Shown here piece after piece: positions 1 to 64,000 of a stretch of 64,000 nucleotides of DNA. Each line of letters starts with the position of its first letter. Position 1 is the first letter of the stretch. The stretch spans positions 13,979,076-14,043,075 of the forward strand of contig OX387604.1 of the NCBI GenBank assembly GCA_947568835.1. Direction: 5' to 3'. Under the pieces are notes generated by a model. It saw only the letters and a program-made list of their open reading frames with translations. It was not told the DNA's origin and ran no database searches. The position numbers and the translations under genes are program-made. The stretch comes from Protonemura montana. Its lineage: Eukaryota; Arthropoda; Insecta; Plecoptera; Nemouridae.

Positions 1-1219
1 TAACCGAACCTAACCGAACCTAACCGAACCTAACCGAACCTAACCGAACCTAACCGAACCTAACCGAACCTAACCAAACCTAACCGAACCTAACCGAACC
101 TAACCGAACCTAACCGAACCTAACCGAACCTAACCGAACCTAACCGAACCTAACCTAACCGAACCTAACCGAACCTAAACGAACCTAACCGAACCTAACC
201 GAACCTAACCGAACCTTACTTAACCTCACCTCACCTCACCTCACCTCACCTCACCACACCTCACCTCACCTCACCTCACCTCACCTCACCTCACCTCACC
301 TCACCTCACCTTACCTCACCACACCTCACCTCACCTCACCTCACCTCACCTCACCTCACCTCACCTCACCTCACCTCACCTCACCTCACCTCACCTCACC
401 TCACCACACCTCACCTCACCTCACCTCACCTTACCACCCCTCCCCTCCCCAACCCCTCCCCTCCCCACCCAACCTCACCCCTCCCCCCTCCCCCCCCTAC
501 AACCACCCCACCCAAGCTTCCCTTCCCCTAACATAACATAACCTTACCTGATCTAACCTGACCTAACCTGACCTAACCTATTCTAACCTAACCTAACCTA
601 ACCTAACCTAACCTTACCTAACCTTACCTTACATTACCTTACCTTACCTTACCTAACCTTACCTTACCTTACCTAACCTAACCTAACCTAACCTAACCTA
701 ACTCACCTTACCTAACCTAACCTAACCTAACCTAACCTAACCTAACCTAACCGAACCTAACCGAACCGAACCTAACCGAACCTAACCGAACCTTCCCAAA
801 CCTAACCGAACCTAACCGAACCTAAACGAACCCAACCGAACCTAACCGAACCTAACCGAACCTCAGAGAACCTCAACGAACCTCACCGAACCTCACAGAA
901 CCTCACCGAACCTTACCGAACCTAACCGAACCTAACCGAACCTAACTGAACCTAACCGAACCTAACCGAACCTAACCGAACCTAACCGAACCTAACCGAA
1001 CCTAACCGAACCTAACCGAACCTAACCGAACCTAACCGAACGTAACCAAACGTAACCGAACCTAACCGAACCTATCCGAACCTAACCGAACCTAACCGAA
1101 CCTAACCGAACCTAACCGAACCGAACCTAACCGAAACTAACCGAACCTAACCGAACCTAACCGGACCTAACCGAACATAACCGAACCTAACCGAACCTAG
1201 CCGAACCTAACCGAACCTC

Positions 1220-1808
1220 ACCTAACCTCACCTCAACTCACCTCACCTCACCTCACCTCACCTCACCTCACCACACCTCACCTCACCTCACCTCACCTCA
1301 CCTCACCTCACCTCACCTCACCTCACCTCACCTCACCTCACCTCACCTCACCTCACCTCACCTCACCTCACCTCACCTCACCTCACCTCACCTCACCTCA
1401 CCTCACCTCACCTCACCTCACCTCACCTCACCTCACCTCACCTCACCTCACCTCACCTCACCTCACCTCACCTCACCTCACCTCACCTCACCTCACCTCA
1501 CCTCACCTCACCTCACCTCACCTCACCTCACCTCACCTCACCTCACCTCACCTCACCTCACCTCAAATCACCTCACCTCACCTCACCTCACCGCACCTCA
1601 CCTCACCTCACCTCACCTCACCTCACCTCACCTCACCTCACCTCACCTCACCTCACCTCACCTCACCTCACCTCACCTCACCTCACCTCACCTCACCTCA
1701 CCTCACCTCACCTCACCTCACCTCACCTCACCTCACCTCACCTCACCTCACCCCACCTCACCTCACCTCACCTCACCTCACCACACCTCACCTCACCTCG
1801 CCTCACCT
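1220..1808. repeat. Long CCTCA (TGAGG) satellite block
   Basis: About 590 bases of nearly uninterrupted CCTCA pentamers, with rare CCACA, CCGCA and CCTCG variants near the end, flanked on the left by CCTAACCGAA and on the right by the C-rich linker. Similar blocks lie at about 218-430, 5661-5836, 7288-7465, 8500-8848, 9851-10042, 11640-11966, 12661-13008, 15650-15969, 19951-20302, 23559-23719, 26550-26980, 28811-29007, 32035-32523, 32925-33095 and 33440-33536. On the + strand the pentamer is open in all frames but carries no ATG. On the - strand TGA falls in every frame. It is read as satellite, not coding. Confidence 0.9.
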
Positions 1809-1915
1809 TACCACCCCTCCCCTCCCCAACTCCCTCCCCACCAACCAACCTCTCCCCTCCCCCCTGCCCCCCCCCCCCCCCCCCCTCTCCACCCTCCCCA
1901 TCCTCCACTCCACTA
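1809..1915. repeat. Recurrent C-rich linker (representative copy)
   Basis: A G-poor linker of the form TTACCACCCCTCCCCTCCCC, then a poly-C run, then a segment ending ...CTAACATTACCTAACC, joining the CCTCA block to the CCTAA/CCTTA block. I count about 20 related copies, near 430, 1810, 5835, 7466, 8850, 10042, 11966, 13010, 15970, 20303, 23720, 26985, 27555, 27950, 29008, 29588, 29916, 31216, 32522 and 33105. Most are followed by (AACATAACC or AACATTACC)...CCTTACCTGACC. Its constant position makes it the best landmark of the higher-order unit. The complementary G-runs could form G-quadruplexes. Confidence 0.85.
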
Positions 1916-3780
1916 ACATTACCTAACCTTACCTGACCTAACCTGATCTAACCTGACCTAACCTAACCTAACCTAACCTAACCTAACCTAACCTAACCTA
2001 ACCTAACCTAACCTTACCTTACCTTACCTTACCTTACCTTACCTTACCTTACCTTACCTTACCTTACCTAACTTAACCTTACCTAACCTAACCTAAACTA
2101 ATCTAACGTAACCTAACCCAACCGAACCTATCCGAACCTGACCGAACCTAACCGAACCTAACCGAACCTAACCGAACCTAACCGAACCTAACCGAACCTA
2201 ACCGAACCTAACCGAACCTAACCGAACCTAACCGAACCTAACCGAACCTAACCGAACCTAACCGAACCTAACCGAACCTAACCTAACCTAACCTAACCTA
2301 ACCTAACCCAACCTAACCTAACCGAACCTAACCTAACCTAACCGAACCTAACCGAACCTAACCGAACCTAACCGAACCTAACCGAACCTAACCGAACCTA
2401 ACCGAACCTAACCGAACCTAACAGAACCTAACCGAACCTAACCGAACGTAACCGAACGTAACCGAACCTAACCGAACCTAACCGAACCTAACCGAACCTA
2501 ACCGAACCTAACCGAACCTAACCGAACCTAACCGAACCGAACCTCACCTCACCGAACTTAACCGAACCTAACCGAACCTAACCGAACCTAACCGAACCTA
2601 ACCGAACCTAACCGAACCTAACCGAACCTAACCTAACCTAACCTAACCCAACCTAACCTAACCGAATCTAACCGAACCTAAACGAACCTAACCGAACCTA
2701 ACCGAACCTAACCGAACCTAACCGAACCTAACCGAACCTAACCGAACCTAACCGAACCTAACCGAACCTTACCGAACCTAACCTAACCTAACCGAACGTA
2801 ACCGAACGTAACCGAACCTAACCGAACCTAACCGAACCTAACCGAACCTAACCGAACCTAACCAAACCTAACCGAACCTAACCGAACCTAACCGAACCTA
2901 ACCGAACCTAACCGAACCTAACCGAACATAACCGAACCTAAACGAACCTAACCGAACCTAACCGAACCTAACCGAACCTAACCGAACCTAACCCAACCTA
3001 ACATAACCTAACCGAACCTAACCGAACCTAACCGAACCTAACCGAACCTAACCGAACCTCACCGAACCTCACCGAACCTCACCGAACCTCACCGAACCTC
3101 ACCGAACATCACCTTACCTCACCGAACCTCACCGAACCTCACCGAACCTCACCGAACCTCACCGAACTTAACCGAACCTAACCGAACCTAACCTAACCCA
3201 ACCTAACCTAACCGAACCTAACCGAACCTAAACGAACCTAACCGAACCTAACCGAACCTAACCGAACCTAACCGAACCTAACCGAACCTAACCGAACCTA
3301 ACCGAACCTAACCGAACCTTACCGAACCTAACCGAACCTAACCTTACCTTACATTACCTTACCTTACCTTACCTTACCTTACCTTACCTAACCTTACCTA
3401 ACTTAACCTTACCTAACCTAACCTAACCTATTCTAACGTAACCTAACCTAACCGAACCTAACCGAACCTAACCGAACCTAACCGAACCTTACCGAACCTA
3501 ACCGAACCTAACCGAACCTAACCGAACCCGACCGAACCTAACCGAACCTAACCGAACCTAACCGAACCTAACCGAACCTAACCGAACCTCAGAGAACCTC
3601 ACCGAACCTCACCGAACCTCACAGAACCTCACCGAACCTTACCGAACCTAACCGAACCTAACGGAACCTAACCGAACCTCACCGAACCTCACAGAACCTA
3701 ACCGAACCTAACCGAACCTAACCGAACCTAACGGAACCTAACCGAACCTAACCGAACCTAACCGAACCTAACCGAACCTA

Positions 3781-5660
3781 ACCGAACCGAACCTCACCTC
3801 ACCGAACTTAACCGAACCTAACCGAACCTAACCGAACCTAACCGAACCTAACCGAACCTAACCGAACCTAACCGAACCTAACCTAACCTAACCTAACCCA
3901 ACCTAACCTAACCGAACCTAACCGAACCTAAACGAACCTAACCGAACCTAACCGAACCTAACCGAACCTAACCGAACCTAACTGAACCTAACCGAACCTA
4001 ACCGAACCTAACCGAACCTTACCGAACCTAACCGAACCTAACCGAACGTAACCGAACGTAACCGAACCTAACCGAACCTAACCGAACCTAACTGAACCAA
4101 ACCGAACCTAACCGAACCTAACCGAACCTAACCGAACTTAACCGAACCTAACCGAACCTAACCGAACCTAACCGAACATAACCGAACCTAACCGAACCTA
4201 ACCGAACCTAACCGAACCTAACCGAACCTAACCGAACCTAACCTAACCTAACCTAACCAAACCGAACCTAACCGAACCTAACCGAACCTAACCGAACCTC
4301 ACCGAACCTCACCGAACCTCACCGAACCTCACCGAACCTGACCGAACCTCACCTTACCTCACCGAACCTCACCGAACCTCACCGAACCTCACCGAACCTC
4401 ACCAAACTTAACCGAACCTAACCGAACCTAACCGAACCTAACCGAACCTAACCGAACCTAACCGAACCTAACCGAACCTAACCGAACCTAACCGAACGTA
4501 ACCGAACGTAACCGAACCTAACCGAACCTAACCGAACCTAACCGAACCAAACCGAACCTAACCGAACCTAACCGAACCTAACCGAACCTAACCGAACCTA
4601 ACCGAACCTTACCGAACCTAACCGAACATAACCGAACCTAACCGAACCTAACCGAACCTAACCGAACCTAACCTAACCTAACCTAACCTAACCGAACCTA
4701 ACCGAACCTAACCGAACCTAACCGAACCGAACCTCACCTCACCGAACTTACCCGAACCTAACCGAACCTAACCGAACCTAACCGAACCTAACCGAACCTA
4801 ACCGAACCTAACCGAACCTAACCTAACCTAACCTAACCCAACCTAACCTAACCGAACCTAACCGAACCTAAACGAACCTAACCGAACCTAACCGAACCTA
4901 ACCGAACCTAACCGAACCTAACTGAACCTAACCGAACCTAACCGAACCTAACCGAACCTTACCGAACCTAACCGAACCTAACCGAACGTAACCGAACGTA
5001 ACCGAACCTAACCGAACCTAACCGAACCTAACTGAACCAAACCGAACCTAACCGAACCTAACCGAACCTAACCGAACTTAACCGAACCTAACCGAACCTA
5101 ACCGAACCTAACCGAACATAACCGAACCTAACCGAACCTAACCGAACCTAACCGAACCTAACCGAACCTAACCGAACCTAACCTAACCTAACCTAACCAA
5201 ACCGAACCTAACCGAACCTAACCGAACCTAACCGAACCTCACCGAACCTCACCGAACCTCACCGAACCTCACCGAACCTGACCGAACCTCACCTTACCTC
5301 ACCGAACCTCACCGAACCTCACCGAACCTCACCGAACCTCACCAAACTTAACCGAACCTAACCGAACCTAACCGAACCTAACCGAACCTAACCGAACCTA
5401 ACCGAACCTAACCGAACCTAACCGAACCTAACCGAACGTAACCGAACGTAACCGAACCTAACCGAACCTAACCGAACCTAACCGAACCAAACCGAACCTA
5501 ACCGAACCTAACCGAACCTAACCGAACCTAACCGAACCTAACCGAACCTTACCGAACCTAACCGAACATAACCGAACCTAACCGAACCTAACCGAACCTA
5601 ACCGAACCTAACCTAACCTAACCTAACCTAACCGAACCTAACCAAACCTAACCGAACCTA
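3781..5660. repeat. Tandem 940-bp higher-order module (two copies)
   Basis: Two adjacent copies start at 3781 and 4721 with the same irregular head (ACCGAACCGA then ACCTCACCTC then ACCGAACTTA). They share rare variants at the same offsets: the doubled ACCGAACGTA at +260/+270 and ACCGAACCTG at +550. A third copy starts at 6347, with the doubled ACGTA again at +260 (6607). A diverged version starts near 10907. The shared rare variants show copying of whole segments, by unequal exchange or break-induced replication, and not independent slippage. Confidence 0.85.
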
Positions 5661-6346
5661 ACCTCACCTCACCTCACCTCACCTCACCTCACCTCACCTC
5701 ACCTCACCACACCTCACCTCACCTCACCTCACCTCACCTCACCTCACCTCACCTCACCTCACCTCACCTCACCCCACCTCACCTCACCTCACCTCACGTC
5801 ACCACACCTCACCTCACCTCACCTCGCCTCACCTTACCACCCCTCCCCTCCCCAACCTCTCCCCTCCCCCCCTCCCCCCCCCCTTCCACAGCTCAAACCC
5901 AGCCGCCCCTCCCCTAACATAACCTAACCTTACCTGACCTAACCTGACCTAACCTAACCTAACCTAACCGAACCTAACCGAACCTAACCGAACCTAACCG
6001 AACCTAACCGAACCTAACCGAACCCAACCGAACCTAACCGAATTTAACCGAACCTAAACGAACCTAACCGAACCTAACCGAACCTATCCGAACCTAACCG
6101 AACCTAACCGAACCTTACCGAACCTAACCGAACCTAACCGAACCTAACCGAACCTAACCGAACCTAACCGAACCTAACCGAACCTAACCGAACGTAACCG
6201 AACCTAACCAAACCTAACCGAACCTAACCGAACCTAACCGAACCTAACCGAACCTAACCGAACCTAACCGAACCTAACCGAACCTAACCGAACCTAACGG
6301 AACCTAACCGAACCTAACCGAACCTAACCGAACCTAACCGAACCTA

Positions 6347-7286
6347 ACCGAACCGAACCTCACCTCACCGAACTTAACCGAACCTAACCGAACCTAACCG
6401 AACCTAACCGAACCTAACCGAACCTAACCGAACCTAACCGAACCTAACCTAACCTAACCTAACCCAACCTAACCTAACCGAACCTAACCGAACCTAAACG
6501 AACCTAACCGAACCTAACCGAACCTAACCGAACCTAACCGAACCTAACTGAACCTAACCGAACCTAACCGAACCTAACCGAACCTTACCGAACCTAACCG
6601 AACCTAACCGAACGTAACCGAACGTAACCGAACCTAACCGAACCTAACCGAACCTAACTGAACCAAACCGAACCTAACCGAACCTAACCGAACCTAACCG
6701 AACTTAACCGAACCTAACCGAACCTAACCGAACCTAACCGAACATAACCGAACCTAACCGAACCTAACCGAACCTAACCGAACCTAACCGAACCTAACCG
6801 AACCTAACCTAACCTAACCTAACCAAACCGAACCTAACCGAACCTAACCGAACCTAACCGAACCTCACCGAACCTCACCGAACCTCACCGAACCTCACCG
6901 AACCTGACCGAACCTCACCTTACCTCACCGAACCTCACCGAACCTCACCGAACCTCACCGAACCTCACCAAACTTAACCGAACCTAACCGAACCTAACCG
7001 AACCTAACCGAACCTAACCGAACCTAACCGAACCTAACCGAACCTAACCGAACCTAACCGAACGTAACCGAACGTAACCGAACCTAACCGAACCTAACCG
7101 AACCTAACCGAACCAAACCGAACCTAACCGAACCTAACCGAACCTAACCGAACCTAACCGAACCTAACCGAACCTTACCGAACCTAACCGAACATAACCG
7201 AACCTAACCGAACCTAACCGAACCTAACCGAACCTAACCTAACCTAACCTAACCTAACCGAACCTAACCAAACCTAACCGAACCTA
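6347..7286. repeat. Third copy of the 940-bp module
   Basis: Starts with the same head as the copies at 3781 and 4721, carries the doubled ACCGAACGTA at offset 260, and passes at its end into a CCTCA block followed by the C-rich linker, just as the copy at 4721 does. The block from 4721 to 6347 is therefore itself a larger unit of about 1.63 kb. The C-rich linkers at 5835 and 7466 show the same spacing. Confidence 0.8.
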
Positions 7287-10200
7287 ACCTCACCTCACCT
7301 CACCTCACCTCACAGCACCTCACCTCACCTCACCACACCTCACCTCACCTCACCTCACCTCACCTCACCTCACCTCACCTCACCTCACCTCACCTCACCT
7401 CACCCCACCTCACCTCACCTCACCTCACCTCACCACACCTCACCTCACCTCACCTCGCCTCACCTTACCACCCCTCCCCTCCCCAACTCCTCCCCTCCCC
7501 AACCAACCTCTCCCCTCCCCCCCTCCCTCCCCCCCTCGCCACCCCTCCCCATCCTCCACTCCACTAACATTACCTTACCTTACCTGACCTAACCTGATCT
7601 AACCTGACCTAACCTAACCTAACCTAACCTAACCTAACCTAACCTAACCTTACCTTACCTTTCCTTACCTTACCTTACCTTACCTTACCTTACCTTACCT
7701 TACCTTACCTAACTTAACCTTACCTAACCTAACCTAAACTAATCTAACGTAACCTAACCCAACCGAACCTATCCGAACCTGACCGAACCTAACGGAACCT
7801 AACCGAACCTAACCGAACCTAACCGAACCTAACCGAACCTAACCGAACCTAACCGAACCTAACCGAACATAACCGAACCTAACCGAACCTAACCGAACCT
7901 AACCGAACCTAACCGAACATAACCGAACCTAACCGAACCTAACCGAACCTAACCGAACCTACCCGAACCGAATCTCACCTCACCGAACTTAACCGAACCT
8001 AACCGAACCTAACCAAACCTAACCGAACCTTACCGAACCTAACCGAACCTAACCGAACCTAACCTAACCTAACCTAACGTAACCTAACCTAACCGAACCT
8101 AACCGAACCTAACCGAACCTTACCGAACCTAACCGAACCTAACCAACCTAACCGAACCCAACCGAACCTAACGGAACCTAACCGAACCTAACCGAACCTA
8201 ACCGAACCTAACCGAACCTCAGAGAACCTCACCGAACCTCACCGAACCTCACAGAACCTCACCGAACCTTACCGAACTTAACCGAACCTAACCGAACCTA
8301 ACTGAACCTAACCGAACCTAACCGAACCTAACCGAACCTAACCGAACCTAACCGAACCTAACCGAACCTAACCGAACCTAACCGAACCTAACCAAACCTA
8401 ACCGAACCTAACCGAACCTAACCGAACCTAACCGAACCTAACCGAACCTAACCGAACCTAACCGAACCTAACCGAACCTAACCGAACCTAACCGAACCTT
8501 ACCTCACCTAACCTCACCTAACCTCACCTAACCTCACCTTACCTCACCTCAACTCACCTCCCCTCACCGCACCTCACATCACCTCACCTCACCTCAACTC
8601 ACCTCACCTCACCTCACCTCACCTCACCTCACCTCACCTCACCTCACCTCACCTCACCTCACCTCACCTCACCTCACCTCACCTCACCTCACCTCACCTC
8701 ACCTCACCTCACCTCACCTCACCTCACCTCACCTCACCTACCTCACCTCACCTCACCTCACCTCACCTCACCTCACCTCACCTCACCTCACCTCACCTCA
8801 CCTCACCTCACCTCACCTCACCTCACCACACCTCACCTCACCTCACCTTACCACCCCTCCCCTCCCCAACCCCTCCCCTCCCCACCCAACCTCTCCCCTT
8901 CCCCCCTCCCCCCCCCCCTTCCCCAGCTCAACCCCAGCCTCCCCTCCCCTAACATAACCTAACCTTACCTGACCTAACCTGACCTAACCTAACCTAACCT
9001 AACCGAACCTAACCGAACCTAACCGAACCTAACCGAACCTAACCGAACCTAACCGAACCTAACCGAACCTAACCGAACCCAACCGAACCTAACCGAATTT
9101 AACCGAACCTAACCGAACCTAACCGAACCTAACCGAACCTAACCGAACCTAACCGAACCTAACCGAACCTTACCGAACCTAACCGAACCTAACCGAACCT
9201 AACCGAACCTAACCGAACCTAACCAAACCTAACCGAACGTAACCGAACGTAACCGAACCTCACCGAACCTAACCGAACCTAACCGAACCTAACCGAACCT
9301 AACCGAACCTAACCGAACCTAACCGAACCTAACCGAACCTAACGGAACCTAACCGAACCTAACCGAACCTAACCGAACCTAACCGAACCTAACCGAACCG
9401 AACCTCACCTCACCGAACTTAACGGAACCTAACCGAACCTAACATAACCTAACCGAACCTAACCGAACCTAACCGAACCAAACCGAACCTAACCTAACCT
9501 AACCTAACCCAACCTAACCTAACCGAACCTAACCGAACCTAAACGAACCTAACCGAACGTAACCGAACGTAACCGAACCTAACCGAACCTAACCGAACCT
9601 AACCGAACCAAACCGAACGTAACCGAACCTAACCAAACCTAACCGAACCTAACCGAACCAAACCGAACCTAACCGAACCTAACCGAACCTAACCGAACCT
9701 CACCGAACCTAACCGAACCTTACCGAACCTAACCGAACATAACCGAACCTAACCGAACCTAACCGAACCTAACCGAACCTAACCGAACCTAACCGAACCT
9801 AACCTAACCTAACCTAACCTAACCGAACCTAACCAAACCTAACCGAACCTAACCTCACCTCACCTCACCTCACCTCACCTCACCTCACCTCACCTCACCA
9901 CACCTCACCTCACCTCACCTCACCTCACCTCACCTCACCTCACCTCACCTCACCTCACCTCACCTCACCTCACCTCACCCCACCTCACCTCACCTCACCT
10001 CACCTCACCACACCTCACCTCACCTCACCTCGCCTCACCTTACCACCCCTCCCCTCCCCAACTCCTCCCCTCCCCAACCAACCTCTCCCCTCCCCCCCCT
10101 CCCCCCCCCCCCCCTCGCCACCCCACCCCATCCTCCACTCCACTAACATTACCTAACCTTACCTGACCTAACCTGATCTAACCTGACCTAACCTAACCTA

Positions 10201-13200
10201 ACCTAACCTTACCTAACCTAACCTAACCTTACCTTACCTACCTTACCTTACCTTACCTTACCTTATCTTACCTTACCTTACCTTACCTTACCTAACTTAA
10301 CCTTACCTAACCTAACCTAAACTAATCTAACGTAACCTAACCCAACCGAACCTATCCGAACCTAACCGAACCTAACCGAACCTAACCGAACCTAACCGAA
10401 CCTAACCGAACCTAACCGAACCTAACCGAACCTAACCGAACCTAACCGAACATAACCGAACCTAACCGAACCTAACCGAACCTAACCGAACCTAACCGAA
10501 CATAACCGAACCTAACCGAACCTAACCGAACCTAACCGAACCTAACCGAACCGAATCTCACCTCACCGAACTTAACCAAACCTAACCGAACCTAACCGAA
10601 CCTAACCGAACCTTACCGAACCTAACCGAACCTAACCGAACCTAACCTAACCTAACCTAACCCAACCTAACCTAACCGAACCTAACCGAACCTAAACGAA
10701 CCTAACCGAACCTAACCGAACCTAACCGAACCTAACCGAACCTAACCGAACCTAACCGAACCTAACCGAACCTAACCGAACCTTACCGAACCTAACCGAA
10801 CCTAACCGAACGTAACCGAACGTAACCGAACCTAACCGAACCTAACCGAACCTAACCGAACCTAACCGAACCTAACCGAACCTAACCGAACCTAACCGAA
10901 CCTAACCGAACCGAACCTCACCTCACCGAACTTAACCGAACCTAACCGAACCTAACCGAACCTAACCGAACCTAACTGAACCTAACCGAACCTAACCGAA
11001 CTTAACCTAACCTAACCTAACCCAACCTAACCTAACCAAATCTAACCGAACCTAAACGAACCTAACCGAACCTAACCGAACCTAACCGAACCTAACCGAA
11101 CCTAACCGAACCTAACCGAACCTAACCGAACCTAACCGAACCTTACCGAACCTAGCCTAACCTAACCGAACGTAACCGAACGTAACCGAACCTAACCGAA
11201 CCTAACCGAACCTAACCGAACCTAACCGAACCTAACCGAACATAACCGAACCTAACCGAACCTAACCGAACCTAACCGAACCTAACCGAACCTAACCGAA
11301 CATAACCGAACCTAACCGAACCTAACCGAACCTAACCGAACCTAACCGTACCTAACCGAAGCTAACCCAACCTAACCTAACCTAACCGAACCTAACCGAA
11401 CCTAACCGAACCTAACCGAACCTCACCGAACCTCACCGAACCTCACCGAACCTCACCGAACCTCACCGAACCTCACCGAACCTCACCGAACCTCACCGAA
11501 CCTCACCGCACCTCACCGAACCTAACCGAACCTAACCGAACCTAACCGAACCTAACCGAACCTAACCGAACCTAACCGAACCTAACCGAACCTAACCGAA
11601 CCTAACCGAACCTAACCGAACCTAACCGAACTTACCGAACCTTACCTCACCTAACCTCACCTAACCTCACCTAACCTCACCTAACCTCACCTCAACTCAC
11701 CTCACCTCACCTCACCTCACATCACCTCACATTACCTCACCTCACCTCACCTCAACTCACCTCACCTCACCTCACCTCACCTCACCTCACCTCACCTCAC
11801 CTCACCTCACCTCACCTCACCTCACCTCACCTCACCTCACCTCACCTCACCACACCTCACCTCACCTCACCTCACCTCACCTTACCTCACCTCACCTCAC
11901 CTCACCTCACCTCACCTCACCTCACCTCACCTCACCTCACCACACCTCACCTCACCTCACCTCACCTTACCACCCCTCCCCTCCCCAACCCCTCCCCACC
12001 CCCCTCCACCCCCCTTTCCCACCCCACCCCAGCCTCCCCTCCCCTAACATCACTAACCTTACCTGACCTAACCTGACCTAATCTGACCTAACCTAACCTA
12101 ACCTAACCTAACCTTACCTAACCTTACCTAACCTTACCTTACATTACCTTACCTTACCTTACCTTACCTTACCTTACCTTACCTAACCTTACCTAACTTA
12201 ACCTTACCTAACCTAACCTAACCTAACCTAACGTAACCTAACCTAACCGAACCTAACCGAACCTAACCGAACCTAACCGAACCTTACCGAACCTAACCGA
12301 ACCTAACCGAACCTAACCGAACCCAACCGAACCTAACGGAACCTAACCGAACCTAACCGAACCTAACCGAACCTAACCGAACCTCAGAGAACCTCACCGA
12401 ACCTCACCGAACCTCACAGAACCTCACCGAACCTTACCGAACTTAACCGAACCTAACCGAACCTAACTGAACCTAACCGAACCTAACCGAACCTAACCGA
12501 ACCTAACCGAACCTAACCGAACCTAACCGAACCTAACCGAACCTAACCGAACCTAACCAAACCTAACCGAACCTAACCGAACCTAACCGAACCTAACCGA
12601 ACCTAACCGAACCTAACCGAACCTAACCGAACCTAACCGAACCTAACCGAACCTAACCGAACCTTACCTCACCTAACCTCACCTAACCTCACCTAACCTC
12701 ACCTTACCTCACCTCAACTCACCTCCCCTCACCGCACCTCACATCACCTCACCTCACCTCAACTCACCTCACCTCACCTCACCTCACCTCACCTCACCTC
12801 ACCTCACCTCACCTCACCTCACCTCACCTCACCTCACCTCACCTCACCTCACCTCACCTCACCTCACCTCACCTCACCTCACCTCACCTCACCTCACCTA
12901 CCTCACCTCACCTCACCTCACCTCACCTCACCTCACCTCACCTCACCTCACCTCACCTCACCTCACCTCACCTCACCTCACCTCACCACACCTCACCTCA
13001 CCTCACCTTACCACCCCTCCCCTCCCCAACCCCTCCCCTCCCCACCCAACCTCTCCCCTTCCCCCCTCCCCCCCCCCCCTTCCCCAGCTCAACCCCAGCC
13101 TCCCCTCCCCTAACATAACCTAACCTTACCTGACCTAACCTGACCTAACCTAACCTAACCTAACCGAACCTAACCGAACCTAACCGAACCTAACCGAACC

Positions 13201-16200
13201 TAACCGAACCTAACCGAACCTAACCGAACCTAACCGAACCCAACCGAACCTAACCGAATTTAACCGAACCTAACCGAACCTAACCGAACCTAACCGAACC
13301 TAACCGAACCTAACCGAACCTAACCGAACCTTACCGAACCTAACCGAACCTAACCGAACCTAACCGAACCTAACCGAACCTAACCAAACCTAACCGAACG
13401 TAACCGAACGTAACCGAACCTCACCGAACCTAACCGAACCTAACCGAACCTAACCGAACCTAACAGAACCTAACCGAACCTAACCGAACCTAACCGAACC
13501 TAACGGAACCTAACCGAACCTAACCGAACCTAACCGAACCTAACCGAACCTAACCGAACCGAACCTCACCTCACCGAACTTAACGGAACCTAACCGAACC
13601 TAACATAACCTAACCGAACCTAACCGAACCTAACCGAACCAAACCGAACCTAACCTAACCTAACCTAACCCAACCTAACCTAACCGAACCTAACCGAACC
13701 TAAACGAACCTAACCGAACCTAACCGAACCTAACCGAACCTAACCGAACCTAACCGAACCTAACCGAACCTAACCGAACATAACCGAACCTTACCGAACC
13801 TAACCGAACCTAACCGAACGTAACCGAACGTAACCGAACCTAACCGAACCTAACCGAACCTAACCGAACCAAACCGAACCTAACCGAACCTAACCGAACC
13901 TAACCGAACCTAACCGAACCTAACCGAACCTAACCGAACCTAACCGAACATAACCGAACCTTACCGAACCTAACCGAACCTAACCGAACCTAACCGAACC
14001 TAACCGAACCTAACCTAACCTAACCTAACCTAACCGAACCTAACCGAACCTAACCGAACCTAACCTAACCTAACCGAACCTCACCGAACCTCACCGAACC
14101 TCACCGAACCTCACAGAACCTCACCGAACATCACCTTACCTAACCGAACCTCACCGAACCTCACCGAACCTCACCGAACCTCACCAAACTTAACCGAACC
14201 TAACCGAACCTAACCGAACCTAACCGAACCTAACCGAACCTAACCGAACCTAACCGAACCTAACCGAACGTAACCGAACGTAACCGAACCTAACCGAACC
14301 TAACCGAACCTAACCGAACCAAACCGAACCTAACCGAACCTAACCGAACCAAACCGAACCTAACCGAACCTAACCGAACCTAACCGAACCTAACCGAACC
14401 TAACCGAACCTAACCGAACCTTACCGAACCTAACCGAACCTAACCGAACGTAACCGAACGTAACCGAACCTAACCGAACCTAACCGAACCTAACCGAACC
14501 AAACCGAACCTAACCGAACCTAACCGAACCTCATCGAACCTCACCGAACCTCACCGAACCTCACCGAACCTCACCGAACATCACCTTACCTCACCGAACC
14601 TCACCGAACCTCACCGAACCTCACCGAACCTCACCGAACCTAACCGAACCTAACCTAACCTAACCTAACCTAACCTAACCTAACCTAACCGAACCTAAAC
14701 GAACCTAAACGAACCTAACCGAACCTAACCGAACCTAACCGAACCTAACCGAACCTAACCGAACCTAACCGAACCTAACCGAACCTAACCGAACCTAACC
14801 GAATCTTACCGAACCTAACCGAACCTAACCGAACGTAACCGAACGTAACCGAACCTAACCGAACCTAACCAAAACTTACCGAACCTAACCGAACCTAACC
14901 GAACCTAACCGATCCTAACCGAACCTAACCGAACCAAACCGAACCTAACCGAACCTAACCGAACCTAACCGAACCTAACCGAACCTCACCGAACCTCACC
15001 GAACCTAACCGAACCTAACCGAACCTAACCGAACCTAACCGAACCTAACCGAACCTAACCGAACCTAACCGAACCTAACCGATCCTAACCGAACCTAACC
15101 GAACCTAACCGAACCTAACCGAACCTAACCGAACCTAACCGAACCTAACCGAACCTAACCGAACCTCACCGAACCCCACCGAACCTCACCGAACCTCACC
15201 GAACCTCACCGAACCTCACCGAACCTAACCGAACCTAACCGAACCTAACCTAACCTAACCTAACCTAACCTAACCTAACCGAACCTAACTGAACCTAAAC
15301 GAACCTAACCGAACCTAACCGAACCTAACCGAACCTAACCGAACCTAACCGAACCTAACCGAACCTAACCGAACCTAACCGAACCTAACCGAATCTTACC
15401 GAACCTAACCGAACCTAACCGAACGTAACCGAACGTAACCGAACCTAACCGAACCTAACCGAACCTAACCGAACCTAACCGAACCTAACCGAACCTAACC
15501 GATCCTAACCGAACCTAACCGAACCTAACCGAACCTAACCGAACCTAACCGAACCTAACCGAACCTCACCGAACCTCACCGAACCTCACCGAACCTCACC
15601 GAACCTCACCGAACCTCACCGAACCTAACCGAACCTAACCGAACCTAACCTCACCTCACCTCACCTCACCTCACCTCACCTCACCACACCTCACCTCCCC
15701 TCACCTCACCTCACCTCACCTCACCTCACCTCACCTCACCTCACCACACCTCACCTCACCTCACCTCACCTCACCTCAACTCACCTCACCACACCTCTCC
15801 TCACCTCACCTCACCTCACCTCACCCCACCTCACCTCACCTCACCTCACCTCACCTCACCTCACCTCACCTCACCTCACCTCACCTCACCTCACCTCACC
15901 TCACCTCACCTCACCTCACCTCACCTCACCTCACCTCACCTCACCACACCTCACCTCACCTCACCTCACCCTACCACCCCTCCCCTCCCCAACTCCTCCA
16001 CTCCCCCCCCCCAACCTCTCCCCTCCCCACCTCCCCCCCCCCCCCCCCCTCGCCGCCCCACCCCTTCCACCACTCCACTAACATTACCTAACCTTACCTG
16101 ACCTAACCTTACCTTACCTTACCTTACCTAACCTTACCTTACCTTACCTTACCTTACCTTACCTTACCTAACTTAACCTTACCTAACCTTACCTAACCTA

Positions 16201-19200
16201 ACCTAACGTAACCTAACCTAACCGAACCTAACCGAACCTAACCGAACCTAACCGAACCTTACCGAAACTAACCGAACCTAACCGAACCTAACCGAACCCA
16301 ACCGAACCTAACCGAACCTAACCGAACCTAACCGAACCTAACCGAACCTAACCGAACCTAACCGAACCTAACCGAACCTAACCGAACCTAACCAAACCTA
16401 ACCGAACCTAACCGAACCTAACCGAACCTAACCGAACCTAACCGAACCTAAACGAACCTAACCAAACCTAACCGAACCTAACCGAACCTAACCGAACCTA
16501 ACCGAACCTAACCGAACCTAACCGAACCTAACCGAACCTAACCGAACCTAACCGAACCTAACCGAACCTAACCGAACCTAACCGAACCTAACCGAACCTA
16601 ACCGAACCTTACCGAACCTAACCGAACCTAACTGAACCTAACCGAACCTACCCGAACCTAACCGAACCCAACCGAACCGAACCGAACCTAACCGAACCTA
16701 ACCGAACCTAACCGAACCTAACCGAACCGAACCGAACCTAACCGAACCTAACCGAACCCAACCGAACCTAACCGAACCTAACCGAACCTAACCGAACCTA
16801 ACCGAACCTAACCGAACCTAACCGAACCTAACCAAACCGAACCGAACCTAACCGAACCTAACCGAACCTAACTGAACCTAACCGAACCTAACCGTACCTA
16901 ACCGAACCTAACCGAACCTAACCGAACGTAACCGAACGTAACCGAACCTAACCGAACTTAACCGACCCTAACCGAACCTAACCGAACCTAACCGAACCTA
17001 ACCGAACCTAACCGAACCTTACGGAACCTAACCGAACCTAACCGAACCTAACCGAACTTAACGGAACCTAACCGAACCTAACATAACCTAACCGAACCTA
17101 ACCGAACCTAACCGAACCTAACCGAACCTAACCTAACCTAACCTAACCCAACCTAACCTAACCGAACCTAACCGAACCTAAACGAACCTAACCGAACCTA
17201 ACCGAACCTAACCGAACCTAACCGAACCTAACCGAACCTAACCGAACCTAACCGAACCTAACCGAACCTTACCGAACCTAACCGAACCTAACCGAACGTA
17301 ACCGAACGTAACCGAACCTAACCGAACCTAACCGAACCTAACCGAACCAAACCGAACCTAACCGAACCTAACCGAACGTAACCGAACCTAACCGAACCTA
17401 ACCGAACCTAACCGAACCTAACCGAACATATCCGAACCTAACCGAACCTAACCGAACCTAACCGAACCTAACCGAACCTAACCGAACCTAACCTAACCTA
17501 ACCTAACCTAACCGAACCTAACCGAACCTAACCGAACCTAACCTAACCTAACCGAACCTCACCGAACCTCACCGAACCTCACCGAACCTCACAGAACCTC
17601 ACCGAACATCACCTTACCTAACCGAACCTCACCGAACCTCACCGAACCTCACCGAACCTCACCAAACTTAACCGAACCTAACCGAACCTAACCGAACCTA
17701 ACCGAACCTAACCGAACCTAACCGAACCTAACCGAACCTAACCGAACGTAACCGAACGTAACCGAACCTAACCGAACCTAACCGAACCTAACCGAACCAA
17801 ACCGAACCTAACCGAACCTAACCGAACCTAACCGAACCTAACCGAACCTAACCGAACGTAACCGAACGTAACCGAACCTAACCGAACCTAACCGAACCTA
17901 ACCGAACCAAACCGAACCTAACCGAACCTAACCGAACCTAACCGAACCTAACCTAACCTAACCTAACCCAACCTAACCTAACCGAACCTAACCGAACCTA
18001 AACGAACCTAACCGAACCTAACCGAACCTAACCGAACCTAACCGAACCTAACCGAACCTAACCGAACCTAACCGAACCTAACCGAACCTTACCGAACCTA
18101 ACCGAACCTAACCGAACGTAACCGAACGTAACCGAACCTAACCGAACCTAACCGAACCTAACCGAACCAAACCGAACCTAACCGAACCTAACCGAACCTA
18201 ACCGAACCTAACCGAACCTAACCGAACCTAACCGAACCTAACCGAACATATCCGAACCTAACCGAACCTAACCGAACCTAACCGAACCTAACCGAACCTA
18301 ACCGAACCTAACCTAACCTAACCTAACCTAACCGAACCTAACCGAACCTAACCGAACCTAACCTAACCTAACCGAACCTCACCGAACCTCACCGAACCTC
18401 ACCGAACCTCACAGAACCTCACCGAACATCACCTTACCTAACCGAACCTCACCGAACCTCACCGAACCTCACCGAACCTCACCAAACTTAACCGAACCTA
18501 ACCGAACCTAACCGAACCTAACCGAACCTAACCGAACCTAACCGAACCTAACCGAACCTAACCGAACGTAACCGAACGTAACCGAACCTAACCGAACCTA
18601 ACCGAACCTAACCGAACCAAACCGAACCTAACCGAACCTAACCGAACCAAACCGAACCTAACCGAACCTAACCGAACCTAACCAAACCTAACCGAACCTA
18701 ACCGAACCTAACCGAACCTTACCGAACCTAACCGAACCTAACCGAACGTAACCGAACGTAACCGAACCTAACCGAACCTAACCGAACCTAACCGAACCAA
18801 ACCGAACCTAACCGAACCTAACCGAACCTCATCGAACCTCACCGAACCTCACCGAACCTCACCGAACCTCACCGAACATCACCTTACCTCACCGAACCTC
18901 ACCGAACCTCACCGAACCTCACCGAACCTCACCGAACCTAACCGAACCTAACCGAACCTAACCTAACCTAACCTAACCTAACCTAACCTAACCGAACCTA
19001 AACGAACCTAAACGAACCTAACCGAACCTAACCGAACCTAACCGAACCTAACCGAACCTAACCGAACCTAACCGAACCTAACCGAACCTAACCGAACCTA
19101 ACCGAATCTTACCGAACCTAACCGAACCTAACCGAACGTAACCGAACGTAACCGAACCTAACCGAACCTAACCAAACCTAACCGAACCTAACCGAACCTT

Positions 19201-22200
19201 ACCGAACCTAACCGATCCTAACCGAACCTAACCGAACCTAACCGAACCTAACCGAACCTAACCGAACCTAACCGAACCTAACCGAACCTCACCGAACCTC
19301 ACCGAACCTAACCGAACCTAACCGAACCTAACCGAACCTATCCGAACCTAACCGAACCTAACCGAACCTAACCGAACCTAACCGATCCTAACCGAACCTA
19401 ACCGAACCTAACCGAACCTAACCGAACCTAACCGAACCTAACCGAACCTAACCGAACCTAACCGAACCTCACCGAACCCCACCGAACCTCACCGAACCTC
19501 ACCGAACCTCACCGAACCTCACCGAACCTAACCGAACCTAACCGAACCTAACCTAACCTAACCTAACCTAACCTAACCTAACCGAACCTAACCGAACCTA
19601 AACGAACCTAACCGAACCTAACCGAACCTAACCGAACCTAACCGAACCTAACCGAACCTAACCGAACCTAACCGAACCTAACCCAACCTAACCGAATCTT
19701 ACCGAACCTAACCGAACCTAACCGAACGTAACCGAACGTAACCGAACCTAACCGAACCTAACCGAACCTAACCGAACCTAACCGAACCTAACCGAACCTA
19801 ACCGATCCTAACCGAACCTAACCGAACCTAACCGAACCTAACCGAACCTAACCGAACCTAACCGAACCTCACCGAACCTCACCGAACCTCACCGAACCTC
19901 ACCGAACCTCACCGAACCTAACCGAACCTAACCGAACCTAACCGAACCTAACCTCACCTCACCTCACCTCACCTCACCTCACCTCACCACACCTCACCTC
20001 CCCTCACCTCACCTCACCTCACCTCACCTCACCTCACCTCACCTCACCTCACCTCACCTCACCTCACCACACCTCACCTCACCTCACCTCACCTCACCTC
20101 AACTCACCTCACCACACCTCTCCTCACCTCACCTCACCTCACCTCACCCCACCTCACCTCACCACACCTCACCTCACCTCACCTCACCTCACCTCACCTC
20201 ACCTCACCTCACCTCACCTCACCTCACCTCACCTCACCTCACCTCACCTCACCTCACCTCACCTCACCTCACCCCACCACACCTCACCTCACCTCACCTC
20301 ACCCTACCACCCCTCCCCTCCCCAACTCCTCCACTCCCCCCCCCCAACCTCTCCCCTCCCCACCTCCCCCCCCCCCTCGCCGCCCCACCCCTTCCACCAC
20401 TCCACTAACATTACCTAACCTTACCTGACCTAACCTGACCTAACCTGACCTAACCTAACCTAACCTAACCTAACCTTACCTTACCTAACCTAACCTAACC
20501 TTACCTTACCTTACCTTACCTAACCTTACCTTACCTTACCTTACCTTACCTTACCTTACCTTACCTAACTTAACCTTACCTAACCTTACCTAACCTAACC
20601 TAACGTAACCTAACCTAACCGAACCTAACCGAACCTAACCGAACCTAACCGAACCTTACCGAAACTAACCGAACCTAACCGAACCTAACCGAACCCAACC
20701 GAACCTAACCGAACCTAACCGAACCTAACCGAACCTAACCGAACCTAACCGAACCTAACCGAACCTAACCGAACCTAACCGAACCTAACCAAACCTAACC
20801 GAACCTAACCGAACCTAACCGAACCTAACCGAACCTAACCGAACCTAAACGAACCTAACCAAACCTAACCGAACCTAACCGAACCTAACCGAACCTAACC
20901 GAACCTAACCGAACCTAACCGAACCTAACCGAACCTAACCGAACCTAGCCGAACCTAACCGAACCTAACCGAACCTAACCGAACCTAACCGAACCTAACC
21001 GAACCTTACCGAACCTAACCGAACCTAACTGAACCTAACCGAACCTACCCGAACCTAACCGAACCCAACCGAACCTAACCGAACCTAACCGAACCTAACC
21101 GAACCTAACCGAACCTAACCGAACCTAACCGAACCTAACCGAACCTAACCGAACCTAACCGAACCTAACCAAACCTAACCGAACCTAACCGAACCTAACC
21201 GAACCTAACCGAACCTAACCGAACCTAAACGAACCTAACCAAACCTAACCGAACCTAACCGAACCTAACCGAACCTAACCGAACCTAACCGAACCTAACC
21301 GAACCTAACCGAACCTAACCGAACCTAACCGAACCTAACCGAACCTAACCGAACCTAACCGAACCTAACCGAACCTAACCGAACCTTACCGAACCTAACC
21401 GAACCTAACTGAACCTAACCGAACCTACCCGAACCTAACCGAACCCAACCGAACCTAACCGAACCTAACCGAACCTAACCGAACCTAACCGAACCTAACC
21501 GAACCGAACCGAACCTAACCGAACCTAACCGAACCCAACCGAACCTAACCGAACCTAACCGAACCTAAACGAACCTAACCAAACCTAACCGAACCTAACC
21601 GAACCTAACCGAACCTAACCGAACCTAACCGAACCTAACCGAACCTAACCGAACCTAACCGAACCTAACCGAACCTAACCGAACCTAACCGAACCTAACC
21701 GAACCTAACCGAACCTAACCGAACCTTACCGAACCTAACCGAACCTAACTGAACCTAACCGAACCTACCCGAACCTAACCGAACCCAACCGAACCTAACC
21801 GAACCTAACCGAACCTAACCGAACCTAACCGAACCTAACCGAACATAACCGAACCTAACCGAACCTAACCGAACCTAACCGAACCTAACCGAACCTAACT
21901 GAACCTAACCTAACCTAACCTAACCTAACCGAACCTAACCGAACCTAACCGAACCTAACCTAACCTAACCGAACCTCACCGAACCTCACCGAACCTCACC
22001 GAACCTCACAGAACCTCACCGAACATCACCTTACCTAACCGAACCTCACCGAACCTCACCGAACCTCACCGAACCTCACCAAACTTAACCGAACCTAACC
22101 GAACCTAACCGAACCTAACCGAACCTAACCGAACCTAACCGAACCTAACCGAACCTAACCGAACGTAACCGAACGTAACCGAACCTAACCGAACCTAACC

Positions 22201-25200
22201 GAACCTAACCGAACCTAACCGAACCAAACCGAACCTAACCGAACCTAACCGAACCAAACCGAACCTAACCGAACCTAACCGAACCTAACCGAACCTAACC
22301 GAACCTAACCGAACCTAACCGAACCTTACCGAACCTAACCGAACCTAACCGAACGTAACCGAACGTAACCGAACCTAACCGAACCTAACCGAACCTAACC
22401 GAACCAAACCGAACCTAACCGAACCTAACCGAACCTCATCGAACCTCACCGAACCTCACCCAACCTCACCGAACCTCACCGAACATCACCTTACCTCACC
22501 GAACCTCACCGAACCTCACCGAACCTCACCGAACCTCACCGAACCTAACCGAACCTAACCGAACCTAACCTAACCTAACCTAACCTAACCTAACCTAACC
22601 GAACCTAACCGAACCTAAACGAACCTAACCGAACCTAACCGAACCTAACCGAACCCTACCGAACCTAACCGAACCTAACCGAACCTAACCGAACCTAACC
22701 GAACCTAACCGAATCTTTCCGAACCTAACCGAACCTAACCGAACGTAACCGAACGTAACCGAACCTAACCGAACCTAACCGAACCTAACCGAACCTAACC
22801 GAACCTAACCGAACCTAACCGATCCTAACCGAACCTAACCGAACCTTACCGAACCTAACCGAACCTAACCGAACCTAACCGAACCTAACCGAACCTCACC
22901 GAACCTCACCGAACCTAACCGAACCTAACCGAACCTAACCGAACCTAACCGAACCTAACCGAACCTAACCGAACCTAACCGAACCTAACCGATCCTAACC
23001 GAACCTAACCGAACCTAACCGAACCTAACCGAACCTAACCGAACCTAACCGAACCTAACCGAACCTAACCGAACCTCACCGAACCTCACCGAACCTCACC
23101 GAACCTCACCGAACCTCACCGAACCTCACCGAACCTAACCGAACCTAACCGAACCTAACCTAACCTAACCTAACCTAACCTAACCTAACCGAACCTAACC
23201 GAACCTAAACGAACCTAACCGAACCTAACCGAACCTAACCGAACCTAACCGAACCTAACCGAACCTAACCGAACCTAACCGAACCTAACCGAACCTAACC
23301 GAATCTTACCGAACCTAACCGAACCTAACCGAACGTAACCGAACGTAACCGAACCTAACCGAACCTAACCGAACCTAACCGAACCTAACCGAACCTAACC
23401 GAACCTAACCGATCCTAACCGAACCTAACCGAACCTAACCGAACCTAACCGAACCTAACCGAACCTAACCGAACCTCACCGAACCTCACCGAACCTCACC
23501 GAACCTCACCGAACCTCACCGAACCTTACCGAACCTAACCGAACCTAACCGAACCTAACCTCACCTCACCTCACCTCACCTCACCTCACCTCACCACACC
23601 TCACCTCCCCTCCCCTCACCTCACCTCACCTCACCTCACCTCACCTCACCTCACCTCACCTCACCTCACCTCACCTCACCTCACCTCACCTCACCACACC
23701 TCACCTCACCTCACCTCACCCTACCACCCCTCCCCTCCCCAACTCCTCCACTCCCCCCCCCAACCTCTCCCCTCCCCCCCCTCCCCCCCCCCCCCCTCGC
23801 CGCCCCACCCCTTCCACCACTCCACTAACATTACCTAACCTTACCTGACCTAACCTGACCTAACCTGACCTAACCTAACCTAACCTAACCTAACCTTACC
23901 TAACCTAACCTAACCTTACCTTACCTTACCTTACCTAACCTTACCTTACCTTACCTTACCTTACCTTACCTTACCTAACTTAACCTTACCTAACCTTACC
24001 TAACCTAACCTAACGTAACCTAACCTAACCGAACCTAACCGAACCTAACCGAACCTAACCGAACCTTACCGAAACTAACCGAACCTAACCGAACCTAACC
24101 GAACCCAACCGAACCTAACCGAACCTAACCGAACCTAACCGAACCTAACCGAACCTAACCGAACCTAACCGAACCTAACCGAACCTAACCGAACCTAACC
24201 AAACCTAACCGAACCTAACCGAACCTAACCGAACCTAACCGAACCTAACCGAACCTAAACGAACCTAACCAAACCTAACCGAACCTAACCGAACCTAACC
24301 GAACCTAACCGAACCTAACCGAACCTAACCGAACCTAACTGAACCTAACCGAACCTAACCGAACCTAACCGAACCTAACCGAACCTAACCGAACCTAACC
24401 GAACCTAACCGAACCTTACCGAACCTAACCGAACCTAACTGAACCTAACCGAACCTACCCGAACCTAACCGAACCCAACCGAACCTAACCGAACCTAACC
24501 GAACCTAACCGAACCTAACCGAACCTAACCGAACCGAACCGAACCTAACCGAACCTAACCGAACCCAACCGAACCTAACCGAACCTAACCGAACCTAACC
24601 GAACCTAACCGAACCTAACCGAACCTAACCGAACCTAACCGAACCTAACCGAACCTAACCGAACCTAACCGAACCTAACTGAACCTAACCGAACCTAACC
24701 GTACCTAACCGAACCTAACCGAACCTAACCGAACGTAACCGAACGTAACCGAACCTAACCGAACCTAACCGACCCTAACCGAACCTAACCGAACCTAACC
24801 GAACCTAACCGAACCTAACCGAACGTAACCGAACGTAACCGAACCTAACCGAACCTAACCAGACCTAACCGAACCTAACCGAACCTAACCGAACCTAACC
24901 GAACCTAACCGAACCTAACCGAACCTAACCGAAAATAACCGAACCTAACCGAACCTAACCAAACCTAACCGAACCTAACCGAACCTAACCGAACCTAACC
25001 GAACCTAACCGAACCTAACCGAACCTAACCGAACCTAACCGAACCCAACCGAACCTAACTGAACATAACCGAACCTAACCGAACCTAACCGAACCTAACC
25101 GAACCTAACCGAACCTAACCGAACCTAACCTAACCTAACCTAACCTAACCGAACCTAACCGAACCTAACCGAACCTAACCGAACCTAACCTAACCTAACC

Positions 25201-27535
25201 GAACCTCACCGAACCTCACCGAACCTCACCGAACCTCACCGAACATCACCTTACCTCACCGAACCTCACCGAACCTCACCGAACCTCACCGAACCTCACC
25301 AAACTTAACCGAACCTAACCGAACCTAACCGAACCTAACCGAACCTAACCGAACCTAACCGAACCTAACCGAACCTAACCGAACGTAACCGAACGTAACC
25401 GAACCTAACCGAACCTAACCGAACCTAACCGAACCAAACCGAACCTAACCGAACCTAACCGAACCTAACCGAACCTAACCGAACCTAACCGAACCTAACC
25501 GAACCTAACCGAACCTAACCGAACCTAACCGAACCTTACCGAACCTAACCGAACCTAACCGAACGTAACCGAACGTAACCGAACCTAACCGAACCTAACC
25601 GACCCTAACCGAACCTAACCGAACCTAACCGAAAATAACCGAACCTAACCGAACCTAACCAAACCTAACCGAACCTAACCGAACCTAACCGAACCTAACC
25701 GAACCTAACCGAACCTAACCGAACCTAACCGAACCTAACCGAACCTAACCGAACCTAACCGAACCTAACCGAACCTAACCGAACGTAACCGAACGTAACC
25801 GAACCTAACCGAACCTAACCGAACCTAACCGAACCAAACTGAACCTAACCGAACCTAACCGAACCAAACCGAACCTAACCGAACCTAACCGAACCTAACC
25901 GAACCTAACCGAACCTAACCGAACCTAACCGAACCTTACCGAACCTAACCGAACCTAACCGAACGTAACCGAACGTAACCGAACCTAACCGAACCTAACC
26001 GAACCTCATCGAACCTCACCGAACCTCACCGAACCTCACCGAACCTCACCGAACATCACCTTACCTCACCGAACCTCACCGAACCTCACCGAACCTCACC
26101 GAACCGAACATCACCGAACCTAACCGAACCTAACCGAACCTAACCTAACCTAACCTAACCTAACCTAACCGAACCTAACCGAACCTAAACGAACCTAACC
26201 GAACCTAACCGAACCTAACCGAACCTAACCGAACCTAACCGAACCTAACCGAACCTAACCGAACCTAACCGAACCTAACCGAATCTTACCGAACCTAACC
26301 GAACCTAACCGAACGTAACCGAACGTAACCGAACCTAACCGAACCTAACCGAACCTAACCGAACCTAACCGAACCTAACCGAACCTAACCGATCCTAACC
26401 GAACCTAACCGAACCTAACCGAACCTAACCGAACCTAACCGAACCTAACTGAACCTAACCGAACCTCACCGAACCTCACCGAACCTCACCGAACCTCACC
26501 GACCCTCACCGAACCTAACCGAACCTAACCGAACCTAACCGAACCTAACCTCACCTCACCTCACCTCACCTCACCTCACCTCACCTCACCCATCCTCACC
26601 TCACCTCACCTCACCTCACCTCACCTCACCTCACCTCACCTCACCTCACCACACCTCACCACACCTCACCTCACCTCACCTCAACTCACCTCACCACACC
26701 TCTCCTCACCTCACCTCACCTCACCTCACCCCACCTCACCTCACCTCATCTCACCTCACCTCACCTCACCTCACCTCACCTCACCTCACCTCACCTCACC
26801 TCACCTCACCTCACCTCACCTCACCTCACCTCACCACACCTCACCTCATCTCACCTCACCTCACCTCACCTCACCTTACCTCACCTCACCTCACCTCACC
26901 TCACCTCACCTCACCTCACCTCACCTCACCTCACCTCACCTCACCTCACCTCACCTCACCTCACCTCACCTCACCTCACCTTACCGCCCCTCCCCTCCCC
27001 AACCCCTCCCCACCCCTCCCAACCTCTCCCCTCCCCCCCTCCCCCCCCCCCCCCACCCCAGCTACCACTCCCCTAACATAACCTAACCTTACCTGACTTA
27101 ACCTGACCTAACCTGACCTAACCTAACCTAACCTAACCTAACCTAACCTAACCTAACCTTACCTTACCTTACCTTACCTTACCTTACCTTACCTTACCTT
27201 ACCTTACCTTACCTTACCTTACCTAACCGTACCTAACTTAACCTTACCTAACCTAACCTAACCTAACCCTAACGTAACCTAACCTAACCGAACCTTACCG
27301 AACCTAACCGAACCTAACCGAACCTTACCGAACCTAACCGAACCTAACCGAACCTAACCGAACGCAACCGAACCTAACCGAACCTAACCGAACCTAACCG
27401 AACCTAACCGAACCTAACCGAACCTAACCGAACCTAACCGAACCTAACCGATCCTAACCGAACCTAACCGAACCTAACCGAACCTAACCGAACCTAACCG
27501 AACCTAACCGAACCTAACCGAACCTAACCGAACCT

Positions 27536-30500
27536 CACCTCACTTCACCTCACCTTACCTTACTTCCCCTCCCCTCCCCTTCCCACCACTCCCCTCCCCC
27601 TCCCCAACCCTCCCCAGCCACACCACCCCTAACATAACCCGACCTTACCTGCCCTTACCTGACCTTACCTGACCTAACCTAAGCTAACCTAACCTAACCT
27701 AACCTAACCTAACCTAACCTAACCTAACCTTACCAAACCTAACCGAACCTAACCGAACCTAACCGAACCTAACCGAACCTAACCGAACCTAACCGAACCT
27801 AACCGAACCTAACCGAACCTAACCGAACCTAACCGAACCTAACCTAACCTAACCTAACCTAACCTAACCTAACCTAACCTAACCTAACCTAACCTAACCT
27901 AACCTAACCTAACCTCACCTAACCTCACCTCACCTCACCTCACCTCACCTTACCACCCCTCCCCTCCCCAACCCCTCCCCACCCTCCCAACCTTTCCCCT
28001 ACCCCCTTCCCCCCCCCCCCCCCCCCCCACCCCCTCCCCACCCCTCCCCAGCCACCCCTCCCCTAACATAACCTAACCTTACCTGACCTAACCTGACCTA
28101 ACCTGACCGAACCTAACCGAACCTAACCGAACCTTACCGAACCTAACCGAACCTAACCGAACCTATCCGAACCCAACCGAACCTAACCGAACCTAACCGA
28201 ACCTAACCGAACCTAACCGAACCTAACCGAACCTAACCGAACCTAACCGAACCTAACCGAAACTAACCAAACCTAACCGAACCTAACCGAACCTAACCGA
28301 ACCTAACCGAACCTAACCGAACCTTACCGAACCTAACCGAACCTAACCGAACCTAACAGAACCTAACCGAACCTTACCGAACCTAACCGAACCTAACCGA
28401 ACCTAACCGAACCTAACCGAACGTAACCGAACGAAAATGAACCTAACCGAACCTAAACCAACCTAACCGAACCTAACCGAACCTAACCGAACCTAACCGA
28501 ACCTAACCTAACCTAACCTAACCTAACCGAACCTAACCTAACCTAACCGAACCTAACCGAACCTAACCGAACATAACCGAACCTAACCGAACCTAACCGA
28601 ACCTAACCGAACCTAACCGAACCTAACCAAACCTAACCGAACCTAACCGAACCTAACCGAACCTAACCGAACCTAACCGAACCTAACCGAACCTAATCAA
28701 ACCTAACCTAACCTAACCTAACCTAACCTAACCTAACCTAACCAAACCTAACCGAACCTAACCGAACCTAACCGAACCTAACCGAACCTAACCAAACCTA
28801 ACCGAACCTAACCTCACCTCACCTCACCTCACCTCACATCACCTCACCTCACCACACCTCACCTCACCTCACCTCACCTCACCTCATCTCACCTCACCTC
28901 ACCTCACCTCACCTTACCTCACCTCACCTCACCTCACCTCACCTCACCTCACCTCACCTCACCTCACCTCACCTCACCTCACCTCACCTCACCTCACCTC
29001 ACCTTACCACCCCTCCCCTCCCCAACCCCTCCCCACCCTCCCAACCTCTCCCCCCCCCCTGCCCCCCCCCCCCCCCCCCCCCCCTCCCCAGCTACCACTC
29101 CCCTAACATAACCTAACCTTACCTGACTTAACCTGACCTAACCTGACCTAACCTAACCTAACCTAACCTAACCTAACCTAACCTTACCTTACCTTACCTT
29201 ACCTTACCTTACCTTACCTTACCTTACCTTACCTTACCTTACCTTACCTTACCTAACCGTACCTAACTTAACCTTACCTAACCTAACCTAACCTAACCCT
29301 AACGTAACCTAACCTAACCGAACCTAACCGAACCTAACCGAACCTAACCGAACCTTACCGAACCTAACCTAACCTAACCGAACCTAACCGAACGCAACCG
29401 AACCTAACCGAACCTAACCGAACCTAACCGAACCTAACCGAACCTAACCGAACCTAACCGAACCTAACCGAACCGAACCGAACCTAACCGAACCTAACCG
29501 AACCTAACCGAACCTAACCGAACCTAACCGAACCTAACCGAACCTAACCGAACCTAACCGAACCTCACCTCACTTCACCTCACCTTACCTTACTTCCCCT
29601 CCCCTCCCCTTCCCACCACTCCCCTCCCCCTCCCCAACCCTCCCCAGCCACACCACCCCTAACATAACCCGACCTTACCTGCCCTTACCTGACCTTACCT
29701 GACCTAACCTAACCTAACCTAACCTAACCTAACCTAACCTAACCTAACCTAACCTTACCAAACCTAACCGAACCTAACCGAACCTAACCGAACCTAACCG
29801 AACCTAACCGAACCTAACCGAACCTAACCGAACCTAACCGAACCTAACCGAACCTAACCTAACCTAACCTAACCTAACCTAACCTAACCTCACCTCACCT
29901 CACCTCACCTCACCTTACCACCCCTCCCCTCCCCAACCCCTCCCCACCCTCCCAACCTCTCCCCTACCCCCTTCCCCCCCCCCCGCCCACCCCACCCCTC
30001 CCCAGCCACCCCTCCCCTAACATAACCTAACCTTACCTGACCTAACCTGACCTAACCTGACCTAACCTAACCTAACCTAACCTAACCTAACTTAACCTTA
30101 CCTTACCTAACCTTACCTGACCTTACCTTACCTTACCTTACCTAACCTTACCTAACTTAACCTAACCTAACCTAACCTAACCTAACCTAACGTTACCTAA
30201 CCTAACCGAACCTAACCGAACCTAACCGAACCTAACCGAACCTTACCGAACCTAACCAAACCTAACCGAACCTATCCGAACCCAACCGAACCTAACCGAA
30301 CCTAACCGAACCTAACCGAACCTAACCGAACCTAACCGAACCTAACCGAACCTAACCGAACCTAACCGAAACTAACCGAACCTAACCGAACCTAACCGAA
30401 CCTAACCGAACCTAACCGAACCTAACCGAACCTTACCGAACCTAACCGAACCTAACCGAACCTAACCGAACCTAACCGAACCTAACCGAACCTAACCGAA

Positions 30501-31215
30501 CCTAACCGAACCTAACCGAACCTAACCGAACGTAACCGAACGAAAATGAACCTAACCGAACCTAAACCAACCTAACCGAACCTAACCGAACCTAACCGAA
30601 CCTAACCGAACCTAACCTAACCTAACCTAACCTAACCGAACCTAACCTAACCTAACCGAACCTAACCGAACCTAACCGAACCTAACCGAACCTAACCGAA
30701 CCTAAACGAACCTAACCGAACCTAACCGAACCTAACCGAACCTAACCGAACCTAACCGAACCTAAGCGAACCTAACCGAACCTAACCGAACCTAACCGAA
30801 CCTAACCAAACCTAACCTAACCTAACCTAACCTAACCTAACCTAACCTAACCAAACCTAACCGAACCTAACCGAACCTAACCGAACCTAACCGAACCTAA
30901 CCAAACCTAACCGAACCTAACCGAACCTAACCGAACCTAACCGAACCTTACCTAACCTAACCAAACCTAACCGAACCTAACCGAACCTTACCGAACCTAA
31001 CCGAACCTAACCGAACCCAACCGAACCTAACCGAACCTAACCGAACCTCACCGAACCTAACCGAACCTAACCGAACCTAACCTAACCTAACCTAACCTAA
31101 CCTAACCTAACCTAACCTAACCTAACCTAACCTAACCTAACCTAACCTAACCTAACCTAACCTAACCTAACCTAACCTAACCTAACCTAACCTCACTGAA
31201 CCTCACCTCACCTCA
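27536..31215. repeat. About 2.0-2.1-kb tandem segment in the inner part of the array
   Basis: A distinctive linker (CCTTCCCACCACTCCCCTCC followed by AACATAACCCGACC) occurs at about 27560 and again about 2030 bases later at about 29590. A second rare motif, CGAACGAAAATGAACC, lies at about 28430 and 30539, an offset of about 2.1 kb. The segment has therefore been duplicated in tandem, with indels from pentamer slippage. The inner array differs from the outer one in linker sequence and in having longer pure CCTAA tracts. Confidence 0.75.
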
Positions 31216-33536
31216 GCTTACCACCCCTCCCCTCCCCAACCCCTCCCCACCCTCCCAACCTCTCCCCTGCCCGCTTCCCCCCCTCCCACCCCTCCCCACC
31301 CCTCCCCAGCCTCCCCTCCCCTAACATAACCTAACCTTACCTTACCTTACCTTACCTTACCTGACCTTACCTTACCTTACCTTACCTAACCTTACCTAAC
31401 TTAACCTTACCTAACCTAACCTAACCTTACCTAACGTTACCTAACCTAACCGAACCTAACCGAACCTAACCGAACCTAACCGAACCTTACCGAACCTAAC
31501 CGAACCTAACCGAACCAATCCGAACCCAACCGAACCTAACCGAACCTAACCGAACCTAACCGAACCTAACCGAACCTAAACGAACCTAACCGAACCTAAC
31601 CGAACCTAACCGAACCTAACCGAACCTAACCGAACCTAACCGAACCTAACCGAACCTAACCGAACCTAACCGAACCTAACCGAACCTAATCGAACCTAAC
31701 CGAACCTAACCGAACCTAACCGAACGTAACCGAACGAAACTGAACCTAACCGAACCTAACCGAACCTAACCGAACCTAACCGAACCTAACCGAACCTTAC
31801 CGAACCTAACCCAACCTAACCGAACCTAACCGAACCTAACCGGACCTAACTGAACCTAACCGAACATAACCGAACCTAATGAACCTAACCGAACCTAACC
31901 GAACCTAACCGAACCTAACCGAACCTAACCGAACCTAACCGAACCTAACCGAACCTAACCTAACCTAACCTAACCTAACCGAACCTAACCGAACCCAACC
32001 GAACATAACCGAACCTAACCGAACCTCATCGAACCTCACCTCACCTCACCTCACCTCACCTCACCTCACCTCACCTCACCTCACCTCACCTCACCTCACC
32101 TCACCTCACCTCACCTGACCTCACCTCACCTCACCTCACCTAACCTCACCTCACCTCACCTCACCTCACCTAACCTCACCTCACCTCACCTCACCTCACC
32201 TCACCTCACCTCACCTCACCTCACCTCACCTCACCTCACCTCACCTCACCTTACCTCACCTCACGTCACCTCACCTCACCTCACCTCACCTCACCTCACC
32301 TCACCTCACCTCACCTCACCTCACCTCACCTCACCTCACCTCACCTCACCTCACCTCACCTCACCTCACCTCACTTCACCTCACCTCACCTCACCTCACC
32401 TCACCACACCTCACCTCACCTCACCTCACCTAACCTCACCTCACCTCACCTCACCTAACCTCACCCCACCTCACCTCACCCCACCTCACCTCACCTCACC
32501 TCACCTCACCTCACCTCACCTTACCACCCCTGACCACCCCTCCCCTCCCCTCCCCCTCCCCGCCCCTCCCCAGCCTGCCCTCCCCTAACATAACCTAACC
32601 TTACCTGACCCAACCTGACCTAACCTGACCTAACCTAACCTAACCTAACCTAACCTAACCTAACTTAACCTAACCTTACCTTACCTTACCTCACCTTACC
32701 TTACCTTACCTAACCTAACCTTACCTAACTTAACCTAACCTTACCTTACTTAACCTAACCTAACGTAACCTAACCTAACCGAACCTAACCGAACCTAACC
32801 GAACCTAACCGAACGTAACTGAACCTAACCGAACCTAACCGAACCTAATCGAACCTAACCGAACCTAACCGAACCTAACCGAACCTAACCGAACCTAACC
32901 GAACCTAACCTAACCTAACCTAACCTCACCTCACCTCACCTCACCTCACCTCACCTCACCTCACCTCACCTCACCTCACCTTACCTCACCTCACCTCACC
33001 TCACCTCACTTCACCTCACCTCACCTCACCTCACCTCACCTCACCTCACCTCACCTCACCTCACCTCACCTCACCTCACCTCACCTCACCTCACCTTACC
33101 TTACTACCCCTCCCCTCCCCTTCCCTCCACTCCCCTCCCCCTCCCCACCCCTCCCCAGCCTCACCACCCCTAACATAACCCAACATTACCTGCCCTAACC
33201 TGACCTAACCTGACCTAACCTAATCTAACCTAACCTAACCTAACCTAACCTAACCTTACCTTACCTTACCTTACCTTACCTTACCTTACCTTACCTTACC
33301 TTACCTTACCTTACCTTACTTTACCTTACCTTACCTAACCTTACCTTACTTAACCTTACCTAACCTAACCTAACCTAACCTAACGTAACCTAACCTAACC
33401 TAACCTAACCGAACCTAACCGAACCTAACCGAACCTAACCTCACCTAACCTCACCTAACCTCACCTAACCTCACCTCACCTCACCTCACCTCACCTCACC
33501 TCACCTCACCTCACCTCACCTCACCTCACCTCACCT

Positions 33537-33745
33537 GCTGTTATCACCTCGATCCACTTCGAAAACCGGTCAGCCAATGGGAGCCGAGCTTCAGTCGATC
33601 GAAAGTACGAGGCGGGGTCGATCGAGCACGTGTTGTGACGTCACTTGATTAGTGATGCGGCAGTTTCAGGCGATACTCTTTTGTCGGCTGCTCGTCTGGT
33701 ACGAAGAGACAAATTTTCGCCTTGTTTTTGACGATTATTTCAGTT
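33537..33745 (+). promoter_or_regulatory. Promoter-like patch directly inside the telomere-type array
   Basis: The first unique DNA after the array is CpG-rich and carries a CCAAT box (CAGCCAATGG, 33571-33580), a GC-box-like GGCGGG at 33611, an E-box CACGTG at 33627-33632 and a perfect CRE palindrome GTGACGTCAC at 33635-33644. The 9-mer GTCGATCGA occurs twice (about 33594 and 33618). Such a cluster is common in TATA-less promoters. The direction is unknown. The only open frame to the right (33744-34007, 87 codons) is not recognisable, so no gene is called. Firing to the left would give G-rich telomeric RNA, but that is speculation. Confidence 0.35.
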
Positions 33746-34700
33746 GAAACCTGTCATGGTTGGATTAACCGTACGTATAGGCAGTCCCGTGGCACTCACG
33801 CGTACCACGAGTTGCTTCAAAGTTTTCACAGGCAAACTAAATTTCCTAACAACGCCATTCGTTCCCAGACCAGGGGTTAATTTCAGGGTGGACGGCGTCC
33901 ACCAACCCAATTATTTTCGAAATGCATTTTATTTTAATTTTGCCTTGTCAGTGCGCTGTTTTAATTTACTCAGAGTGCTGACGATACACCATTTTATTTT
34001 GTACTAACTTGCAGTTTATAAGTTGGACAGAATTCCTGCCGATCCCGTTGTTTCGGGCTAATGTTTTGGTCAAAAGATGTTAGTAGGATTGCCTTGGAAT
34101 TCCTACCCCCTACTCCTCGTGCGAGCAGAGATAAGCAACGTTAGTTGATCGATATTTTCAACAATACATTTCCAAATGCATGGGGTGGCCACCCCATGCA
34201 TTTTTGGGGCTTACCCCGGGCCTCCCAAGGAAAATTCCTAGCGTCGTCACTAGTTGGGGCCCCCTGAGTGTGAAGTTTCGTTGTGTGTGCCCCAAGTGCT
34301 ACACAAGTTCATTGTATAAAATTCTATTCACTTTTGTGTCGCGTTGAAAGAGCGAGAGGCGATTGAAACGGGTGGAACCGGGCGAGTGTCGGACTGGCTC
34401 CAAAAGGCCCCGGCGGCAATGAGACTTTTGAAGTTTTGGGGCCCCGCAAAGCCCATGCCTTGGGGGGGGGGGGGGGGTCCGCCAAGCAGGAAAGGAATGT
34501 ATATGCAAGGTGGTGTATAGGTAAACTAAGGGTTGTATACACATAAACTGGTAGCAGCGCCCAAGTCCGGCGTTAGAGAATGGAGATTGTACAGATACAA
34601 TGATCGATCAAATGGAGATAAAGTCAGAAACAAGAAACGAGGTCCATTTAAAAATATAATAATTAAATAAGAGAAATTAGATAACATCATAAAATTGTAT
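33746..34700. other. Unique spacer between array and KCNQ 3' flank; nothing recognised
   Basis: I see no convincing gene. Short open frames at 33744-34007 and 34299-34544 match nothing I know and contain low-complexity runs. The stretch holds a perfect 30-bp palindrome (34174-34203), GC-rich segments with GGGGCC repeats around 34205-34260 and 34437-34445 that look like transposon remnants, and a run of 16 G at 34462-34477. Confidence 0.5.
34174..34203. repeat. Perfect 30-bp palindrome
   Basis: The left arm AAATGCATGGGGTGG is followed without spacer by its exact reverse complement CCACCCCATGCATTT. A spacerless perfect palindrome of this length is not expected by chance. It may be the tip of a transposon remnant, since the following bases are GC-rich, or a cruciform-forming site. 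Confidence 0.85.
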
Positions 34701-34701
34701 T

Positions 34702-34707
34702 TTTATT
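34702..34707 (-). terminator. Candidate polyadenylation signal of the KCNQ gene (AATAAA)
   Basis: The first AATAAA I find on the minus strand downstream of the stop codon at 35432-35434 is here, which would give a 3' UTR of about 0.7 kb. Composition is AT-rich around it. No transcript evidence can be seen in the sequence, and a weaker signal closer to the stop remains possible. Confidence 0.3.
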
Positions 34708-35431
34708 ACTTTTTATCATCTTGGGCATTTTTATAAATATTTTAGCACAAATTTCGGTAAATGTAAGCGGTACATTTTTTTGCCAACGTCATTCATTCGC
34801 CATGAACAAAAACGTAATTATAGTCACAAGTTACATCTTAACAGTAGTGCCATTAAAGAGAAACAATGAAGAGATAGAGAGATAGAGGCTGTTAGCGAAG
34901 TGACGAATCTTAAGGCACTAGATACTTCATGGTGCACATTAACACTTGTCTCACACTCCATCAGTATGGTTAGATGGATGGATGTTCGATGGTTTGACTG
35001 TCCACCGTTTCTGAGCGGTCACTGACGCACTGAGATACTAGCAGGAAGCAGAAGCAAAATCCAGCACCAGCAAAACAAGGAAGCATCTGGAAAGCAACCA
35101 CCTATCCGACACAATAGATAATAATATCACAAGCACAGAGTGTGCCCTCCCCGGAAAACTATTGGAGAAAATATCTCCATGTTTCAAACACTTGAAAGTA
35201 ATAGAGAACTTTGATCCCAAATACTCTGGTGTTTCCTTGATGAGTTGAATAATCTCGATTGCACTTCTTTGGTCACGTGAAATGTCTCCAACGATCAACA
35301 ATGGATACGATTAACTAGAAAAAAAAGTAACTACCTCACTGCGTAGGTAATCGATAGTCCATGCACGTAGCCCACGTGTTATTCTGACACTATTGAACAC
35401 CCGAGTTATTCGTCCTTGGCATGGTTTGATA

Positions 35432-35709
35432 TCAATTGTCTCTGCGATATGACGTGGTGGTTGGACTAAGCGAATCCATCGGATAGACGGAGGCCGTCTC
35501 CTCTTCTTTGGTCAGGTCGGTGGCGGAAGTGGAGGGTGTAGTAGGTGTGACTGTAATCTCAGTGCTGACAGCGCGCGCGCGGAGAAGAGCTGCACTTTCC
35601 GAGTCGTGCCAGCAGTCATCGTCATCAACCCCCTCCTCCCCTTCGTCGCAGTCTTCACCGTCATCGGCGTCATCGACATCGTCTGCTTCGTCACCGGAAG
35701 TCATCGCAA
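35432..35709 (-). CDS. KCNQ: KCNQ terminal exon: acidic C-terminus and stop
   Basis: 278 nt with acceptor cttctggcag and stop TGA at 35432-35434. The first two bases TT join A of the previous exon (Ile). It encodes [20 protein letters not shown], further acidic residues, a Ser/Thr-rich stretch ([18 protein letters not shown]), and ends [10 protein letters not shown]. About half of the first 30 residues are Asp or Glu. The opposite strand is also open here because GAC/GAT codons read as GTC/ATC, but it has no splice logic. The acidic tail is not a named domain. Confidence 0.75.
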
Positions 35710-38700
35710 CTGCCAGAAGAGGAAGTGTGTGTCAATCTTTCCTGCTCTAGCATTGATTCATTAAGTAAGACTTCTGAGACATATGGCTTGGCATGGCTTA
35801 ACTTGCTCCTCCTGCCTGCTCACCTGCTTTGCCAACTAACAGATATTATTTTGAAATCTCAGTAGCCTGCCGGTATGTCTAGACCAATTTTTGTGCATTT
35901 TCTTTACTAATTCACACAGAGCAACAATATCCAAACATGTGTTTCGAAACCATGGAACCACAGCTGAAACAATGTGGTTAAGACCTAGATATTGAGGCCT
36001 AGATTTATTTTTAAAATTTTGTATCCTGACTGTCCAAGTTTGCGGAGCCTACTTATTGGAGTCCTTGTGCTATTTGTTAGTTTTGAGACAAAAGGATTTT
36101 GTAGGGGTCAAATAATACATCAACAATATTTATTTTAAAGTTGAATCAATCTCTTTGCTGGAGGCCTAGTTTTATGCATAGTTTTAATTAAATTCATAGT
36201 AATTGGAGTTCAATTTCTCTGTGTTAACCTATTCATAATTCGGATAGGTATATCTTAGTTAAGGAGTGCTTTCTGAATGTGATTTAGTTGCGAACCTCAG
36301 GTGCTAAAGGCATTGACATTGTACATAGCGGAAGATGTGAGCACCATCTCACTAAACAGTAAAAAAAAATTCCATTGAGAGTTTGCACGATGCCATACTT
36401 GCGGTTGGGGAAGCATCAAAATTGTCCATTTCATCTCCGTCTTCCGGTGAGGATTCAATCGACGGCACTACGATGACAACATCGTCCAGTTGGCGGAATG
36501 GTGCCCCCATTGTAACATTTCTGTACCCAGGGGAAGGCGATGAAGATATCACATATTGCGACGGGATGGAGCTGAAAATGTTAAAATTAAATTTTTTGGT
36601 GAAAGTAGTGGGATCTTCAATTCCTCTCCATCTTGATGATAGTTTTAGGGCAGCTTTTTGTGTTCTCATCTTAGACTTAATGGTGGAACTAGGGGACACA
36701 ACCACATGCTGGCCCAGGCCCATCTGTCTATTTTAGGGGGGCCCTGTTGAAATTTCAGTTAGTCGACTAGACTTTCGTTTTTAGTCGACTAGGAAAAAGT
36801 ACTAGAATTCACTTAGTTTTCATCAGAAAGTATTACAATCTATTATGCCATCCTTTTTATTAATTTTTTGCATTCCAACTTGCCACTGAGAGTGGCAGAA
36901 GGCAACAGGCAGTTAGTGGGCCCCAAAAGTAATCAGACCATAATAATTGGAATCAGAAAAAAAAGCTTTATTTCTGTTGATTTGTAATTGATTATTATTA
37001 TTATTTGTGGTGTTTAACGATGCACTGTTTTGACATCTGGCCATGCGGCACTGGTCTAATGGCGTCGATGAATGAGCAGATGATGATGAGGATGCTGATG
37101 AACCTAACCTAGCCTAGAAGGAAGGAAGGGAAACCCAGTGCCAGCATGTAGCCTACTCATGTCGAAGAGCACCAAGAGGACCACCAGCTAAACGTCCCTT
37201 CCGAAGCACGGTACAACGCGAACAACAGGATTCCTCCACAAATCCATGCTGTCGAGAGGTTGATAAGCAAGGCGAATGAAGTTTTTGTACTAACTTTCAT
37301 CCCTCTAACCTCTCCTAAACAGAACTGGTCATGTGTATGATAGTCACCTATCCAATACCTGACTCAGCGCAGTGTTGCTTAACTTCGGTGATCTAACGAG
37401 AACCGGTGTTTCCAACACGCCAAACCGTTCGGTCTTGTAATTGATGATTACACCGCTGAGAGAAAATTTTTGGTGTTAATCAACCTCAAAGTTTAGTTTA
37501 ATAGTATTATGTAACAGTTACTTTTTCACATGAACATTAATATTTTACCTCTTTTATGTGGTATTTGAGCATTTCTACTTCTAATTTGAACTTTCACTCT
37601 TCAAAACTCTTCAACCTCTCATACTCAATTCTAAAGGGTCGAAAACCTTTCTCAACACCGTAGGGTCGCATGCAACCAAATTCCACAAACGATGGGGAGG
37701 AAGGTTCATGAAAATATTGCGGGCAGATCCCGACAACAAAGTTTCTCTACTACTCGGGCTGCAGTTTTCAGAAAAATCAGTTGTAATGTTCCTAAACCCA
37801 TCAAAATTTTTCACAAATCACAGGGAACAAATGTAAACACATTGTTCGGTTAAAATGCACAGTAGATATGGTTTCCGTGGCAACTGGATTGCAGCGACGT
37901 GCATCTGGGTCGCCAATTTTTTTGGAGTACCAGACAGAACTGACGACCATGTCAAAGCTGAAGTCATAGTGGAAAGAGCTTAATTTAAGAACTAAGTTTA
38001 ACCTTTACACATCCTATATCAAGACGTTGCCATTTTTCGTCAAATATTTAGCCTGGATTTGTAATCGTCCAACAATATACAGCACCGAATAATCTGAGCT
38101 GATCTGATCTGAACTGATCTGAGCTGCACGAATTAGCCTTTTTGAAAAATGTCCCTTTAAACTGACCTATATGCAATGTTACATGGAAGCCCCTTCTAAT
38201 GAGCAAAGAGGAACATCTGACCAGCTAACAAACTGCTGTATGCACATTGCTGAAGTGTTAGTGTTACTATATGTGATTACCTGAGCGTAACCCTCTTTTT
38301 GATGCGATGAGACACATCTGAGTTTCCCCTGTGCATGATGGGGCGGTGGCTGCTCTTAGAGATGGGGGTGTTGGGTTCCGAACTGTGCTTGTCAACCAGG
38401 ATCGGTCTAGGTCTGAGGTAGACTCCAGCAGGTCCACTTGCACCCCCTAGTCCTGTCAGGGAGGGGTCTTCAGGAGGCAGAGGTAGTGATAGCAGCCTCT
38501 TTCGGTCTTCCATGTAGAGGTCCATTAGTTGATCAAGTTTCATCTCGATATCATCCACCTATAAAGTGAACAGTTTAAGATTGATTTATTTATTGGTTGA
38601 GTTGAATAAAAGCTGGTGATACGAGGTAAATTTCAAGGTTAAGGTTAAATTATTTTACACAATTAAGTCTCTAGACTGTTGTTTAAACAAAACAGAGGCT

Positions 38701-41700
38701 GACAGAGCGTATTTACAGTGTAACACTATGCTAAAAATGTAACGTTATTACTCCCCCGCTCTTTTTGGAGTGTCAGGTATATTTTAACGTAACCAGTGGG
38801 GGCCTGTGAGTGTTTTCCAGCAGGGAAAGATGTCGGCATGCCATTAGCCATAGCCATTAGCAATGTCATGTTTTTTATGTAGGCTCAATGTAGCGAACAA
38901 ACAATTTTTTTCAAGGCGTACACATTATTTTTCATTGCGTTATTTGTACTGCAAATAGTGCATTGCCAGTTGAAACATTTGCCATGAAACCAATGTACAG
39001 GGCTCACGGCGTTGCTGAAATGAGCGTTTAAGGACATTTACAGCCGAAAAAGCATAATCCCGCTACGCTGCACTGCAGGGCCATTTATGAAAAGCGCGGC
39101 GGCCACATGCAAAGGAGCTACGCAGCCAAACACGACAGTTTTTTACAAACAGTGCGTAATTTTAAGTTTTAATTTCATTTAGAACCCCAATTGTATATCA
39201 AACAACTGCTTTTTTTTTTTAAAACATACATATTTTTTTTGGTCAGAACGCGGCTCCCCGCGTTCTGACCTTGCAGACCTGCACCCCGATCACGAGCTGT
39301 CCCTGAACTTAACGCATAATCGAACCCACTTTTGAATATGCAAATCAGGATTCAACTTGTATAATTTGATTGTATAGCAACTATTTACCTGTCTCTCCAC
39401 TTTGACCACCCTGGAGGCCAAGCTGATTTTGGAAGCGTACACATCCTTCGATTTAGAGCCTTGCTTTCCAAGGATTTGGTCCAGTCTGGAAAAGAATCCC
39501 CGTTGTCAGCTTTGAAATAAAGCATACACTTGCTATGCTTGTGAAGGTGTTTCCATGAGAAAGATAATTGGATCGAACGGTTTGGTGTGTTGGAAACACC
39601 GGTTCCCATTAGATCACCGAAGTTAAGCAACACTGCGCTGGGTCAGGTATTGGATTGGTGACCATCATACACATGACCAGTTCTGTTTGGGAGAAAGGTC
39701 GGCGGGTTAGAAGTTAGTACAGCAACTTCATTCGCCTTACATCTCAACCTCTTGACGGCATGGATTTGTGGAGGAATCCTGCTGTTCCAGTTGTACCATC
39801 CTTTGAAAGGGACGTTGAGCCGGTGGTCCCCATTATGCTATTCGACAGGAGTAGGTTACCTGCTGGACCGGGGTTCCCCTCCTTCTTTCTAGGCTAAGTT
39901 CATCATCATTCTCATCCTCATCCATTCATTCATCGACGCCATTAGACCAGTGCCATATGGCCCGTTGTCAAAACAGTGCGTCGTTAAACACAATAATCAA
40001 TTAATCAAGGATAATTGTTTAATGGTGTTGTAGACAATCTGAACAATCTAACCAGACCAAACTTGGTATTGACGATATGAGACGTTTGCGTTAGGACGGT
40101 TAAAGAATTTGAATTTGAAGAACGCCGAATGAAGCGACCTCTTTACAGAGCAGAGCTGAATATTTGGCCGAAAGTGGCTAACCTAAAATGTAGTAAAAAG
40201 AGAAAAAAAATCAAAACTGCGAAGGAAACTGCGGCCTTGGGATCGAGATAAATAATAATAGTTGAATACCTCAAAACATGTAAAATACTGAGATGTTGAA
40301 ATATGGTCTGATACCTAGTAATAGTGGTTTGGAAAAATCGTCTCTACTTGAATGCATCTCATAAATCCAATACCAGTCTCTTAACAGACTAAAAATCTGC
40401 TCGTAAGAGTGAAATACATATATATTTGACATTTTTAACAAACTTTTATAAAAAAAAAAAAAAAGTTTGGTCTTCACAATAATGTCATAACATTGTACTA
40501 GCTGAAAGCCGAAAGGAATATCAATTTAATTGCTATGGTTTTAGCGTGTAGCAATTGTCAACATTCAAATGATGTCACATTGATTTAGTCTGTTTTTGTC
40601 TTATTAATTGTTAAGCCATGCAATGGTTAACAAAGATATTACAGTGCTCATGCACATCATCCATAAATGCCAACATTCTCAAATCATGCTCACATGCAGT
40701 GAATACGTCTACATTTGCAGCGGAAGTCCTGACCTATTCAATTGAATTGTGTATGAAAAACCGAAGCAAAAATTATAAGAATAATTTAACTGTAGGTGCA
40801 AATTCTTGTGCGTGCTCCACGACAGAACTGATCAACAATATAAATGTTGTTTGAACTACATGGCTTACATAATCTCATAATAAATCTATGCTGAAAGTTA
40901 AAATGTTGCATGTATTTATGTAGTGGAACTTATTTGGCAATTTTAAGACTGTACAATGAATTGTGATAGCACTTATCATATGTGTGCTTACAATTCAACC
41001 CAGCCTGGTGCTGCAACAATGACTTATAAAGCAACCATTTTGCAGGACATAGGGTTCAATGCCATTGTTAATAGCAAAGTGGACGGAATTGGGCCGTGTG
41101 TGACTAACAAGCATTGTTATTTTTCTTTGTGTAGTGCCAGGAAAGCTGGACAATGCTGTGATGGTGTTGGAGGCCTATTAACACTCTTAGATTACCTCGT
41201 TATGAAATTAGCATTTTTTTCTACCCTCAGTTCTTCTCAGTGGTATTTAAAGTAATTTGGTACCATTACATATCATGGACAAGAAGTTTATTCTTTTTGA
41301 CAAAGATGGAAAATATTGGCAGTGAAAGGAAAATCAAGTTATGAAAATAGGGAGGAGCTTGTGTAGCTTGTTTGTCCTAAGGCTAGCATCTGCTGTCTAA
41401 GGGTGGGACTTGTAGCTTAGATAAAGGAATGGAAATTTTCTCTAAGGTTGTATTAGTTGAACGTACCTGCACTGTAAACTACGGACGCGATTCAGGAGGT
41501 CTGCGTGGCCCGACGAGTACTGCTCAATCACATCTTTTACATCATATGGTTTCAATGCTTCTCTAAACTTCTTGCGTGCGACAAAATATTTCAGCTGGAT
41601 GATAGAACAAAAAGAAAAATAGAACACTCGGATCAACAAATAGCAGAGGCACATGACAGGAAATAAATTCCACTTGGCATTTTCCTGGAAAGCTGTTCGG

Positions 41701-44700
41701 ATCTTCTCGGTAAAGTTTTAAAATGTATCAACATATATAGGCTTTTTGTTACGTTCTGCAAGCATGGAAATGCTGACCATCCCAAATTTAAAGAAAAAAA
41801 TTGGTATTTATTTATGAAAAATGTTGTGATTTCTGAAGCTATTTGTTTTGCAAGAGAAGAATTAAATAGATTCCTTCGAGAAAGTTGCAGCCCATTCATC
41901 AAAACCAATTCAAATAATGTTCACACAAACTGGACAAATGTTCAGTGTGAGTACAGAGTCGAACGCTTGTCCAGGCATAACACCGTTTGCTAATTGGTAG
42001 AAGCTGCAAATAAGAACTCAATGGAATGCACGGCAACTTGAGAGAACAGAAGATGTTGTTATTGTGTTATTCTCTATGGGTTTATTCGAGACACGCATAG
42101 TAACTACTAGATAGCAGCAGCGTTAACATTTTTGTCTCTAGCTGGAAGTAATGTAGTGAATCTAGAAAGAGACAGGAATGAAACTCCCTTAAAATCTCGT
42201 CATGCGACTACCGCTTCCTCTTCGAAGCAAATATGTATTGGACAGCTAGGGTCAAAGGTGGGTAAAGACTCTCACAAGGGCAAGATCAGCAGCGGCTCAA
42301 AGTTTCCAGCAAGTCGGGCCCCAGCCATAAAAACCGCCCAGAAACCAGATGAGTGTGTGTTTCGGTGGAGTTAATTTTTGTACGAAATACACTTATTACA
42401 AACTTTACTCTTAGTTCATCTGCTCACCCACCAGTTGCAACTGGGGCACAGCCTTGACTGAATTTTGACGAGCCGCCACTGGCCAAGTAGCCTGTAATTA
42501 ATAACGAGAAGGAAATGCAAGAGCGACGCTTCCTACGGAACGATGCATCGAGACAACCAACACACGAGTCAAGGAGTAGTGCAATAGGGTTTGATTTTCA
42601 CAGATAGACTAGTCAAGCTTTGAGCTGCAAGGCAATAAAAATCTTGAAAAATGAGCTCTGTAGGCACCTATTCATCTTCGATATAAGAGATTTCCAGAAG
42701 CAAGTGGAATGAAATTAAACTTGGCATTGTTGAAAGGACATGTCCTAGCAACTTCACAAAGTTATTCTTGATCACTTTGTGACTTACGATAAAATGCAAA
42801 AAATTACCACACTTTAGTTTATTGTAAAGGTTTGGCAACAAAACTTGATACCTCATCCGCATATTCTTGGAACGGCTCAATAAGTCCACATGACCTGTAG
42901 AATATTGCTCGAGTACATCCTTAACATCGTAGGGCTTTAGCGCTTCCTTTAATTTCTTGCGCGCTACAAAATATTTCATCTAAAGTCATGGAGAAAGAAA
43001 TCCAAGATGAAAAGCTTGCCAAAGAACAAAAAAAGGGTTTCCTAAATCGAAGGCTGTCATGAAACTTACTCCAGGAGTGGGAAAAATAATATAACATTTC
43101 CTATCAAGTTGCGACCCGTGTGTTTCAAAACAATGTCTCAAACATTTTTTTTTCGTACTATTGAAAAGCAAAATTAATTACCGTACCAAGTTAAACATAC
43201 TTACAAAACTCACGAAAAGGGAAGTTTTGTTGTAACACACCCATGGATATAAGGTATGTGATCATAAAGGGGGTTTCCTTCTAGAGTTAAACTAATATGC
43301 ATAAAACCTTAGCAGTAATTTTCTGATAAGGGCTTGAATACACTGCACAACCATCAAGCTATTTACCAACTTACCAAAATCTATATATATTTTTTAATCA
43401 CTGGCTTTTCTTACTAGTAATGAGCTGGTGTTTGACCATATACCTTTAACAGAGGGTGTGTTTGCTCTGACAATTCATCCAAACATTATGAAGGGGTAAA
43501 TGAGACCAAGCTTACCTTTCGGATTGCTCGAATCGCTCCCTTATGCTGGCTTGTGAGGTGAAGGCAGCGCGGTTCGTCGTCATCATCTGAAACCATCACA
43601 CAGTAAAAAGCAGCCATTGCAAAACAATTAAAATGCTATGGAAACCTGTGCCATTCACTTAGCACTGTGGACATTTTGGAATAATATAGTGACTTTCCAA
43701 GAAAGTATGAAAAAGTAACAGTGAATATAAATATTCCTTATTCAATCACTTACGGCATCTATGCGATGGTCTCTCCAGGCAATAAGCAATAAAACTTGTT
43801 ATTCAGTCAGTCCAAGGATGGACATTCCCACTACCCAGATTCGTCCACGATGCTGTGTACATGCATCATGCATTTGCAAACAACGTTATTATAGACAATA
43901 ATCACCATGCAAATTAAAACCCCTGGACAAGATACAGATTAGCAAAATAACAAGAAATGTGAAGGTAGCCCAAAAAAGTAATTTAAATACTAAAGAATGT
44001 GGTAGTAGCAGTGGCCATCGTAAGAAAAAAGAGGATCTGTTTCGGGAAAGTCAATAAAATCTTCTTCTACCTGAAACTGCTAAAGTGTTTGGAACCAGAA
44101 CGAGAAATTCGAAGCCATAGAGTCAGGAAGCAGCAGGGCGCACTAAGTCCCTCATAGTGAATTAGTGCACCACTCTCCACGAAACAACTTCCGAATGAAA
44201 GTCACCAAGAATTTTGTGTTAGCACAGTAAAGAATAATATAAAAAAAATCCTTAAAAGAAGCGTCAAAGATCGAATAATGAGATTCTGAATTACTTTGCA
44301 ATTCATAGAAAATGTTGGTTGTCCAGATGATGAGACATAAAGAAAAAGAAAATAAAGCATCTAGTGTAGGTATCTCGTAGTCTTAGAGTAAGCAATCAAT
44401 GAAAAATAGCGTTTGATGAATCTGAATGACTCAATCAATTGAAAAATTTAACTAAATATTAAGCTCACACGCTTACAAATGCAAGAATCAGAGTGGAAGA
44501 TAATCCTATAGCACTGAAAGTTTAAAAATACATCCTGCAGCAGAAGGTTTACCAGTTTTTGGCTGTGGTAACTGATTAGTAGGATTGTGGATCAGTTAAC
44601 AATAGTAGTTACTGACTTCAATTGATTTCCCATGATAAAGGTCTGATATCATGAAACTTTGTGGAGTTATTATAAATAAACCAATTATTTTATTCCCCAA

Positions 44701-47700
44701 ATATTAGGTACAACAACAATTGACCATGTACTCAAAAGGACTTCAAGCACTATTTACATAGTCCAGTCTCATTGTGAGATAATTTGGAAAGGGGTAAAGG
44801 AGGTAGCGCAACTAACCAAAGGCGCAATTGACGAATATTTTATAATCCTAGGGGTTACTCCCATAAGCTATTTATTGCCACTTTTCGCCAGTCAAGTTAC
44901 CAAGAAGGACTTGCCAGAAACCATGACTTGAACTAGGATCTAATGCGATCAAAGGAAACACTTATACCACATTTTGGTATACTTTTATTTAGGTAAAACA
45001 ACACTGTCTCCTCGCTCCTGTTAAGAATAACTGTTCTAATGGCCGGTACTCCCTGCTCTGTATGGAGTATGTATCCACCGTTTATACTTTTCCACCAGCA
45101 GCCCACCCACCCACCATCCAATCCACCATCCGACTAGGTACCCACCCACCCATTGGTACCGGCGCAGCTACCGTGAATTGGGCCCCAAAATATATGAAGG
45201 TGTTGCCACAGATTGTGTTGCGATGGCAATCAATCTATATCTCATTCTCCACATGAAAAAGGCAGTAGTTAGAATGTAAACAGCAATGAGAATTCTTATA
45301 AAATCTTCAAATAACCTTGTAAGCTGCACTTCTTTCTGAACTTGACATGCCCGAAAAAAAAAAACCCTTGGCACCCTATAAACTTGCAAGTTGAAAATAT
45401 AACTGTCTTATTCAATAAGGTACTAAACCTGCACTCCTATCAATTTATAGCTTATAGTTAGATACAGGAGATTAGTATGTATCTGTGTTGACAAAATGGG
45501 TGTAAAAGTATGCTCATGTTTGGTTGACAATTGCTTGTGTTCTAATGGTTTTCAATTAATAAGCACACACAATTTAACATTATTCAAGAGCATCCTTTTA
45601 GAACCCAAGTTCATTTACTGTGGCATATTTGCTTGCAATCATTGATCACACCAGCATGAACTTTTGCTCTTAAAATCATTCTAAATCTTAATGTGGGCCA
45701 TTTGGTAAACCTTCTCATACAGGATCTAAATAAACAAGAAAATTAAAGTTCCAGTGAGAATAATTAGAACAGCCTGTGCAAATTGCCCTATGGTGGCCTC
45801 AAATTGCATGATCATCAATAATTACTGTCAGGTTTCGAACGGCGAGAGAAGAGACTGAAAGATGTTTCAACCCCTCTTCGTGGCACTTTGGGAGAATCAA
45901 GCTGCATTTGTTGTTGCTGTTCTAGTTGATGCTGCTGATGTAGAAGTTGTTGTTGTTGCAGTTGTTGCTGTTGCAACAAGCCACATAATACCAGTGGCAA
46001 TTGAGTGGCTTCACCCATTCGTCGCAAAGTGGAGTTTGTCGCGTTGAGCCGGACCTCGTTGGAAGGGTGTGCCTCGAAAATGAATCGACTGTCTTCGCAG
46101 TTGGCAGGGTTCGTGGAGAAAACAGACAGATGGAAAATAGCAAAGGATTGACTGGTACAGAGAAAAACAGAGAAAACACAGAGGAATAGCTTTGCATTTT
46201 TTAGGATAAATAATATTTTTATGAATATTATTTATGATTTCCTATTGTTCTTAAAACCGGACAAACAAAATGAAAAAAGGATAAAAATGAGAAAGAACTC
46301 TTACAGAGAAAAAAAATCATGCATCTGAGATCAAGCCGACAATTTTTATGCTTTCTGCACATGGTGACTAGCCATTCATTTGAAAACACATATCATCACC
46401 CGGTCAGATGTGCCGTGCCAAAATTCACTCTTAGCACAAATAAGTTTCTAAAGAAAATTTAAAGATTTCACTTTAAAACACGGGGTAGAGCTAAAGCGTT
46501 GCAGAAAATTTTAATACTTTGCACTCGTGATAGTACGACATGGAAAAGCTGAGCTGAGCTGAGAGGTCATCTGAGCTGTAAGGAATTTAAAGCATCTCAA
46601 ATAAACACAGCTGCTATCATAAGGGCATCCTTCCTCCAGTATCACATCAAAACAATTTTAAGTTTTGTTTGCGATTATGCATGTATTACAATATTTTTTT
46701 ATTTTATCTGCCACTTCCACATTCCCTTTTCCTACACTGGTTCCTATTATGACGAAAGCGACGTCCTAACACTATCAGCCATCACAGACATTAAGTTGCA
46801 TGCAACAGAGCTGCAAATAAGTGCAACGGGCAAGCGATGTTGACGGTAAACGACAGTGTCTTGTAGACTAGACATACACCATCATAGACCATCATACACC
46901 ATTAGTACCGTAGACCACAATACCACAACACCACAATACCATTGAAAATTATTTTGTACCTGTTCCAAAGGGTCTACTCCATCTTCTTTTGTGCAAGTGG
47001 GTGGCTAATTGTAAAGAATGACCAAGTCAGATGTTTACTGTTAGTGACAGAGTTACAATATCACATAAAAAAGCAGATCCTGTAACACTCAACAGATCAG
47101 TGATCATGTGATTACGAGAATACATACACCAGGTTGGTCCCAGATGGTCCATCACCAAGATAGCAAATAATGAATCGACAAACAATCAAACAATCAAACA
47201 AACAAACAGACATTCAGACACACAGACATAGAGCTGGCAATGAAAAGTGGATGGGAGAGAAGAGGGACATTGGGCAGTTGTCAACTCACCATCCGAGTTC
47301 TTATTCTTGTTGGAGAATGTGTCAGTGACAGAGTCCTCGCTGTGGCTGGCATTCAAGTGTCGTGGGCTGGTGACACCAAGGTTTTCCACCGAAGCATTGA
47401 TGTCTGGCCTTGGCAATGCTCCCTTTGCCAACTGACCGGAATGAATCGAGCTGCTTTTGTGTCGTCTGATTGTAGGCAGACGTGATACGAATGACGCATT
47501 GTGTTTGAAGCTAGACGAATTGCGGCTGAAACAAATTTTAATAATAATAATAATAATAATACATTTTTTATTGCCAGATTGGTTGACATATGTTAACATT
47601 GGGTTGGTCAAACATATTAGTAGTAATACCTATATACATTTACAAATTAAAATATTCTTCTAGTGAGTACATACAGTTTGATGTTAAAAATTTCATTAGC

Positions 47701-50700
47701 TTCCCAGAGAAGTCTTGGTTCGTCAGTCTAGCTTTAATATCAGCTGACAGTTTATTGAAAATGTGTACCCCCATAGAGACAGGGCTCTTGTCATTAATGT
47801 TTGTGACAGATAGGTTTGTTACATTATTGCCTCTTAACATATGGCCATGAGTTTCTAAACTTATTTCTACTTGCTTATTTTGTATGACATACATTATTAT
47901 ACTGTAAATGTAAATACAGGGCAATGGCAGTATATTGAACTTTTTGAATAATGGCCTGCACGAGTCTTTATAAAAGGTTCCTGGTGTAGTTGGGTCGTAG
48001 CTCACATTGGCCAAGTACCTGACCGCCCGCTTCTGGAGTCTGAACAATTTAGATGCCCGTTGTGATTGACCCCACAACTATGCCATAGTTCAGTCTTGAG
48101 TGCACATATGAAAAGTAGACAGCTTCAGCGGAGTTGAAGTCGCATGTTTTCATAATGCGTTTTACAAGAAAGCACCCTGAAGCAACTAAGAGGGCAGTTC
48201 TGTTTATATGGGGGTCCCATTTAAGTTTGTTGTCTATAATTATGCCAAGAAATTTGGTTTCATTCAACACCTGTACGCTTTTCCCATATAAATATAGTGT
48301 CATTATCTGATGATCTAGTGTTAGTGTTAAAATTAATTAGTACAGTTTTTTTGTTATTTAATTTCAGGCCATTTTCCCTACTCCAGTTGGAAATTTGAGA
48401 TATGCCAGCTTTACAAATTGAGTTGATGGACTCATATAGCTTTCGCAGATCAGATGTGTAGTGTCATCCGCATAGGTTGTTAAGTTTCCGGTATTTATAG
48501 ATTTTGAGAGATCATTTATGAATATGATGAAAAGTAAGGGGGAGAGGGTAGCGCCCTGGGGAACCCCGGTGACAATGTTTACTACCTTTGAGAGATATGA
48601 GCCTGTTTGGTCAGTTAGTCTTACGGATTGCTTGCGTTCAAAAAGGAAAGATTTTATCCAGTTCTTGGCTGCCCCGCGAATGCCATAGTGTGGTAGTTTT
48701 TGAAGTAGTAAGTCATGGTCGACACTATCAAAAGCTTTTGTGTAGTCGTAAAAGACCCCATACGCAGCCTTCTTTTCCTTTTTTGATGACATCAGTCGGT
48801 TTACAAAGTCGGAAACAGCTGTTGTTGTTGACTTATTTTTCCTAAACCCATGTTGGCAGTTGTCTAGGTAGTCAAATTTTTCGAGATAGTTTTCCAGTCG
48901 ATTGCAGAACGCATTTTCGAATAATTTTGAGAACACAGACAGGTTAGAAATTGGCCTGTAATTATCCGTCTGTGCTTTATCTCCGCCTTTGAAAACAGGA
49001 GATACTATGGATTTCTTTAGAACTTCCGGGAACGTTCCAGGCTCAATGTATAAACATTTTCCCCCCTTTCTTCCATAAATGGAATAAAAATAAAAATGTG
49101 TCTCAAGTGTATTTCCTGCATTGCAATCCAGAGGGTAAAAGTGACTGCTAATATTTTTAAGCCCACATGAGCCTTCTGTTCCACTGGAATCTTAAGTAGT
49201 ACATACAGAAAATTCTTTTGTAAGACAAGAGCATATTTTAAGTGACCAAGTTGTCACAAATTCAGCAAACTAGATTTATTTGGGAGTATAAAGCAGAACC
49301 ACATATACATGGGATGAATTGTATGCACCATTTATCCAAAAGTAGCTTGCCACATTTTCATTGCCACAACTTGCAAATAAAATGACTGCAGTATTTTCAT
49401 AATATTGATGTCTATTCACCTGGAGCTGGGAGGACTAGGAAGGGGGACTTGGTGTATCCTCCAAGTGGCAATGGACATGGATTGTTCATCAGCCGCATAA
49501 CACCTCCACAGGCTCTGAATGAGTGTCGCAGCCGGCTGCCGTCGCCGGATCATGTGTTTTTGTCGCTGCTGCTGCTGCACCTTGAGCGCAAACCCTGAGC
49601 CAAGAATACCCTGGGAAGAATACCACAAGCTTGCATTACTGTCAACTCTAGTGGGCACGCCTCTACATAGCGGAAAGAAAGTGCAATCAAACCAAAAGAC
49701 AAATTCGAGACCCCTCGATTGCCCTCGAGTACTATGGAAAAATAACTTTTCAGGTACCAGGTACGTATTGTACCCAGTAAGACCTTAGTTTTCAGGTTGT
49801 ACCAGAAGAAATAAGGATTTCTTACTTATCCAGTTGACGAGTAAACGGCAACACACTTTGTGAGAGCAGTGTTAAAAATTGGCTTATTACCACAAACATT
49901 TGAGGTACCTTGCTAGTCCAGGAATGGTTATACCACAGTTTCATTATTGAGAGACAGTGATTTTTCCTTTTTGTTTCACAAGTATTCTTATTTCAATTGC
50001 TGCTGCAAATGTTAACAGACAAACTAGCCATCAGTTGTGGCCCCATGGATTTAGGAAATGAGTTTTTCTCTAAATGAGAAGTGAAAAAAAAACTGAGTTT
50101 GGTAGACTAGAAGCTGAGAACGAATTCCTACGTAAATATAATAATATATTAGGAACAACGTACTGCAGGAAGGGCGAAGAAAGAAATGCCGAGAAGTGCG
50201 CAGAACGATGCAATTACTTTTCCCTGCCACGTGATGGGAACTGCATCACCATAGCCGACAGTACACAATGTGATCTGCAACAAGTAAATGAGTCTTATAA
50301 CTTACAAAGTAATGAGTAACAAACACAATTGCCCCTACCGAACGGTTTGGCGTGTTGGAAACACCGGTTCTCGTGAGATCACCGAAGTTAAGCAACACTG
50401 CACTGAGTCAGGTATTGGATTAGTGACCGTCATACACATGCCCACTTCTATTCGGGAGAGAGGTTGGAGGGATGAAAGTAAGAACACCAACTTCATTTGC
50501 CTTGATTATCAACCTCTTGACAGAATGGATTTGTGGAGGAATCCTGCTGTTCGAGTTGTACCGTCCTTCGTAAGGGACGTTAACCTGGTGGTGCTCTTCG
50601 ACAGAAGTAGGCTATGTGCCGGCACCGGATTTCCCCTCCTCCCTTCTAGTCTAGGTTAAGTTCATCATCATCATCCTCATCATCATCCACTCATTCACCT

Positions 50701-53291
50701 ACGCCATTAGACCAGTGCCGCATGGCCAGAGGTCAATCAAAATGACCCCTCCCTACAATGCAACTGAAATTGAGCTGCTGCTTGCATTCAGCATACATTA
50801 ATTTTCATTGCCTTTCTCCCAAGCTGATAACAAACTTTTCTGTTGGTTTATTAAAGCTTCCTCTTTATATTATTGCTCTAATATGACTGACTTACATTTT
50901 TTAGAAATAATGGTTGAAACAATTGAGGCTTGTTTGGAAAGGTTCAAATACTAACCACACCCCACCAGAGTGCATCTGCAAAGTTGGAGAACTTTTCTGC
51001 GTTAGCTTCTTTCTCTGCCAAATAAACGAGGAATGAAGCGAAGATGAGCCCGAGGAAACCAATGTAGAGCGTTGTGATGAGCTCCTGCCGATGCGCGTAT
51101 ACTACGGAGCCTAGCAGCTTCCATGTGCCCCCCCGACGGTCCATTCGCACCATCCGCAAAATCTGGAAGAAGCGGAGTCCGCGCAGTGCCGAGAACGATC
51201 CCATCGACGAGCCCATCCCGATAACAACCAGCGACGCCAGGATGGTCGTTACATCTGAAAACGAAGAGGATTGAATTACCAACTCGTCAACACAAATACC
51301 AGATATGACACCAAATAATCATGACAAGGACTAAGCCATGCCAGAGTAATATCACTTTGCTCAACAAGCTTATTCCGAAGCTTACACCGATAAGCCAATT
51401 TTATGTTAACTTTAAGGGTTCCACCCTAAGTCTGACCATAAGAAGGTAAATTGAGAATAACGAGCAGGCCCATACCTATGATGCAGAATGGTCTGCGGAG
51501 AAACTTGAGTCGCCCGATCCATCCTTGGTACCGAGATCTGCACCCTGAAGACCACAATCTGCAAGCCAATCGTGCAATCACGTTTTCTGCCAGATCTCAG
51601 AGGAATGTTGTGTGGGATGCTTCATTAAATATAGTGTAAGAGGTGCAGATTGACATTTGGCCTACCTGTATGTCAGGAAGAGTGGCTGTGGGGTGGGGGG
51701 GGGGGGGGGGGGGGAGGTGGGGCCCTAGTCCTGCATTTTGTTTCCATGTGTTAAATAATTATTTAATCAGTCCCTAGGCGCATCTGGCTTCAACACTAAA
51801 TTACTAAGAATAATCGGCTTCCTGTCCACGTAGTTTTTTTTCAGGAGAGTAACTGCATAAGTGCCTAGATTTGTTCAATTATAGATGAGGACAGTCAAAA
51901 TAATTAAATCTGGCCTCACAATTGAAAGAAATGCGCACAGCTAATGATAACATAATCTGTAAGCCTGTTGCGGTTGACTTTTAAGCCACTACCATGCACG
52001 CCGTAATACGCCCATCGGGTTGCTGCATCAGGTTGCAAGGTCTATAAGAACAAAATCCGCAAATGAACGAAGATTGTCGTGAAGTAATGTTTGCAGCTGC
52101 AACACCGCAGATTAGGTTTATTACGGAACGGGAACACACAAAATAAGCACGCATATTTGGCAACGAGCCGTTTCAGCTCAAGAGGTGCAATAGTAACTGT
52201 AATTCTAGCATACTGTGTAACGTCAAAAGTATTCGTCCAACTCAAGTACATCGACTAGTTCAGATCAGATCAAAATTCAGATACACAAGAGAAGCCCCAC
52301 GCATGCAAATTATTTTACGGAGAAGAGATTTCTACGACAGGGACGTCCCATCCCATCCTATTTCATGACATTCCAAGAGCACAACTATTACCATGCCATT
52401 ACTCAATTGATTGATTGATCGATCGATTGATTGTATATTTTTATTTGAGCTTCTTGTGTTTAACATGATACGATGAAATGTGATGACTGTGAAACAGGTT
52501 ACAATTCCAGATACGAAGTTGTTCATCTACCGACAGTGCAATTAACAGAAAGGTCGGTAATTCAAGTCAAATAAGCACAATACAAATATTTTATAATACA
52601 AAATAAAATATAATATAATATAATAGAAATATATTTTAAGTTTACCATACAGAATTCTGACCATACCATTCTGAGCAATATTTGGGCCATGATAGATGTT
52701 TAAATATCATTCAGATGGCCGTGTTTGCCGTCAATTGACATTAAAGTAAAAATTCCGTATTCTATTCGGTGTCAACCAGAACTTTCAAATAGCGAAGCCC
52801 CATCGGAAAAGAACCTAATACTAGACACTACACTAAGGACACTTGCTTTACCCTCTCTTTACTATGATATTATAATTTAATGCCCGGTTCTGGACCCCGA
52901 GTAAATTGCTTTGCTACGCTTTTGCAAGGGCTTGCAAAGTTGAAGTGAAGTGACCATAGGGCCCACGCGCTGACAAGCAAAGGTGAAACGACCTTACACC
53001 CATGGTAAAGATGGCAGGATGTGACGTGCCCTGTCTGGCGATCTCATTAACTCCATGGCTAACGTTAAATCTACCATTGAACTTCTTATGCCTTTTTTTT
53101 TTCAAAGTTGGTTACGAAAAGTGCTGTCTTAGAGAAATTTCAGAAAATGAAGTTACCTGAAGCCGAACTCGACAGTGAACCACACCAGTACAACGCTCTC
53201 CAAGATGTACAATGCTTTACCCGCGTCGTCCTCGTACTTTTTTATCGTCGAGAACACGGAGAGCGCAAGGCACGTGAACACCATGCAAAAC
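35432..53291 (-). CDS. KCNQ: KCNQ-type (Kv7) voltage-gated potassium channel gene, 5' end missing
   Basis: Twelve exons (53157-53291, 51476-51558, 50956-51254, 50164-50274, 49420-49610, 47290-47525, 43516-43586, 41467-41594 or its alternative 42852-42979, 39389-39485, 38281-38558, 36399-36571, 35432-35709) join in phase with GT/AG borders. They encode about 690 residues from S1 to the stop. The order is S1-S2, S3, S4 ([19 protein letters not shown]), S5, pore helix, filter TVGYGD, S6 with the PAG hinge, IQ-type helix A, helix B, then helix C/D coiled coils. Kv7 channels are tetrameric plasma-membrane K+ channels giving slow, non-inactivating M-type current; calmodulin binds helices A and B. 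The arthropod ortholog is the best match. The N-terminal exon(s) before S1 were not found within the window. The gene runs towards the telomere-type array, its stop only about 1.9 kb from it. Confidence 0.95.
36399..36571 (-). CDS. KCNQ: KCNQ exon: C-terminal variable region
   Basis: 173 nt with acceptor acattttcag and donor gtatgg. It encodes (S)[19 protein letters not shown], then [20 protein letters not shown], then [18 protein letters not shown]. Phase 2-to-1 at the start and 1-to-2 at the end match both neighbours. If the donor is ignored the frame runs on for 15 codons to a stop at 36352-36354, so an alternative short C-terminus by intron retention is possible. The region has no recognisable domain; assignment rests on phase, direction and position. 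Confidence 0.78.
36982..37445 (-). mobile_element. 5S rRNA-derived SINE, full length (copy A)
   Basis: Lies on the minus strand inside the KCNQ intron between 38281 and 36571, in the same sense as the gene. The head near 37330-37432 (CCGAACGGTTTGG...CACCGAAGTTAAGCAACACT) resembles 5S rRNA, including the internal promoter region ending in GGTATTGGATAGGTGACTA. The body carries GGATTTGTGGAGGAATCCTG and a (CAT)n-like stretch. The tail reads CAGTGCATCGTTAAACACCA with an (AAT)n end. The element is flanked by an 11-bp target-site duplication TTGTAATTGAT (36982-36992 and 37435-37445), so its ends are well defined. Confidence 0.88.
38281..38558 (-). CDS. KCNQ: KCNQ exon: helix D tetramerisation coiled coil
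   Basis: 278 nt with acceptor actttatag and donor gtaatc. It starts [20 protein letters not shown], the heptad-repeat assembly helix corresponding to VEKQVQSIESKLDCLLDIY-type sequences of Kv7. A proline- and glycine-rich tail follows ([28 protein letters not shown]) and it ends HRIKKRVTL. The last two bases AG join C of the next exon to give Ser, which supports the splice to 36399-36571. No in-frame ATG start is intended; the GTG at 38558 is simply the first codon of the exon. Confidence 0.93.
39241..39270. repeat. Perfect hairpin, 13-bp stem and 4-nt loop
   Basis: GGTCAGAACGCGG, loop CTCC, then CCGCGTTCTGACC, preceded by T-rich DNA (39231-39240). It lies in the KCNQ intron between 38558 and 39389, in a GC-rich patch from about 39000 to 39300 that may be an old DNA-transposon remnant. 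No family is assigned. Confidence 0.75.
39389..39485 (-). CDS. KCNQ: KCNQ exon: helix C region
   Basis: 97 nt with acceptor cttttccag and donor gtaaat. It encodes (R)[19 protein letters not shown] and then [13 protein letters not shown]. Kv7 proteins have the same LDQILGK...GRVVKVEKQV segment between the C-terminal coiled-coil helices. It ends in phase 0 before [12 protein letters not shown] full-length antisense 5S-SINE begins 85 nt upstream of its acceptor. Confidence 0.93.
39563..40017 (+). mobile_element. 5S rRNA-derived SINE, full length (copy B)
   Basis: The head at 39571 has the CGAACGGTTTGGTGTGTTGG start and the GATCACCGAAGTTAAGCAAC 5S core. The body and the GTGCGTCGTTAAACAC tail end at about 40009. 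It is flanked by the 8-bp duplication GATAATTG (39563-39570 and 40010-40017). It is antisense to KCNQ, and its 5' end lies 85 nt upstream of the acceptor of the 39389-39485 exon. Confidence 0.88.
41467..41594 (-). CDS. KCNQ: KCNQ exon a (canonical): helix B and start of helix C
   Basis: 128 nt with acceptor tcatccag and donor gtacgt, phase 0 in and phase 2 out. It encodes [20 protein letters not shown], then [14 protein letters not shown], then NRVRSLQC, close to the Kv7 consensus [20 protein letters not shown]. The final AG joins A of the next exon to give the Arg of SLQCRLDQIL. This is the copy nearest the downstream exon and nearest the family consensus. Helix B pairs with helix A to bind calmodulin, and the end of the exon leads into helix C. 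Confidence 0.94.
42852..42979 (-). CDS. KCNQ: KCNQ alternative exon b: helix B and start of helix C
   Basis: 128 nt with acceptor gactttag and donor gtatca, phase 0 in and phase 2 out. It encodes [20 protein letters not shown], then [14 protein letters not shown], then SRSKNMRM. It is a duplicate of the exon at 41467-41594 with the same length and phases. The helix B core and the EQYS-GH turn are conserved, but the last eight codons differ sharply (SRSKNMRM against NRVRSLQC). The usual Kv7 sequence here is like CRIKSLQT, so this copy is the divergent one. It is probably a mutually exclusive alternative giving channels with different calmodulin or assembly properties. Confidence 0.88.
43516..43586 (-). 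CDS. KCNQ: KCNQ exon: acidic linker and start of helix B
   Basis: 71 nt with acceptor ggtttcag and donor gtaagc. It encodes (D)[23 protein letters not shown] and ends in phase 0 just before the duplicated helix B exons. Vertebrate Kv7 proteins have the equivalent ...LTP..K..IRAIR... sequence before M/LKYFVA. It is too short to stand out as an open frame. Confidence 0.9.
43587..45825. other. KCNQ intron; no other gene recognised
   Basis: AT-rich intronic sequence between the polyQ candidate and the 43516-43586 exon. It holds a short CCCAC/CCATC simple-repeat patch at about 45095-45150. The open frames at 44933-45121 and 45168-45389 show no motif or splice logic and are left as chance. Confidence 0.55.
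45826..46092 (-). CDS. KCNQ: Candidate alternative KCNQ exon with a polyglutamine tract
   Basis: An open frame in the KCNQ sense direction encodes [20 protein letters not shown], then a run rich in Gln (CAG/CAA codons, about 45890-45975), then [20 protein letters not shown]. The SPKVP...SFSLF part resembles the SPTKVPKSWSF segment that follows helix A in vertebrate Kv7. A weak donor (ACA|gtaatt, 45825) leaves phase 1 and fits the 43516-43586 exon. Three acceptors are possible. The ones ending the exon at 46088 (gacag) or 46151 (strong pyrimidine tract, gtaccag) are phase 2, making it an alternative to 47290-47525. The one at 46092 (gcgaag) is phase 1, making it a cassette added after it. The weak donor keeps confidence low. 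Confidence 0.4.
47290..47525 (-). CDS. KCNQ: KCNQ exon: serine-rich A-B linker
   Basis: 236 nt with acceptor gtttcag and donor gtgagt, phase 2 in and phase 1 out. It encodes (S)[19 protein letters not shown], then [13 protein letters not shown], and ends [17 protein letters not shown]. This is the disordered, phosphorylation-prone linker between helices A and B. It joins in frame to the exon at 43516-43586 (Asp made from G plus AT). The acceptor is immediately abutted by the (ATT)n tail of a LINE inserted upstream in the intron, so part of its polypyrimidine tract is transposon-derived. Confidence 0.85.
47539..49055 (-). mobile_element. Non-LTR retrotransposon fragment (Jockey/CR1-like), 5' truncated
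   Basis: On the minus strand it starts at about 49055 with [20 protein letters not shown]. Reverse transcriptase motifs follow: [48 protein letters not shown] near 48720, [20 protein letters not shown] near 48550, and an intact TYADDT near 48480. Frame changes separate this from the C-terminal parts ([20 protein letters not shown] near 48240, [16 protein letters not shown] near 48020, [20 protein letters not shown] near 47930). It ends in a stop at 47640, a short 3' UTR and an (ATT)n tail at 47539-47560, directly next to a KCNQ 3' splice site. Confidence 0.88.
49420..49610 (-). CDS. KCNQ: KCNQ exon: end of S6 and calmodulin-binding helix A
   Basis: 191 nt with acceptor cttcccag and donor gtgaat. 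It opens with [19 protein letters not shown] (end of S6 and the basic post-S6 segment, a known PIP2-sensing region in Kv7). The IQ-like helix [18 protein letters not shown], comes next, then [16 protein letters not shown]. The junction ALPA|GILGSG is the classic Kv7 exon boundary. It ends with AG (phase 2), which is compatible with both the 47290-47525 exon and one acceptor of the polyQ candidate. Confidence 0.95.
50164..50274 (-). CDS. KCNQ: KCNQ exon: selectivity filter and S6
   Basis: 111 nt (37 codons, phase 0-0) with acceptor gttgcag and donor gtacgt. It encodes [19 protein letters not shown] and then [24 protein letters not shown] is the K+ selectivity filter and FFALPA precedes the S6 Pro-Ala-Gly hinge completed by the next exon. 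It was found by looking for the filter on the minus strand, because no open frame of useful size marks it. Its acceptor is 62 nt from the 5' end of an antisense 5S-SINE. Confidence 0.95.
50337..50738 (+). mobile_element. 5S rRNA-derived SINE (copy F), 3' end eroded
   Basis: Starts ACCGAACGGTTTGGCGTGTT and keeps the 5S core GATCACCGAAGTTAAGCAAC and GTATTGGATTAGTGACC. The body with GGATTTGTGGAGGAATCCTG continues to the GACCAGTGCCGCATGGCC box near 50727, after which the usual GTCGTTAAACAC tail is missing. It is antisense to KCNQ, 62 nt upstream of the acceptor of the filter exon. Confidence 0.85.
50956..51254 (-). CDS. KCNQ: KCNQ exon: S3, S4 voltage sensor, S5, pore helix
   Basis: 299 nt, the longest transmembrane exon, with acceptor gttttcag and donor gttagt. 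It starts with [14 protein letters not shown] (S3). The S4 voltage sensor [20 protein letters not shown] follows, with arginines spaced every three residues and the Gln typical of the Kv7 third position. Next come the [11 protein letters not shown] linker, S5 ([20 protein letters not shown]), the turret, and the pore helix FADALWWGV. It ends in phase 0, so the next exon starts directly with the filter-side Ile. Confidence 0.96.
51476..51558 (-). CDS. KCNQ: KCNQ exon: S2-S3 linker and start of S3
   Basis: 83 nt with acceptor cttgcag and donor gtatgg. It encodes (R)[19 protein letters not shown] and then LRRPFCII(D), the arginine-rich S2-S3 linker entering S3. Kv7 proteins have the same LWSAGCRSKY-type segment. 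The final G joins AT of the next exon to make the Asp of S3. The exon is too short to stand out as an open frame. Confidence 0.92.
51690..51716. repeat. Poly-G run in a KCNQ intron
   Basis: GGGGTG followed by 20 consecutive G (51695-51714). On the transcribed (minus) strand this is a poly-C run, with G-quadruplex potential on the + strand. Homopolymers of this kind are also error-prone in assemblies. Confidence 0.85.
53157..53291 (-). CDS. KCNQ: KCNQ exon: S1 and start of S2
   Basis: 135 nt with acceptor tttgcag and donor gtaact. It reads [16 protein letters not shown] (S1), then [13 protein letters not shown], then S2 residues [14 protein letters not shown], typical of Kv7 S1-S2. It starts with one leftover base, so the preceding exon must end in phase 2; that exon was not found. 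It ends with AG, completed by A of the next exon to give the Arg before LWSSGC. Its acceptor lies 59 nt from the 5' end of an antisense 5S-SINE. Confidence 0.92.
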
Positions 53292-53338
53292 CTGCAAACA
53301 ACAATTCACTATCAACACAGTTAAAAAGCGTATCCAGA

Positions 53339-56300
53339 ACATATGCAGTTACCGAACGGTTTGGTGTGTTGGAATCACCAGTTCTAGTGAGACAACCGAA
53401 GTTAAGAAACACTACGCTAGGTCAGGTATTGGATGGGTGACCATTAGCTCTGTTCGGGAGAGAAGTGAGAGCTTTTTTTTACATGTTTATTAGGTGAAAC
53501 AAAAAATACATAATTTCTTCGCACAGTTTTTCACAAAGCCCATTAGGCTCACCTGAGGAGCAAAAAAAAATTGTACAACAAATAATAATAACAGCCAATC
53601 AACCAAACACAAAAAAGAAATGAAGTGAAATACAAATAAATATATGAAATACATAAAGAGGGATATAGTTGGAGGGATGATTAAGTTTGTAAAAGCCAAC
53701 TTTTAACACGATATTTAATTTGAGTAAAGGTTTCTAGTTCACGAAATCTGGTGGAAGTTTGTTAAAACGTTGAGGGACATTATATTCTTGCAATCGCTTC
53801 CCAAACTTGTTTATATGGGATGGAATTATGAAAGATTCTACATGTCTTAATCTTGCGCTTGATTTAAGGGTCTTGTGTGTATTGTCAAAGAAATATTTTA
53901 AATAAATTTTGTAATGGAAAAGTTCTCGCGCTGGTAAAATCTGTTAATTCTGGTATATGTCTCTTACATTGTGACTGTTCTCTTTCAATGATCTAGGGGA
54001 GATAGCTTTTATTATAGCATTTTTAATCGATGACACTCTTTCTATAAAATAATCTGACGCATTGCCCCATGACAACAATCCATATAATAGTTGTGTCTCT
54101 ACTAAAGCTAGGTTAACTGTTTTAAGCAAGTGACATGGTGTTCCAAGGGATCGTAGTTTGAACAAACAAAAGGCAGTCGAATTTAATTTTTTTCACACTT
54201 TTTGAACATGTGGTCTCCACGTAAAAAATCTGTCAACTGTGACACCGAGATAAACAAAAGTATTAACTTCACTGATTATACCCGTGCAATTACATTGTTG
54301 TACATGCAAGTTGTGTAGACAATCATAGGAGTGGTGCAAAATTGTAATACTCTGTTGAGAATTTCGGTTGAAAGGTGAGCAAATGTGCATTCATTTAGTC
54401 TGCTTAGGGTTACAAATTAAATTATTATCGTGTGTCCAACGTAACACGTTTGTAAATTCGGACTGTAGCACATCAACAGCACTTTCCAACTTGTCATGGC
54501 TACAAACGATCACTGTATGGCCTACATACATAAATATTTTACATTTTTTTCAGCACATTTAAATAACTCATTAACATAAATTAAATAAAGGGTTGGCCCT
54601 TCTAGAAAGCCTTGTGGTACACCAGTTGTAATAGTTTTAATCTTGCTATATGTGACTCGAACTTTAACCACCACGTTTCTAGAATCTAAGTAATTGGCAA
54701 ACCATTGAAGTAAAGGTCCTCGTATTCCGATGTTATCTAATGCTCTTATTAATTTGGAGTGACTAATGGTGTCAAAAGCTTTCGTGAAATCAATGAATAA
54801 AGCAAGCGAGTGCAAGTTATCATTTTGGTTTTTATTAATTAAATTCAAGAACTTTAGGAGAAGATCGGATGTACTTTTTTATTTTGAAATCCAAATTGAT
54901 TTTCGTTAACAATTTGCTATACTTAGATAAATATTTTGATAATTTTAGAGCAATATTACGCTCCATGATTTTTTATTACTGGCAACAAGGAGATTGGTCT
55001 ATAGTTGGAAAATATCAAATGATATTCCTTTTTGTAAACAGGGCGAACTATGGACGTTTTTAACCCTACAGGAACTTTATACCTTCTTTCATTGATAGGT
55101 TTAAGAGTTTTGTGATAATTGGGCTCAATTTCTTAGAATAAATTTGCAGGTCTTTAGCTCGGACCTCATAAAATCCAGGAGATTTCTTTGTATGCATTCC
55201 CATTATTCTTGCTTCCACTTCACTGACCATGGCTGGAGGCTTGTACATGGGATAAGTTGTGCTATATCATGTTGCCAAATACACTGTAAAGTAACTATGT
55301 CACATTTATGCAGGGCCAATTCAACCTTATTGGTGAATGTTAGTTGGAAATGCTCTATAATTACTTTAGTCAAAAAACGTTTTCCCAAAAAACTCTCGAT
55401 TGTTTGATATACTGACAGTGTGTTCTTTTTTCCCAGCATCATGTTAATATTTTGCCAGGATAACTTCATATCTCCCCGTGATAATTTAAATTTATTTTTA
55501 TAGTATGTGGTCTTTGCCTTTTTTATTTCGCACCTTGCGGTTTTTTGAAAAGCTGTGTAGGTTGCATGACAAATCTTTTTACAAGATACTCGACAATTAC
55601 ACCATCGTTGAAATACGCGATCCCTATCATAGCACAATGACATTAATTCTTTTGTCATCCAGGGTTTTTGAACCCTTTAAGTTTTTTACAGAACTTGCAC
55701 AAGCTTTTGAGCCTTCATAACAATTTTTAAATTCATATACCATTGAGTCATACAACACTTGACTTTCATTGATTTCCTCCAGCTTTTCCCATTGACATCT
55801 ATGTAATGCTTCTTTTAGATGCCCTTCATGTAATATTAGAATTTTCCGAGATTCAGGCCCGCTATTCACGTCCTGTTGAGAATTCTTGTTTAAAAAAATA
55901 TCTACACCAGTCAAATAGTGGTCTGACAGCTTCATTTTAACAATACAAGAATTAATATTTAAGGACTTACATCTCACTAAAATATGGTCGATACATGACG
56001 ACGTCAATTTCCATCTACAATCTTTCCCCTCGTGAGCTGTGAGTTTGAAAATCCATTTGTAGCAATAGCACGTTTATAATTTTGCACACACAAATCTTTC
56101 TCTTTAAATCCAAGTTCTTATCACCAGCCACAAGATAACTTCCATTACCTCTATCTAGCATAAATTGTTCTAACTCCTTGAAAAACAACATTTTGTGCAT
56201 GTGTGGCGGTCTGTAAACTGCTAAAATTCCGATTTTAAAAGGTGATTCATTTGGTTTACAGACATTTAAAGTACAATGCAATCCTTCAACATTTTCAAAA

Positions 56301-56916
56301 TTGTTTTCGTGTACAACATCCACAAGTATGTCAGATTGAACGTTCATAAATATACCACCGCCTTTTTTTATTCTCTCTTACTTATATAGGTTGTAACCAC
56401 TCATTGCATAATATGAGAGAACTTGGTTCTTGATATGTGTCCATACTTCAGTTAATATTAGAATTTGAAATTTTCCAATCACACGTCTTGAAGCAAAACC
56501 TGGAGTTCATCCCAATTCTTGTTAATTAAACGAATATTTAGAGAGAAACAAGTGAGACTGCACGTGCCTAATGTTATGGCCCAGTCATCAATTTTATTAA
56601 CCACCACACGGTTAGCATGAAAGTTGTACAGAAACCTATTCGCCCTGTTTACCACCCTCTCGACAACATATATTTGTGGAGGAATCCTGTTGTTTCATGT
56701 TGTACCGTGCTTTGGAAGGGACGTAAGCCGGTGGTCCTCTTGGTGCGCTCCGACAGGAGTAGGTTACATGCCGGAACAGCCCTCTCCTTTCTAGGCTAGG
56801 TTAGGTTGATCACCATCCTCATCATCAACCACCCATTCACCGACACAATTAGACCAGTGCCACATTGCTCGTTGTCAAAACAGCACGTCGTTAATCAATC
56901 AATAACGTATGCATTT
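53339..56916 (+). mobile_element. 5S rRNA-derived SINE (copy C/D) split by a LINE
   Basis: The 5S head lies at 53351-53472. The rest of the SINE body and its tail (GACCAGTGCCACATTGC...CGTCGTTAATCAATC) lie at about 56614-56904. The two parts cover complementary portions of the consensus, and 12-bp direct repeats with 10 matches flank the whole (53339-53350 ACATATGCAGTT, 56905-56916 ACGTATGCATTT). One SINE was therefore interrupted by the LINE at 53473-56613. The head is antisense to KCNQ and starts 59 nt upstream of the S1 exon acceptor. Confidence 0.8.
53473..56613 (-). mobile_element. Non-LTR retrotransposon (Jockey/CR1-like), nearly complete but inactivated
   Basis: Read on the minus strand, an apurinic-type endonuclease comes first: ILTEVWTHI near 56450, AVYRPPHMHK, then CIDHILV and the catalytic LSDHYLTG near 55925. 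A linker and reverse transcriptase follow: KKSPGFYEVRAKDLQ near 55160, LALFIDFTKAFDTISH near 54790, TTGVPQGFLEGPTLYLIYVNE near 54580. The C-terminal part has LVETQLLYGLLSWGNASDYF. Several frameshifts and stops break it. The YxDD catalytic box is degraded to YVGHT near 54520, so it cannot reverse transcribe. The 3' end is a short A-run (53474-53480 on the complement). It is inserted in a 5S-SINE. Confidence 0.85.
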
Positions 56917-56980
56917 CCAATTTCCAATGTTGACAGATATACATTTTCAAGAGAGCATTGGAAAATTTAAGGTCATGTAC

Positions 56981-57535
56981 CACCGAACGGTATATGAACG
57001 GTTGGAAACACCGGACTTCTTGAGGTCACCGTAGTAGCTACATTGCGTTGGGTTTGGTATTGGCGTTGAGTGTAGGTTATAGGTAGAGTTTCAACGTCAA
57101 TGTTACAGTCTCTGCGTGAAAAATGACTACCTTACCGACAAAAATGCAGAGTACCGGAAGTTCACGTTAAGTGGAGCCACTGTAACATGAAATTTAATTT
57201 CGATATTTATAGTTACTAGCTTATGAATATCGTTACATGTGTATCAATCGTTGAGGTAAACATTGATGAAGATTTTTTGAGCATGAAAAGTTTCAAAAGC
57301 GAGTTAACCTACGAGAAATATCGAAATTAAAATTCATACGACAGTGGCTCCACTTAACGTAATTGTCCGGTACTCTGCATTTTTGTCGGTAAGGTAGTCA
57401 TTTTTCACGCAGAGACTTTAACATTGACGTTGAAACTCTACCTATAACCTACACTCAACGGTATTGGATTGGATGGGTGACCTTCATGCACTGGCCATGT
57501 TCTGTTCGGGAGAGAGGTTGTAGGGGTGAAAGTAC
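56981..57535 (+). mobile_element. 5S rRNA-derived SINE (copy E), diverged, split by a TIR element
   Basis: The head at 56981-57063 (CACCGAACGG...GTTGGAAACACCGG...GGTATTGG) is a diverged 5S-like sequence. After the inserted element it resumes at 57461 with GTATTGGATTGGATGGGTGA, CTGTTCGGGAGAGAGGTTG and ends near 57535, without the body and tail seen in the other copies. It lies only about 75 nt right of the tail of copy C/D. Confidence 0.75.
57064..57460. mobile_element. 397-bp non-autonomous DNA element with 145-bp terminal inverted repeats
   Basis: Left arm 57064-57208 and right arm 57316-57460 are near-perfect inverted repeats. The outer 42 bases, starting CGTTGAGTGTAGGTTATAGG, are identical. 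The first 90 or so bases differ at only one position. The central 107 bases code for nothing visible. It is flanked by the direct repeat GTATTGG (57057-57063 and 57461-57467), 7 bp, or 8 bp if the left edge is moved by one. Long inverted repeats suggest a Mutator- or hAT-related MITE, but the duplication length does not decide the superfamily. It sits inside a 5S-SINE, so it is the younger insertion. Confidence 0.9.
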
Positions 57536-58216
57536 AAAGTAAAAGGAAAGTAAAGAAAATGAAGTGTAAAGTAGGACAAAATTGTAATGGATCGATTGCA
57601 TATTATTAAAAATATAGCCTAAATGATAATGTTGTCGAACGAACTGAAACCAAAAATGTTCGTATATTATCAACATTTTCTCCTCTCTGAAGGTCATATC
57701 ATCCTACCTAAATGTTAATATTGAATTAAAATATGTCACAGTTAGTCCAAAAGTTTTTTCTAAATACTACTAGACTAAAAACTTACTCTATTTGTGGGTC
57801 TAGAATATCTCTCATAAACACGGTAGTTTCACTAGTATACGAGTAAAATACATATGCAGGCGATAAAGTGGGTGGAGGAATGCTCATTGCCCATTTCACA
57901 TCGGCCGGTATACGCGTGGGATACGAATCGTATTTTTTTATTGGAACACTGCGTCATGTAGAACATCGCTAGTTCAAATATTTCGAATTTGAAAATAGGC
58001 ACTAATAATTGATCGCATCCCCATAGCGATACCCGCGCGAAGAGATCAATTTCGGGCTAAGCCGGTGACTGGGATGATGGTATTGGCAAAATGACCATCA
58101 CGGGACTCAGGAGGATTACCCAAAGTGAGTCCTGTCACGACGTTGGGATTCCAAGATTTGGAATTCCGTGCTTTTTACTCGAAGCTCGCTACTAATTCTC
58201 ACATCGAGCAAAGCCG
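57536..58216. other. No gene recognised
   Basis: Mixed-composition sequence upstream of KCNQ exon S1 and downstream of the nested elements. It becomes GC-richer from about 58020. I looked for an upstream KCNQ exon encoding the pre-S1 segment, or for an RNA gene, and found neither. Confidence 0.4.
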
Positions 58217-58663
58217 CAGTGGCGTACCCCTAGTGATCTGTGAAAGGAAGTGAATGAGAGTGATTCGAAAAAGGCGTTACTTTTCGCGCTTAAAATTTCC
58301 TTGGATTCAGTGTTTATAATTGTGTATGGACTTACAAGTTTGGACTTCGGAGAGAATCCAATGTACACGACTTGGGTTTCTGTAGACAATTTCAAAACGC
58401 TGCTACTTCGGTAGCTATTTCTTACGTCTTGTATTTGTATGTATTTGTATTTGTCTTGTCTTGCCTTGTATTTGTCACTCATGTACTTATATGAAGATAC
58501 AACTGAACGGAAGAATAAATATTGCCTACCAGTCGGTATGAAGGTGAATATCGAAATTGGTGGCATGCATCTCGCTGTGAGCCAGGGGGAGGTCTGGGTT
58601 AGGGTTTCTCGATAAAGGTACTATCCCCCCCCCCCCACCCTTCCATCTCGTGCCACGCCACTG
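58217..58663. mobile_element. Possible hAT-like element or two hAT-like ends
   Basis: CAGTGGCGT begins at 58217 and its reverse complement ends at 58663. CAGTGGCG is a common hAT terminal motif, and the right end continues GGCACGAGATGGAAGG followed by poly-G on the minus strand, as many hAT ends do. Only nine bases match, however, and I see no 8-bp target duplication (CAAAGCCG on the left, CGTCGCCT on the right). These may be two unrelated ends. Confidence 0.3.
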
Positions 58664-60520
58664 CGTCGCCTTGCATCGACAACATCTGATTGGTCACGTG
58701 ATTTTCTCAATCCAGCGGTCGTAAAGAATATAGATTGATGATTATAGAGATGAAAAAATAGACGAGAGTAAAGGTGCATCGGATTCTTTTTTTCATTAGT
58801 ATCCTGCGAAATGATACTGATTCTCAAAAACGTGAGGTGTGCCAATTTTGCCATTTTGAGCCATTTTGCACCAGCCAAAATACAAAGAAGAACAATTATG
58901 AAAGTTTCAGCTTATCATATGAATATATACCATGGTTATGCGCATTGAAATTGTCAATCCTACTCAAAAACCGTGGGCTGAACTAAAATTTCACGCGAGC
59001 CTCTAAAATGCCAACGATCAAATTTTGCAGCGGTTAGATTAGAGGTAGATTTGACGTGGATAACCCATTTCGAGAATCGAACGCAAGTGAATTAGCACCT
59101 CGCCCCTAGCGATTTGCCATGGTACAGGTGTAGCTTCACGCTGGATGTATAGCTTGCGGATCAAGATCCGAATTTACCGTGGTAGTCCAAGGGGTGGAGC
59201 CCGAATGCCCCACTGTGATCAAAATTATCGGGTGAACCGTGGCCTCTAGTGCTCGGGAAGTGACAATATGCCTCGACAATTGCCGGATCGATTGACTACG
59301 GACGTACATCCAATCATCGTATAAAGGATGTCTTTCATATGACTGATTTTGACCGACCGCAGGCGGCGCAAAAATTTCCGGCCACTTTGTTAGAGAGGTT
59401 TTAAAGTACGTGCGGCAGTGTTACAGGCAAAAATTGGCAAATATTCCTATTTTTACTTACCTCTAATAAAAATTGATACAATGAGTTGATGGAATACATT
59501 TTTATCGTTATAAATAGGTATACATCTTTTCTCATCTCTTCTCATTTCACTGGTAAGAGCGCAAAATAGCACCCTCGACTGTGATTCCGAATGTAGAGCG
59601 CTCAAACGCACTCTGTTGATGTAACATACAACTAGAGGGGCAGATATTTGAATTTTTGCTTTGTAACCCAACTAGTTAGAAGCAGCCAACATAGTGATTC
59701 CTATAAAGTTTTTCGTGCTGAATCCGAAACATATCGTTGATACTCTCCATTTTTGCTCTTAGTACCCCTGCACTTAATTAAGGGTTGGAAATGAGTCAGC
59801 CATAGAAAATTGATCATGGATACCGTAATTTAAATAGCAAAAAAAAAAAAGCAAAAAACACATAACTGTTCAGAATAAAGTGACGTCGTAGAAGTCACGT
59901 TCAAAATTAAATTGTATGTGTTTTGGGGGGTGTAAGTATTGATTAAGTGAAAAAATGTCGGGATATTAGGTACGTGCGCCGGCAAATAATACAAAGTGAT
60001 AATCGCTTCTCAACTCATCTTATTTTAATTGTAAAGGTTGAAATTATCACCACAAATCGCGGTGATGACTGTAAAACGCTCTGTTGGTGAAAAATATAAG
60101 CGATGTCCAGCAATGGAAGTTACCGTTGAAGTCAACAGAGTGCGCGCCGGGGCCCGCAGTGGCCCGCAGGGAATTAAAATAATGCTGACAATCGTACATA
60201 TCTGAGCTAAATTGATTAAATAATTCTTTAGAGTCAGATTTAAGGGGAAAATTTTTTTTATCCATGACTATAGCCATGAATATAATAAACAGCAATTTTG
60301 CTACTTTTTAACGACAAATGCAGAAATTACATTGGAGATTCTCGAAGCCCAGCAGTTATCTTGCGAACTGGCCGCAGATGTTCACTCATGCATTCATGCA
60401 GTTATTGGCGAATTACAAGCATAGATAAATAAGATATACAAATAAAATTGTGGCCAAATAACAGGCCAAATAAACATGGCGGAGAAAATTTCATTTACGC
60501 TCAGTATTATATTAAGAATG

Positions 60521-60523
<3 letters not shown>
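58664..60523. other. No gene recognised
   Basis: Noncoding by eye. The open frames at 58621-58878, 59453-59671 and 60047-60295 have no recognisable motif. A 13-bp inverted pair, CGCACTCTGTTGA (59607-59619) and TCAACAGAGTGCG (60132-60144), hints at a decayed element of about 540 bp. Confidence 0.4.
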
Positions 60524-60558
<35 letters not shown>

Positions 60559-60670
60559 ACCACCACCACCACCACCACCACCACCACCACCACCACCACC
60601 ACCACCACCACCACCACCACCACCACCACCACCACCACCACCACCACCACCACCACCACCACCACCACCA
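60524..60670. repeat. Poly-C run joined to an (ACC)n microsatellite
   Basis: 35 consecutive C (60524-60558) run directly into about 37 ACC units (60559-60670). Open frames across it (poly-Pro, poly-Thr, poly-Gly) are artefacts of the repeat. Length is likely to be polymorphic and hard to assemble. Confidence 0.95.
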
Positions 60671-63600
60671 CATATGTGAGCTGAGGTCAATGAGCTAAGA
60701 TGCACATATTTAAAGGCTTCATATGACGACACCGTAGGTGCAATTAAAAATAAAATATTAGCAACCATGACCACAGTCTTTCCCTATGCACGGTTTTTTT
60801 TTCGACTTTTTTTAATCAAGTTTATACCCCTAAAAGTCTGATCGCGTAAGGGTGTGCAAGCTCAGTTTTTGTTAGAACTCGAGATGCTAAGTCTCAACAA
60901 GAACGTTATCTCTTACCTCGAGTTGACGCCAAGTAACTTTGATTTGACATCGGCCACTATCTGCTTTCAGAATAGAATCCAATTATGTAATTTAATTTAT
61001 AAACATCGTAAAATCACGAGTTTGATCAAAGTAATAGGTGACTCAGCGTTTGCGAGCTCAGATTAGATGGCAGGAAATATAATTAAAATCATGCACTGCT
61101 GATAAGCTTATCAACATTTAGATAGCAAAAGGCGGTAGAGTATTATTGGAATTGAGAAATTTTGTAATTCTGTCTTCATAATTTGGAATTTTTAAACACA
61201 TTGAAGAGCATAAAAGTAACATTCAACCTATGCTATGAACTATCTTCTTACCCTCTGTTCTTATACTTCTTACCCTTCTCTTTCAGAAGTGCGTTGCTGA
61301 ATGTGCTGAGCTACGGACGTTTATTTGTAGAGATCGCAGAGCAAATAGACACCCGACAACCCTGGCTTTTTAAGCCGTGATCGGCACGTACATGGGCCTT
61401 TTCGTTATTTTGAGTATACAGGCGTGTGTAAAGTTTTGTCAGCCAGTGACAAGCCAGAGCCAAGAGTCAGTCAAATCCATTCTTTCGGACACTACGCCAG
61501 ATTCCAGCACATAATTCCCAAAAATATTTCAAATAATGCACCATCCATAATTTATTTCTTGCAAAATGTAATTTCTACAATGTGAAGCTGAGATAAACTA
61601 ACCTTCATTAACCCCCTCCACCTGTTGTGAATCCTTTGTTTTGCTTCAATATTTTGCACTAAATATTTACCATTTATTGTTAGTGGCCACTTCATTGACA
61701 TGAGTGGACATGAGTGGACATGAGTGCCACATACATAGAGTGGCAGGCCTGCATATGCTAATCATCTGCTATTATTTAGCCTATTAAAGGTAAATGTAAC
61801 ATACAATGGTCACCGCAAAGCATGTTACTGCAATGTGTATGTGATTATTACTCGAGCGATTTCCCCTACTGAAGTAATTGCAGTGTCTTTTCAACGAGGG
61901 CTCAACATTGACAGAGGTGGTTCCCCTGCTACCCTGGATGTAAAGCATTTGCTACAACATTTATTGCGTCCATTAAGTCGAAAAGCAGCTAGCTATCTCC
62001 AATATCGTCCACTAAGCTTGTATGGCTGAAGCTTGCAGCTTGAAGCATGAAGCTTGAAGCTTGTTATCCAGGCACAGGAATTTTCGTTCGTCCCGTCCAT
62101 CACAAGGCGCCATGCCACGCAAATTGCGTGCTGTTCTCGCTGTTTTATTAGCTCGAGCGATTTCATTAAAGGGCGGCGAGTGCATCACCTTCTATCCACG
62201 GCTTGTATGGCAAACAGGGGCTGCAACCCGGGAACTGCAGATAAATGGAGCAATTTCACAAGACATCCATTCTGACCAATTCCAAGATCTAAAAGTGTAA
62301 GATGAAAACAAAGCAGACGTATGTGTCAAATGATTCGAAACGTAGATTGTTATACAGCCTGTATTACAATTTTAAGATATTTTTCACATTTATGTTTTAT
62401 GTTAAATAGACTGCTTATCATAAGGAACCATGGCAATCATAAGTCCAGTTCTTGAAACACTTTTAAGTTTCTAACCACGATTTATAATAATAATAAAATA
62501 GCAAAAAAAAAACGGAAATAAATTAGTAACATGTGTCTACAACGTTTCTGACATTTGGTATTACAATGGTTGTACTTATTTAAATATCAGGGATCTGTAG
62601 TCTCGACTCCCCTATCAGACGGAGATTGCCTATCTTGATTGATGAAATGGGGAAAGAAAATGTTCCTACACTTTATGTCCCTCTATCCGTCGCGACCATT
62701 AGCACCCATGAATAGAAAAATTGTCTGGATAGGTATAAACTTGCTGCACATTTCAAATGCAACTTGCCTTTCCTGACATGTTATACAAAAACCATATGGG
62801 GCTTAGGGATGTTGAGCTTAGGGAATGTCCCCCGCTAAATCAGCTTGGAAGCCTGTGGTGAGATCCCCACAGCAAAATGGAAACACGGAAAATGCATTGC
62901 CCGAGTTAATGAGTTGAGTTCCAAAGAACCTGAGAGATTGACGCTAACAAGCAGATATTGGTAACTGTTTTGGAAGTTACATGACATTCTATTATTGCTG
63001 GACCTTGATTGGAAGCACGGGAAATCATAAATCGATAAATCTACACATTCAGTAAAGTGTCTTCATTTTGAAAGATAGTGAACGCACAGGTTGTGCTTGT
63101 GCTCGTGCTCAATATTTTATCAGAGATTCGTTTAAATGTAAAACATAGGACGGTACTTTCAAGTAAAATCAAATCCAGCTGTGTCGCGTTTGTGGCATAA
63201 GCCAGGGAGAACGGAAGTATTGAATAAATCTGGCTAACACGAGCTGGGAGATATTCAGTCCTCTATAAAGAACTCAGAGAGAAAAAATTGAGGACACTAA
63301 ACTGACATGATTTTCGCGCTACCGCGTAATACGTAATACTAACAGAGGTGCATTGTGTGCTATATCGATCATTTTTCAGAAACTATTAAAAAAATAAAAG
63401 TAACTTCGACGATTACATATCTGATTCCACAATTTCAGCTTTGAACTATTGATGGACATGAATCGTTTTCTTACAAATGTACATTTGAATAGAATAATTG
63501 ATTGTAATATGGCATCGTGTTTTTTTTTTTTAATGGTCAGTTTATTAATTTGTAAAAGAGACTTAGTTGCATGTTAGTGTTCCTACTTAGGTATTCCAAC

Positions 63601-64000
63601 ATTCCTAATCGTATCCCGCTGGTTTAATAAACCAATTACTCTTATAGTTATCATGTGGCAACAATTCCTAGTTTCCCTTAGATATTATTCGTAAGTAGGT
63701 ACTGTAGTATTTTTAGGGTTAGATTTACCAGTAAATATGGTCGACCTCCCAGCCGCAGGTTGGAACCTAAGCAAAGGTTATATACTAGTATCTTTGTCCC
63801 AGCCTCCTGACGACAATAACATAATGAAGGTCCTAATAGGTTGATCGTTATCATACAGTACCAGACCATACCTATAACTTGATTTGTAAACTTGAAGTCT
63901 ATTTCTACATCTCTTTCCAATGGATTCCAATGATTGTACCCTAGAAATTGAAATCACAATAAACAGAATGATCTTTAGCAACCGACCGACTTACGAATGC
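60671..64000. other. No gene recognised; probably far upstream intron or intergenic DNA
   Basis: AT-rich, with small repeats only. These are three tandem GACATGAGTG units near 61697-61730, GAAGCTT-type repeats at about 62028-62065, and a 13-bp direct repeat CTCGAGCGATTTC at 61851-61863 and 62152-62164. The open frame at 63778-63981 on the minus strand begins with a hydrophobic MLKIILFIVISISRV stretch but has no other support. Confidence 0.4.

Follow-up and report, generated by a model that had tools for sequence, protein, structure and literature searches.

Tandem-duplicated helix B-C exons, predicted to be mutually exclusive, in a pancrustacean KCNQ2-5-type channel gene

The locus and its pair of exons

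The window, that is the whole stretch of DNA analysed (64 kb), carries on its minus strand a KCNQ (Kv7) channel gene (Table 1). The exons from S1 to helix A lie upstream of the exon pair described here, on the same strand and in order (53290-49383), with E-values of 2e-9 to 4e-35 and a TVGYGD filter in tblastn comparisons whose queries were the two copy peptides and a human KCNQ2 fragment. The peptides of the two copies, each joined to the downstream exon, match the Pfam family KCNQ_channel (PF03520) with 87.8 and 81.5 bits against a cut-off of 25, and the matches to this family in the same genome are above its curated cut-off. The best PDB matches of the exon peptides are to KCNQ4 and KCNQ5, and on these sequence comparisons the gene is assigned to the KCNQ2-5 type (M-channel type) and not to the KCNQ1 type.

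Within this gene two exons of 128 nt each, copy 2 and then copy 1 in the order of transcription, share the same flanking KCNQ exons and are separated by 1,257 bp. Both start in phase 0 and end in AG, leaving an arginine codon to be completed by the next exon at 39485. The acceptor reads ...ATCATCCAG/C in copy 1 and ...TGACTTTAG/A in copy 2 (the slash marks the exon border), and on a donor matrix the donors score 5.7 for copy 1 and -0.2, hence weaker, for copy 2. The original prediction of two 128-nt exons with matching phases, 1.26 kb apart, was exact to the base, with AG and GT borders on both copies. The two exons are neighbouring, similar in length, identical in phase, compatible in splice sites and homologous, the features (length, phase, splice sites, homology) used by a published predictor of mutually exclusive exons (PMC3228551); according to the same source, exons on the Drosophila X chromosome that have these features and are not mutually exclusive occur in only 6 of 1705 genes. 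When one copy was compared with the 64-kb window by tblastn, the other was recovered with an E-value of 5.5e-19 and the next best match had 14, so that no third copy of significance was found in the window; nor did the same kind of search reveal a second copy of another exon of the gene, although weakly conserved exons such as that of the A-B linker would escape it.

Across the whole genome, with the best candidates scored and with the proviso that a strongly diverged exon could escape, three such exons were found, namely the pair and one in a paralogue (G000:C16:4649426-4649539) whose KCNQ1-type label is our reading of its sequence. The paralogous exon is homologous to the pair and has 24 of 38 residues (63%) identical to copy 1. 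Its borders differ, since it is merged upstream and ends at K557 as against R562, and no second helix B-C exon was found in the 11 kb examined around it. The genome has a pancrustacean mitochondrial gene order, with trnL(UUR) standing between cox1 and cox2 on a contig of 15,885 bp (ARAGORN called 24 tRNAs, of which two are likely to be spurious). This agrees with the arthropod origin first supposed, narrows it to Pancrustacea and led to the rejection of a chelicerate origin.

Table 1. Exons of the KCNQ gene and candidate regulatory words in the window, in the direction of transcription
Feature	Position	Strand	Remarks
S1-S2 exon	53156..53290	-	approximate borders; tblastn E 9e-10
S2-S3 exon	51459..51560	-	approximate borders; tblastn E 2e-9
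S3-S5-pore exon	50944..51255	-	approximate borders; tblastn E 4e-35
Selectivity filter-S6 exon (TVGYGD)	50164..50274	-	approximate borders; tblastn E 9e-10
Exon for the end of S6 and helix A (IQ)	49383..49610	-	3' border approximate; tblastn E 8e-14
Three TGCATG (Rbfox-type) words	43860..43911	-	precedes the upstream exon of the pair by about 275 nt; post hoc, putative function
Upstream exon (71 nt)	43516..43586	-	proximal helix B end; donor AAG/GTAAGC; placed by AG/GT borders and frame
Copy 2 (5' alternative exon)	42852..42979	-	42 residues and AG; weak donor GAG/GTATCA
Copy 1 (3' alternative exon)	41467..41594	-	42 residues and AG; strong donor CAG/GTACGT
Three TGCATG words	40617..40698	-	follows copy 1 at a distance of about 770-850 nt; post hoc, putative function
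Downstream exon (97 nt)	39389..39485	-	completing Arg and 32 residues; helix C end, linker to helix D
Helix D and C-terminal tail	38280..38558	-	open frame, approximate borders; placed by position and by eye, tblastn weak (E 12)

Selection on both copies and the logic of the reading frame

The copies are identical at 83 of 128 nucleotides and at 29 of 42 residues, with 10 codons identical, 19 changed synonymously and 13 non-synonymously. Silent sites are near saturation (NG86 dN 0.22, dS saturated and without a value), and the intron flanks beside the two exons have no similarity (19/60 and 16/60 in ungapped comparison), which indicates an old duplication and not an assembly repeat. An assembly artefact and a recent duplication were both rejected on these grounds. 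That 29 of 42 residues are held in common despite the near-saturated silent sites indicates that both copies were retained as coding sequence, and a codon-based maximum likelihood estimate for the pair gave an omega of 0.028, the neutral model being rejected (p 1.7e-9). The earlier claim that both copies are under selection is thus upheld by the pair-wise comparison, with strong purifying selection at an omega of about 0.03 in the core. When the exon was split post hoc into a core (the first 34 codons) and a tail, omega was 0.031 in the core, where 6 of 34 residues differ, and 0.50 in the tail, where 7 of 8 differ (p 9e-6 for the two omega values), a contrast that may reflect relaxation instead of adaptive change.

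Copy 2 could also be regarded as a decaying pseudo-exon from the old duplication, no longer spliced, a reading consistent with its weak donor, with a serine at a conserved hydrophobic position of helix C and with the tail omega of 0.5. However, copy 2 contains neither a stop nor a frameshift, its AG and GT are intact, and 28 of its 34 core residues are the same as in copy 1 despite the silent divergence. Moreover, in neutral simulations at 1, 2 and 4 substitutions per codon, only 1, 0 and 0 of 3000 runs stayed stop-free with at least 29 identical residues, which excludes long neutral drift. At 0.5 substitution per codon 37% of runs passed, so that a very recent loss of function in copy 2 is possible; overall, we regard decay of copy 2 as improbable.

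The reading frame constrains how the two exons can be used. All four joinings were computed: with both copies an immediate TGA is reached, with neither a TAA follows after ten codons, and the frame stays open in the two joinings that contain a single copy. Because the exon length of 128 cannot be divided by three and both or neither copy leads to a stop, the frame would enforce exclusivity at the level of the mRNA. A frame broken by the use of both exons or of neither is common among mutually exclusive tandem exons, though not required of them. Exons not divisible by three are common in human clusters, being contained in 377 of 629 (60%) (PMC5740500).

We estimate a probability of roughly 85% that the pair represents tandem-duplicated exons of a pancrustacean KCNQ2-5-type gene that are spliced in a mutually exclusive manner, as predicted from their sequence. 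The exon ending at 43516 would be spliced to copy 2 or to copy 1, whichever is chosen being joined in turn to the exon that starts at 39485, and the wrong products, with both copies or neither, would be removed by nonsense-mediated decay. With an intervening intron of 1,257 nt and ordinary GT-AG sites, neither steric block nor U2/U12 incompatibility is a likely cause of exclusion. Under another reading the same stops would form a poison-exon switch, in which both copies are selected and inclusion of both or neither is regulated so as to lower the channel dose through nonsense-mediated decay; double inclusion and double skipping do both reach stops at once, but the peptides of both copies are conserved, which a poison exon would not require. 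It could coexist with mutually exclusive use, and of the alternatives weighed here we find it the least probable.

Copy 2 might instead provide an alternative 3' end, with the frame staying open for about 60 codons beyond the donor, meeting a stop directly behind 42671, and the channel truncated before helix D. A 103-codon open frame (42979-42671) and AATAAA words at 42086 and 41812, past the stop, would fit such an end. On the other hand, the frame of copy 1 closes within a few codons, an extension of this length arises by chance about once in 20 (for even base composition), copy 2 keeps a GT donor in the phase of copy 1, and assembly would be expected to suffer without helix D. A truncating 3' end appears to us slightly less probable than decay of the copy, and mutually exclusive splicing is the reading adopted below.

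Helix B and helix C in the two copies

Each exon starts within helix B, whose distal part it covers, continues through the B-C turn and takes in most of helix C, equivalent to residues 520-561 of human KCNQ1, an assignment that draws partly on low-confidence structure models. The label of helix B, or calmodulin-binding module, given to the exons at the outset holds in that distal helix B is encoded and is too narrow in that the exon also carries the turn and the greater part of helix C. Between the copies the helix-B segment hardly varies (L/M, F/L and R/K only). The last residues do differ strongly, as had been noted, at 7 of 8 positions, but they are sited well inside helix C and not at its entry, in its distal part and outside the calmodulin-binding face. 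As compared with four relatives, copy 1 has 4-5 of 9 tail residues in common with them and copy 2 has 3-4.

The domain is the same as in the vertebrate channels KCNQ2, KCNQ4 and KCNQ5 (Kv7.2, 7.4 and 7.5; PDB 9ixz, 4gow, 9j38), which share with the copies 20/34 (KCNQ2), 22-24/34 (KCNQ4) and 23/34 (KCNQ5) core residues. Basic residues equivalent to KCNQ1 R555, K557 and R562 are present in both copies, as they are in these three channels. The position of KCNQ1 I556, on the other hand, is Ile or Val in all five sequences compared (Ile in KCNQ2, KCNQ4 and KCNQ5; also the KCNQ1-type gene of the same genome and copy 1), whereas copy 2 has a serine there, which could reflect relaxed constraint. Copy 2 also has one additional arginine, at position 560.

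Since helix B is nearly constant and the divergence falls in distal helix C, the evidence favours an effect on assembly or PIP2 coupling over a calmodulin switch, so that of the calmodulin or assembly switch first suggested it is the assembly side that gains. Both isoforms would still bind calmodulin and retain the basic PIP2 cluster, and from the residues concerned the difference between them is expected to be one of tuned helix-C bundling or PIP2 coupling, not of lost calmodulin binding. In copy 2 the serine in place of a hydrophobic, core-type residue and the extra arginine may alter bundle stability, subunit pairing or PIP2/calmodulin coupling. We take copy 1 as the probable default isoform because of its stronger donor and slightly more family-like tail, with copy 2 as the regulated form, perhaps via Rbfox.

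Related channels and candidate regulation

Kv7 channels determine how excitable neurons are, and calmodulin, PIP2 and subunit assembly come together in their helix B-C region, where mutations lead to long-QT syndrome. We know of no alternative copy of the helix B-C exon in vertebrate KCNQ genes. The original prediction knew of none either, in agreement with the main text of two human surveys as far as KCN/KCNQ is concerned. The listed titles and abstract openings of open-access papers give no indication of a mutually exclusive pair of KCNQ exons, and the main text of a Drosophila KCNQ paper (PMC3168433) does not contain the words splice, isoform or exon. Pattern searches in collections of prokaryote and viral contigs, where absence is expected, returned 74 and 67 matches, none confirmed as such a pair.

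Homologous neighbouring exons, duplicated in tandem and mutually exclusive, are also present in the arthropod voltage-gated channels cacophony, Ca-alpha1T, slowpoke and para, as described in PMC9741552, and in cacophony the partner-binding residues are constant and others vary, as in the KCNQ pair. The events described there concern Ca, Na, Slo and NALCN channels, the word KCNQ being absent from that text, whereas the present pair belongs to another family (Kv7); several of them have functional evidence, whereas the KCNQ pair is a prediction from sequence. Kv7 is thereby an added candidate among the channel families tuned by tandem exons in arthropods. The pair can be seen as a natural experiment in which helix B is held nearly constant and helix C is varied in two native, predicted isoforms of one gene. 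As the ingredients are individually of known kinds, the surprise is moderate.

As regards regulation, the 11.1 kb around the pair contain 9 TGCATG words where 4.0 would be expected (P 0.02, a post hoc test). Two TGCATG triplets, each within 80 nt, bracket the pair, an arrangement found in 0 of 2000 random sequences, in a post hoc comparison and with the sites lying distally at 275-850 nt; again post hoc, no other hexamer that uses all four letters forms two such triplets around the pair. On the strand of the gene the word is also common elsewhere in the window, where the minus strand has 21 and the plus strand 9, and Rbfox-type RRM exons are present in the same genome, on C1. It is a tentative and on balance doubtful proposal that Rbfox exerts cell-type control, in neurons or muscles, over a splice-controlled helix C switch in the M-type channel of pancrustaceans, altering subunit pairing and PIP2/calmodulin sensitivity while the calmodulin-binding face is untouched. 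If true, such a switch would be a form of Kv7 tuning not known to us in vertebrates, which use separate genes.

Mutual exclusion by docking sites and a selector, as in Dscam, depends on strong base pairing between introns. This mechanism was rejected for the KCNQ pair, as the longest runs of exact complementarity between one intron and another did not exceed those in shuffled sequences (P 0.31-1.0, 100 shuffles each). Within the middle intron there is one self-palindrome of 14 nt, a length reached in 0 of 100 shuffles.

The KCNQ gene and its exon pair

The KCNQ gene, of the KCNQ2-5 type, lies on the minus strand of the window, where a human KCNQ2 fragment located it in a tblastn search; the helix D frame was named by eye and position because its tblastn match was weak. 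Two tandem 128-nt KCNQ exons of equal phase had been predicted, and this holds: both start in phase 0, end two bases into an Arg codon and have ordinary GT-AG borders. Joined to the downstream exon, the 3' exon (copy 1) and the 5' exon (copy 2) each far exceed the cut-off of Pfam KCNQ_channel, and the best matches of both among solved structures are KCNQ4 and KCNQ5.

Features of the KCNQ gene and its surroundings
Feature	Position	Strand	Basis
S1-S2 exon	53290-53156	-	tblastn, human KCNQ2 fragment
S2-S3 exon	51560-51459	-	tblastn, human KCNQ2 fragment
S3-pore exon	51255-50944	-	tblastn, human KCNQ2 fragment
Filter-S6 exon, TVGYGD	~50274-50164	-	tblastn, human KCNQ2 fragment
S6-helix A exon	49610-49383	-	tblastn, human KCNQ2 fragment
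Three TGCATG words	43911-43860	- (transcribed)	
Exon before pair, 71 nt	43586-43516	-	
Copy 2, 128 nt	42979-42852	-	
Intron between copies	42851-41595	-	
Copy 1, 128 nt	41594-41467	-	
Three TGCATG words	40698-40617	- (transcribed)	
Exon after pair	39485-39389	-	
Helix D frame	38558-38280	-	by eye and position
LINE-like frame, inside a KCNQ intron	48367-49191	-	by eye
LINE-like frame	54525-54878	-	by eye
LINE-like frame	55206-56377	-	by eye
Pentamer array	1-33540		TRF

With the two exon peptides as tblastn queries, only copies 1 and 2 matched significantly in the window and no third copy was found, while the whole-genome search added a single exon, from a KCNQ1-type paralogue elsewhere on the window's contig (G000:C16:4647926-4651039). 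In this paralogue the intron preceding the helix B-C exon is missing, and the one following it, a phase 0 intron at K557, precedes its counterpart in the window gene by 14 nt. Two KCNQ genes fit the crustacean count, crabs having two (PMC5096308), unlike Drosophila with one (PMC3168433).

Selection and frame logic

The copies have 10 codons in common, with silent differences in 19 and residue changes in 13; at codon positions 1, 2 and 3 the nucleotide differences number 10, 8 and 27. The counting method gave a dN of 0.22 with dS not estimable, and the dN/dS check suggested with the original prediction, run as a pairwise codon likelihood, gave an omega of 0.028 over the whole exon and rejected neutrality (p 1.7e-9). 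The proposal of a conserved core with both copies under selection is supported by an omega of 0.031 in the first 34 codons versus 0.50 in the last 8 (p 9e-6, for a split suggested by the data and at a divergence so high that the branch length is poorly fixed). Residues differ at 7 of the last 8 positions versus 6 of the first 34 (Fisher p 4e-4, post hoc), these six changes all being conservative. In neutral simulations (3000 runs per divergence), a stop-free frame with at least 29 identical residues was retained in 1/3000 runs with 1 substitution per codon and in 0/3000 with either 2 or 4. When the divergence was set to 0.5 per codon, 37% of runs passed, and the silent divergence between the copies is far above that level. 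The flanking introns had no similarity between copies (19/60 and 16/60 matches). The duplication is old and both copies have been retained; the tests would miss nothing but a loss of copy 2 that happened very recently.

When all four joinings were translated, either copy on its own gave an open frame, whereas copy 2 joined to copy 1 met a TGA one codon past the junction and skipping of both met a TAA after ten codons, so that a channel would be made only by exclusive use. The 1,257 nt between the copies argue against steric exclusion. Exons are not divisible by three in 377 of 629 (60%) human mutually exclusive clusters (PMC5740500), and in the work that set the prediction criteria for such exons, those with these features yet annotated as constitutive or differentially included occurred in 6 of 1705 Drosophila X chromosome genes (PMC3228551). 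Use of copy 2 is predicted from the constraint on its sequence and from the frame outcomes.

Voltage-gated channels often have tandem duplicated exons, in 5/13 Drosophila and 4/14 human families (PMC9741552); the section on channels names the five Drosophila families only in part, and the text has no occurrence of 'KCNQ'. We found no published report of a KCNQ exon pair in the open-access literature, covered mostly by titles and abstract starts.

The segment encoded by the two copies

The exon aligns to positions 520-561 of human KCNQ1, R562 being completed by the next exon. The residue names of a long-QT table agree with this alignment (PMC7212895). Single-sequence models of each exon, weak in score (mean pLDDT 68 and 69, pTM 0.23 and 0.25), place helices at residues 2/3-14 and 19-40, separated by a turn at KPYD. 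A sharp turn is described after helix B, beyond which the C helices of the four subunits stand perpendicular to the membrane as a loose bundle (PMC7072864), and R555, K557 and R562 are assigned to helix C (PMC13347974). The models fit this turn and naming, so the exon comprises the end of helix B, the turn and most of helix C, and its variable tail lies in distal helix C. The exon had been called a helix B exon with divergent residues at the entry to helix C; distal helix B is indeed encoded, together with the turn and most of helix C, and the divergent residues are displaced to the distal part of the latter.

From copy 1 to copy 2 the tail changes are N554S, V556S, R557K, S558N, L559M, Q560R and C561M. 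Ile stands at 556 in KCNQ2, KCNQ4, KCNQ5 and the KCNQ1-type gene of this genome, whereas copy 2 has Ser, and the spacing of 552, 556, 559 and 563 suggests that 556 is a helix-core position. Both copies have Arg or Lys at 526-528, 539, 555, 557 and 562; KCNQ1 K557E, R555C and R562S are reported to reduce PIP2 binding (PMC13347974), and the helix B-C linker and calmodulin shape a PIP2 site (PMC7072864). Mutual influence between the calmodulin module and the distal assembly domain is described for Kv7.2 (PMC5647379). Since the tail changes lie in distal helix C and the basic residues are kept, a swap of copies would likely alter bundling, subunit pairing or PIP2 coupling. Of the predicted switch in calmodulin or assembly behaviour, the assembly part thus stands as likely, and the residues do not point to a simple loss of calmodulin binding. 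Over the last nine residues copy 1 shares 4-5 and copy 2 shares 3-4 with four relatives, so copy 1 is only slightly more family-like.

Flanking motifs, repeats and mitochondrial sequences

The Rbfox-type word TGCATG has nine occurrences on the transcribed strand between 49400 and 38280 versus 4.0 expected from 2000 second-order Markov sequences (P 0.02), and its triplets bracket the pair distal to the exons, two such triplets being seen in 0/2000 random sequences, P values that are generous because the word was sought after copies had been noticed. Among hexamers with two such triplets in this stretch it is the sole one made up of all four bases, beside eight simpler ones, and it is frequent across the rest of the window on the KCNQ strand (21 in total versus 9 on the opposite strand). 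Two exons on contig C1, with 83% and 91% identity to the human domain, encode an Rbfox-type RRM, and Rbfox-type regulation of the pair may speculatively be considered. The donor of copy 2 is weaker than that of copy 1, which would suit a regulated exon just as well as a decaying one. Within the intron between the copies, CCAGTTGCAACTGG is perfectly self-complementary over 14 nt, a length that none of 100 shuffles reached.

Directly downstream of KCNQ, telomere-like pentamers make up a giant interstitial array, called by TRF as a single 33.5-kb stretch of TAACCGAACC. The array extends left beyond the window (G000:C16:13970000-13979900) and contains, as shares of all 5-mers, TTAGG (35%), TTCGG (30%), TGAGG (15%) and TAAGG (5%) in recurring blocks. 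It is not a chromosome end, because the contig's first bases are plain CCTAA repeats and the array lies at ~14.0 Mb of 29.6 Mb; the other contig end is without such repeats. A chromosome-fusion relict or a telomere-derived satellite is possible. The LINE-like open frames, resembling reverse transcriptase/endonuclease, share the KCNQ strand.

Contig C34 (15,885 bp) is the mitochondrial genome, with the order I-Q-M-nad2-W-C-Y-cox1-L(UUR)-cox2-K-D-(atp8)-atp6-cox3-G-nad3-A-R-N-S-E-F, the place of atp8 being assumed; the Leu(UUR) tRNA between cox1 and cox2 is a pancrustacean mark. Long COX1 copies also occur on a contig of >5.7 Mb (G000:C4:5760925-5762262 and 5776811-5777755), one scoring the same as the mitochondrial copy, and represent either a large recent nuclear mitochondrial insert or a mis-assembly.
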